Positions 1 to 64,000 of a stretch of 64,000 bases of DNA are shown piece by piece. Numbering within the stretch: the first letter of the stretch is position 1; the number at the start of each line of letters is the position of its first letter. The notes beneath the pieces were generated by a model that worked only from the letters and a program-made list of their open reading frames with translations, was not told the DNA's origin and made no database searches. This DNA comes from Lepidurus packardi. Lineage: Eukaryota > Arthropoda > Branchiopoda > Notostraca > Triopsidae. The stretch covers positions 6,754,790 to 6,818,789 of the forward strand of contig JAKZAN010000002.1 of assembly GCA_023053545.1 (NCBI GenBank). Direction: 5' to 3'. A program made the translations under genes and the position numbers.

Positions 1-919
1 CGCCTGGAATAGAATTCACACTCTCTCTTTGCGCATCCTCAACTTCACCTCCGTGGATGCAAGAAATCAAACACTGGCCAATACTTTCGTCTAGGGACAA
101 AAAAAAAACGCTTACTGGACAGTTTTATCTCCACGCGACACACTCATGACAGACGTCCAAAGCTAACGTCTAGTAGACAATTAAATCATTAAAAACAACA
201 ACTAGCAAACCAGGAAATCGTCTAGTCATCGTTCGTTCGACTAGGAAAATCCTTGCACAACATGTCAAATAGCGATTAATGAACCCAAGTTAATTTTAAT
301 TAGCTAGACTATGACGAACTTACGATTTTACCTTTACTAAACTGCATCCGTTTGTTAATCAATTAAATAATGCCATCTAACATAACAAATTTGGGGGAAA
401 AATCAAGAACGTCTGCTCCAACCCGACGCTTAGCCAAACAATCCATCAGCTGATAAATGTAAACATGTGACGTCACGCTGCGAGAAGGCATACGGCTTTC
501 ACGGGGGGAAAAGAAAAACGAATGTGGATGTACGAAAACAAATACATGATAGTAAATCACACTAAACTAACAATTAATGTCATCTTTTCCTTCTAGATTA
601 AATAGAGAAAAAAAGCTTTCAAAGACTTTGGGGAGAAACATGGGACTTTCGCAAACAAAAACGCGGTGTACTGAAAAGTGGCGCTATGCGTCATCGAGTT
701 AGGGTTCATTGTTGCTAATGAATTGCAGCCAGCCAGGAGACCGTCAATCCGCGGATTTTGTGTAGTTTGTCTAGTCGTCAAATGGTTATGACTGCGTCAA
801 GATTAATTGGATTCCCCTATGAATTCCAGCTCGAGTGATAAGGAACGTAGTTTTCACTCCGGTAACTTTTTCTTTATTAACGTTTTTACTGGTGTCATTG
901 TTACCGTTTTTACTATTAG
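1..919. other. Non-coding left edge
   Basis: No exon, RNA gene or repeat could be supported here. The last 70 bases, up to an AG at 918-919, are pyrimidine-rich and read as the 3' end of a plus-strand intron. The open frames on the minus strand show no splice structure or recognisable protein. Confidence 0.5.
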
Positions 920-1252
920 ATAGTTACACTTGGGTCGACGATAGTAATCGTGGTGCCTAACAGTGCCGTTTCGCCAACAATCATTACGTCGACTCCAAAG
1001 CCAGAACTCGATAAGCCGCGACCGAATCCACATCCGCAAATTCGAGATATTTCGGAAGCTAGCTATTCGGAAGAAGCCTTAACTATGTCGGACATCTCAT
1101 CTGGTCACGAATCAGAACAGGGACCGTTAAACACAGAAGAAGAGCAAGAAAACTACCCGGAAACTAAATCTTCGCTCTCTGGAACGTCGCAGACAAGCGA
1201 TAGTCCAGCTGACAGCTTGGTTATAGCATTCGGCTTGCTCAATTTAAACTAA
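920..1252 (+). CDS. 3'-terminal exon of an unidentified gene (partial)
   Basis: A pyrimidine-rich tract ending in ATTAG at 915-919 precedes an open frame of 110 codons that stops with TAA at 1250-1252. It has no convincing initiator: the frame is open from the first base after the AG and begins IVTLGSTIVIVV, so it looks like a terminal exon whose upstream exons lie left of the window. The product is low-complexity and acidic, rich in Ser, Glu, Pro and Thr (for example SGHESEQGPLNTEEEQ), as in disordered C-terminal tails of membrane or signalling proteins. The gene is not recognised. A chance open frame after a chance AG remains possible. Confidence 0.4.
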   Translation: MVTLGSTIVIVVPNSAVSPTIITSTPKPELDKPRPNPHPQIRDISEASYSEEALTMSDISSGHESEQGPLNTEEEQENYPETKSSLSGTSQTSDSPADSLVIAFGLLNLN

Positions 1253-1456
1253 AATGGGAGTAGGATTGTCACTTCTAGCTCTCATAATACGGTCGATATG
1301 CTTAGCATAAGTCCTGCAGAGCGAAACTGAGCAGAACGAAGAACAAAGGGAGATAAAACATTGATTGGGTAGTCAATAATAACGTTCGTTTGGATCTCAA
1401 ACAAACTCAAAGACGTCAATTAAGGTGTTTACATTCATCCGTCTTCATTGGGGGAC

Positions 1457-1478
1457 GGGGGGGGGGGGGGGGGGGGGG
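1457..1478. repeat. Poly-G tract (22 G)
   Basis: An uninterrupted run of 22 G residues, preceded by a shorter G run and one AC. Comparable poly-C runs occur at 38231-38244, 43819-43839, 45817-45829 and 48546-48560. The exact length may be unreliable because homopolymers are hard to sequence. Confidence 0.85.
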
Positions 1479-3796
1479 CTTTGCGCATCTGTCGTGATCA
1501 AAGCTCCATGTATGTGCAATCCAAGGTTCCTTGGTTTTCTTACCTAACGGTTAACGGTTAATTCCATACACTCTATGGTTCTTATATTACGCATCGTTAA
1601 GAGAGCATTGTTTTCTTCTGCCTTGGTACACCTTGTGTGTCATAAAGTTAACGAAAAAACTACAAAAAGAGCGAAATAAACAGTTGATTTTTTAATCTTT
1701 CGTAGTACTATTAAAATACCACTATCAACGCCTTATCGGTGGAATTGAGCTAAAAAGCACATCCGTGAGGTAATCTGTCACTTTTTAGAGGCATCTCATG
1801 TAATTTCTTGTATATCACGTGACAGCAACCTTCCGTCAGTGCTAAAAATCTCAAGTCACATAAATATGCTATCAATAACAGCCACATGACACGGACACGG
1901 GAAAGAGGTATAAATGAGACGGGTTTTTGCTTCGAGGGTGTCGAAATAATTAACATAAAGAGGCCAAAGGAAGGAAGTGCTTCAAATGTCCTGTATGCTG
2001 CTAACGCAACAAGGATCAAAACGTTCCCTTTCCCGCCCTTGTGCCTCCTCTGTGATAACTAGGGACCAGGAATATGATCTAAATAAAAAAACAGAAATAG
2101 TTTAAATTGCCATAAAAACTAGCTCATTTTTCCCTTGCCGTAATTAACGGGTGTTCATATCTGAAAGAAGTTTGGGCGAAATCAAAGAAAAATAGAAAAA
2201 GGCTTTATACAAATTTCTAAAATAAAAAATTTATAATTTCACAATAAATTAACTGTATTTTAAAAACTTATAATGCTAATGTCGTTTACAAAATTGCATT
2301 CATTATTTTAAAATTCTAACAGTAAATATATTTAATTTCTTTACCAGTTTTATTCAAATTTATACAAATATTTATTTTAATATATATTTATTTTTCGTTA
2401 ACCAAGAACGCTCTAATTATTTATAAAACTACAGCATTTACGAAATTACTTTGCAATATAGGTCCTAATCAGAGGTATATCAGAGGTAATATCTATGCCC
2501 TACAAATAATGGAAATTCTTGGGCCTAAACGAATTTTTGTCTTTTTCCTCTGTAGAGGAATTCAAGCGAGATAAAATAAAAACTACAGCTTAACAAGAAA
2601 ACGCTCTGACTAATTGTCGTGTGATGTGGTTGGGGGGAGAGGCGGGTTAGATACGGGTATCGATCCAACCCTTACGGCCTTGTAACCCTTAGTTTGCTGT
2701 CTGCCAAAACGGTCGCAATGAAATTCTGCGTTTCTTTGACTTCCCCTCTCAGTTCTCTTGAACAGGGGGGCCAGGCGTTTATAGAGAGTGCTTCTTTTAT
2801 CATTTTTTTCCTAGAGCACAGCCCAGATAGAGTAGAAATGGGTCGATTAAAGCCCATGGGGGACATTTATAGCCTTTATAGACGCGACAAAAACGAAAAC
2901 CTTGGGCTCTCATCATAACTCACGAGCCAGAACTCACTTGTGAAACATTATCCTGAAAATTTGAAGCCTCGGCAGATAAGGACCGCGTTTTTGTCAAACA
3001 GAAATCTCAACTTATGACATCGGTAAAGACTATCAAGATTACAAAACGAACCCCAGCCCCCTCCAGCAAAGATTTCTGCTCGATAAAGCATAAGTCTATT
3101 ACTGTAACTCACCAATGACAACGTGTAAGACCTTCCGCTTATCTAGGCCACATGAGTAATACCATGAAATTGCCAATTTACCTCAAATTGAGTCTTTTTT
3201 TTTTTAAACCAAGTCAAGTACGAATCTATCTACGGGTATTTCACAAGTACTTTAAAGTCAACTTTCTCTTCTAGACCGCACATAACAATTGGAGTTACAC
3301 TTATTCGACTACACATCTACACAATATACACGTGATGCAGAGTTGTGGAGTGGGGTGACCTAACCTAGTTTACAACTGTCGCAATTCGAAAAAGCCACAA
3401 AAAGTGGGATCACCGCACTCTAATTGCCCACCCTTGGGAACTGGAATATAGGTCTTTGTTCCAAGTTTAACTCTTCCGAGTCAAGTTGACTCTGGCTAGT
3501 CAACTTTTAGCGTTCGGTGCTTCCAAGAAGTGTTAAAAGCTCCACTCCATAGAGCGGATGGGTGGATTATTCTGGGAGGGATGAAGGATCGTTGAATTGA
3601 AAGCAAAAATCCTAAGCAAACTTAAGGGGGGTAAAAAGGGTGAAACGGTTTTCGCTAGGGCTGCACAGGGGAGGGGGTGAACCTTCATGAATAGGGAAGA
3701 AGCAGATCCAGAGAAGGAAGCTGATTTTCTCAAGTGTTATGCAAAGTAGCTCGTCGCTTTTGTTTGGAATGTAAGCTTTGGGTTGTCGACACGAGA

Positions 3797-4362
3797 AAAT
3801 TTCATTCTTGTGTAATCCGGGAAGAGAAGAAAATTTTTCATTCTTGTGCGACAGTCGAAAATTCAAAACGCATTCTTGCGACAGAGGAAAAATAAACAGT
3901 TAATTTCCTTCCGGAAAGGCAGAAGGAAATCGGCGGAAATTATTTTTGAAAGTGGGGAGAATTTACTAAGAAATTCAATTGTCACGGGGGAATAACTTTC
4001 CTTCTTAACAGACAGGAGAAGCTTGGAGAAGGTTAATTTTAAACGACAAGAAACTTTGCGAAAAAAATATTGTGTGACAGATAATTTACAACAAATGTCA
4101 CTGTCCCAGGAGAGGCAATTTTCATTCTTGAAGACAGAAGAATTTAATTGCTGACCGACAGGAAAGTCATTCATGTGAGAGGATTTTTTTAAAGCAAGTA
4201 ATTGTTGGGGGAAAGAACGTATAGGAAAAGTTTCATTCTTGTGATGTAGAGAAGAATTTAGGAACAGTTTTCATTCTTGACAGAAAGGATCTATATCAAA
4301 TTCTATTCTATGTAAAATTTCATTCTTGAGCCAAGGGGAATCTAAGAAAAATTGCATTCTTG
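3797..4362. repeat. Degenerate interspersed array of a TTTCATTCTTG motif
   Basis: The core CATTCTTG, usually in the context TTTCATTCTTG, recurs at about 3801, 3837, 3871, 4121, 4231, 4271, 4319 and 4355. Further decayed forms lie at about 4000 and 4167. Copies are often followed by a GACAG-A-GAAGAA-like segment. Spacing is irregular (about 35-250 bases), so this is an old, partly degraded tandem array rather than a fresh satellite. No coding frame runs through it. Confidence 0.6.
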
Positions 4363-6886
4363 GTTGACAGGAGTTCTACATAGACGCGGTAGATACAAGG
4401 GCAACAACCTGGATATTTCCCATGTACTTTTTGTCTTTGTTGTCCTTTTCCTGAATAACAGACGAGAGGTTTCCCTTCGGAATACGTATTACGAGTAAGG
4501 TATTATTCTTTAACGTACTTTGGCGTTTCATTTATTTGAGGTCAGACTGGTCACTAAAAGCTACGCAGGTAAATAGCCTTGACCATAAGACCTTCGCCAT
4601 CGATGAGAATGAAGGTGGGTTTTCCTTTACGGAAACTCTAAAAAGGGCACATAGCTTTCGGGTGATTTGAGTCAGAGAATATAGAAGAATGAGGATGTTA
4701 TGCAAAAAGGTGTTGGTTTTCGTATTACGCAACACTTGCCGTGCTTACTTGCGAGACTATCCTTCGTTTGTTGTCACTATCAGTGTTCCATTGTATGTGA
4801 CGGCTCTCTTGTCTTATCAAGCAACAAAGCTAGGCACATGAGCATGGTCTTACGACGGTTTTGATGCTTTCGTCTCCTCTGGAAACTGATAACGAGAGAA
4901 ATTCCAGACTACTTAGGTCATATTGTTGTTGTTGTAACAACAAACTGGCGTAGTTGGTCCCAGAAACAAACTTTGTAATCCTTCAGATCAAGCACTTTTC
5001 AACCGTTAGCTTTAAGAAACACGTTTGCCGGTGCCGGTTTTTTAGTGTCTAAAGTTACGGCTAGAAAAAAGGCGAAACGATCAATGTGAACTTAACACTG
5101 TTTCATTTGCATGGCATAGGTAGAGCTCACTAGCCTCATCGATTCACATATGCAGTTTTCCTCCAGGTCTGGAATCCAGGCTTTAAAAACTGCTTTTATC
5201 GCACACTATTCCCAAACACCTTAGTCCGACAACGTAACAAACACACGTACACACTGTACCGTAGTCAAGGAAACTCTGGTCGCCGGGATTGTGAGCTAGA
5301 AAAGACCTAGAAAGTCCTGCGCGGATCGGCTATGAATACGCCAAAGGACGGATACGGGGAACACGCCTCGTTAGCTCGTAGTATGGTACACATTCCCCCA
5401 TCTGTGATGGCTTTGACAACTAAAAGCCCGACCACACACTATGAATTTTGGCCGTGTTAGATGAATGTATTTTGCCTTTGATTTTCTCAGCTTATCACTT
5501 TTTTTTATTTCCACAGATGACATATACAAATGATAGCCAACTTAAGACTCGTAAACTTAAAACTGCGTTGATTAGCAATGTTCTGAGTTGGGATGTAAGT
5601 GCTTCTCTACGACTGCGGTGGGATTGTCCACAAAACCTACAACGAAGACTTTTGTTGATTCTGGTTTTAGAAAATGAAACTTTGGAAGGGAAAGCGAAAT
5701 AAACTAATTTCCCCTCAAGAAAGAAGTCGAAAAATAATGTTAAAGCATGGTTGTAGTATTCCTTATTCGAAAAGCAAAGACAATGTTGTTAAGATGAGGA
5801 CTCAAAGCGGAACTATCCAGTAGTGTCGAAGATTGACGAGTTTCTCCAATGAAAAGTGAAAACGTGCCTCTGAATGCTTGAGCGGAAAGTAAAGGATTCT
5901 GTCGATCTTGAGAGCGCGAGTACTTGACATGACAAAGGAAGCTTCTCTGTGTTGTGGGGGTTTCTCTTCTGCTGTCCGTGCTGGAGGAAAATAGTTTAAA
6001 AAGCGATGCTGCCCAACTTCATTAAGCTCGCTTTCTTTGGCAGAAGAAAGTGTCTCAAGTTTAAACGCCAATTAGCCTAACATTCGGTAGTCCCCAAAGG
6101 AAAGAAAAAACCAAGGGATCTTTCTAAAATACCACCGTTTCGTTCCAACTTCTGTTTTGTCTCATGCAGAACAAAACCCGCATCTGGATTCTTCTCTGCG
6201 GGGACTCTTTTTCTTTCCTCTCCTTAAAATCGTATCATTTGCTTAATTGTAAATCCAGACCTGCTTGCATTCTGGTGTGGCAGCTGCTTGGAAATGAGGC
6301 TAAGAGCCATAAGGATCTGTAAGATAAAGCACGAAAGCTGCAGCCGTATTTAAATACACAATATTTAAAATGGACCGCATCTGCTTAACCAACAATTTTG
6401 GCAATAAAGAGAACAACAAAAGATCTTTGGCAGCTGGGCAAAGCAAAGTCGTAGTACACAACACATGTGAAGTCAATGTCAAGTGCAAAAGGTCTTCTTC
6501 CTTTCTTCGTCCCTCCCAGGTTCGTCCCATCTCTCACTTTCAAAAGCCTAGAAGCTAGAATATAAACCCATTCTCATGGTTGGGCATCCTACAAGTCTCT
6601 CCCCAGCCTCCTAGGTCAATTTACATACTCGCGCTCAAACTCTTTGGAGCCGGAAGTGGACCCACGTGTCAGTAGGAGCAAGCAAATTCACTTTCCGGTG
6701 TCGGATGGCACATGAACTTGGTAGAAAGTGGTTATACGAGAGCCCAAAAGCGAAGGAAAAACCTTTGCCCGTGACCGCACTGGGGTGAAAACTTTCAACT
6801 GTATTACCCTTTCGATTTTGGGAGGGGGGAGGGGAGGAAAAACCATGGGAAAAAGGATTGTGACTTGACTTCTCGGACTTACGTTG

Positions 6887-8175
6887 CTATGGAGCGGGGC
6901 CAACGATTCGATCCTTGTGGGCATCAAAGGCAGCGTGTAGCTCATCCAAGGACTGATCTGCGTCTATGACAATGACTGGAATGCTAAGCTGAGGATCCAT
7001 TAGCCACGCATCGTAAAGGCTATGTAGTGTTTCCAAATAGGGAAGTTGTACGCCGGATTCTTCGGGTCTCCCTCGAGCTCGCAAGCGTTCAAAGGCCACT
7101 TGAGGACTGGTTTTCAAATACACTAACAACCAAAAAAGGCATTTCATGGCCAAAGGTTTATAATTATCCCAACATATCAATTAAAGAACGAATAGCAAAT
7201 TAGCCGCCAAAAAGGTTGTCTCTGGAAAATAGAGAAAAAAAAACTATTTCTTGTGATGTTACCTTCGATCATGTGCGAAATAGTATTTAAGCTATTAACG
7301 ACAAGATAGTTCTTGAAAAATCTGGTCACTTGGCTTTGTGACTTAGAGAAAGTGACATTATCCTTGTACCCAATGTATACTGTTTTCATCCGTTAAAAAG
7401 TAGAGTAAAATAATGATAAAATCCGGAAGATGCCGTGACAGTTCCGCTACGTCACAATCGAAAACGTACACTACATTGCTTTGCAAGTTCATAGTTCTTA
7501 AGCCGTTCTTAAAAAAACAAACAAACAAAAAACACCTTTCATAGAGTAATGTAGGCTTTGAAAATGAACCAAAATTTAAAGGTTTTAAATTTTGGCGGCT
7601 ATGGCTTTTTTAAAAATAAGAATTTTGCTTTACCAATTAAGTCTAGCTTGATATCCGTATGCTTGTTTAAGGTCTCGTACCAGTTTGTTAATAAATGGTA
7701 TTCAGGATGAGACAAGGCACCGCTTAATTTGCCGTTTTCCAAATATACGAACCTGAAAGAAAAGTATTGAGACTTACATAAGCCAGGGGATTTACCGGTG
7801 CAGTGCCAACGGGAACCATTGGTTCCTACCGGTTGCTTTGCAGTGAGCGTTCAATGATCTTCACGCGAGCTGCAGTAGGTTGCGTGCGGATTTCTAATCT
7901 CGTTAATTGAACAAGGCTTTGGAACGTGCAAGTCCAGCGATTGCGGTCCTGGAACAGTAATTGCAGCATGTTTATGCCTTGCCAGTTTCTCCAAAGCTCG
8001 ACAGGTTCCTTGAAGCATATCCAATGAAGGTGTAAGAAACGCAAACAAAGGAGAATAAACAATGATTTACTGGACAGATCTCCACGTGAGCCAAATCTCG
8101 AAAATGTTCCAAGAATGTCGATTTCCCACTTCCCAAATTACCTTCGACCGAGACGATAAACGGGAGGCTTGCCAT
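6887..8175 (-). CDS. Deoxyribonucleoside kinase, copy 1 (TK2/dNK family)
   Basis: Phosphorylates deoxyribonucleosides with ATP in the nucleotide salvage pathway. Four coding exons on the minus strand: 8071-8175, 7830-8008, 7634-7752 and 6887-7122, giving 212 residues, close to the usual dNK core length. Visible motifs in order are the P-loop GNLGSGKST (residues 12-20), EPVELWRNW (substrate pocket), ERSLQSNR (the DRS/ERS-type motif), DLIVYLKTSP before the LID, and the LID arginine cluster RLRARGRPEE. The start is the only ATG just before the P-loop strand. All splice sites are GT-AG with matching phase. The two internal exons are 179 and 119 bases, identical in length to those of copy 2 next door, which shows a tandem duplication. 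It has no mitochondrial presequence in this model, so it is probably cytosolic or nuclear. Substrate specificity cannot be read from the sequence. Confidence 0.9.
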
Positions 8176-8405
8176 TTGAAAACTGTCTGAAGTGCTTTGA
8201 ATGCGCCGAACCGGAGTCTATTTCTTCTTCCTTTTAGTCTTGGCACGGAAACAAGGGTCCATTTCAAGGTCAGGAACTGGCGAGACATGGATCTCCCTGT
8301 CCATACAGGTACCAAGCTATCTCCCATACTTGTTCGGGTAGATTTCACCAAGTGTTAAGGAAGACAAAACGATCTCTTTTTATTTTGCAATGAAACAAAA
8401 CGATA

Positions 8406-8411
8406 TTTATT
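8406..8411 (-). terminator. Poly(A) signal AATAAA of kinase copy 2
   Basis: TTTATT on the plus strand reads AATAAA on the gene strand, 43 bases downstream of the kinase copy 2 stop codon at 8455. Confidence 0.55.
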
Positions 8412-8454
8412 GATAATGAAACGACATTTATGTTTACAGTTTAAATTAAAAGCA

Positions 8455-9344
8455 CTACTCTTGGTCATTTCTTTCTTGCAAGTTCAGAATTCGAGAACGA
8501 TGAAATTCATACTGGGCTTTCATGCCATCTAAATCTTGATTTGCATCCAAAATAAGGACAGAGGCTGGGATGGGATGGCAAGTTTTACCCGACAGCCAAG
8601 TCTCGTAAGCGTCGTGCAAAGCTTCTAAATAGGCTTCGGGAACATTTTGCTCTTCTGGCCTTTGGCGAGCTAGTAAACGCTGATAAGCGATTTCTGGTGT
8701 TGTTCGTAAATATACTATAAGAATACAATAGCGTTTGCTAGAAACTTGAAATGAAATAAGAGATCTATATATGTATTGTTCTCTACCTATAAGGTCCAAT
8801 CCCACGTCAAGACGCGCTGATAAGAAATCGTAAACCTCCGTTAGAACGGCATAATCTGGGTCGGAGATTGTGCCCAAGGACTTGCCAATCTCGAAGAAAC
8901 AACTCCTACAAATCCAATAACATGAAAACGCAAGGCCGTTAAAGACTTTTAGTATATAAAAATTGTGGGATGTTTACCGATTGTTTTGTAGGGAGCGTTC
9001 AATCATGCGAACTCGGGCAGAAGTAGGTTTAGTGCGAATGTCAAATCGGGTTAATTGGACCATGGCTTGGAAGGCGCCACCCCACCTTTGTGGGTCTTTG
9101 TAAAGCAAATCAAGCATATTATGACCTCTCACATTCCTCCAAGTATCAACTGGTTCCTAGTACCATACTTTTAAGATATATGTAATTAAATCGTGGGCAG
9201 TGTAAGACGTACGGGATAAGTTTCAACATCGGAATGTCCTTCAAAATACTTGAGTAATGCTGATTTACCACTCCCTATGTTTCCTTCAATAGAGACTGTA
9301 AAGGTATTCACATTTTCTTGGACTACAGGGGTGTTGGATGCCAT
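8455..9344 (-). CDS. Deoxyribonucleoside kinase, copy 2 (TK2/dNK family)
   Basis: Same family and reaction as copy 1, located directly upstream on the same strand. Coding exons 9213-9344, 8978-9156, 8787-8905 and 8455-8714 give 229 residues. Motifs: P-loop GNIGSGKSA, EPVDTWRNVRGHN, ERSLQNNR, DLIVYLRTTPE and LID RLLARQRPEEQ. The start chosen is the ATG at 9342-9344. The frame is open further upstream to a likely acceptor near 9450, and a separate ATG-containing exon lies at about 9500-9620. Joining that exon gives a frame that does not match the kinase frame, so it is probably 5' UTR or an alternative transcript. Splice phases agree throughout. A poly(A) signal lies 43 bases past the stop. Confidence 0.9.
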
Positions 9345-9998
9345 GATATCGGGTTTTATTGTCTTCAGTTTCTGGGATTCTTTGGCACGTGCCAATTTCC
9401 CTACGAGTAACCTCAACACTGCTCGAATGGACCCCGTCTTTAGTTTTCCCTGTAAAATTAGTAACAGATAAAGAGAAACGAGCAAATGATGTACAATACT
9501 TACAATAGTCACACGAAACAAAACTGCATAATTTACAAGAACGTAATCCTAAAAACACGTGCAGGCCTGTACACAAAAAAAAAGAGCGCCAGTTATTGTT
9601 TACTTCAGCCGATGCCATCTTGGAATGGCTCAAACCAATAGGAATCGAGGAATAAATACTAAGAATAGAGCTTTCAGCACCATCTATGCGTAAAATACAG
9701 AATAACTGGGTTGCGTCGCCGTGCTACCCAGTTCTTGAAACTGAAACTCATATTTCAATAGTCTACCTCTTTTGTACTCTTTTTAAGCGATGCCAAGTTT
9801 AATTCCTTTTTTCTCTCAGAATAACATCTGATAGAGGTAGAGCGGGGATTACAGGACTGATGTTTTTTGCGTTCGTTCGAGAGTTTTGCTAGGCTATATG
9901 AGACTATTCGTCAAGACAATAAGAATCACGTGGAGGCCAAACAGGCATGTATTGAAAGTAAACCTTTTCATAGATGATAACGAAAGGGTCACTGTGAT
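9345..9998. other. Upstream region of kinase copy 2 and 3' flank of the eL37 gene
   Basis: It holds the probable 5' exon and intron of kinase copy 2 (AG acceptor near 9451, GTAAGT donor near 9502). The rest, 9640-9998, shows no coding signal. Confidence 0.5.
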
Positions 9999-10854
9999 TT
10001 ACTTGGAAGCAGCAGCTGTTGCGGCCGCTGGTCGGCCAGTTCCACCACGCACTTTGGGACCACGAACTTTGCCAACTTCGGGCTTGCCGCCTTCCCGGAA
10101 CCCGTTCCTATTAAAAATGTGTTACGTTACTCAAAGCTCATTTTTATCGTAAGTTGCAATGTTAGTTGTTGCGAAGTCTACTATCAAACTCCGTTCATAA
10201 GGGAACGGTGTTAGCGAATCTTCTCTTTTATGTAGCACAAATATGTGGATCCCCAGCTCGACAGCAAGCCAGTGAAACGAGAATGTGCAAACAGGAAACA
10301 CGTTGAAAAACGAAGAGCTTACCTGAAGCGAATCTGGACAACCTTCAGGTAACGCATACGGCCGGTACCGACCATCTTCCTGCGCTTGGCCTTCACGGAC
10401 CAGTTGTCTATCAATACAAAGCTTACGTTAATTATGCCAAAAATATATATTCGGAAAACATACATTTGCGCATCCTAGCTTTAGGGTAGCCACATTGCGA
10501 GCATTGGGACTTCTGGATATGGTAGGAGCTGGTTCCACAACGTCGGCATAACGTGTGGGTTTTGTTATGCCTCTTACCAAAGCTGGAGGTACCCTTCGTC
10601 TGTAAAACAATAGAAAACACAAGCGTTAAAAGATGATATGCACACTGTAGAGAATCCTAAACGACCATAACCTACAACACACTATGAATCCTGAGGTTCA
10701 AAACAAGTGTACAAAACTGAAACCCGTCAAAATAATCCGGGTCTAAAATAGGTTCACAAGAAAGAAATTATCCGTACGAAACGTTATAATAGAGAATTGA
10801 CACATTTTAACTGAAAATAAAGCAGATGATTTAAGATAAAACTGAATTTACCAT
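9999..10854 (-). CDS. RPL37: Large ribosomal subunit protein eL37 (RPL37)
   Basis: A structural zinc-binding protein of the cytosolic 60S subunit. Coding exons are 10852-10854 (the ATG only), 10464-10599, 10323-10407 and 9999-10107, giving 110 residues. The N-terminus is [20 protein letters not shown], the family signature, followed by two CxxC pairs (CRRC, CSQC) forming the zinc site, then the basic [10 protein letters not shown] and GTGRMRYLK segments and NGFREG. The first intron falls directly after the ATG, so the initiator sits alone at the end of a 5' exon. All junctions keep frame. The tail after NGFREG is unusually long and rich in Gly, Arg and Ala, about 13 residues longer than the human protein. 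A pyrimidine-rich 5' TOP-like tract lies just upstream. Confidence 0.95.
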
Positions 10855-11289
10855 CTTGACGAACGATGGGTGCCACGGCTTACTACAGAACAGGAAAGAG
10901 TAAACTAACACTAGGTGGTAGCACAGTTGTCCCTCTAGCGGCATGGGAAGTTCAAACTCGAACAATGATAGCATAAAATTACCAAATCAAATAATGCCTT
11001 CCGAAACCTTCTCCGTTCTCAATTTTTGATTATTGATTTCTCAAAACACTAAAAAAAATAATCCAAGAAAATTAAGGAGAAACAATATTGTATTGCAACT
11101 GGCATCCACGGCAAAAAGTTTATAACGAACATAAATAGACAAAGAATAACGAACAGAAGTAGAAAACAACTCAAAACTGGTCCCAAAATTTTCTACCCAA
11201 GAGGCGAAAATAACAATGACAGGATTCAACAAGGAAGTACTTCCCCGAAGACTTCAAGATCCATGTCTTCCAAGTTTTCTGGTGTCACC
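10855..11289. other. Spacer between the eL37 5' end and the epimerase 3' end
   Basis: It contains the eL37 5' UTR and promoter and the epimerase 3' UTR. No further gene is visible. Confidence 0.6.
10888..10905 (-). promoter_or_regulatory. 5' TOP-like pyrimidine tract of the eL37 gene
   Basis: On the gene strand the segment about 35-50 bases upstream of the ATG reads CTCTTTCCTG, a pyrimidine tract like the 5' terminal oligopyrimidine element at the start of ribosomal protein mRNAs. The transcription start itself is not shown by the sequence. Confidence 0.4.
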
Positions 11290-13535
<2,246 letters not shown>

Positions 13536-14865
13536 TCTTCCAAAACTAACACGAATAAAATTTAATTAATTTAACTTCTAACATAGTCTGAGCTTTCTCA
13601 AGCTATAAACGTATAAATATAGGAAGACACAGAAACCGTAAAAACGTTATTTTGCAGGTGAGTTTAACTTTTAAGAAACACCAAGACTACTTGTTGCTCA
13701 AGGTGAGCAAGATTTAAACATGAAAAAAAAAAATACCGGACAATCACCTAGAAGTATAAACCTATAAGCAGAGATACCAGATATGTCAGACATAAACATT
13801 GAAAAATATGCAAACTTTAGTTTGAGTTCTTATGCACCACGTTAGTTTACTTACCAACCTTGGCTTATGAACAGAACACTATTAACACCGAAGCCACGGA
13901 AACGGAAACTGAAATGTGCCGACGTGTGCTAGCCGAATTGAATAAACTTAATCGTATCGTGTCTGTTTTCTGCGTCACTCGTTGAGGGAGGAAGATACCA
14001 GATAGGGACAGAGAAATACGAAAAACGTTTGACATCAACGCCCTCAGCGGTTCGAAAGCTTCGTGTTGAAGTATTAACATTCGTAGGGAAAAAAGAAAAA
14101 ATTTAAAGGAACCGACAGTAGCCGCCGGGTTAGGCAGGTAATTAAACAGATAGTCTTGATTTGCCCAAGGCAATTCTTGGCGGAAAACTAACGAAGGGTT
14201 CAAGGTCGGTTATCGTTTGAAATGGAAATCATGACATGACGGCGTCTATGCTATGCAATGGCACTAACATTCTGGAAAGACCTTATTTGTAAGGCTTAGT
14301 AGTAGTAAATAAGTTAACCTATAATATAAAAAAGTCTCATGTATAATACATTCTTGTCTATGTTATAATAAACTTATTGTACAATTTTTAAAATTTTCTT
14401 ATATATTCGCAAGATATCGTTTCTAATTTTACGAATCTCTGTATTGAAATGCCTCCAAAATTATTGTATTATATTTAATTGATTGCGAAGCAAGATGATT
14501 ATAATTTCATCATTAATAATTTAGAGCTTTCTTCAGGGCGAATTAATCATGTTAAACGTGTTGTTTACTTTTCTTTTCCTTTGTACAAAATAGCTAGTTT
14601 ACTTTTTTTTATAACGCTATTTATTCAGCTGCCTTGTATTTTCTTAACATTTAAAATTTTAGCGGGTATGTAATTGCACAAGGATCGTCGGATCTTGTTT
14701 ACTAATTTTCATTGCGGAGCATTACGTAACTCGGGATTTCCCGTTGCGGTAAAAAAGCATATCGACAAACTTTAAATGTCACAAGGTTATAATCAAGCTC
14801 TATAAGTATCGTGAACGAGCTGCATAGTAACAGTTTCTCCGCTTGTGTTCAATTCTAACATCGGA
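13536..14865. other. Divergent intergenic region between GALE and the secreted-protein cluster
   Basis: The left part holds the probable GALE 5' UTR intron (13546-13854) and first exon. The middle, 14280-14660, is AT-rich with no supported gene. The right end carries the promoter of the first cysteine-rich gene. Confidence 0.5.
14801..14808 (+). promoter_or_regulatory. TATA box of cysteine-rich gene 1
   Basis: TATAAGTA lies 65 bases upstream of the ATG at 14866. About 12 bases before it is the block CACAAGGTTAT, which recurs before gene 3 and in weaker form before gene 2. Confidence 0.55.
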
Positions 14866-15313
14866 ATGTCGCGTTCTGTCTTTCTGGTTTGTTTCGTATT
14901 GTCCATTTTCATCGCTTCGCTGGGTAAAACGATTTCCTTTTCTAAACGCTAAATTTTTCTTAATAAAAATATTAACTTCAGATATGGCTGAAGCAGTAAA
15001 CCCTTGCTCGGTTAAGAAAATGCGGGAAGCATATAATGACATGAAGAAAGCGAATTGTAAGAACTGTGACAAGTACTTCCACTGTAAAGGAAACTACAAC
15101 GCAGTTCACAAATGCAGTGGAATTTTGAAAATATCCACAGCTGTGGCCCTCAGCAACGCAAGAGAACTATTTGGAGGCGATTATGGTACTAGAGATTCTG
15201 CTGCAGATCAAGCAGCCAACAAGTTTGGTCGTAATGGAGGAAACTGCGAAGGACGTTATTTGAACGCCGTCAGATGCTACTGGAAGCCTTCTAGTAAAAA
15301 GTGCCAGAAATAA
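14866..15313 (+). CDS. Secreted eight-cysteine protein 1, serum amyloid A-like
   Basis: Two exons, 14866-14923 and 14982-15313, encode 129 residues. Residues 1-19 form a signal peptide (MSRSVFLVCFVLSIFIASL), so the product should be secreted. The mature part contains segments that closely resemble vertebrate serum amyloid A: MREAYNDMKKAN, DKYFHCKGNYNAV and ADQAANKFGRNGG, in the same order and with similar spacing. It differs by having eight cysteines (residues 28, 45, 48, 54, 64, 108, 118 and 127), an even number suited to four disulfides, and a short Cys/Trp-rich tail in place of the Pro-rich SAA end. The intron is after the first base of codon 20, the same place as in the three paralogues. 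The role is inferred only from this resemblance: possibly an acute-phase, lipid-binding or immune factor. Confidence 0.85.
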
Positions 15314-15334
15314 CTACTTAAAAAATAAGTAGTT
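15312..15334. other. Small hairpin overlapping the stop codon of cysteine-rich gene 1
   Basis: Nine-base complementary arms (15312-15320 and 15326-15334) flank a five-A loop and begin inside the TAA stop. It may be incidental or part of the 3' UTR. Confidence 0.5.
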
Positions 15335-15689
15335 TAATAAGAGCTTTAGTGAGTCTAATCTAGAAAACACCAAGGTCATAATCAAGACTGTGTAACGTGT
15401 TCCCAATACAATATTTCCATGATAAAACAAAGTTGTTGTGTTAGCCTTTGTTTTGTTGATTCCGTAACTAATGTGCGGAGGTTTGAAGAGTCATGTTTTG
15501 CCTGAATGGAAATTTACAGTCTTTACAGGAGGTGGCTGGGGAATGTGATTTCATCATCGTAATACATGGGATATTGTTATTTTTATTAACCCACAGGTAA
15601 GTTGATACCTACCCGTGGGTTTACCCCAAGCCCTTGGAATATTAGCAAAATAACGCAACACAGACAATGACAAAAGGTTGCACGAGAAC
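15314..15689. other. Spacer between cysteine-rich genes 1 and 2
   Basis: No gene seen. It holds the 3' UTR of gene 1 and the promoter-proximal region of gene 2. Confidence 0.5.
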
Positions 15690-15696
15690 TATAAAG
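15690..15696 (+). promoter_or_regulatory. TATA box of cysteine-rich gene 2
   Basis: TATAAAG lies 71 bases upstream of the ATG at 15761, preceded by ACAAAAGGTTG, a weaker version of the block found before genes 1 and 3. Confidence 0.55.
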
Positions 15697-15760
15697 GTGT
15701 CGCAGTTGTTGGGTATATCAGCAGTGACTTTTCCAAGTCCAAATAGCAAAGTTTGCCATC

Positions 15761-16376
15761 ATGGTGATTCGTATTAGTCTAATTTGTGTCCTGCTTTCCG
15801 TTTTGCTGTTTTCACCCAGTAATAGTTATTTTACGCTTTTTTACTGCTTAATTTTAAGCTATTTTGAGCTAATTTAATCTATATTGAAATCACATACATT
15901 AAACCTGTTTTAAAGCTATATCAAAACTTATTTTTCGAACTCAGTGGAAATGTTTTATATAGTATATCTGAAAAAATTTTAATCTTTTGACTTTGATCTG
16001 TTTGAGTCTGGCTGATTGCTTCAGGAGTAATATTTATATCCTAGGCTGGGTGGAGGCAGTGAATCCTTGCTCAGCTGGCAAAATGCAAGAAGCGTATAGC
16101 CAAATGAGGGCAGCCAACTGTAAAAACTGCGACAAGTACTTCCATTGCAAGGGAAACTACAACGCAGTTCACCAATGTACCGGACCTTTGCGAATTTCTA
16201 CAGCTTTGGCCCTTAGTAACGCAAGAGAACTTTTCGGGGGCAATTACGGCAGTGCGGATTCTGCTGCAGATCAAGTAGCTAATGAGTACGGTCGAGGTGG
16301 AGGAGATTGCGACTCTCGTTATTTAACGGCTGCCCAATGCTACTGGAAACCAGCAACCAAAAAATGTCAGAAATGA
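15761..16376 (+). CDS. Secreted eight-cysteine protein 2, serum amyloid A-like
   Basis: Exons 15761-15818 (58 bases) and 16045-16376 (332 bases) encode 129 residues, with the same exon lengths and intron phase as gene 1. The first exon encodes a signal peptide starting MVIRISLICVLLSVLL. The mature part has the SAA-like segments MQEAYSQMRAANCKNCDKYF, HCKGNYNAVHQC and ADQVANEYGRGGG and retains all eight cysteines. The second half of the molecule ends YWKPATKKCQK, nearly as in its neighbours. High identity of the second exons and divergence of the signal peptides suggest selection on the mature domain. A poly(A) signal follows at 16531. Confidence 0.85.
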
Positions 16377-16775
16377 TTTATTAATATCAGTTTCGAAGAC
16401 CTGAGCTTTTTTGTAATCTTGCAGTTAACCAACAATATAACCAAACTTATGGCAACACAATATTCTTACTAAAACAGTGCTCCTATAGTTCTACTAGTTA
16501 CTCTTTCCAAATTTTTTAAATATCATGTGCAATAAAAATTAATTTTCAATTCCGACAAATTAATTGTTGAGATTCTGACAGTTAATTAGCTGAGATTCTG
16601 TTTGCTAGTGCTGCTTTCTAAAAACATCCTACTATGAAGTTCATAACTGAAATTTGACACGTCCTAACAGAAACGCGGGAGTTTTCTTCCGTTTATCACG
16701 GAAATTGCACAACCAGGATTCTACACAGACCAGTGATAAACTATTGCGACGTCAAACATATCACAAGGTTATACG
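16377..16775. other. Spacer between cysteine-rich genes 2 and 3
   Basis: No gene seen apart from the 3' UTR of gene 2 and upstream sequence of gene 3. Confidence 0.5.
16531..16536 (+). terminator. Poly(A) signal of cysteine-rich gene 2
   Basis: AATAAA, 154 bases past the stop codon at 16374-16376. Confidence 0.5.
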
Positions 16776-16782
16776 TATAAAT
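16776..16782 (+). promoter_or_regulatory. TATA box of cysteine-rich gene 3
   Basis: TATAAAT lies 70 bases upstream of the ATG at 16846. The block TCACAAGGTTAT is immediately upstream, as in gene 1. Confidence 0.55.
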
Positions 16783-16845
16783 GCAAACCGAGATCCTTGG
16801 GTACCGACAGTGTCTTTCACGAGCTCTTACTTGTAGATTGCAATT

Positions 16846-17296
16846 ATGTCCCGTCGTATTCTTTTACTTGGTTGCGTGGTGTACTTATTCGCCTCGCTCA
16901 GTAACAATACCCTTCTTTGCTTTTCTAAACGCTGGCTTATACTTGAGCACACACTTATATTTAGGTACGGTAGAGGGAATGAATCCTTGTTCGGTAAGCA
17001 GGATGCGACAAGCCTATAATCAAATGAGGACAGCCAACTGCAAAAATTGCGACAAGTATTTCCATTGCAAGGGAAACTACAATGCAGTTTACACATGTAA
17101 CGGACCTTTGCGTGATACCACGGCTAGAACCATCAGTAACGCAAGAGAATACTTTGGAGGCAATTACCGTAGTTCGGATTCCGATGCAGATCAAGTCGCT
17201 AACGAATACGGTCGCAGAGGAGGAAATTGCGAATCTCGTTACTTAAGAGATGTCCAATGCTACTGGAAACCGGCAAGCGGAAAATGCCAGAAATAA
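16846..17296 (+). CDS. Secreted eight-cysteine protein 3, serum amyloid A-like
   Basis: Exons 16846-16900 and 16965-17296 encode 128 residues. The signal peptide is MSRRILLLGCVVYLFASL; the mature part keeps the eight cysteines and the SAA-like blocks MRQAYNQMRTANCKNCDKYF, GNYNAVYTC and ADQVANEYGRRGG. The second exon is 332 bases, the same as in genes 1 and 2, and the start lies 1,085 bases from that of gene 2. The intron is only 64 bases. This copy is the most arginine-rich of the four. Confidence 0.85.
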
Positions 17297-17914
17297 GGTA
17301 CTCGTTTACCAGCTTGTACGGTCTTTTTAACTCTGTTTTCTTTACTAACTCTTGTTAACAAACCATGTAAAAGCAACTCCTATACAATACAATGGGCATT
17401 CTTAAACGTACAACAAAGTATAGCTATTATAAATCACATGTTGAAAATGATGGATTGTCTTGCTGGTTTCTGTTTTGCACAGCATTTTTAGGACAAAGTT
17501 TATTTATTTCGAAAACACGGACCACGAGTTGCCCATGTTTAAAGCTTTGTTGTGACGTAACAGAAGTGTCGTGGCGTGCTTACGAACAATTGTTACCACG
17601 GTTACTGTTTACTTTCACGCTTGCCTTGTAAGAAAAAAATTACACGATCTTGCTCCGGTGACAAGGAAAAGTACTGTATGACCGTCCACTTATATGTCGT
17701 GATACACTTCGTTACGGGCAATAAAAACTGACACCATATTTCATTATTAAGCTGACAAATAGGTTGCTTAGTTCCCAGACATCTGAAATAGGTTAATGTT
17801 AACTTTGAGAATGTTTCCGACTTCCTGCTAATCTAATAAGGAAACAGTATTTGATCGACATTCACTGTAAACACAAGCAGTCCTTTTTGTGCCGAGGTTA
17901 TCTAAAGTTCAGTT
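17297..17914. other. Spacer between cysteine-rich genes 3 and 4
   Basis: No gene could be supported. There is no clear TATA box before the candidate first exon at 17915, unlike genes 1-3; the closest match is a weak AATAAGG near 17834. Confidence 0.4.
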
Positions 17915-20900
17915 ATGTTTAAGATACTTACTCTGTGTTGCGTATTCGCTAACTTCTTCAGTTACAGTAAATACTACAGTATATAGGTTTCACAGTAGGA
18001 TAACTAGGGTATCTTCCCATGTAAAGGGTTTTGGGACCGACCTTCTCGTTCTCAAGATATTGTGAGGGGCCGAAAGAACATGGGAGGGATGGATTCACAG
18101 ACTTACCCATGCCCTCGCAAGGTAAGACATTCATAAAAAAAGGTTCGAGAAAATAATAAAACACGCACAAAATGGGGAGCTGGTAGCCTCTCTCTCGTGT
18201 ACTCCGGGGAGTCTTGGACTGCCGTAAGATTCAACCTGCATTGCGTTCTGTAAACCATCGTTACCTATTTTGAACGGCAATGGAAGGTTTAAAGGGGGAG
18301 TGAAGTCTGAAAAAAAGTGCTATAGAACAAACCAAAGGAAGTGTTCTGGTTGTAGAACCCCTATGCCAATTATGCATATTAACCGATTAATTAATTATTT
18401 ATTAATCCGCACCTTTCCACCAATTTCAAATCTTCCTATCCTTATAACATTAGGCCGGCCGGCCGGATTACAGCTGGCCGGAGGGCCAGCGTCTTCACCT
18501 CTTAGCGCATTTAAAATATGACCTTTGATTAATAGGGAAGGCACCATTATCTTTCTTTTTAATACTTAACCAATTTTTTAAACGCTTTGGCTACTTCACA
18601 AGCTTAAACGCAATAAGACAACTTTTTCTTTGCGCCGACGGGACTGTTGTTCCGTGGTTGCAATGGAGCCCAAGACGGGCTAGTCTAGCTTCTTGCCTGC
18701 GGGTAGCTGGCCCATGTTTTCGTAGCCTTGGCGCTTGTGTTCGTTTGTTTTTCCGCTCTAACTCAAGTCCTTTTGGCGTGCGTGTTTTTTATGTAGGTGC
18801 TGACTATTAGCTTTTATATTCTGTATTTGCAACATCTGTGAATAGAAATGAGTGATAGCGATAGCGTTTCAAGCGATTCTTCTACTTCAGAATCCATGTA
18901 CAGAATTGCTCTAGAGGCTATTACCAATAAATTTTGACTCGTATGCAAGTTGGCCATTTCTTTACCAGCGGGTGATTCTAAGGAACCTGGTATGCGCTAA
19001 ATTTACGATCATTCTATAAAACATCTTTGAACTTTTAGCTCTAGAAGTTAGTCAGGATGCGTCAGTCGACCTAGAAGAATAATTCTCAGACACAAATGGA
19101 ACACTAGATTGGTGCTCCTGTTTACATTGCCGGCATATGCCTACAAACCTGGAGAATCGCTGCTGTCGGAAATTATTTACTGATAGGCAGTTAGCTTTTC
19201 TGCACGAAAGTATTCAGAGACTTTGCATTTAGGCTTGAAAATTTATCCTCTTTCTAGGCAACCTAACATGCTTTTAGCCTCTGTTCAGTTTAAAGAAACC
19301 ACACTAACTGAATCGGTTCTAAGAATGTCACTAATTCTGCAATCTAAAATGATGGTCGAACCTATAGATTGTAATCTATCAAATAAATATAATAACAAAA
19401 ATTTTCCTTCAAGTTCTCAAAGGATTTTCGTCTTGCTCGTTGAAGATCTCTTAGATTCATGGAATACGGCAACTTTATCTACTGGATGTGTGGAAGTTAG
19501 GAATAAGACATGCGTAAAGTTCCTGCTTGCTGCTACCTAGCTATTCGAGAGAAATAATACACAAAGGCAGTAGAATTTATATGCCGTTATTGAAGCACAA
19601 CCATTAGACATGCCAAAGAGTTGCTAAATTACTCTTGGTTGCTACAAACCCATCTGTAAGTTATAGCAATGAAAGATAACGTAAAAATAGAGCCAGTTTC
19701 TTCGAATTGATTTATTGACTTGATTTGACTTAGAACGGAATTTTACTATTGCTAGGTAAGGGATAATTCAATATTTACATACATATACATGCCCTCCCCG
19801 TTATCCTTGGGTAGTGTGTCATTCGTCCAAGCTCCGAATCGGATCTTATTTTCTTTGGGCACGCATAAGCAAAGCGATGTTTCGCAACAAAGGTTCGTGA
19901 GCTGGCCCTCGTATTCATTCTCGGCTAATCTAACAATATCGCAGGTCTTAGATGCCCACCAAAGATGCCGGTTGATGCTTTCAGTCCAAGACGGCTGGCC
20001 AGTAAAAGTCAAGAAAAACTAATTGGATAAGCGATCTCTAGGGTGTTCATTGGGTAGATTTTTTTGGACACCATAGTACATTACCCTTTCATATTCTGGC
20101 CTTTTATCTGAATCTACTGGGACTGAGAAAGTCGGTCCAAAACTTTTACATTGGAAGGTATCCTAGTATCCTACTGTGAAACTTATATACAATAGTAAAT
20201 GGCACAATCAATAACAAAGTAGAACAGTATCCTCTTCCAAAAAGAAGCTACCGATGAAGTAAAAGGAAGCGAAGACTAATGCTAACAAGGAGCACCAAGC
20301 ACTCTGCTATGGTTTATTATTTAGCTTATTTTATTATCACACAGTGCCTAGGCAGGCAAAAGTATCGTTTGCCTTGATCAGTTGGGACACGTTGGTGGCT
20401 TTTATTTTTGATTGGGTAGTACCTTGAATGATAAATATACCTTGAATAACACCAAAAAAAAAACTTTGATAACGTCGAACATAATACCTTAAATATTTTA
20501 AAAATAAAATATCATGAGATGCAAATGAAAGTAAAATAATTTGGATAAAACTTAAGTAGGCTATCGTTAATAATATCACACTAATTAACAAAATTATGTT
20601 TGATTCACCATAGATAACGTTGACGCATGGAATGCTTGTTCGGCCAGCAGAATGTTGGAAGCTTTCATGGAAATGCGATTGGCCTATTGCGCCAATTGCG
20701 ACTACTTCTTTCATTGTAAATCATACTACGACGCAGTGCAAAGATGTTCCGGCTATCGACAAAGAGCTACGGCAGAACTGATGAGTGCTGCCCAGGAACG
20801 TCTAGGCAATAGCAATACCAACAACGAAAGCTTGAATTCCACCGCTCTTCAAGAAGCCAAAGAATTTGGCCGAAGTGGAGGAAGCTGTGATGAAAAGTAC

Positions 20901-20957
20901 TTAGCTCCCAACGGAACATGTCACTACAACCCGTATCGCAGACGCTGTTACTACTAA
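17915..20957 (+). CDS. Secreted eight-cysteine protein 4, divergent serum amyloid A-like
   Basis: The second exon, 20614-20957, is clear: acceptor CACCATAG, then a frame with MEMRLAYCANCDYFFHC, YYDAVQRC, EAKEFGRSGG and eight cysteines in the family order. It ends YRRRCYY and has an Asn/Ser-rich insertion in the middle. The first exon is proposed at 17915-17966: MFKILTLCCVFANFFSY, a signal-peptide-like sequence with donor GTAAATAC and the phase (one base) used by the other three genes. Its start is 1,069 bases from that of gene 3, matching the tandem spacing. Together they give 131 residues. This needs a 2,647-base intron, against 58-226 bases in the paralogues, apparently expanded by an insertion. 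The first exon is less certain than the second. Confidence 0.65.
18848..19560 (+). pseudogene. Decayed gene with a P2X7-type intracellular C-terminal domain
   Basis: An ATG at 18848 opens a Ser/Asp-rich start (MSDSDSVSSDSSTSES). At 19107 comes a block WCSCLHCRHMPT followed by LENRCCRK, and at 19444-19554 a block LRFMEYGNFIYWM then RKVPACCYLAIREK. These match in order the two conserved parts of the P2X7 C-terminal (P2XR_C-like) domain: the WCxCxxCxxMPT / CCRK zinc part and the YxxxxYW ... PxCCxxxIR part. The blocks are in different frames. In-frame stops occur shortly before the first block, at 19230, and at 19498 and 19504 within the second. A small intron may sit at about 18990-19037. It lies inside the intron of cysteine-rich gene 4. 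The stops and frame changes make it a pseudogene unless unseen introns remove them. Confidence 0.55.
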
Positions 20958-21049
20958 AATTCTATCCTTTTATTTTCCTGAAGATATATTTGTTGGCCCC
21001 AAATATTATATTATGACACACAAATTACTATACCAATTATGCCGTTATC

Positions 21050-21055
21050 AATAAA
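21050..21055 (+). terminator. Poly(A) signal of cysteine-rich gene 4
   Basis: AATAAA 93 bases past the stop codon at 20955-20957, in the 253-base gap before the convergent 5'-nucleotidase gene. Confidence 0.5.
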
Positions 21056-21210
21056 TGTTACAACAACAAGGTCTTAACGTTAACAGAACAGAGAGCTTAT
21101 GCGGTTTCTATGCAACTAAGCAATTTGGCCAACGCACACTTATTACAACCAAAATTGTTGGAATGCTCGACCTGGATATCGCTTAGCTCTTGATTTAATA
21201 AACGTTAATC

Positions 21211-24200
21211 TTAGGTAGTTTCCACTTCCGAACTGGTTTCCGTAGACTTCACGGCCTCTTCTAACGGCACGCTTGTTCCATTATCAAGGACTGGCTCTTC
21301 AGCAGGCAGCAGATCCATTTTTACCAGACTTATCGTCTGATTTGCTGCCTCTTCTTCAGGTTCTTTGTCGAGAAGTAACGCAAACGGTTGCAAGGGTACA
21401 CGAACTCCCTAGATCATTGTGTTAGGGGGAATAAATGGCGTTAGCAAAAACACGACTCCGTAACAAAGCTTTCCCAATGAACATTAAGCTCGTATCAAAG
21501 AAAAGCATAATACAATAAATTTTGTGTTACCTGAGAACAATGGCAATACACGACCCAAAGCTATGTAAGAGAATATCTATTGACGCACAAGCAAGATTGA
21601 CGATGACAAGGAAAGTGCATGCACCCTTTCCTTTTCGTTCCTTAATTAAAAAAGCAATTTTTGTTCACTGATCTTTTCACATTTCAAAAGACACCCCATT
21701 GCACTGTTAGTTTTTTGTTCGTTTTCATATTGTTCGGTAACACCCACATGCAAACGGCCTATTCTTTCAAGTAGTCCCAACATTCGTAACCGACGTCTGG
21801 TTTTTAAAACTGTTTTTGAAAGTGGTGGAATAGAAGTAGGCTTACTAAAGGTAGAACCTTCTCAAGACTCAAGGAAGGCACGGATCTGAAGGCAGTGTTA
21901 CACACTGAGTCCCTCGAGTTTACAAACTTGATGCGTTGCTCCAAACCAATCGTAAGCGGGCTTCGGGCCTGAACGTATTCCAGCAGGGCATCATAATCCA
22001 ACAAACCTGAAAGACCGATTAATCAAGTAAATTCAAAGAAAAATCCCCTAAAATTCGAAAAATCAATTAAACGTGAAAGCTCCTATAAAAATCCAACAAA
22101 TGAACACGATAAACAAAGTTTCACCAAACACGTACTATATAACAATCAGATGAAATCAAACTTTTGCCAAGGTCTAGTAGGGAAAAGAATGTAACCTGCT
22201 TCGAGATGACTCAATTTTTTTTCTTTGATGATCTTAAAACCATCTCCTCCGTTTGCAACGAAAGTACTGGTAGCAACACTATAAATCATTTCGTCTTGCA
22301 CTGGCTCAAATGTAGGAATGCGACACAGATTGCACCGGGCTAATAATTCCACTACTCGTTGTCCGTTAGGCTTCGTAATATCGTATGTGACTTGTAATCC
22401 TACACAAAACGCAGTACAATAATAAAAAATTACTGCCTTTGTAACATAAGCATGCAACGTAAATACCTGACACTTGCAAAAAGCCACCAAAAGGGTCCAA
22501 GGCGGAAGGTTCGTAATCCGTGACGGAAAACTCAAAGGCCGCTTTCAAATCTTTGCCCTTGAGCTCGATTATATCGACCGTATTGGGGAAAGGTAAGACC
22601 CCCCGAATGTCACCAAACGTGAAATTACCTATAATAGCAGGAGCATTACAAGTTTGATGCAGGCCATCAATCTTCCCCATAAAACATGAGCGAAGTAAAT
22701 GAATAAGTTATACTACCTCCAGAAGACTTCTCGTCAACGGAAGCACGAACACCGCCCCCATTAACTATTGCTATACTCGCCTTTGTCCATTTGTTCAACT
22801 CAGCATATTTAACATACTACACGAAAGAGAAACCAGTTTTAGTTTAATCGTTTCGAAAAAAGGGAAAACAACACATCCGTTGAAGGACGCAAGGATGCTA
22901 GGATGTAGATAACTTTACCAGGTTTACGAAAGCGTCTGCAATGAGATTTCCCAGATTGCACTCCCTCATCCGACAAGACAAACGGTTTCCATCCAGAAAA
23001 ACTTTTGTCTGTCCCACAACACGCAAAGCCACTTCTTCAACCTTCTGGCGATAAGGGATTAGTTCTTCTACCACCTTGGGATCTACAAAAGATACCAAAA
23101 CATGTTCCTTTCATATCCCACCTTCAAACATAGGGGGAATTTGTCTTAGATATTCCACTTAAAAAAAATGCAGCAGAAGCATATGGGTGGCAATTAGAAA
23201 GTTTCCCTTTTCATTAGCATAATGAAATGCTTTCAAATAAGCCTTTTATAAAAATTATAAGGGGGTTCTATACCCTTAGGTACGGAGCTATCAAGTAAAA
23301 TAGGCTGTCCCGACCATGATGTAACTTCTCCAGAATCATCAAAGATAACTTGCAAGTGTCCCAGATACTTTCCAAAAGCAAATGCCTGTACAACAGGCAC
23401 TTTCCGGCCAGATTTTTGGGTAACTACCGTGGGATAGGGCCCTTGGGACTCCTCTACTGAGGGCACAGGTCCTAAAGGAAACAAAAAGGAGCTACTCAAA
23501 CAAAGCGACATACAAAATTCTAATGTATTCATACCGTTCCATAAAAAGGTGTTGGTGTGTCCTCCAACGACTACATCGATATCGGGTACTTGCTCGGCAA
23601 TAGCAATGTCCTTGAGGTAGCCAGCATGTCCTACCGCAATTAAGATATTTACTCCTTGGCTCTTGAGTATGGCAGCTTCTTGTTTCACGCCTTCAATTTC
23701 GTCATGAATGACTACGTTCTCAGGTTGAGAAATGGTCTTTTCAAGGAAAAAAGAAACATTTTAAAACTAAAACCCTTAACTTTTCTTCAGTAACGATGGG
23801 AAATTTTTCTCTTGAATAATTTAGTTTAGGAGGAACTTACGTTAGTTTCAGTGGTGAGGTACCCAATGATACCAACTTTTTGGCCATTTACGTTTACTAC
23901 AGCAGACTTTTCAACTCGGCGATGTAAACGAGGTTCTTGGGAAGTGTCAATATTGGCTGAAATGATAGGAAAGGTAGCCTCGTTCACAAACGGCAGCAAG
24001 CCATCGATTGCATCATCAAATTCGTGGTTTCCTAACGCCTGCCGAATACACAAAATGCACATGCATGATACAGACACTCGAATCATTTCTCAAAACGCAA
24101 TAAAACAAAAATAGTCGTTACAAAAATGGGAAGATGCTTTTACGTTACCATGGCTGTCAAATTCAGCATATTGACGAAGTGAGACACGACTTTCCATTTG

Positions 24201-24493
24201 TGGATAGTGTACCAGATGGTTCCTTGGAAGAAATCTCCTCCGCTGAGGAAAATATTATTGGGCTCTAATTTACGAAGCTCGTTGGCTTTGTATACGATTC
24301 GAGGGAATCCACCAAAACACTTTCCTTTTTCCGCATCTTCTTTAATGCACGTGCCGGAGTATTTGTTAGCTTCCTCAAATCGGCAATGTACGTCATTCAC
24401 GTGGAATATGGTTAGATTGAATTCAGCACTTACGGCGGCAAAGATAAAGCCGCTCGCTAAAACGAACCACAAAACGGATGCCAGACGAGCCAT
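21211..24493 (-). CDS. 5'-nucleotidase / UDP-sugar hydrolase family, secreted
   Basis: Hydrolyses extracellular nucleotides, typically AMP to adenosine, using two divalent metals. Ten exons: 24149-24493, 23841-24038, 23535-23736, 23274-23471, 22919-23082, 22717-22816, 22467-22628, 22196-22399, 21924-22006 and 21211-21408, giving 617 residues. The start is the second in-frame ATG (24491-24493), which begins a signal peptide MARLASVLWFVLASGFIFAA. Metallophosphatase motifs follow: HVNDVHCRFEE, GGDFFQGT, GNHEFDD, GHAGYLKD and GGHTNTF. The C-terminal substrate domain has VNGGGVRAS, LPFPNTVD and NGGDGF, the last corresponding to the stacking-residue region. The C-terminus is acidic (ends SSEVETT) with no hydrophobic tail, so a GPI anchor as in CD73 is unlikely and a soluble or apyrase-like secreted enzyme is inferred. 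Exon phases agree throughout. Confidence 0.93.
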
Positions 24494-24634
24494 CGCGTCC
24501 CTAATGGAATCCCAAATTATACACACAATACAATACTATTCGTAGCACTACGTAAAAAGAGTGCCATTCGATTTACATACGTGTTTATTCTACTGAAGTC
24601 TAAACTATAGTCAATCTTTTTTTTAAAAGCTTTT

Positions 24635-24673
24635 TGATTTATTGCCTATTTAAAAAAAATAGGCAATAAATCA
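24635..24673. repeat. Perfect 17-base inverted repeat
   Basis: Left arm 24635-24651 (TGATTTATTGCCTATTT) and right arm 24657-24673 are exact reverse complements separated by a five-base A-rich loop. It lies about 140 bases upstream of the 5'-nucleotidase start codon. Confidence 0.8.
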
Positions 24674-26493
24674 GGACTGGAAGGGGAGTGCCTTTCAACT
24701 GTCAAAAGAATTCCAGCATTCAATCACGACAAGCTGAAATTTGGCTTGGAAAAGAGAAACAACTACACTAATAGCGTGACGATGTAAAAGTAGAAAATAT
24801 TTAAACAGCTTATAAACCGAACAGCACAGGAAACTAAAAAAATAAATGCAGATTGGCACTCCTTATCCTAAAGCGTTTTAGTTTCCACTTGAAAAACCAC
24901 TTTTTGTAAAAAAAAAAAAAAAAAAAAGTTAATTCTTAGAGGATATGCGGTTTAGGTATTAACATTGCGGATGTGGATATAGATCCGTTCCATATTAAGA
25001 ATTTAGAATATGCCAATAGGCCTAATAATTTTGAAACGAAGAAGAAAAACATCTGCACTAGCCGCTTACCTTTATGTAAAAAATTGATGCTATCTTCAAA
25101 AGTGAAAGTCCCAGAATGCAATGTAACCAAACCTAGCAAACTCTCATATGAACAAACAAGGTGAAGAAAAACGAGTGGCTGGTGCTGTTCCCGTCGTTGC
25201 CAGCCTTGTACTGCTAGCGAACTGCAGAACGAATGGTCCTTATATAATACCCGAAAGTCCCATACACTATACGCAGGCTCTCGAGAAGTAAAGGGATAAG
25301 TCGTCTTCCCCGTCTTTCAGGTTTGGCACAATCCATTCAATATCTATAAGGGCATGAGGAGTGCAATAAATACGAAAAAGTTATACGAAACTGCCAGCTT
25401 TCTACATTCTTGAAACACATATTATAGCCCACATGCAAGTATGCTAAATTTATTAAATTAAATTTAATTATAAAACAAAGTTTATTCAATAAAATTAATT
25501 AAAAAAAATTACGAGCAGTATATTTCAATGTGTTAAACAAAAGAGTTTGGAATTAAGTTAATACTTCCAATACGCCTATTTCCTTTAATGTAATATTATT
25601 CAAAAATTTGACGGATCATTGCTTTCACGAGTATTTAGCATTTCTTTAGAGAAAAACATGCACTAATTGATACGCTATAGCATATAACTGAACGATACGT
25701 AAAAAAAATATTATACGCTACACTATAGATCATATGCTACAAAGCATATCAACTACATATAGCATTATGGCACCTCATTCATTGTATATTGTTCTAAAAA
25801 AATTGAAGCGCACTGAGTACATATTAGCAGTTGATCTATGTTAAATACTGTATATTATTAGTGTTCTTTGAACTGTTTGTAGTTTGAAAATATCCATGGA
25901 ATTTGAGGATAATGTAGGGTTAAATATAAAAGGTTAGTGAAGAAAGCGAAGTGAGCTGGATTAGATTGCTGAGTGAACGTCACGATGCATCGAAAAAGGC
26001 AGTCCGCAATAATGTGCTCAATTCCGTGACTAACTTCTTCACTGAAACAGAAAGCCAGAGATAAAAGAGAAAAATCTTCATCTTGTGAATAACTCAATTA
26101 CTCAGAAATCGATGCAAAAAGGTCGGTATTTAGAAATCGATTTCGGAGGACCACCATTATTTCGAAGTAAACATTCGAATCGCTAATCACCCTACAGTTT
26201 GAAACGCACTCTTGCAAGATCACGGCTTGGACTATAGCTCTTGGGACTATGGCTTCGCAAACAAAGACTTAGCCGCTAAATATACAAAAAGAGGAATAAG
26301 AACTCTTCCGACGTTGCTTGGTTTTTACCATGCAGCTCTGTATTGATTTTCGAAACATAATAGGTTTTGCATGTGGCACTTTACGTTCTTACCACTTAAG
26401 AGACCACTTTTCTAATTTGGAAGGTAAGGTGTAAGTTTACGAGCGACAGTTATAGGTTAACTGTAGAAGTTCTTTTTTACAAGGAACAGCTTG

Positions 26494-26499
26494 TTTATT
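26494..26499 (-). terminator. Poly(A) signal of the SMYD4-like gene
   Basis: TTTATT on the plus strand, AATAAA on the gene strand, 94 bases past the stop codon at 26593. Confidence 0.5.
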
Positions 26500-26592
26500 T
26501 TCCCACGTAACTCGAGACGATAAAGCCTATAAACTAATAAACATTTTTTAAAGACTGTTAGGGAAGACATTAGTGGTAAATTCAATATATGG

Positions 26593-29500
26593 TTACATGA
26601 CCAAACTAAACGTTGCTTCCATAGCTAAGATTTGTTTGAGAGCTTCTTGAGCGTCATTACATTCCTTGAAAGGTTTCACTACATAACGATCCAGGAGGCT
26701 CATATGCTGGCAAAACACGCGTTTTAATTTTTCGAATTCCAGTGTTTCCCCTGTATCTTTCACAGGTGTCCATTGTAACAACTGTTGTAAGGCGAGCTGG
26801 AATTCGTGGGATGAATTACGGAATTTACTTAAACTCAATGCAACTCGCCCACATTTGACACACAACTCTGAAGTAGTCGTACTAATAGTCTTGGTCATAG
26901 GAGGAAGAGAAGCAGCTGCTAAAGCACAGTCTGGGTAGCACTGAAACAATATTTGTGTAGGGATATGTAGGTATTCGGGCCACTTGTAATGACAAGCGGG
27001 ACATGAGCATTGAAAGTGGTATTGTTGGCGGAGTTTAAGTTGGCGTTCGACATAAGGGTGCACTGCGTAATGGTAACCGTAGTTATCTAAGATCTCCGAG
27101 CCTTCCCGGATGTGGCCAATGACCGAAACGACAGCTTCACGCCCTACGTAATGCCGAATAACATTCGGATCACATGAATGATTTATGAGACTCAAAGTAG
27201 CATAAGCACCACAACCAATATCTTTAATATACGATTCAGAGAGGCTATTCTTAGGAACAATAAGTTCCGACACGTCATGGGCGTTGCAAGGTAAATTCTG
27301 GAGGTGCAATAGCAAAAAGGAACCTACTGTAACTAACTTGGACGTTGAAGTGCTCCATTCAGAACGACTTAGGTCAACGGAAGCGAAAAAATTGCCTAAT
27401 TCCAATATTTTGAGCAAATACACAGCCATTAAAGCTCGTTTGAACAAATCTGCTACAGAACGTGATTCCGTATTGGCAATTAAGTGATAAATCGTTCTAT
27501 AATCTGAAGAATCATAGCGTCCGTCTTCGTTGAAGCCTTTAGAACGTTCTTTCTCTACATTGAAGGTTGCAGAGGAACTACGGGAGAGAGCAGTGGCAAA
27601 TTTTAGGAAGTATTCTAAACCCGTTTGTACGATAATCTGAAATGCCAAGAGGGCGTTCTTTCCTAACTCGCTGGCGTTCAGAAAAGGCCACACGTCGTTT
27701 GTCAAGGACACTGAGGGAATACTTTCCATTCGACAAGTCATTGAGCAGAAGCTTGCCTAAAATGTCAAATATTTGAAAAAATTAGATGGAAAAGAGATAA
27801 AAAAAATTTCATGGTGTCTATATACATACGGTATTCGAAAAGAAACATGGAAGCGGTATTGGACAGCGTTTGTGACAATTCGCGCAGTGGGAAGACGAGT
27901 ATTCGGGGAGTAGAATGGAGGCGTACGGCGATTCGCAGATTATTTTTTCACCTATCAAAAGTTGCAAGAGTAAGTCGCGTAAGTAAGAGTAAGTTGCAAG
28001 AGTAAGTCGCGTTGCACAGGTAAGTCACGTATGGTAGTGGTTGCGGGTGTTTTAGTCTTTTCGCACGTCGGTTAAAAACATGAGGGGGTTTTCATGTTTT
28101 CCCCACTCAAGGTTCCTTTTGGAGAGTTCATTGAGAACGCAACAGTTAAATATTATAAATCTTATTTCTCTGACGTGGGGAAAATTCGAAGAAATGTTCT
28201 AATTAAAAAATTGAAGACAGTTACGTATACACATCTTGTTAAACAAAAGATAGCCTTTGACACTCCGGCCTTGGAATTGCCTTCTGGCATAACTACTTCG
28301 TTTCAATTTTTTATTTTAAACTCGGGAAAAAAATTTCTAGGTTCATATCCTGGGCAAACACTCCACTCGTCCGAAACAAATGAACTATAATGTTCACTGA
28401 ATATTTGCACGACACGACCGGAAATGAGACAGATACGTAATCCGGGAAAATTTTTTTTTTGCAGCGAAACAATGCTCGCTGAATTATATACATGATATGA
28501 CCAGAATACGGAAGATCCGTAACCACAGGGAAAAAATGTTACAACGGATATGGATTTCGGGTATATTTTTCCCTGTTCATTTTCTTTATATGTACTAATT
28601 CATAATTGCTTAATATAATAATTATATACTCTTTCTTTCTTTATTTGATAGTCACTCCCGCTCCGTCACACGGCTTCGTGACCTTTCTAACATGTCTAGC
28701 TGAACTATTACTTTGCGTCGTGGTGAAAAGAAACAAACATACGTCTAGAACCATAATGCTTTCCATTTTTAAGATGAAATTATCTTATTGTAATTATTGG
28801 TGGCTATGAAATTATTTTTATTATTATTTTTATTTATTTTATTATTATTAATTATGAAATTATTTGTGTTTATGAAATTGTACATTGTAAAATTTTGAAG
28901 TTTTTTTTTTACCTGGTTCCAAGTCCCGAGTAGCCACCACGTGCCGCCCTCTCTCTTTCGTAAAGGCAATCTCTATAGCTGATGACGCGCAAGGAATACG
29001 AGCATTTGGCTCCTCCCATTTCTTGAAATCTTCGACAATTTTTGGCTTGGAGAATGTTTCAACTTCAAGATCCTGCTCTGTAGGTGCAGGGACGTTACGA
29101 TTAATTGCATAAATTTGCGAATCTTGCAACTGCTGAGCCAGACTCTTTCCATATTGGGATCGCTTCTCTTGACTTAAATCCGATTCCGATAAGGATGCTT
29201 CGGCGCGCCTGAAATTAAGTACTGCCAAATTAAGTGCATCCATATCGCCGGCTTTCAGGTGGCATTTAGCTCTGCGTTCATAGAGCTTGTAGCGATTCCT
29301 TGGCGGATAGCCATGATAGATCGCTGCATTGATGTCACGAAGAGCATGGGAGTACTGGCCCAACTGAAACAAGACAGCTGAGCGATTGGCATACGCTAGA
29401 CTCAACTCTAAGCTAGCAGAAGATGCAGGAGGACTGGCTACACGTTCTTCCTCCTGTTGCTTTTCCTCTGACGGTGATGGATGCGGAGCGTGCAAAATAC

Positions 29501-29795
29501 TACGCGTATACAACTCCAATGCTTGGTCATTTTGCCCACGTTGATACGCATCGTTGCCCTGCAGTCGAAATGCAACCGACGCTTTGGCAACCTTCTTACT
29601 CCCTACGGCTTTTTTCTTCTCTTCAAAAGCCTGCACCAGGTTCTGCAAAGGTCCAGAAAGCTCAGGAATCTCCAATACTAACAAAATTCGCGCTGCATCT
29701 GTCGCCACTGCAGCAAATTGACGGGAAACATCCGTCACCCGATCAGCTTTTTGTAACGCTGCGCAAACTGACTGAAAAAACGCGTCGAAAGTCAT
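26593..29795 (-). CDS. SMYD4: SMYD4-type TPR/SET/MYND protein lysine methyltransferase
   Basis: Three coding exons, 28913-29795, 27830-27951 and 26593-27756, encode 722 residues. The start MTFDAFFQSV follows an acceptor near 29832, so a 5' UTR exon lies upstream. The N-terminal 290 residues carry TPR-like helices (FRLQGNDAYQRGQNDQALEL, LAYANRSAVLFQLGQY). Then come the N-terminal SET piece GRHVVATRDLEPG and EKIICESPYASILLPEY, the MYND region HCANCHKRC, and the SET core GCGAYATLSLINHSCDPNV with NHSC, then DNYG and a post-SET CSCPAC. These are the residues for S-adenosylmethionine and substrate binding. The MYND finger looks incomplete: the PCxxC pair reads PCFFS and the distal HxxxC is missing. 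The long second intron (27952-28912) holds no convincing gene. The substrate is unknown. Confidence 0.92.
27961..28011. repeat. Tandem duplication of a GTAAGT-bearing 19-mer
   Basis: GTTGCAAGAGTAAGTCGCG occurs at 27961-27979 and again at 27993-28011. A partial copy lies between them and a related GTAAGTCACG follows. It sits in the SMYD4-like intron, directly beside the acceptor used by the gene on the other strand. Confidence 0.75.
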
Positions 29796-32700
29796 TTTTC
29801 TAAGAAGCTGGAGTCTCGCAGTTAAATCTTGCTTCTTCCTAACAAGTAGAAAAAGGGTTAAAACTCTTGTAAGCATACATGTCAATGTAAGACTTCCAAA
29901 ACATTGTCAAGTTTTTTTTCAGGATATTTTTTTTATTTTGCTACCAATCTTTGGTTTAGGTTTATTTAACTCTTTTTGCTAGCCTCATCCAAGAACCGTC
30001 AAGGGTATAAAGGTGGGTTTGAATACCTTCAGCTATAATCACGTTTGGCTTCCTCATTGAGCCGAAGGGGTCCGAAAGAGGATCGAGAAGGCACTAGATT
30101 TCGTCTTCCTGAGATCCTCAGCCAAAAGGAAACCCAAGAAGTACGTTCTTCCTACAGTTTAGAGCCTTTGAAAACAATAGACACGAAGAAACCTTGGTTA
30201 TTTCAGAGGTACATTTAGAAGAACAAGAAGCAGACGAGGAGGAAGAAAAACACCTTGCCCCCAGCTTAAATTAGCCAGCCAAACTTTTGCCAAACTTTTA
30301 CAAGAACCAACAACACCTGGAAGGCACCCAAGCAAATTGGTCGTCTGACGCTCTCCATAAAAGCACCTTTCCCCGGACCCGCTATCACGCACTGGATTTT
30401 TACATATGTTGCTCAAGTCTGCTCATTTTCCTAAACAAACTCAGACTAACTATTTAAAAATACACTCGCTCTACTTTCTGCCCCTCACTGCACAGCTTTG
30501 CTCGTACCAACTAGTCTTTTATGCTAATTTTAGGATCCAAAAGACGACGCGCAGACGGAGACGGATGTTTTCCATCCAGCAAGCCTAAGCAGCCTACGCT
30601 AAGTCTGGAATAAGAAATACACATAAAATGGTAAAAGAAGTATAGTAACTAACGTGAACTTGTGTACACGTTGAAGCTGCCTGTTCAGAAGCAACTTGAT
30701 TGTGCCCATAGGCCGACAATAATTAACAAACTAGACCTAACTAGCCAAGAAATACGTCGAACCATGCACCTGGTCGTTATTTTCCCTTTTCTTTCAGAAG
30801 GAAAAAAATGGTTGAATTTCTTGCTGATTTCGGTCCGGCTTAAGGGTTTATGAGTTAAGAAGTGCAAGGTGTGCGGTCCTCGAAAAGTTATAAAAGATGA
30901 GTTGGAGCTTTTTTTCTGTTACCTGTAGAAGACCTCGTGCGTTTTTGCACTCTTGCAGGGATTTGTAAAGGGGGGAGGGTCAGCTTCTAATTCGTCTTAG
31001 CTAAAGAAGGTTAAAGCTTTACAATGGGTTCTATAGCGTAGCGAGGGAAGGTGGTATACACAGGACTATACAGCTACTATAGCCGTATGTAGCCGAAAAC
31101 TATACGGAGCTGGCCTGCAGCAGCAGCCTGACTACCCGAGCACGGCCCCAAACCCACCAAGTCTGTAACCCAAAATCACCCAGAGCAGCAGCAGCACAGC
31201 GGCAAGAAAAGGTAAAAACTCGCTATTCCTGATCCCGCCAGGTAAAGTGTCTAATACCCAAGGCACTACCATGACCTGCCAGTTCGGTTTCCTTCTACCG
31301 ACGAGTGAACAGAGTCGTCTAGGGGAACGTTTAGACCTGTTAACTATATACCTGAATTAAGTTACAAAGTTCTGAAGCTTTGGAGAAAATTTCAAAACTT
31401 TAAAAATTTGTTTCATCATAAATTCTTTCGTGATATAGGTAAAAAATTTCTTACAACCTGTGGAACCCAAGTTTTATCTCAGACATTGGATCGAATGAAG
31501 CTTTTCAAGTCGAATTAAGTGTCTGCTTGTTGAAACTCAGTCAAGTGTTGCAAGACCGCATATTTTTCCTTCTTCCCCTTAAGGATCCAAACGGATAAAT
31601 CTGGAATATTGCTGTGGTGTTTCAAGTCTACAGGAGAGAAATACGTTAGGATACGTTAGATTGAAAAGCAGTGAGATGATGAAATGTGAGCTTGCCAAAA
31701 AGTGGGTGGGAAGTTTGGTGACGCCCTTGTAACGTTTTATCAGTCATTTAGGATCGAACGGATAACTCGCGTACATGTTTAATTCTGCATTGACGTGTTA
31801 GTGAGTGTGAAACCTTCACCAATCCGAATCAAACAAAACACACAACAACAACAAAAAAGAAGTCAAAGCAAATCAAGCAAGTGAACCGAGGAAGGGCACT
31901 TTTTTGGCCTTCCTTCTAGTTTTTTCTCGTGCCGGTAAGTTGATGTCGAAGTATATTATTTCAAACTTATGACAGACTAAACAAACACCTTTTTTAGATT
32001 TTACTTTCCTTTTCTGCTTTCATGTTAGTCTGATATATGAAGGTTCATGAGGATATTGTACGGTCTTGCCACAGCCAGTCGATTATATAGCGTTTCAGAA
32101 ATAGCCGTTGCGAAATCCTGCCAAAAAACCCTGTATATATTGCTATTAGCTGTGTGTGTTTATAGACAGACACGCCGGCGTCCCTATCCCAGACTTAAGT
32201 TATAGCTACAACACAGTTAAGCTAGGGAACACATGTTTTGCATTACTGTAGAGTGATCTAGGATTAATTGCATGTGATGAACCTAAAAGTGCAGGTGTCT
32301 ATTTCATTCAAACCAGCTGCCGTTCTCTTAACATATTGTCTCGCCTTTCACAACTCTGTCATGTTAGCTTAGTTCATTTGATTTATTCCATTTTATTTTA
32401 TTCATCTTTTTATGTAACTACCATACTATATTTTCGTCAAGTTCCTTCTGGGATCCCATTTCTAGATGGGTTGTACCAAATAGCGGCTTCTTGTCTTATT
32501 TTACAACACGATAAAAACTGAAAGAATCCCATGAACATCCAATCGCGGAGATCCCATCCTTTTTTCTTTTCTCGAAGGGAAAATGCAGTAATAAAGAAAA
32601 TCGCACTGAAGTATTAAGGGGTATTTAAGAAGCTTTTGTAATCGTATCGGAAGTCCTATTTCACAAACTAGGCCAAATGGTTGAAAGCTCTATTTTTTTT

Positions 32701-34569
32701 TTGCAGATTCTGTTTTATGTGGCGCTAATAAAGTAAAGCTTTTTATGTGTGGGGGAAAACGAAGGACGACACTGTGCCCAACGAACAGATACCCAAACCG
32801 GTTTACCTCCGCTAAATCGCTAAATGGTTCAACTGGGATAAAAGAGACAGAATGTGGGATTTATGCGATTCGGTTCAGGATTTAGAGCTTGCAGAACGTT
32901 GTAAGAAACTTCTAGGTTCTCAAAACAAAAACAAGACAATATTTTTTTCCGCGATTCCTTGCAATTTGCCCAGTACCTCACATTAAACCTTCTTTTATAC
33001 CTCAAAAATGCAGCGTGAAGCGGGGAATGAAGCAATGCCAGAATGGCCTTGCTTGCGCTAATAGAGCTATAACTATAGACACGCAATCTTACGCTTTTTT
33101 AATTCTGCAAGCTATTGAACAAGCTATAAAGCTGTCTTGTGACACTTCAATTTAAATTGCAATGTAGTTATCTGAGTAATAAATAAAAACTTAAAACGTG
33201 TTCGACCTTTTTTCCCTTTCAAGTATATGTTAACGCTTGTTTCAAGCTAAATAAAGTAATAGGGTAGTTTAGATAAGCGGGATGGACTTCTATTTTAAGA
33301 TACTCCTAAAGAAGGAAAACATCCAACGTTTCCTTTACCCTTATATGACCTAATACTGAAAACTTTAAATTTCCCAGCAATAAATAGTTCAGCTCTTCTC
33401 ACCTGTAGTTTCTTATTTTGTTCAAATACAAGTCAGTTGCGAAAAAAGATATAAAGAACAGAGAGTTGAAACAGGCAGAAATCTTGCACTTTGGCGTCTA
33501 TATACGCAATGGGTAATTTTTCAGAAATTTTACACTTGAATAGTTTAAATTTTTTTTAACTAAAAATGCAATAAAATAGTAGCTTTTTAAATTAAGTGCG
33601 ACTTCAAAAGTATACAAATATTAATAAAACTACAATAGAAAATTTTAGCAATGTAACAAAAAAATTGAAAACTGAAATAGGAAATCTTAACATTGAAAAA
33701 AACTCAAGATTGTTTTAAGAAACTTTTTAGATTATACAGTACTTTTAAAAATTATACAGTATTTTTAAAAATTTAAAGACTACGAGAGCAACTTTCAATT
33801 GAAGTATTATAATTGTCTTCATTATTAGAAAATCTTAAAAAAGTTGCACGATTTGTTTATGCTTTCGTATTCTTTTTCCTTAGTTTTAAAGTGTATCGAG
33901 AAAGTTTTTCGTCACGAAAAAAATGACATCTACGGTTGCGACTAAAACCCGTAGCAATGATTCGCCTCGTTGACTGAGACTTAGATACGCTACGCCTGAG
34001 TTTAATTGCTGCCTACGTAATCCCACAATGGGGTCATTTACCTATCATAAAGCTAGTTTCATTTCTCTATCCAACAGCGTGCGGCTACGCTGTTATGCAT
34101 TTATGAAACTCAATTCTTGCGGTTTATGGACCTCAAGTCGTAATAAGAAGTCGGGCGGCCGTGTTTGCAGTTGCACCTCTCAGTATTAGAACACACACCA
34201 GACTTTCAGTTTACCAACTGCTCCTCTTTTACAAATCGCTCCACACAAAATCCGAAACCAGATCCCCGACTAAGACAAGCCCCTATCACGCAATCTTAAC
34301 ATGACGTCTTGTACCGCATTGATGTAACTTAGTCAAGCGTTCTTTTCAATTTGAGGATCAAAGTAAGGATTCCTGGCAGAGTGCGGAAATCTAAAACACC
34401 ACAAGAAAAGATACCGCTACACCCAATACTACATTTCTCCCATTAAGATTCCACGTCATGATACCAACACCTTGTTACATTCCGGTCGACTGCTGTCGGT
34501 CGGCTGCCCTTTATTGTGTTCGTTTTCTAAAGTTTCTAATCAAAATTTCAAACAATCTTTTATTATAGG
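29796..34569. other. Gene-poor region upstream of SMYD4
   Basis: It contains the SMYD4 5' UTR acceptor near 29832 and promoter. Otherwise nothing could be assembled. Isolated donor-like sites occur, for example GTAAGTTG at 31934, without a matching downstream exon. A 60-residue open frame ending in an acidic tail near 30272 has no other support. Confidence 0.45.
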
Positions 34570-35034
34570 ACTATGCGTCAAGTCCATTCCGGATTAGTTG
34601 CGAAATGCGCAAAGCCCATTACACATCCCTCGCTGAGCGTTTGCGTTTTAGCTCATCCGGAGGAGCTAATCCCAAAGTATTAGAACAAAAAGCTTTGGCT
34701 GGAATCATATTCTAATTTTGTAATTTTTTATCTTCTTCCCAAAGCAGGAAACGCGACCAGGGCAAAATGCTAAAAATGGAGCTGAAACTACAGCTTCTTT
34801 GCTAGCATCCGGATTGGACGTGAGATCAGTGGAATTGGTAAGTCGTAACTTGCTGGTAAACCGAAACCGAAGTTGGGATTCTCGTGTCCGTATTACCTTT
34901 ATGTGGTCAAGCTTGAAGCCACAAAACAAACCTATAGACTTACACACGCAAGCATTACAGGAACTTTATCGTATTCTTTCCCGCTTACGGACCAACGTTT
35001 TCCCACACGGTTACTACACTAAGCAGGAAATCTG
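34570..35034 (+). CDS. Candidate small gene of unknown function, partial
   Basis: An acceptor after a pyrimidine-rich tract (TTTTATTATAG) opens exon 34570-34676, read in full as DYASSPFRISCEMRKAHYTS then LAERLRFSSSGGANPK. A 70-base intron with donor GTATTA and acceptor TTCCCAAAGCAG leads, in phase, to a second exon from 34747 with ETRPGQNAKNGAETTASLLA then SGLDVRSVEL. From there the frame either runs to the TGA at 35032-35034, or is spliced at a strong GTAAGTCG donor (34838) to an exon ending in RILSRLRTNVFPHGYY. I do not recognise the product and no first exon was found. Splice quality and intron size favour a real gene; lack of homology weakens it. Confidence 0.35.
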
Positions 35035-35811
35035 AAAAGAATCGAGTCGGGAGACGGACTTCCTCAAAGGAAGGACAAAAACAAGTCCAAACTATTGTGT
35101 TCACTGTCAACGGGTTTGGTTTTGGAAGGTAAAAAAGGTGGAAAAGATGACTATCAGTTGACTCTGGGTTTCACAATTATCTCGGTAGTCAAGGAACAGA
35201 TTTCACAGTGCTAAGTAGGTGTACCAAAGAAGTTAGAAGCTTGGTTATGAATTTTGCTTAAAAAAAGAGAACCAGCACAGGTGACGGAGAGGACTTTCGT
35301 TAGGACTTGAGGCTTTAGGTTTCTGAATTAAGGCTATAGGACTTTGCATCGTAACGTTAATGCGTAGCTGAGAGCACCTTGGGCTACATTGATTCTATTT
35401 ATCTTCCATGACGGGCCAAAAGATGATGGCAAATAAGTTAAGGAGGAAAAAAGAAGGGGCTATGGAAAGTGGGTGAGAAAAATGCAATCCCTGACAAAAG
35501 TTGTCGCGTCATCAAACCCAGCTGTTGAGCAGCATTACAACCAAACTTGCAGACACCATGGAGTACCCGGAATTTACTTTTCTTAAGAAGCGGGTACGAG
35601 TTTGAGTCGCTTTTTTATTAGCTCCTTCACTCCGACCATAAACTACGCCCTATGGAAGTTACCTACCCATACAAAGAATACTCACCATTAATGAACCTTT
35701 TGGGTACAAGAAACCGGGTCTCTTGCTACTCATCAAACTTTAATTAGTGCAAGTTTCCGAGTTGACAGACGCTAAAGGGAGCCAACATAACTTGCTGTCA
35801 AGTTGCTAGCC

Positions 35812-36350
35812 TATCAGCAGTTCCTAACTCTTGCGAACGTTTGTTAAAAGTCTCGGGACCTACAAAAAATCGAACGTTTTAGGGCTCCCTTAACCGGTTG
35901 AAGTCTTCCTTGGCGTATACACGAAGTCAACAGCTATCCTGACAAGTCTCAACAACAGGCAAGAATGAAGTTTACAGAATAGTTAGTCCAACCCATTTTT
36001 TTCATCGTTGGGAGAACTTGGGTGAACCGAAAGCAAGCCAGCCAAATGGGCATTGGTGACGTGAACCTTATAATTGACTTTGTAACGGTTATTTTACTTT
36101 GCTGTTCTTTCTGAACTTATCAGCAAAACAGTTTACGAAGGCTTGTGAACCTTGCGAACGTTTAGCCAAGTTCCTGGCCAATTATACGCCGAACGTTCTA
36201 GTTCCCTTAACGAGCTCAAGTCTTCCTTTGCGTGTATACGTAGCGTCTACAGCGTCTGCAGCGTACACAAAGCAAGTCTCAACTATTACCAAAACGAAGA
36301 AGCTTACTCGACCAATTCTCGATCAATTTTTCATTGTTAGGAGAACTAAT
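35812..36350. repeat. Diverged direct duplication of about 200 bases
   Basis: Copy 1 (about 35812-36020) and copy 2 (about 36117-36348) share, in order, ATCAGCA, TTGCGAACGTTT, CGAACGTT, TCCCTTAACC/GAG, AAGTCTTCCTT, GTATACG, CAAGTCTCAAC and TTTTTCATyGTTrGGAGAAC. The copies differ by many substitutions and indels, so the duplication is old. A third partial relative occurs at about 38785-38850. This suggests a dispersed repeat family, type unknown. Confidence 0.6.
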
Positions 36351-37831
36351 AACAAGTCAGGGGCATGGAACTCCTGTTGCATTTTTGACTTTGAAATTAT
36401 ACAATGGACTTCTTTAATGCGTTTTCTTGGATTTCTTTTTTGTTGCTGGTCGCTGCAATTGAGCATTTCTGCGCAGTGACGCGTCCAACAGCGATAATAT
36501 CTATGGTTTTCATGTCCCGGGCCCTTGCAGGCAACGCTAGGCATTGCAACAAACACTATGGTGGTGGTGCCAGAGCCAACATAAGCTTTTGGCTCACCAG
36601 CCATGGTATAAAAGTGTGACATGGCCCATTCACCCAGCAACAAAACCTTTATGCTTTTCAGGAGGCCATACAATGCGTTTCAGATGACTATGTTCACGCT
36701 TACAGCCTCGCTATTAGGAATGGGCAAGCAAGCATGGTTGCCCCAAGTCGATAGCTTTTGGAAAAGCGACATATATTAACACCACAAGGGGCCTTGGCAG
36801 CAACAAGTTCCAAGATTATTTGGGAGGCTCGCATTCCTAATTACAGAGTAGCTTCACCGGCTACAATTCCCCTTTTTTACCAGCGTCATACCGCCTTTCG
36901 CCTGCAACAAAAAGACCCTTGGAAAGCAGCTTCGAGGAAAGCTTTTCTACAATATTCGTCTTTTCCCATACGGTGTTTATATGCGGTTTGGATATGATCA
37001 CATGTGCTTAAATTTGCCCCCCCCCCAAACCTCACTTAGCTTCTTAGCTTAACAAATTGTAAAACCCACAAAGAAGAACCTGTTATTAATGCTCTGCTAT
37101 CACTGCCATACTTGGGTCTATCGCAGTAGACTCGTTTTCCATGTCAACGTTCTTTTTTCACTTTGGCTATCCAAGACTGGATGTTTAGTCGAGGAATGAA
37201 ACGTAAAAACAAACAAACAAACGTCCTTAACAAACGGCCTTGATATACAACGCCCTTGGTGGGTCCTTAATCAACTGTTATAGAAAAGCGCACCGTGTCA
37301 GTTTGTATTGACACCTTGTCTTTTTATTCCGGTGCTTCAAACTAAACCAATACCACAATACCACCAACTTTCCGCTATACAGCACAACTCAACTCCACAT
37401 GCTTTGTACGTCTCAGCAAGTCGTATTTGAAAGCTTTTCACCCTCAAGCCAAATCGAGTTGACAAGAACTAATTTGCATATTCCAGGGAATGTTCGTCCA
37501 TTTGTCTTCGTCTCGCTTAGTGTGGTCCACATGTTAAAATTTCCTGAGTAAACGTACTTGAAACAACAGAAAGATGTGCTCAAGAAATACCGAGGTGTCG
37601 CTTTTGGGAAAGACGAACGCAATTTCAACACTTCAAACTTCGCCAAACTGACATCTTTTAACTGAATTCTTGAGCACATATCAGACTAAACTACACGTGT
37701 TCAAAATGGCAGGTCATTTCTATATGTAATCTAATCTCGTGCCGGTTTCCTAATTATAGCGCATTTTGCGACACTTCACTTTAATTTTACAATTCTAAGT
37801 ACTGTCTTCCAATTATGTTTTTACATCCCAA

Positions 37832-37856
37832 CGTAATACTTTAATAAAGTATTACG
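37832..37856. repeat. Perfect palindrome with 12-base arms
   Basis: CGTAATACTTTA and its exact reverse complement flank a single base. No neighbouring gene suggests a role. Confidence 0.8.
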
Positions 37857-38230
37857 ATTTAATTTTATTACTTTGGGCATGAAAAGGCAAAGGGTACCTT
37901 ACAATTTTCGAAGTGTAATGTGAATTATGCTTAGGAATAAGATTTCAAGTATGGTTATGCTGAACAAGTTTTTGCTTACGTTAAGCGCGAAAGACGCTAA
38001 AGAGTTAAGCTAAAACATTCCTTATTCGTCACGGAAGAATTCAAGAAAAACTGTGACTTGAGTAGAAGAAACAAGAATAGAGACAAAACATGACATCACC
38101 CCAAGCTTTTGTTGCATGACCAATGAGATATTATACAGACCGTTGCGACTATCATGAAACACAGCTTGTATAATGTCGCAGCTCTGGCTCACTTCTGAGT
38201 CTAAAAGCGTCTTCCCTTGGTCCCCAAAAT

Positions 38231-38244
38231 CCCCCCCCCCCCCC
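38231..38244. repeat. Poly-C tract (14 C)
   Basis: An uninterrupted run of 14 C, following AAAAT. Confidence 0.8.
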
Positions 38245-41200
38245 AGTTCAAATGCTTACATTCTGTTATATAGTCGCCGATTCATGACTATTAGTGTTAT
38301 AGCCATCCCATAATTTTTGCAGTGGAGATCAATACGATCCGAACGCTGCAAAGTGATCTTTTCCATCCTCTTTGTTTCTCAATTTCTTACGTTGGTAAAA
38401 CTGCGTCATGACAAGCATCATTAGCAGCTTGTTGCCGGTACTTTGCCGGTCATGGCGACCAGTATGGGGCCCCTTTATCAGTTTCCATCAACTATAATTC
38501 CTACCACATGGCATTCGAGAGACACACAAGACGTTCAAAACTCCCTCACTTGGAGCCTGAATGAGTCCTGAATGACAGCAAAAAGAATCATTTCTCCTGG
38601 ACTGCTATCGAAATTCGAAGGTTTCTCGATGATCTCAACTTAGTAACGGCCATCAATCCTATACAAAACCTTAAAAGGTAACGCAAGACACCGACTGAGC
38701 TCAATCCGGACTCGATGCGTTACTGCGAGTTTTATTACAGTTATTGAAGAACGAAAAATAAAGAAACATTAATTAACCACACGATCAGAGATCATTTGGT
38801 CCGTTATTTTTCACTGTTGAGCGAACTGCGAAGCAAGCCGGAGTAACGCTACTGGTCAGGCCCTGGTCCAAGTTGGCGTCCTGTATTACCTTTTGGGGGA
38901 CCCTAAGAATAACAGGTATACCAGAATTTTCTTTTGTAGTGTACTGTACACTTTCCATAGACGGGTACGTTAATGAGCCCCTAACCTACAAGGGTAGCGT
39001 ACGCGGAACCAACCTCTATTACGTCCAAATTATCACCTTACGCTCTACTGCAGATTCCTGGTGATATTATGGTTTGAGCTTCTGCTTTTCATCCTTTTTA
39101 TCGTCTTCTACGAAATCCTGGCCCAATCTTCCTAAGCAAGAATGGTCAAGTTAATGTTATTCGTTAGGTAGGAAAGCCGTCTAGCCATGCATACACTCGA
39201 TGAGGCGTGTCATGCTCGTCAAGTATTCAGTCACTGCGGAACGGATGGGGATGAATGATGCAAACACTGTACATCTAAAATGCATGTTCCTCTTCTTACT
39301 CAGCCACGAAAACCTACGCTTAGGTGCCCAACCTTTCCGCCGACCAAAAACTGACTTGAAACCTACGCCTTGGGTACGATGACTATATGGCGATCTGACA
39401 CACGCACGCATCATTAACCAGAGAAGGTATATATACAACAGTCATCAGCCCGAAAGTTATAGCTGTATACGCTATCGGCTTTGTATAGGTTACAAGGTAA
39501 GTTTGGAAATTTTTTAAAAAAGGAAAAACAAACAAAAACCAACGCACAAGCAATCACGCCGCGTACTCGGACGTTGACTTTTGATACAGCTGGACACAGA
39601 AGATCGTGTCTGGTAAGGGATTATTTTTTTCATTCCATTGGCTAAAATGAAGCTAAAAGGGATTGCGACAACTGGCCGGTTTAAGGACATGGATCGTTTC
39701 CCTTTTAGCTAAACCTTCCCCTTCCGAAATGCACACTGCCAGGTGTGAGGCGAATAGAATGTGACTGATATTACCCACAGCGGAGTGGTAATCTCCTTGA
39801 TTCAGTTGTTCCTACCAGGCGTAACATGCATGACACACGCTTCACGGGGCTTCTAACAAATCAGTTTAATGAAACAGTTGGCCGATTTCAATGGAAATGT
39901 TTCAATCTCCTTATCAAACGAGTGGGAAGGAAACTGTAACACGCAACGTACAATACGAACATAATAAAAACAAGAATAAGGGCATAACATATTGCAGTCG
40001 TCAGAACATTACGCCTCATGTGTCACATTTTTATGACGAGGGAAAATTGGACCGACTCATATTACGCTACAAACGGCTTCTTTTAATGGACCTTGCAACA
40101 TCGCAGAGTCCTACATAAACTTAATGATGAATCTTTTAAAACTTTAAAAAGTGAAGGTAGGTTACTGTTCTCAGAGTTATGACTTCGATCAAGGGAAGGG
40201 AAACAGGATATGCCTTAAACATATTCTACATACGTTCATCGGTTCGATCAAGTTGAACGAGTTCTAGTCAATGCTCAAATACAATTTCCATCGTTACCCC
40301 TTTTGCTGTAACAAGTATTGACCTGATGTTACAGTGACACATAGCTGTCCGCTATGCCAATAGAAAAGTTTAGTAGCTTTTTAGAAAATAGCATAATTTA
40401 TAAGATATTGGAACTCTGAAGGTTTTTCAACTGCACAGAAAATCAAGGGGTTCGCAACTCAGTTAGAACTTCCTAGATACCATGATCAGTCGGTTAAAAT
40501 TTGAGAACCTCGTGTATAACTTCACAACTGAACACCTTAACTGTGTAAGTTCGTACAAAAAGGAACCGACTTACGAACCCCTTGTAGAGAACATTAGTAG
40601 AGTAGGAGTTAGAATAAAAAAAATGCAAACGCTACAGTAAAACTTGAAAAGTAACACTGGACAATCCAAAATTGCGAATATATTTCCCAACTACAATGGA
40701 AATTGTGACATTACAATAAAATAACGACTTCTTAGTCACTTAACTATATAATTTGTAAACTTACAGAATTCTTCACCTGCGTTACGAATTAGAATAAACT
40801 GCGTGGCAAACTCCCTTTCATTCCAAAATAAGGGAATTCCCAGCTCTCTACGTTTGTCATAAAAAGTCATTACAATAAACTTTTTTACACCTTCTAAAAA
40901 GGAAAGAAAACCTTTTTTATTTACTAAAATTTTGATTTTTTTGCAAACTTTGAATGTTGTAAACACTATCGATTCTTTCACAACACAAAAAACGATGGAA
41001 ATCCCACTTTTTTAGGTATTTTTTTCTCTTTATGATTGTCATTAGAAAGTCACGACACTTGACTCCGAGTTAACTTTCCGACATGAAGAGTTGCAATAAC
41101 TTAAGACAGTCACACGTCATAGTCAACACCTGTAATCATGCGCGGTTTTTATAACAGATACAGACCCAAAATTTTCAGGTAAAAATAAAAAAAAAAAGAC

Positions 41201-43817
41201 ACAAGAAAGAACTTATAGGCGTGCGCTAGATTTTTTTAAAAGAGTTTAGATTCACGAACCGCGACCACGAGTTTACGACGTTTACGACCTGTACAGCCTC
41301 TGCACGCACGACAAGTTGACCTACCACTAATTGCACAGTCATAAAAAGCTCTCATGGATGACTTCCGGTCTTTATCTTCTTTTGCTTTTTCTACCTCAGC
41401 TTCTACTCCCTTATACCTCCTGAAACGACTTTCGGGGTTCGAGCGTGCTCTTTTTTCAAATTGGAAAAACGACTACTACAGCCGAGAATTTCTAAGAAAA
41501 ATTAACTGACATTTATCACCTCGTTCAGAACATAAATAAGCCATAAAAAGCTTTTAACCTTAATTTGAGTTTACATCTTTTGATCAGTAAACCTACTTTC
41601 GAAAAGCACTATTACAAGTGTTCACTAATATTTCCTATTAAGGTTTCTATCCCATGCTTTTTAGCATATTTCTAAATTACAATGCAGTTTTTTTTAAGAA
41701 CTACCTTGTTGTGCACTAATTAGGACGGTTGATAGATGCTGGGAACTCGAGTATGTGAGATGAGAACAAGTCAGCAAAGATCCGTTGCTTAATGACCTAC
41801 AAGAACAAATCTCCACTTAACTTCTAGAAACAAAATTAAAAATAAATAAAAATAACAGGTGCGAAAAGGAATGCAGTGAGAACATGTTTATAGGTCAGAT
41901 CTGCGCTACCTTGTCCTCTTAACTTGACCAAATTTGGGCAAGGTGCAATTCTTGCCTCGATTTTTCATTTCGCATTAGTGCAACGACCTCTTTTGTTCCT
42001 CGCTCTCTTAGCTTTTTTTTTTAAAAAAAAAAAGAAAAAAAAGGGAAATGACCATTGGGATGCTGTCTATACCCACATACCAGGTTGCGAGAACTACTTT
42101 GTTCTCAACTCTTTTTTAATCAGCTAAAGAACCGTAGAATTATCTCCGAAATGGTTCCTATTTCAGTTAACTTATGCAAATACTAACTAATGGTGAACAA
42201 AGCAACAATTCCTTCTCGGCGGGGACCTGTAAGGAACGAGTTTTCACTGATGCGAATCACGTAGAGCTCGAAGAGGTAATTAAAAACAATGGGGACTTGT
42301 TCTAAGCAAATATAAACAGTTATAAGTTGAGAAAAAAAATTAAGAAAAAAATTGGAACAACTTTGAACCCAAAAGCTGCGTCCTTGCCACTATTTTCACC
42401 CAAAAAAGAACCAATGACCTCTTACGCAAGGTTAACCAGATTCCTTGTAGGGCGTCACACACGATTTGCTTAACTTACAAATGTCATCAGACATACTATC
42501 TTGCGTCATTACCCTATCAAATTAGGCCCTAAAAGGCAAAGAACCCTAATTGTAAAATCCAGCAAAAATAACCATACAGTGACACGACACGATTACAGCT
42601 GCAGTTTTAGAATTATAAGTTCTAAAAAATTACACTTAAATTTTTTTACTTACATTACCGATTAGTCTTTCAGACTAATATTTATGTTTCAATTTGAGAG
42701 ATTTTCCAAAATTTAATCAGAACAAGAGAAAAACGAAATTTGTAGTTACTAATTAAAAATATTTTTCTTGTGTTTTATTGCAGTTTTATAAACTTTCTAG
42801 AAGTTTTTGTACAGTAATTTGTAATATTTTTCTACATTTTCTTTGATTTTCGTGAAATTTTCTCTTGAAATTAAAACTTTCTACTCCAATCCTCTTATCT
42901 ATTACTCATCTTATTGTATCCTCTCATATTGGCAAACAAATGTAACTTCATAACAACCTTAAGCCAACCATGCAAAGGTTTCCTTATTTGAATACACGAT
43001 TAAAAGTCAATTTTTTAAGACAACTTTATACGTAAAGTAATGCAAGTTCTGGGAGCCATGCACAACATTGGAAACGTCATGTATGCAAATCTAGAAATAA
43101 ATAACTTTGGCCACTCAGACAGTTGGGTGATATATGTGCCCTGGATAGTGATCTTTGGCCCCCTCACGCTCTATACTTAACCGACTCTATATTCTGCACA
43201 GTTGAGGTTGAAGGTTTGAGGTTGCACCTCTCGAAATGAACTTGGAAATTTAGTCACCTAGAAAAAAAACATTCGTTTTGTATGTTTTTATAGCTTCCTC
43301 ATACGGTTACTTCGAACATCTGCTAATGGTTGCTACGGCCAAGGTTATTCATTATCATTTAGCAAGACACGACACGAGAAAAACCTTTTCCTTCCTCTTT
43401 CGCTCCCATCATTCGCCGAGTTCAACAAGCCAAAATAAACGTAACCCCCCATTTTGCAAGGCAAAAAAAAACCCCAACCAGTCTTTCTTCGAAGGATAGT
43501 CATCAATAACGTCAACTTTCAAAAGCGTTCGAACCGTTCGTTTTGCCTTCACCCATCTGAAATTCTTACGCTGCTGGGCGCTGCAAGAAAGTTGCGATAA
43601 CACAGACACAATAAGAAACTTTATTGTTCCTTTATACTCGAAACTTTTCCTATTTCGTCATGTCGCCAATCATGATCTGCTGTGCGCCAAAAGGCCCCGA
43701 GTGAAAGCGTTGCTTTTTTCTCGCCCTTTGCTATACCCAACACATTTTTTAGAGCTTAAAGTAATAGCCGCTCCATATTTGTAATGTTGAAAAATAGCTA
43801 AAAGACTGGCGCCCAGC

Positions 43818-43818
<1 letters not shown>

Positions 43819-43849
<31 letters not shown>

Positions 43850-43858
43850 AAAAAAAAA
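43819..43858. repeat. Composite C21-A19 homopolymer tract
   Basis: Twenty-one C residues are followed directly by nineteen A residues. The same C-then-A arrangement occurs at 48546-48570. Exact lengths may be affected by sequencing of homopolymers. Confidence 0.85.
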
Positions 43859-44510
43859 GACAAAACTTTCTAAAACCGTCTCTGGGATTCGCTTCAGCTT
43901 CACAAGACCAGAAAGGAGAACTATATACATGGCAAGAAAAGTTTTGTTTTCTGACAATCAGATTGCTAAAAAAAGTTTCCATATTAACAAAAATTCGAAT
44001 TGGGTGGGATTCTAACGGTTGCGATTCAGGAGAGGCAAAACTCGATTCGGGGGATCCTTAAAAGTAACCAAAAAATAGTAAGAATAGGAAATAAGAATAC
44101 AAAGCACGATAAAAAGAACCGTTTAAAGGGTGCGGATACCCGAAGTCAAAGAATCGAGACGAATTTGATATCCGAGCGGAACTTGTTCTCGTTTAAAAGG
44201 AGTTTTAACTGTTTATAAAGCACGCGAGGTCCCGTTTAACAAGTTTTCCAGCCTTTCGTCCACTCTTTTTTTGCTTCTTCTCATTTAAGTTCACTTGGGC
44301 TGCCTTCTGCAACGTCTACTTAAAAAAGACGTGTACTGTAAAAGTGCATTACCAAGGTAGGTCTACGCCTATTGTTGGCGTTGGTTCCTATTTTCTTTTA
44401 CGAAAAGAAGAAACGTGAAAACAAGGCCTGGTCACACTTCCTATCTTATCTCGACATTTTGTTTTCAGAGAACCCTAATTTATTGTCCTTTTTTTGTTTC
44501 GTTTTATTAG

Positions 44511-47500
44511 GCCTCGTCGACTCCATTGCAACGAGCAGCTGCAGAAGGCCACGTGGATATTGTTGGACAATTACTCAAGCACGGGGCTGCGGTCAATCAC
44601 CAGGACGCAGTGGTAAGGCCCATTTCATTTTTTTTTAAGTTTCGGCAGTGTTTCCATACCCATATCCACGGAACTTTGAATCTTGAACTACAGTAATAAT
44701 AATACAAACAACAAAACAATAAGCCCAAGCCTACATGGGAGAGTAATACTTAAATAAATAAATAAATGAGAATATTAAGGCTCCCGTATACCTTAGTTTA
44801 TTGATGCGAGTCACAGGTGGCGTCGGTGTTTGTTATTGTTTTGACGAAGCCGAAGAAAGTAAGAAAAGAAATAGATAGCTAATTGCCAATAAAGTTTCTA
44901 CGCTTGTTTTGCTTCCGAACAGTACAATTTGTCACCACAGTTTGCTGTAGCAGCACAATGTCCCGAATCAAGTCGTCGAACTTTCGGAACAAGATTTCTC
45001 GAAAACGTCTTGTCAGATTTGAAATCAATATAAAACAAAAGTTTTCTTTTGTTACTAGCTAGCGCACAACCAAGTGAACTATTTTTAGGCAACGTATTTC
45101 TCATAGTTGCAGACTTCATTGGCGTATTGCTAATTTATTACTTACTAGAAAAAACATTGGTTGTGCACTATCTGTTAGCTCAAGATTACTATATGATTAA
45201 GCTCAAGATTACTGTCAAAGATTTTATTCATGAAATGTACTAGTTTTCTTTAAAAGTTGCTTTGCAATTCCCCATGCTAACAGACTATACAGAGCATAGG
45301 AACTAGACTTATAAGGAATACGGAAGCCTTAACTGTGAAAGTTCAAAGGATGATTTTATTTGGAACACAACTCGAATATTTTTCTGTCTCTTTTTTGTGT
45401 GCCAGAGGCAACCACATTTAATTTGTTCCTCCAGTGGTTTTGTAGCTTTTGAGGTTCCGGGTTTTGGTTCTGAAAATGTTAGCCAAAACAAGACACATTA
45501 CTTATAATAACACGCAGATGAAGCAGCTGAAACAGTACAGTGTTGCTGAACTGAAAAAATGTTGAATTAAATCCCCTTTAGCACGGGAACAGCGCGCTCC
45601 ATGAAGCAGCGTGGCGAGGCTACAGTCAAACGGCAGCGTTGCTATGCAAATTCCAAGCCAACGTGCAAAGTGCCAACAGGGCCGGCTTTACGCCACTTCA
45701 TCTTTGTTGTCAAAATGGACACAATGAAACCTGCAGGGTTTTGCTCCTGGCAGGAGCCAACCCCGATACCAAGAATCACGTACGTATATTATGTCATGGA
45801 TGTACAAGTACCGCTTCCCCCCCCCCCCCTCTTTTAATTCCTACATATCCCCTGGTTTTCAAAGTTCACTTCTGTCTGGAATCATAAATCTTTATGCCAT
45901 TCGACGACAGACCTGCTCCTCATTCTGAGGCACCGTCGTACTACTTATACACGCCCACCAAAGTATAAACCTTACACAAAAAAGCCTCATTTAGGTACAA
46001 ATTCGGAGCTAATCTATAACTCAAAGTTTTTCACTACGAAGTCAGGTTTGGGCTAGACGATTTAGGAATGTCGAGATAAGGTAGAAAAACTGAAATGAAG
46101 TTATGTGACGCAAGAAACATGGAAATGAGCGAGATAAGAAAGCGATTTTATTACAAAAAAGAAAGCAGGTGGTCCGTTGTGACGTCCATATGTGTGTCAT
46201 TCTTGTCTCTAAAGAAAGCATTTGACGACTACTCTTCAGCCTGCTCTAAAAAAACTCACGATACTGGAATACTAGACATTTTTTAACTAGACACTTCATT
46301 GTTTTCCCGACAACGCATAGGAATGAAATTTTAAATATTACAATTAGCAAGCAAGAAATTTTTTAAAATACATTTTATAATGTCATGCGTGAAAAGGCAA
46401 AAGATTTATCCAGAACCTCGTGTTTATAATTTTTTTTCTAGATTTCACTTCTTGATAGTAACACTTCAACGCTTATTAAGCTTAGTACACATAAGTAAAA
46501 ATACAAATAGATTTGTGGGCATTGTACACGTATCACATAATATTGGTAACAAAGAAATTTTGATACAATATTGGTAACAAAGAAATTGTCAACGGAGACG
46601 TCACTGAAGTTGTTCGCACCAATGGAACATATTCCTTTCCAACAAAAAAAACGTTGCTGAACAACCAAGTATTTCACATAACAACATCACCTTCAAGGGA
46701 AACGTTGGCAACATGAAAACATTTCTTACACGTTCTCTTCAAACAATGGAATTAGAAACGAACATGTACAAACTGATCCGTTGCCCTAATTTAGCACCCC
46801 GAGACAGCTGTATCAATTTAACATCGAAATTCCAAAGCGAAAAAGTGACAATGAACTTTCTCCTTTGTTTAAACCCTGGGACTGCTGTGTGAAACATGGG
46901 CTTTTCTTCAAATTTTAAGTACGGTAATGTAAGAAAGTGATGTTGCAGATGTTAAGGTTCGCATTGGCAAAAGTTATGACTGTTTATCCAAGAAGGACTT
47001 AGTATTTGCGCGAAGCGCGAACGACCTATTTACAATAGAGGACGAGCAAACACACCCGGCCAAAAGCAAAACTAATATTTTTTAAAAAAATATACTATTT
47101 TCATTCTTTATAATCTCGTTATTTTCACTTATTTAGTACGAAATCATGGAGATGGTTTTCCATGTAGGGTATTTCAACTTAATTTCCGAATGCATTTCAT
47201 TCCTCTTTCTAAGAGAAAGGGTACTATTTTTTAAAAAAAAGAGATGAAAAAGAAAGCTAGTACATATTTTTAACCTTGTCCAAAGGTTTTGGAGTAGGCA
47301 AGATTTTTTTTTTCTCCATTTTTAAAACTATTATTTATTTATCTGAAGTACGAATTGAGCAACTGTTCGAACAGGCTAATATGGTTTGCCTTTTAAAGCA
47401 GGGCTGGTCTGGTGCCAAATCTGCGAAAAAACAATAAATCAAGCAAATCGTTCGTTGGCTCAAGGTATTAATTTTGAATAATAGCGCTTCACTCACTTTA

Positions 47501-50500
47501 CATTATAATAACTCAGCCATGCCAAGTAATCCATGCGAAAGTGTGCCATAAAAAATAACAACAAAATTGTAAAACAAGACAGGAAAGGTACCCATGGCAA
47601 ATAAACGGGGTCGGTAGGTGTACAACGTGGCGGCACTTTCAAAGCACATTCTCTAAAAACTCAATAGTCTCAACTCCTCCTTGATACTTCCGATATAACA
47701 CTCGCATACATATGCCCTTTTGTACTTTCAGTTACTACAACCCTCACATCCTCATCATAAAAATGGCTGCCAATTTGCGAAAATACTGCATAATTCATTT
47801 TCTATCATTTCTACTGCTCGCCACGTTTTGCGACAAGAATAACACAAAGAGAGAGTAACTAATTATATGAAGAACGCTTATTAATTACCATAAATTATTC
47901 TTTTCTATTGGTTCTGACTTACATGTCATTTACGTTCGTAATCATAGCAATTTCAGTTTCAATTAAACCCTTCCCCTTCAATTAAATTAAACCTTTAACC
48001 CTTCCATTTCAATTAAACCTTTGTTTTGTAATTATATACCTCAACTTTTTAAGGTAAACCGCGAAATGTACCTGTTAAATACTAAAAAATGTGTCTAGTC
48101 ATTTAGCTATACAGTTTAATTTAACTGCACTTTTGTAATTAAAGGAAAATTGGAACGTTGTCTAAGACATCACACGACTTCCCTTTCTAGCTCGGTCGGC
48201 AACAGTAAACATAGTAACAGAAAAAGTTACTCAGGATTAGCCTGAGTAAAGACAAAGTTTTCCACGTTATTACATACAGGAAAGGGCGTAATTGATCTAT
48301 ATGACCTAACAGTGTCACCCCAAAAAGTCAAGACTCTTAATTATGCACCACGCACGACACTGAAAAACCCGTTATCCATTTTGCACGGTGTGTTGGTAAA
48401 GAAGGCCAACTTCCCTTTATTTGATACGCTAGAAACAGACTAGAGCACAATTAGGACTCGGAAGAGCAAAAACAATACAACCTTTCATTCAAATTTTCTT
48501 TCATCCTAATTCCAAGCCCTTTATCCTTGCAATTTTACTACACTACCCCCCCCCCCCCCCAAAAAAAAAAGAAAGAAAAAAACTAATTAGACCCAATTTC
48601 CTACACACAACTATTTTTTCAAAAAATTTTTTCATCTATTAATTTTTAACAGTATGGTGACACGCCTCTACACACCAGCGCTCGTTACGGCCACGCAGGC
48701 GTTATGCGGATTCTACTTAGTGGCAGATGCAACGCAGCTGAGCAAAATAAGGTATATTAATCTTTCTAAATGCTCAGCCTATTTTCTTATCACTTGTGAA
48801 GGCATTCATAAATTTATTGGAGCACAAGAATTCATTTTTTTTTGTTCTGGTCGACGAATAGAATGGTGATACGGCCTTGCATATTGCTGCAGCCATGGGA
48901 CGCCGGAAGCTAACTCGTATTTTGCTCAGTACAGGTTACCCAACCCTTACTACCCTAAGGAACAAGGTAAGTTCTTTTTTTTATAGGAATTCTTTGGTTT
49001 GTGAACCTTTTAAAATAGGAACTGTAACAAGTGTACTAATGACACTTAATCATTTGTAGCAAAACGAAACGGCTTTGGATATCGCGCAACGTAAGAAACA
49101 CCGCGAAATCATTGGCATGCTAGAGAACCCGCCCAAATTGCCACATTCACGGTCGTCAAGGCACCACAAAAGCGAGAGTCGGAGGAATTCTAAAGAAGGT
49201 GAGATACGGCAAAGGTCAAAGAGTCAGACACGGCGCCAGTCGAGAGAATCTGAGCATGGAGTTAAGCGCGAAAAAACCGACAGTTCGAGTAAAGACAGCG
49301 CAGGTTCGAAGCGAAAATCGGCGTCGAAGAAGGTAATTTGGAGTCCCCCAAGCTAACTTTCTTTAACCTTTTATACGTTGAAACAATAGCACAAGAGTAA
49401 ACATGGACAGAAGAATTGCAACTTGTGGTCTCCGTACGGATGCCACGACAGTCCCGAGTTAACAAATGTCTTGCATTCCAAGTTTTATCAGTTGCCCAGC
49501 GAAGCACTGTTGGATGGAGAGAGATTCTACTTGGATTTGGCTGGAAACGTTCGCAAAGTAAGACAGTTTATAGATTCCATTCCTTTTGTTGTAAATTACG
49601 TCACTATTGGTAATTATTCAGAATCTCTTGCACTTGAAAGATTTTTTTTTTTTTTACAATTTTATTCTAAAGAACTACCCTAGAAACTTTACTTGGAGTT
49701 GTTACAATGCACTCAAAACCTCTGTTTATGCAGGAACTAAATGTTTATCCGGAATTGCAGTAAATTATTCGAGATTTCTAGCAATTTATTCACCCTTTCG
49801 TGTCTCGATTCTCAAATAATCATTCTTGTAATTTCATTTGCAATTCCAGTATAGTTCATTCGAAATAATTCATTCGCAACTGATGTAAATCATTCAAAAT
49901 TTCTATCACGAATACGAAATTGCAGCAAATTTACTTACACAGTATACCTTTCAATACCAATGTACTGCTTTCTACTAACTTATTCATCTTTTCTACGAAT
50001 TTCTTTTAGATATTTATCCTAGTAACCTTACTAACAATTCCAATAATTAACTCAAAATGCTTCTAATTTATACCGCGACTCTTCTCTCAATACACAATGT
50101 ATTGACGTCGGCTAATCCAAAGGTTTTGTTCTTTATAGGGACCTGCTGGTATTGTACCCTGCTATTGCGGTCCCTTACTACACCGTTTGGAGTGTCGATT
50201 AGAACGCGACAAACTGGACATTTTAGGCCGCTTAGACTCGACTCACTACCGGCTCGATTCCCGAATTAACGCTCTGGAACAACGCACCCAAAGCCATCTC
50301 CAAGGCTTGCAACGCACAGTCGACAGACTGAACCTGGAAAGTACCCAAGCTGGCTTACAACGAGTTCGCGAAAGCATCGTAACGGGCGCTAATTTACGAC
50401 CTTCTCATATGGAATCGACTTCCCTCAGTGCACACCCTGGACACCGGCCAATCACAAATCGGCACGATGTTACCGCAGACGTTTACGCAGTGCCGTCGCA

Positions 50501-52005
50501 GCGCAAATCGCCCACCCGCCAAGAAGAGAATCACTACTTGGAGATGCAAAGTACCAAAGCCACTGTGGATCGTCTCGGTTTGGAAACCGGATCCAGCTTA
50601 AGCCGTTTATCCGCCTTAGTCGAAGACAATCCAACGCCCAACTTTGCTCTGCACGCCAACGACAACAATCATGCCGACCTAATCGAAATATTACCATGCG
50701 ATGACGACCTCAATCAATTCCCCTCTCGCGAAACTCGCATCCAAGCGATGCAAACTTTAAAGGCTCGTTTGGCCTTAGCGGAACTACGCAGTCAACAACA
50801 AGAAGAGTTGGATGCTATTATTGCGCATTACGAGAATCGCACAGCTCATCATCATCGCCTCACCGCCGATACGCAGTATAACAACCAGCACCCAGACGAG
50901 CATGACTCGGATACAGCCTCAGAAGACTTGAACCACGACGACCTGAAAGAGATTGAGGATACGTTGCAAGAGCTTATTCCTCCACCACTACACTACAATG
51001 GGCTGGATCAAGGGCGTTTAGAAGCCAATTTGCCATTAAGCAGTTTGGATCTCAGGTAAAACTTTTTATTTTTAACCCTTGACTAATACTACTACTAGTA
51101 GTCAAGATTTAAGGCACTTAGTCAAACGACACAAACGATTTGTAGCTTTCGGAATGTATTTGGTAAATTGGGCGCTTAACCGCACTCCGCAAGGTGCTTG
51201 GGTTCAAACCTTTAAATACGGCTCAAATCTTTGAGCAAGGCGACTGAATATTTTTGCACCTAATGACAGGTCCACCGCTACCGATTCTGTTCCTTCTCAA
51301 GCCAACGGGTCTCCGGAATTGATCTTTAACCGAGAGCAAAACCCAAACGATGCTCTCACATCACGAGACCTACCATTTAGCGATCATCACTTTCCCGGAG
51401 GCGGTGCAGTATTTCAAACCAGCAAAGAGGGCAAACTGGTGGACATGTCGGGCTACGCCTTCGGTTACGATCCCTATGTCAGACGTTATCCTTACGACCC
51501 AGATTTTGAACGCGACCGACATAATGACTCCGGCTACAGCACCCGGGTATGTGGAAGTTCCCACGGAACTTCCCCAGCATTGTCTGGTGAGTTTTGTTTG
51601 CGTTTTTCGCGAACCTTGCATAACTGCTTTACTTTGGGAAACTTTGTAAGTTCTACCTGTCCAATTGATTTACAGAACTGTAAAAGAAAACTTCATTCTT
51701 CCTTTGCCTTTATAAATGCACGTACCTGCTTATTAAGAACGAAAAAGAAGTGAATACAATTCATGTCTTGACTAATTACTGTACAAACTCATACAGGAGC
51801 GACAGATACGTTGGACCCGGAGCAGTTTCTTGAGAAGACCCCGGCAGCAAACTTCCAGTCACACTTTGCAAGAGACCTGGCCAGGACGTTGCCCGTTTTA
51901 CCTTTAGCGCACTCAGCAAGCACAACAATTCATCATAAATTGCCTTATTTGACCGAAGAGGAATTTTTTCCACCTGGGACGATAAGTGCGTCAAGTTTAG
52001 TTTAA
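44511..52005 (+). CDS. ANKRD6: ANKRD6 / Diego-type ankyrin-repeat protein (5' end not found)
   Basis: Diego/Diversin is a cytoplasmic planar cell polarity and Wnt scaffold. Exons found: 44511-44612, 45582-45779, 48653-48751, 48862-48966, 49060-49332, 49390-49557, 50139-51055, 51270-51586 and 51797-52005; all phases agree, giving 795 codons. The first five exons encode about six ankyrin repeats (TPLQRAAAEGHVDIVGQLL, SALHEAAWRGYSQTAALL, TPLHLCCQNGH, TPLHTSARYGH, TALHIAAAMGR, TALDIAQRKKH), with repeat-sized exons of 102, 198, 99 and 105 bases. A basic Ser/Arg/Lys-rich linker follows, then LHSKFYQLPSEALLDGE and PCYCGPLLHRLECRLERDK, matching the conserved middle segment and coiled coil of ANKRD6. 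The rest is polar and poorly conserved. The initiator exon and probably one or two repeats lie upstream and were not found. An alternative donor GTATGTGG exists near 51547. Confidence 0.88.
46539..46587. repeat. 21-base direct repeat
   Basis: AATATTGGTAACAAAGAAATT occurs at 46539-46559 and exactly again at 46567-46587, with a seven-base spacer. It is probably a recent local duplication. Confidence 0.8.
48546..48570. repeat. Composite C15-A10 tract
   Basis: Fifteen C followed directly by ten A, then an A/G-rich run. It is the same arrangement as at 43819-43858, on the same strand. Confidence 0.85.
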
Positions 52006-52099
52006 TCTTAATATTGTTACAACTGTTTTATACAGTTACCATGTTGCAGAGCAAGTGCTATTTTCCTTCGTTGTACAAAATACATCAAAACTAAAGCCT

Positions 52100-52105
52100 T
52101 TTATT
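52100..52105 (-). terminator. Poly(A) signal of LYRM2
   Basis: TTTATT on the plus strand gives AATAAA on the gene strand, 20 bases past the LYRM2 stop. The ANKRD6 stop on the opposite strand is only 119 bases from the LYRM2 stop, so the 3' ends of the two genes may overlap. Confidence 0.55.
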
Positions 52106-52124
52106 TAGAATCTCGACTCGAATA

Positions 52125-53153
52125 CTATTTGACACGGTTTAGCGAACTCTGAAGTTCTCGCAACATTTTCTGGCCGTATTGCAACAGGTGTTTGATAGCA
52201 GCCTACGTTGAGGAGAAAAGAAAGAAAACTTGATTTTAGACTTACGGTTAGTGGTGCAGAATGAGGAGTGGAAGGTTTACTTCGTCGGTTTGGGAAGAAT
52301 TGGAGCGAAAATCAGACCGAGCCCAATCTTGCATACACCTGCGCTCAGTAGGGTCTTCGACTTTTCTTAAATCGCGGAAAATAGTGCGATATAAACTGAG
52401 TACTTGTTGTCGGAGCATGAACTGAAAGTTTAGAAAAGTACCATATTAGCTCGGAATCAGATTAATACATCCAATTAGCGCAGCATTATTTAGTACAGCG
52501 ACCATATTAAGGCCACGGTGTAGTGGAACCCCTTATTTACGAGCTACAGCATGTTAAAAAAGGCGTGAAAAATTCTCATTCCCTTTGCAATACAATCAAA
52601 TTGCATTGTGGCAGTAATGCATGGAATGTATTTATCTATATAACTGGGTTCGTTTTTGTTCATATTTTTTACATTAATTTTTCACATACAGTTCCAAGTT
52701 ATGAACATATTAAATCACATATAAAAAACGCACCCAGTTATACAGATTTTCTTATTAAGACATTTTTTAAAAATTTTAAGTTACCTCTTTTTTTTAATTT
52801 CTTGCTAAAAGTGTATGAAATTACATTGAGAAAGGGTATGACATTAGTGCCCCCCCTCTGACAAAAAGTGATCAGCTACTTGAAGTACAGTACATTACAC
52901 CGTGACAGACTTGCTACCGACGGAACTGTTTCCCGCCAAACTAAGAAAGGCGGGCGCGAACGAAGGCTACTCCCACCTTCCCAAGACTGACTATTCCCAT
53001 GCCATGAATCATAACAAACGTATTATCTCTGTAATACAAGCTTAAAATCTTATTATTATTGTAGGATGCTGCGTTTATAGTGTGTTTTCTGTAGAAATAA
53101 TTAAATATAAATACCTGCTTTAAAGTTAACGTAGTTTTCTTTAGTCTTGACAT
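52125..53153 (-). CDS. LYRM2: LYR motif-containing protein 2
   Basis: LYRM proteins are small mitochondrial helical proteins that work with acyl carrier protein and act as subunits or assembly factors of respiratory complexes; LYRM2 has been linked to complex I. Exons 53115-53153, 52281-52421 and 52125-52202 encode 85 residues, against 88 in the human protein. The first exon is only 13 codons (MSRLKKTTLTLKQ), the known LYRM2 start, followed by QQVLSLYR containing the L-Y-R motif, RKVEDPTERRCMQDWARSDF with the downstream conserved Phe, and a C-terminal helix KHLLQYGQKMLREL. The middle intron is 693 bases. The gene lies head-to-head with the mTERF gene. Confidence 0.93.
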
Positions 53154-53457
53154 TTTAGAAATCACTACTGAAAGGCCATTCTACCCCTTACCGTGAATCT
53201 TCGAAACAAAGCAATGTTGCCGGTTGTAGAGTTTCCTGCTTTTAGCTAAAACCACTTTAAATGATTAATATTTATTTCGAATTTAGATAAAACTGCTTTT
53301 TATTTGAAACTTTTTAAATTAGATAACTAGCAAATTGGAGTATTTTTCTGGAAACTTAGTTGGCAACATTTATTTCTGAATTAAAGTTCAGAGGAGGCGC
53401 TAAACTTATTTACGATATTTAAATGCAGTAAGACATGTGGAATATTTTTTCTACAAC
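53154..53457. promoter_or_regulatory. Shared divergent promoter region of LYRM2 and mTERF
   Basis: The start codons of the two genes are separated by 304 bases and point away from each other. The region is AT-rich and shows no clear TATA box assignable to either gene. A bidirectional promoter is inferred from geometry only. Confidence 0.45.
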
Positions 53458-55378
53458 ATGATGAGACTTTGTATTAAAACACTACGAGCGAGTAGTAAAA
53501 ACCTTGTCGTACTTCGGAAGGGCTTATCTGATATAAGTGTCACCCCTGCAAGGCTTAGATTTACAGAACAAGAGTGGGATGACATCAAGCCAAAACACCC
53601 CAAAAAGAATGCGCGAATTAAGGTGTTTCGAGAGTTATTAGGTTTGGACATTATTTAATCGTAAGGAAGAAAAACAATGTATTTTGGACATTAGGACCTA
53701 AAATATCAGTTTACGCCGCGACGAGAGATTTGGATACGTTAGATGCTCAATGTCCATCTCCGCATGCGATTCCAGATGGAAAACAAATGGCAAAGATGGT
53801 CTTAATGCTAAGGAAACTGGGCTTCCCCAAAGAAGACATCAGGAAAGACTTTACACTGCTCTCGAAGGACCCTTTCACGATTCATGACACGATACGAAGT
53901 CTGCAGGAACTCGGAGTAGAACACATCAAAACCAGTCACGTTTTAAAGTATTCTTTGCTTTATCTTCTTATAGTTTCGATCGTCTTAATAAAACGCGTTC
54001 TTGTGAAAAGGTACCTTCCTACGTTGTCGCAAGTCTTACAAGTGGCAAAAGCTCACTTTGATTTGCCACCAGACTTCAACTTCGGTCACAGTTTGATAGA
54101 ACACTTGGACTTTTTGCCGGAAGCCAGTTTATGCGAGCTACGTGAATCGTTGAAACAGATTGATGAGCTTAGGTTCACACTGGGTGATTTAAAAGCTCTC
54201 ATTTACCAGCATTATTTCAAGTGGAAATTCGAATGCTCACTGGAAGTGGCCAAGCAAATTGTAGATAAACGTTACGAAATTCTCAGGCGAAGTTATTCGC
54301 ATGTTAGTAAGATTGCCAACTGCCTACGAGATAGCGGATTTACTCCAGATCAGGTATTTACTTTTTGCAATTCATATTTTTTTTAATGTCCTGAATTGTT
54401 GTTAAAGTGAATGTTGGTTTATTTTTATTAGATTATGAAGATAAAGAAGCTCTTCTACTATGACCCAAAGGTTCTTGAAACGTATTGCAGAAACGTGAGC
54501 AAAGTAGGCAGCATGGTACTCCCAGAATTTTTAGCGAAGTACCCTCGTGTGCTAGAAGTGGGATCAGACGTAGTCTTACCCAACCTGATCGCCTTAAGAT
54601 GCTACGGTTTCAGCGAGGAAGCCATCGAAAATTGCGTTCGTACCTTATACCTCGATCCTTCTGTACTCCGCGCGAGGCTAATGGAAGTAGAGCATATACC
54701 CGAATTTAGCATCCTCAAGACACATAGTCGATTTTTGTCCATTCTGGTCTACTACAACCGTGCCAGCGCTCGACTGCAAGACGCTCGTTTATCACATCCT
54801 CACAAGATCTCTGTGCAGCTTCTCACTTCTCGTAACGACGTGTAAGATCCGTCTCTGGACTCGAGAATTGTCTTTTTATTAATTTCTTTTTGCTTAGATA
54901 CTCCCAAGCAATCACGCACATCAAGAGTTTTCGCCTATCGGATCAATTGCTTGAGTACCTCAGCGATCTGCTCGGTGACGAACAAAAGTTGATCAGAGCT
55001 CGACTAGAAGAACATCCGTTTCAGAATCATCTCGAATTAATGCATGTTAAGACAGTCGTAGACTTCTTGGTTGATGAAGGGTTCACGACCGAGCAGATAT
55101 CCCGAGGAATCCAGCTAGTTCTGTATCCGAAACTAGTCATAGAGCAACACATTCTGAAGGTGGCTCTTCTTCCCGAGCTCCAGCCATTCACGAAATGGCG
55201 AAAGCATCCGCAATTGCTCCAGATACTTTTGTATGTGATTGAACGCAACTTCCATTTCACTGGTAACGGCATTTTCAGTGAACCAGAGCCTGAAGTGCAA
55301 GATCAACACCAAAAGCGCCATGAAAATGATACTTCCTATGTACATAAAGATTCGCAGGAATACAAGATGAAAGTTTAG
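53458..55378 (+). CDS. Mitochondrial transcription termination factor family protein (mTERF)
   Basis: mTERF proteins are right-handed superhelices of about 30-residue repeats that bind mitochondrial DNA. Exons 53458-53641, 53710-54353, 54432-54841 and 54898-55378 give 572 residues. The N-terminus MMRLCIKTLRASSKNLVV is basic and hydroxylated, like a mitochondrial presequence. Repeat helices with the L-x-x-x-G/P pattern recur (MLRKLGFPKEDI, CLRDSGFTPDQ, ALRCYGFSEEAI, FLVDEGFTTEQI). The C-terminal part, FLSILVYYNRASARL and QLLEYLSDLLG, resembles mTERF1/5-type factors of insects and sea urchin. The first donor is weak (GTTTGG). Exon 2 contains an odd hydrophobic stretch encoded by 53948-54010. 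These 63 bases start GTATTC and end AAAG, and may be an in-frame intron whose removal gives 551 residues. The gene is convergent with the glucosidase, 114 bases apart. Confidence 0.82.
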
Positions 55379-55492
55379 TTTAGTACAAGTCAAGTGGAAT
55401 TGTATTCGTATTGTAAGTACGTGCACTGTCACTTCAGATTATTGCAAAAAAAAATCTCGAGTTAGCTTAAGGTTTCATTAAAACAAAAAGTT

Positions 55493-58400
55493 TTAACTAG
55501 TGAAATAAGCCACAGTCACCATCGAACTATAGAGAACAGCTAAGACTAGTTTGGGAGCTAAAGACCCATTCACTCCCAGCTCGTCTTCTGGCAAGGGACA
55601 GCTTAACATTTCTGTTGGTCTGACAATGAAACGCTGGCGTTTAAACTCAGCCGTTAGGCCTGCAAAATATGATAAAGATAACTCCTTTATTGATAACTGA
55701 ATAACCGGTTACACAATTTTTGAAATTAAGGATGGAAACTATATACGTTCTTACCTGAAGAAAGCGGATAGATCGCATTGTCTAACGTGGTTAGCAATTC
55801 AATGGCGCAGTTGCCTGAAGGTTCCACGCAAACACGCTCTTCAGTAATGCACATTACCAAGCTACAGTTCTGGTAATCCAAGCCTAATGAAAGCAATACA
55901 ATAAGGATTAAATAAATTAATATAAAATGTGAATAAACACAATGTTGGTAAATTAGTAACTGTAAAAATGTGCAATGTTTACGTAAAAATAATCAGAGAA
56001 TTCTCAATACAAGTCGGCCAAGATAGGTTTGATCACGCTGATTTAATTTTTTTTTTAGTAATTTATATTTTGAAATAATATTAAAATACAAAGTTAACAG
56101 GAAATTGATTTAAAACTTACACATGTTTCTTTTATAGCTATCATTATTTTTCTTTGGTACGAAAATGAAAAGGCTGCACCTGCAAAGTAGGCAGGTACCG
56201 TATTACCTTGGATTGTCCAGTTCGAAATGCCCGGAGGCATTATAGGGTTCGCGCTCATTTGGTCTACGTGTAAACGAACCCCACCGTAGCCAAAAAGTAT
56301 TGCTTGAAGAAATCCACCCATTCCTGTAATAAAATTGACTGCTCCTACTTGCTGTTGGGCCTCAGTCCACACCTACGAAGAAATAAAACTTTAAAAAATA
56401 TTACGCAAATTGTATCTGTGCTGTTATGGATGCAACTAACATAATCTATTCAAACAAGAATCTAACGTGGATCTACACGAATTAAATACTAATTGACTGA
56501 TCGCTAAAATAACTAAATATCAGTTCAGTAATGCCACAGTATCTAGGTTTCAAGCTCTAGGTTTGAAACCTATATACTGTGGTAATGCTAAAAATAGTTA
56601 GAAAATCATTTCAAGTTAATAGTTTCGAGCCTTCTTTTAAGGAGACCAGCTTTTTTGAAGCGGTCTTACCTTAAAAGGTTCGGTTTTGTAAGGCAAGTAA
56701 CTCTGGTTGAACATCTCCTCAGCTTTGGCGGTATCGTTCAATTCCAAATGCCCCACTGCGTGCATACTCCATGTCATAGCTGGACCATCTTTTCGAGTCA
56801 CAGGTTCATAAATATTCAGATCATTCCGACGCTGCACTGGATCGATCACATGCATCAAAGGGAATCCCAAGAGTACTACATCAGCTTGTTTGATTTCTTC
56901 CCCTATATCATTCACGAAACAAATTCTTAGAAAAAACAAACGAACTTTAAGAATTTCGGAATACCTACCAATCTGATAGCCATCAAATTCAGGATGATAG
57001 TTGTTCGTTGCATCATAATTATACTTTAAACGTCGGGCAGTATCCATCCATTGATCAGGAATATCACCAGTCATATAATCACCACATAAACACTTGGCAT
57101 GCCTGAAATGTATACAAAAAACTCCATTGTTAATCACATCCAAAAGGGAACGACGAAAGAAGAAAAACAACGGTGAAGAAGATATACTTGGCAAAGAAGA
57201 TGGAATAGGCTGCAACCGTATTTGTATAAATAGAATTGTTCACCGCCAAATGATCTTCATCTGGAGGCATGACTCCTATGTTTAAAACAAGCCCAATCAA
57301 AGAAAATTAATTTTCAAACATGAAACACGAGGAATTTTACCGTTAATTTCATAGAAACCGGAGTCAGAATTATACTCAGCTCGGCTGGCCCAAAACTCGG
57401 CCATTTCGCGAATAAAATCGCAGCCGTTGACATCCATAGGGTATTCGTAGTCTTCGCCATACAGCCAATCTTTATCTTTGGTGGCTGACCAGTACAATCG
57501 AGCAGCGAACGCAATGTCGCCAGTCACATGTTGCTGATTTTCCCGAGTTTCGGGACAACAATCTGGTGTACATTCGGTACCAGTAACGACACTTTCCCAC
57601 GGAAACCTAAAAACAAATTCCAAAAATAAAAAAGCTTCGGATTGAAGTAAGACCTGGCCTGCCATTCGTTCGCAGGCTATCCGAAGTTCCCTACTTCCGT
57701 CGTTGCATAATTCGTACGTTAATTAAACCATTCGTACACAAATCCAGGTAGATGTTATTTCAGTTGGTAGCTTCTTTCTTGACGAGACAATACAACACAT
57801 TGAAACTTACCTGGCTCCTTGATAGCCACCTGAAGCCGCTCGATCCCGGGCCGTTTGCATACGAGACATGCGATATAGCAACAAATCCTTCGCAATGTCA
57901 GGCCAGAGCAGCAAAACTGGAGGAAACATCCACATTTCCGTATCCCAGAAAGAATGGCCTTAATAAAAAAAAAAAAAAGTTCTAAAGAATTTTGCTAAGT
58001 AATTCAGAATTACTTAAAATTGAAGTAGTGTACCCTGATAGTCTTGCAAAAGTCCCCCATTAGCCAATCCACCTGGACTAAGTCCATAGAAAGGCTTATG
58101 CAATCCATCTTCATGACTAGGCAAAGACATGAGTAAGTAATACATGCTTCCATAGACAGTTTTTGCCTATAGATAATCAATGTTAGAAATAAAAATCGTT
58201 TTTGAAACTCTTTTTCAGAAACTTAAAGTTACCAGTTCTTTATTTTCCCCTTCAAGATGGATGTTTCCCGCCTGCCAGACTTTACTCCACGCATTAAGAT
58301 GAGCTTTCAGCAAATCCTCGCTTCGACCGTTAGTTATATAATACCTGGCCTTATTGTATTCTCGGGTTGCTGTAGCATAAGTGTCACTTGTCGCCATAAC

Positions 58401-59554
58401 CAAAGTAAAGATGGGGTTCGAGACGTTTAAGGTAATCGTATCTGGAACCTTGAAACAAAAATAAGAAATAAAATTCCAAGAATACGCGAAAGGTTATCTT
58501 TGACTAAGTACGTACGTCAGTCCAAACGACGAACACTGGTAATGGAAACGATTGATACTTTGTATCTTCTATAATCTTGGTCTGGCCTGACGTCCATAAA
58601 TCCTGGCCGCTTCCATGAATATCGTCAAAAGTTATATCAGAGCTGTCAGATCCAGGATTGTTAGTCAAATCCAAGGAAATAGATTCGGCTAATTTTCCCG
58701 CATAAATAAATAAAAAGAAACCAATTAAGTTTTCAGACCACGTTATACCAATATTCAATTACTTGTGTTAAAAATAGCTTTAATTTGAGTAACGAGCAAA
58801 GAAGTATAAACGCGATGAGCATATGTAGTCTGCTCAATGACGACGTCATTTAGGTTAATTTGCTCCACAAACGTTGCTAAATACAACATTTTCAATCAAA
58901 AGTTAAGTTTTTAAAATAAATAATTTAAGCTAGCATTACCTAGACTAACGTCTAACCGATATCGTGTGCTAACGACATTCTCGTTGAAAGAAACTCGTAC
59001 GTTAACTCGAGAAGGAACTCGCGCTCTGTGACTTTCACCACGTTCACCACTATACAGACCATTCATATATACAGTATCGGTATATACTGTAGTAGCTACT
59101 TGGCCGTTTCCTACACTTGCCATGTGTTGCAGATTGGCAGGCAATCTAACGAAAATTTAAACGGAATCACATTTTTTCACTCCTTACAGGAATTAAAAGA
59201 GCTCACTGACACCGTTTTTAGTAATACAGTGGGTGATTAACGAACATAATCCATTCTAAAAAGATGTTCGTTAACCGAATTGTTCGCTAACCGATCATCG
59301 AATTACCATAGACTTTTAATGCCTGTCATTTGTACGTAAAAGTACTTGTGTTTGTTTGGAGGTGTTCGTTATCCGATCTGTTCGTTAACCGATCACCCAC
59401 TGCAAAATTAAGGTACTTACGAGTCGGACTCGAAAATAGTGGGTGAATCGCTCAAGTCAGGTGTCTCGGCACCTGTTTGGAAAACAGAAACTTCGCATGC
59501 GCAAAGCTGATTTGCCAACAAATGTGCCAAGAAAAATACACCCAAGAACGCCAT
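55493..59554 (-). CDS. PGGHG: Protein-glucosylgalactosylhydroxylysine glucosidase (GH65, PGGHG/ATHL1-like), predicted secreted and GPI-anchored
   Basis: Removes glucose from the Glc-Gal unit on hydroxylysine of collagen-type proteins. Fourteen exons: 59421-59554, 58940-59145, 58763-58876, 58516-58688, 58233-58448, 58034-58166, 57811-57958, 57341-57606, 57188-57275, 56969-57102, 56670-56902, 56123-56372, 55755-55883 and 55493-55659; 796 residues. Family motifs: GLYSGERGESHRARVPS, GLSPGGLANGG, FWDTEMWMFP (catalytic Asp), MPPDEDHLAVNNSIYTN (catalytic Glu), YHPEFDGY, GPAMTWSM, and WTE followed by GAVNFITGMGGFLQA. These keep the three acidic residues of the family. Unlike the human enzyme it begins with a signal peptide (MAFLGVFFLAHLLANQLCA) and ends with a hydrophobic tail (LVLAVLYSSMVTVAYF) preceded by small residues, like a GPI-anchor signal. 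The junction of exons 12 and 13 is ambiguous by a few codons because GTGTAAGT offers two donors. Confidence 0.9.
56534..56582. repeat. 20-base inverted repeat with one mismatch
   Basis: Arms 56534-56553 and 56563-56582 pair at 19 of 20 positions around a nine-base loop, inside a glucosidase intron. The outer flank GTAATG is repeated directly on both sides, as expected for a small inserted element or a stable hairpin. Confidence 0.75.
59227..59402. mobile_element. Non-autonomous DNA transposon (MITE), pogo/Tc1-like
   Basis: A 176-base element inside the first glucosidase intron. Both ends read inward as CAGTGGGTGAT, followed by a sub-terminal TTAACGAACA that is offset by four bases between the two ends. 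Inside each end is a tandem repeat of the type GTTCGTTAACCGAT. The left flank is TA; the right flank is CA, so a TA target duplication would have to be mutated on one side. There is no open frame of transposase size. The assignment to pogo/Tc1-mariner rests on the CAGT ends and the TA on one side only. Confidence 0.6.
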
Positions 59555-60546
59555 ACTGTAACAGAAAGAATAGACAAATAAGTGAAGTTAGAATTATATA
59601 AGTCATATGGAAATTTATCGTACGTTGGATTGACCGAAGGCATCTTCCTTGGAGCGATTCTGATGCCCGACTGAATTTGGGACGAGTTGAAATATTGCCC
59701 CCAAGTGGAAAGTGGAACTTTAACACTGTGTATTCCGAGCACGAAGGTCAAGGTGAGGTTACAGGGTAGGCGACCTTATTCAAAGACAACCCTTACCTTT
59801 AACGGTGGAATTCGTTTGCTAATGTTTAGTGACAAACATGACCCGAAAGTTGCATTCCCTTTTTCCAAGATAAGAGTTAGGGTTTATCGAATAATTGATA
59901 TCGTATCGTAAAGCAAATAATGGTGTTTGTATCGACTTTTCCCTTAAAAATGCAATTAAACATCGGCAGCAACAAGCGTTGACCTAATTTGCCTTTACAT
60001 TAAGAAATGAAAGTGAAATGAAAATGAAAATACATTTTATTAACTGCAAATTCAATTCAATTCAAAACACAAAACTTCGAAAAAATCGTAGCTAGTTTCA
60101 CTAGAAGAAATTGAGAGCTTCAATTAAAAAGTGTAGCTGAATCTCAAATTGGTGTTCAAAGCTTTAACTAACGTTGTGACTAAACTAAGAAAAAAATTGA
60201 AATTGTGAATGAAAATGAAATTTGAATGGTAAGTTATGAACAAAAGCAAAAACAAAAATTGAAATTCTTGAATTGAACACAGCAAACAAAATTGAGCTAG
60301 AACTGAAAACTCTAAATTAAAACAGAAACTTTAAAACGAAAATGAAAAAGAATCTAGAGTATTCTAAAAAAAACTACGGTTTTCTTGGAAAGATACTAAA
60401 TAAACAATTCGTCTTAACAGAAAAGACGAGAATAACCACAATTAAAGCTTCTTAAGCTCGGATTTAGATTTTAGATTATTACCTGTATAGCTTGAGTGTA
60501 AAAAAGTTTACAATTTTCAAGGACATAAATAGAACACGAAGTTTCA
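59555..60546. other. Spacer between glucosidase 5' end and MED8 3' end
   Basis: No gene seen. The right half holds an A-rich low-complexity block. The left part contains the glucosidase promoter and 5' UTR. Confidence 0.5.
60004..60355. repeat. A-rich low-complexity block of GAAAATGAAA-like units
   Basis: Variants of GAAATGAAAATGAAA, AATTGAAATT and AAAACAAAAA recur throughout without a fixed period, including several AATTCAATTC repeats. It lies 3' of MED8. Confidence 0.65.
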
Positions 60547-61522
60547 CTAGCGGTAAGGATGTACTTGGCCTGCTGCTTTGATATTAGTTTTAATGGTACT
60601 TGGTGCCTTCCCGCCTGCGAAAAGAAAATGAGCTTGAAATTCTTGATTTTGAAGTGATATAAAACATAATAATAATCATAATAATAAAATACCTGCTCCA
60701 GGAGCGTTAGGTCGAATTCCACCGGGACCAGCGTTAGGAGGACCACTGGGAGGGCCAGGCATGGGTACATTAGGTTTCAAATTCCGACCAAAGCCTACAG
60801 CAGCTACTAATGCTTGTGAATCAGAAGTATTCCAAGTGGTGGCTGCGTTTGCCCGAGCAGTTGCTTCACTTTCCCATTCTTCTCTCGCTTGTGATATAAG
60901 CTCAACAACGTTGTTAACGATCTTGTTCAATGCATTCACTTGTTTCTAGAAACAAACGAAAAAGTTCGTCTAACGTAATTTAAGTTTCAATTGCCTTGAA
61001 TTGCTTTTACTAAGATTAATTTAGACGTGAGGTTTATAGGGTTCTCGTACTTGTGCAGTGTCTGGGGGAGTTTGTGCAGCTCTTTGTTCGAGTTGTCCTT
61101 GTCGTAGTTCAACTTCTGGATCAGGCTTTGTACGCAGTAGATCGGGAACCAAATCATGAGTAAAGGCTGGTACTCGGCTATCTGTCATCCGACTGAGGTT
61201 TTCATCGGGGTCCGGACTTAACAGCAGCGGAAGTAAAACCAGGTTCCTTAATAAGGGCGTTCTTTCATGCTTTAACGCTTTTAGTAACGTGTTCATCTAT
61301 GTAAGGCAAAATTGAGTAAAGTACTGGGACAAAATAAGGTAGAATGCTTAGGTTTACTTGTCCTGAAATCAAGGCGAAGCTGTCCAACATGGAAGGCCAT
61401 TGAATTATTTCATGTTCATGTTCCATGCGAACAATCAAAGACGAGAGTGAGCCTTTGAGGTCATTTACGCGCTGGATTATTGTATCGAGAGCTGCTTCAA
61501 GTTGCTTTTCTTCCCTTTGCAT
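60547..61522 (-). CDS. MED8: Mediator of RNA polymerase II transcription subunit 8
   Basis: A head-module subunit of Mediator that links activators to RNA polymerase II; nuclear. Exons 61358-61522, 61051-61296, 60693-60945 and 60547-60614 encode 243 residues. The N-terminus MQREEKQLEAALDTIIQRV is the family signature, followed by WPSMLDSFALISGQ, LKALKHERTPLLRNLVLLPL, DSRVPAFTHDLVPDLLRTKP and the coiled KQVNALNKIVNNVVELI. A Pro/Gly-rich linker leads to the conserved end KAPSTIKTNIKAAGQVHPYR. Every splice junction keeps frame. Introns are 61-105 bases. Confidence 0.96.
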
Positions 61523-62078
61523 AGTAAGTTCACTTTGTTGTTCGTCTTCTTCTTCTCGTCTTTGTCAATTACTTTGTTTTTTAATTGTTTTGTTTGGGTA
61601 GTAAGGTGCCACAACCTCAAAGATTTACAACTCGCTACCATCTAGCGGTATTTTGCAACATCATGATAGATCAATTGATGTACGAAACGCTATTTCCGTC
61701 AGGTAGCACGCTAGTGCGAAGTACCATTCCTATTCATAGTAACGGGAACCTTAAAGTTCACAGAAACGTTGCTCATTTTCTCTATAAATAGGCTTATAAC
61801 TATATTGTAGCTTTTACTTTACTTCGTAGTCCACTTCAAGAACACTGTTATGTCTATTTCTATTATTTTTAGATCTGAAAAATTCGACCTTTGAACCATT
61901 TGCTTAGTGTTTATTTTTAACTGCTAAATTACGGTTTCATTAATGAATTCCTTATTCCTAATATAAGCTTTGTTGGGAGGACAAAGTCGACGTTTCATTT
62001 TCCCAGGAAATCTTTTATTTTAATATTAGTTCTTGACATTCAAGCCATTTAATAGAGCCTGTATATTGGCAACTTAGG
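61523..62078. other. Spacer between MED8 5' end and MOSC gene 3' end
   Basis: No gene or repeat seen. It holds the MED8 promoter and the 3' UTR of the MOSC gene. Confidence 0.5.
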
Positions 62079-63531
62079 TTAATCCCAAGTTAATAAATCT
62101 CCGACACAAAGCTCAACTTGCTGCTTGTTATCGTTTCCAATCGCCGTCCAAACTCCAAAGTGTAATTTGGGTCCCCGTATGGCTCCTAAAGCACGCAATG
62201 GTTCTTTGCTGGGCTCTCCTGTTTCTGTATCTACGCATATCATCAGACAGCGAGGACAATTACCTTCACTCTACATAATAAATCAAAATGGTAAAAAATA
62301 TGAAATAAATATTTGATTTTACTATTAGTGCTAATTTCCCGATTCGAAAAGTAGCCCACTTTTCTTCTTCATAAGGTTCTACCCCTTCAATTATCAAATT
62401 TCCGCGGAAACGGTCCAGTAAGTCTTTCTGTGATATATGATGGATTAGTCATGTTTTCAAGTATGTTTCATACTGATTTTTCTTTTCAATATTGGGTTGT
62501 CAGGACCAATTATTTCAAGTTCACTTTAAGAAATTGAATAGGGCTAAAATCGTTCGAAAATATGTATGATAGATTAGTAATTACCGAATCATATGTTAAG
62601 GTGTAATCCATTTCTTCCGTGTCCTCTTTGAATTTGAGCACGCTGTCATAATTTATAAGCAGAAAATGCGCGTCGTTAGCCATGGATAAAGGCGCTTTTG
62701 CTTTGGAAGCTCGTTCATCGCTTTTGTGCTGCCGAATCAATCGCAATCCCTCTTGATTAAATACGTCCTGCAGCCACAACGCCACCTCGTCCCCGCAATC
62801 TTCACCTACGACCTTCCCCACGCAGACTTTGGTAACACACAGAGCTGCTTTAACCGAATCACCATTTTCCTTACCCTCCAAGTCCACAGCAACACTTCCA
62901 AATCCTATTAAATAATAGCGATATAAAATCAAGTCACAAAAGAAATTATTCTTCCAAATTCACATTTAAAACATTGTTTGAAACACATAAACTCCATTTC
63001 CGCAACTGAATTCAAAAGGTTTTTCCAGCGTTCCAGTCTATCTAACACACCGCAATGTCGCCAATATATAGGCTTGTGCCTTTATGTCATTAAACGTAAA
63101 CAACTAAACAAGTTCTGAGAAATTAAAAGAAAATAACGAATAAAAAAAAATCTCAAACTTCCTTTGATGTTATTCTAAGGACAACTCTTTTCACAACTCG
63201 TTACGTTTATAAAATAATAGAAGTAATAGAAGAGAATAATAGAAGTAAATAGAAGTAAGAAAATAATAGAAGTAATAACAATAATAATACCTGGAAAGGA
63301 AAGAGTCAGAATTCCTCTTTCTAGATCAATTTGCGATTCCAGTAAGCAAAGTTTGGGCTCACTATTCAAATCCAGTCCTCTTCCGGAAGGAGTTGTAACC
63401 GAAAAATGTCTATCGTAAAGCAATCCTTTCGCTCCAATCGGCCATTTCTCTACTTTTAAAGGTGCACCGGACTTTACTGGGTACAAATGAATACCCCGTA
63501 AACGAGGCGAGCCTGGTAATAAAGCTGTCAT
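62079..63531 (-). CDS. MOSC-domain protein, like the C-terminal half of molybdenum cofactor sulfurase
   Basis: MOSC domains bind or sulfurate molybdenum cofactor. Exons 63291-63531, 62585-62904, 62323-62427 and 62079-62270 give 285 residues. The beta-barrel N-terminal part has LRGIHLYPVKSGAPLKVEKW and GLLYDRHFSV; then ANDAHFLLIN, DLLDRFRGNLIIEGVEPYEE and the conserved NCPRCLMICVDTETGEPSKE with a Cys pair, and RGPKLHFGVW. These match MOCOS and mitochondrial amidoxime-reducing component proteins; the CPRC-xxxCVD-x-TG motif with REPL-type ending is closest to MOCOS. The N-terminal aminotransferase domain of MOCOS is absent from the window. A possible acceptor CTCATTAG lies just before the ATG at 63529, so these may be the last exons of a full MOCOS gene extending to the right. 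Confidence 0.85.
63206..63290. repeat. Imperfect AATAGAAGT tandem repeat
   Basis: Units of AATAGAAGTA and AATAATAGAAGT recur about six times inside the first intron of the MOSC gene, running up to its donor site. Confidence 0.7.
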
Positions 63532-64000
63532 GTCAGCTAATGAGACTCAATTGCTTAAGATCATAATAGACTTAATATGAGTTAAGAAAACTAGTCCCTT
63601 CAATACTACAAGTAGCCAATCGATGTGGGTACGTAACCGCCATTAAAGTGATACGGTATCTTACTGATTACCGAAGAGTTGCCTCGCTGAAAAAGGTAAA
63701 AAAGATAAGAGGAAAAGGAATAAAAAAATAGCTTACTTTGATTAGATTGCGTTTTTGCGTCGTAGTGACACTATATCCTCGTTCTCCTATTCCTACTTTT
63801 GTTTAAAGGGGGAGTAAGGTGCAAAAAAAAATAATAAAAAAATATGTTATAGGGGAGACCAAACGAACTAGGTAAAAAATTCTGCAGGCATTTGATCTCC
63901 TCTGTAAAGAAAATGCACCTTTACTCCTCTTTAAATAGTTGCATGCTTTATTTTCCTTTTTACGTGCAGATGACAGCACAAACAATTTTCTTGAGAATCA
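63532..64000. other. Right edge
   Basis: No exon could be supported. If the MOSC gene is the 3' part of a MOCOS gene, its aminotransferase exons would start beyond the window. A short A/T-rich stretch lies at 63780-63850. Confidence 0.45.

Follow-up and report, generated by a model that had tools for sequence, protein, structure and literature searches.

Four tandem genes in the 64-kb window, the whole stretch of Lepidurus packardi DNA that was analysed, are true animal serum amyloid A (SAA) genes, assigned to Met-SAA, a family within the lipocone superfamily. The cluster occupies positions 14866-20957 of the + strand, from the ATG of gene 1 to the stop codon of gene 4, and the gene models confirm the tandem array of four that the initial annotation had proposed. 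We think it fairly probable that these are conserved SAA genes whose products are secreted, locked by disulfides and serve as immune effectors, with bacterial lipids as a possible target. SAA ranks among the foremost markers of inflammation and gives rise to AA amyloid.

Gene models and SAA family membership

Genes 1-3 each consist of two exons separated by a GT-AG phase-1 intron, with exon 1 encoding a putative signal peptide and exon 2 the mature SAA domain with 8 Cys residues. On the + strand, gene 1 (129 aa) comprises 14866..14923, which includes the start codon, and 14982..15313; gene 2 (129 aa) comprises 15761..15818 and 16045..16376; and gene 3 (128 aa) comprises 16846..16900 and 16965..17296. 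The fourth gene has a clear exon 2 (20614..20957, + strand), encoding a divergent SAA domain that also contains 8 Cys residues, and an uncertain first exon, for which the best candidate (20279..20351, + strand) requires a GC donor and a GT alternative is weak. Signal peptides had been ascribed to all four proteins; hydrophobic leaders, judged by eye from the sequence, are present on exon 1 of genes 1-3, and for gene 4 the matter hangs on the uncertain exon. The proteins are probably secreted.

A Pfam search, together with a protein search with gene 4, revealed these four as the only SAA loci in the 108.6-Mb genome. The next match in the latter search had an E of 0.522 and contains a stop, and tblastn (E ≤ 1) detected no additional SAA fragments in the window. 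Among genes 1, 2 and 3, to which the comparison was confined, dN/dS was 0.11-0.24, indicating purifying selection, and dS was 0.66-1.87, indicating that the duplications are old, with no recent burst.

Two elements were noted upstream of the start codons. A kappaB-like site, GGGATTTCCC, lies 133 bp upstream of the gene 1 ATG (14733..14742, + strand); it occurs in three places in the 64 kb, with a match count reached by 16 of 100 shuffles, and is suggestive only. The candidate promoter element ACAAGGTTATA is found 85 bp upstream of the gene 1 ATG (14781..14791, + strand), with an exact copy 83 bp upstream of the gene 3 ATG (16763..16773, + strand). Allowing up to one mismatch, its match count was reached by 21 of 100 shuffles and is not significant, and the one feature that marks it as a possible promoter element is the matching distance to the two start codons.

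The link to the SAA family was borne out by the two checks suggested in the initial annotation, a profile search and a comparison of predicted structure with the SAA helical bundle. Genes 1, 2, 3 and 4 scored 72.1, 72.1, 73.2 and 52.3 bits, respectively, against the Pfam SAA profile (PF00277), well over the curated cut-off of 30.8 bits, showing that the family likeness is not due to chance. A phmmer search matched mouse SAA3 (6.7e-14) and human SAA1 (5.5e-12). Gene 3, the only one modelled, was predicted by AF2 from a 10-row alignment (pLDDT 74.1, pTM 0.69), and an earlier model from 4 rows (pLDDT 46.6) was set aside. The model contains helices at residues 10-23, 28-42, 47-62 (with a break at 58) and 69-83, forming the four-helix bundle of SAA, and a short fifth helix at 88-92. 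All six Foldseek matches at E ≤ 0.001 were SAA chains. The fold matches mouse SAA3, retinol-bound entries included; the TM-score to solved SAA was about 0.5, for a model of moderate quality.

Gene 3 is closer to human SAA1 (48% identity with residues 7-92, 61.6 bits) than to two bacterial SAAs (36%, 50.4 bits and 32%, 38.9 bits), placing it nearer the animal branch and arguing against a recent bacterial acquisition. Short segments of bacterial loci reach identities of up to 43% with gene 1. A bacterial source, through either recent transfer into the crustacean genome or contamination, could be suspected because SAA is widespread in one order of bacteria (present in 76 of 153 genomes) and because the assembly includes contigs with bacterial-looking COX1. 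We rejected this origin, to which we give hardly any credence, because the genes have introns and signal exons, lie on a contig of 13.5 Mb whose nearby genes, SET, ankyrin and dNK among them, look eukaryotic, resemble human SAA1 more than the two bacterial SAAs compared, and, in genes 1-3, diverged by old duplications.

Eight cysteines and a putative ancestral disulfide

Eight Cys residues are invariant across all four mature proteins, as first described; the SAA motif blocks that had been attributed to all four are intact only in genes 1-3 and degenerate in gene 4 (DYFFHC versus DKYFHC, and ALQEAKEFGR versus ADQxANxxGR). The eight Cys residues had also been taken to mark a branch of their own. 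Six of them do appear to be additions, but the remaining pair, in helix 2 and the tail, is shared with most of the bacterial and phage SAA domains sampled.

The pair was examined in 95 non-redundant bacterial and phage SAA domains, which come mostly from one order, were selected on their Pfam scores with some manual choice, and are not independent. In 94 of these, the number of Cys residues in helix 2, counted at two places after the His, equals the number in the tail; the exception (L102) has the helix Cys and lacks the tail Cys. A Cys directly after the helix-2 His, with a tail Cys at an identical or near-identical spacing, is found in 61 of the 95, and the helix Cys lies one turn further on in 31 more. 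Counted from helix 2 onward, exactly one helix-2 and one tail Cys are present in 92 of 95, and 91 have no Cys between helix 2 and the tail, the other 4 having an extra mid-domain Cys. The register covaries, with H+1 accompanied by GR+14/16, H+5 by GR+12, and both by 10+14 or 12+16. These equal counts and joint shifts in position argue for a disulfide of ancient origin between helix 2 and the tail. The most plausible reading is that this bond is ancestral and that vertebrates lost it; human SAA1 does not have it.

The crustacean sequences point to retention of this bond as C34 with C98 (mature numbering). The tail spacing is GR+16 in genes 1-3, as it is in 38 bacterial domains, and +17 in gene 4. 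The tail partner of C34 was assigned from spacing and one alignment; another alignment puts the cysteines in different columns. The proposed C34-C98 bond would lock the tail to helix 2, and the six further Cys residues probably form three bonds that fasten the N-terminus, the turn between helices 1 and 2, and the tail. The initial description of the proteins as disulfide-stabilised is well argued for one of these predicted bonds, and plausible for the remainder. Among the matches listed for the SAA literature on invertebrates, crustaceans, bacteria and phages, the portions of text available do not describe this Cys pattern; Zamocky and Ferianc 2023 may overlap.

Viral contigs were searched for an SAA with Ala after the helix-2 His, with no match; three loci from this search were judged by eye to be non-SAA. 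With the four genes as query, none of 79 pattern matches in viral contigs encoded a relative.

Convergence of the helix-2 and tail Cys residues in the crustacean and in bacteria, with the eight-Cys set wholly arthropod in origin, would account for the Ala that occupies the helix-2 place in human and mouse SAA, where an ancestral bond would need to have been lost; the invertebrate SAAs in the Cys comparison were those of this crustacean cluster. The recurrence of the same residue after the same His, at the same GR+16 tail spacing, speaks for common descent, and we regard convergence as unlikely. Far less probable is metal binding by a zinc finger-like CxxC-HC cluster with no disulfides. The spacing of CxxC plus HC and a weak gene 3 match to the zinc finger of SPT4 (E 0.0025 in the PDB, 0.086 in Pfam) are compatible with it, but the Spt4 score of 13.4 bits falls under the Pfam cut-off of 25 bits, none of the 47 Foldseek matches of the gene 3 model bears a zinc-finger label, and the joint movement of one helix-2 and one tail Cys in most bacterial relatives fits a disulfide. 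The zinc-finger reading was rejected on the weakness of the Spt4 likeness and the secreted appearance of the protein.

Predicted active site and function

The available text of PMC12419801 assigns to the SAW (SAA-Wnt) clade of the lipocone superfamily a His in H2, a Glu in H3 and an Asp in H4, together with an sNxxGR motif and a short fifth helix; that animal SAA acts as an enzyme is predicted by this single paper. Positions assigned here from that text show that genes 1-3 retain the His, Glu and Asp predicted to be catalytic. His33 and Glu61 are present in all four genes, and Asp75 and Asn79 in three. In gene 4, Leu replaces the predicted active-site Asp, and the Asn of ANxxGR is also lost, the motif reading AKEFGR. 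All four residues are kept in 7 of 7 tabulated bacterial SAA domains. A peptidoglycan-binding domain is fused to SAA in 2 of 6 bacterial and phage loci scanned, and one phage SAA copy adjoins tail genes and bears such a domain.

Vertebrate SAA is usually held to be an opsonin or a lipid/retinol carrier. The cluster could encode non-catalytic binding proteins of this kind, in which the conserved His, Glu and Asp would be structural; the match of the gene 3 fold to mouse SAA3, including its retinol-bound entries, favours this, as does the retention in gene 4 of the fold's Cys residues despite the loss of Asp75 and Asn79. Conservation of the site in genes 1-3 and in the bacterial domains weighs against it, and the phage copy beside tail genes suits enzymatic action on the envelope. 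We consider a purely binding role possible, if somewhat doubtful.

We favour the reading of the proteins as extracellular innate-immune effectors, each probably small and secreted, with a core of four helices and a short fifth one. In genes 1-3, the predicted His-Glu-Asp site would attack bacterial lipid head groups, and the gene 4 product, its Asp lost, probably binds without catalysis. The immune role is suggested by analogy with shrimp, clam and sea cucumber, in which infection or LPS induces relatives.

Taken together, the Cys and active-site patterns allow a speculative history, which as a whole we rate as improbable. SAA may have begun in bacteria and phages as a secreted, cross-linked enzyme that attacked lipids, its tail bolted to helix 2 beside the catalytic His. 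Some arthropods would have kept this lock and added three bonds, which made SAA a stable antibacterial protein resistant to amyloid formation. The line leading to vertebrates would have lost the bolt, leaving SAA as medicine knows it: flexible, prone to form amyloid and able to bind HDL. A cluster of four Cys-locked SAAs, with the predicted active site intact in three and missing from one, would permit tests of catalysis and of immune function, and would let one ask whether loss of the ancient disulfide made vertebrate SAA amyloid-prone.

Comparison with known SAA proteins

Among crustaceans, 'serum amyloid A-5-like' of Macrobrachium is an annotated SAA with two genes of neighbouring identifiers, raised by viral infection (PMC12018387). 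Challenge raises transcripts of SAA or SAA-like genes in the Manila clam (PMC4234419) and the sea cucumber (PMC2702171); sea-cucumber SAA was non-significant on that study's microarray and raised by other methods.

Vertebrate SAA (PF00277; human SAA1 4ip8, mouse SAA3 4q5g) shares the family, block order and helical bundle of the cluster proteins, and the human and mouse sequences also match genes 1-3 in the His, Glu and Asp and in ANxxGR. The cluster proteins differ in carrying eight Cys residues and in a tail that ends in a Cys-rich hairpin, predicted from the gene 3 model, whereas the C-terminal end of vertebrate SAA is Pro-rich. Judged by eye, their mature N-terminus is also ~8 residues shorter, beginning at about human residue 9. 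The stretch that is largely absent is the lipid- and HDL-binding part of vertebrate SAA, so vertebrate-style HDL binding is unsupported.

Within the lipocone superfamily, prok-SAA (loci L009-L054 and L058-L117, from bacteria and phages) shares the helix-2/tail Cys pair, in the 61 of 95 domains noted above, and, in the tabulated domains, the predicted active site of genes 1-3. Identity to gene 3 is 26-31% in one alignment of 7.

Tandem SAA genes and their genomic setting

Four serum amyloid A (SAA) genes, all on the plus strand, occupy positions 14866-20957 of the window, which sits in a 13.5-Mb contig of the 108.6-Mb animal assembly. The initial annotation had claimed four tandem genes, and four were modelled, with a clear second exon and an uncertain first exon in gene 4. 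In genes 1-3, a short exon for the putative signal peptide is separated by a phase-1 GT-AG intron from a single exon encoding the entire mature protein. Pairwise identity of the mature parts is 67-73% among genes 1-3, and 40-45% between gene 4 and genes 1-3. The dN/dS ratio was 0.11 for genes 1 and 2 (dS 1.47), 0.12 for genes 1 and 3 (dS 1.87) and 0.24 for genes 2 and 3 (dS 0.66). These values indicate that genes 1-3 are old, conserved duplicates.

Exact copies of a promoter word, ACAAGGTTATA, lie 85 bp (gene 1) and 83 bp (gene 3) before the ATG, and a perfect match to a kappaB-like site is found at 14733, upstream of gene 1; neither feature is significant on counts alone. A near-palindrome, ACCCACAGGTA ... 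TACCCGTGGGT, was seen by eye upstream of gene 2 (15590-15625).

All four genes exceeded the cut-off of the Pfam SAA profile (PF00277), and a genome-wide search did not reveal any further SAA gene in the assembly. Among PDB sequences, gene 3 matched mouse SAA3 and human SAA1, the latter with 48% identity (61.6 bits). Two bacterial SAAs matched gene 3 with 36% (50.4 bits) and 32% (38.9 bits) identity; by sequence, gene 3 is nearer to human SAA1 than to either. Other bacterial loci reach up to 43% identity with gene 1, over short segments only. A structure model of gene 3, computed from an input alignment of ten sequences from the window and the comparison loci (pLDDT 74.1, pTM 0.69), shows four predicted helices followed by a fifth, shorter one, and ends in a small hairpin. 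Foldseek returned six matches at E <= 0.001, all of them mouse or human SAA, with TM of about 0.5. Together, the Pfam scores and the Foldseek matches at this threshold bear out the SAA membership originally proposed, and argue against a family without an SAA profile match and with another fold.

Elsewhere in the window, exons of a deoxynucleoside kinase on the minus strand (6887-9548) resemble two adjoining gene copies by eye, and one exon was confirmed by Pfam. The host genome contains at least 150 matches to the arthropod cuticle domain Chitin_bind_4, and pairs of tandem globin domains about 0.6 kb apart, an arrangement known for branchiopod haemoglobins. The host assembly (G000) holds many nuclear copies of mitochondrial cox1 with TGA codons (C6:697216-698557 and elsewhere). 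In the one that was read, by eye, cox1 is followed by tRNA-Leu (TAA anticodon) and cox2, an order that is a mark of Pancrustacea. Together with the cuticle and globin matches, this suggests a branchiopod crustacean as the host. Contigs C52, C214 and C43 have intact COX1 frames without TGA codons, and are probably bacterial contaminants.

Cysteine pattern and helix-2/tail covariation

The eight cysteines noted in the initial annotation are invariant across all four proteins. Relative to the helix-2 histidine (H), they lie at -25, -8, -5, +1 and +11, with the rest in the tail; counted from the Gly of GR, these lie at +6, +16 and +25 in genes 1-3 and at +6, +17 and +26 in gene 4. At the position following the helix-2 histidine, the four Lepidurus genes have Cys where SAA of human and mouse has Ala, and the human and mouse proteins show no cysteine in the region aligned. 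The last residues of the human SAA tail, beyond that region, are not known to contain cysteine. One review describes the AA protein as having none (PMC6117975).

Scanning bacterial genomes with patterns from the crustacean alignment gave 45 matches, leading to five loci. These patterns included the cysteines and were hence biased; the Pfam profile was therefore used instead. By this profile, a phylum sample of 398 genomes had 2 with SAA, one being the centre genome itself; one order had 76 among 153, four of which the biased scan had already reached, and a second order 1 among 48, the centre itself only. A bacterial-alignment pattern, which also contained the cysteine, gave 34 matches in phage contigs, yielding two SAA relatives. 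The 106 loci taken were those returned by the pattern and Pfam searches plus 60 hand-picked from the order list, a non-random draw in which a few represent one gene fetched twice. An SAA frame was found in all 106, using a profile built from 22 domains that all carry the helix cysteine at H+1. Leaving out 9 duplicates and 2 truncated domains gave 95 for analysis, mostly from one bacterial order, such that the counts are not independent events.

The order with 76 positive genomes (L014-L117) comprises small-genome bacteria, Alphaproteobacteria by record titles, and its fetched loci are of two types, FHCK(A/G)NY and DKYKHAxxNC. One bacterial SAA (L024:1501-1935, minus strand) matched the Pfam profile along its full length with 127.3 bits, and the remaining five bacterial or phage proteins scanned scored far lower; transposase-like frames were seen near L024 by eye.

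Among the 95 domains, 61 pair an H+1 cysteine with one tail cysteine, 31 pair a cysteine one helical turn on (H+5) with one tail cysteine, and 2 have both helix cysteines and two tail cysteines. The remaining domain (L102) has an H+1 cysteine and none in the tail. An extra mid-domain cysteine occurs in 4 of the 95. The tail cysteine lies at GR+14 (23) or GR+16 (38) in H+1 proteins and at GR+12 in 30 of the 31 H+5 proteins, and by eye in the 31st (L116); the double-cysteine proteins have +10/+14 and +12/+16. A four-residue shift of the helix cysteine accompanies a shift of two to four in the tail, in the opposite direction, which is the behaviour expected of antiparallel segments linked by a disulfide. 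The H+1/GR+16 pair of genes 1-3 (C34 and C98, mature numbering) is the commonest bacterial combination. C98 shares a column with the bacterial tail cysteine in one alignment and does not in another. The covarying positions and the H+1/GR+16 match make it probable that the predicted C34-C98 bond is ancestral and that C8, C25, C28, C44, C88 and C107 are additions.

Predicted active site and relation to known SAA proteins

In a 2025 paper, SAA and Wnt both fall in the lipocone superfamily; His, Glu and Asp on helices 2-4 are predicted there to carry out chemistry on lipid head groups, and an sNxxGR motif goes with them (PMC12419801). We assign the predicted site in the Lepidurus proteins to His33, Glu61, Asp75 and ANxxGR. 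All are kept in genes 1-3; in gene 4, Leu replaces the Asp and Lys the Asn. In one alignment, the three predicted catalytic residues and the motif are kept in 7 of 7 bacterial domains, except that Trp replaces the Arg of the motif in three.

One phage contig (L053:3925-4563, plus strand) encodes a fusion of SAA and a peptidoglycan-binding domain; the gene is flanked by tail genes and has a terminase gene downstream, and its product may be an SAA-type enzyme for lysis or entry that has gone unrecognised. On a phage-like contig (L054:4689-5354, plus strand), an SAA with two helix-2 and two tail cysteines lies near an endolysin-like gene. This context fits an action on the bacterial envelope, but proves nothing for animals. 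SAA genes of other invertebrates are reported to respond to infection or LPS (PMC12018387, PMC4234419, PMC2702171). From the residues kept, the phage context and these responses, our preferred reading is that the four products would be cross-linked proteins, secreted and serving as immune effectors, with the predicted active site complete in three of them and incomplete in that of gene 4.

SAA has already been reported in crustaceans, ticks, spiders and bacteria (PMC12018387; PMC13163884). Neither the eight-cysteine variant nor the helix-2/tail covariation was found in the literature searched, which included few subscription papers, and within this known family both seem to be new.
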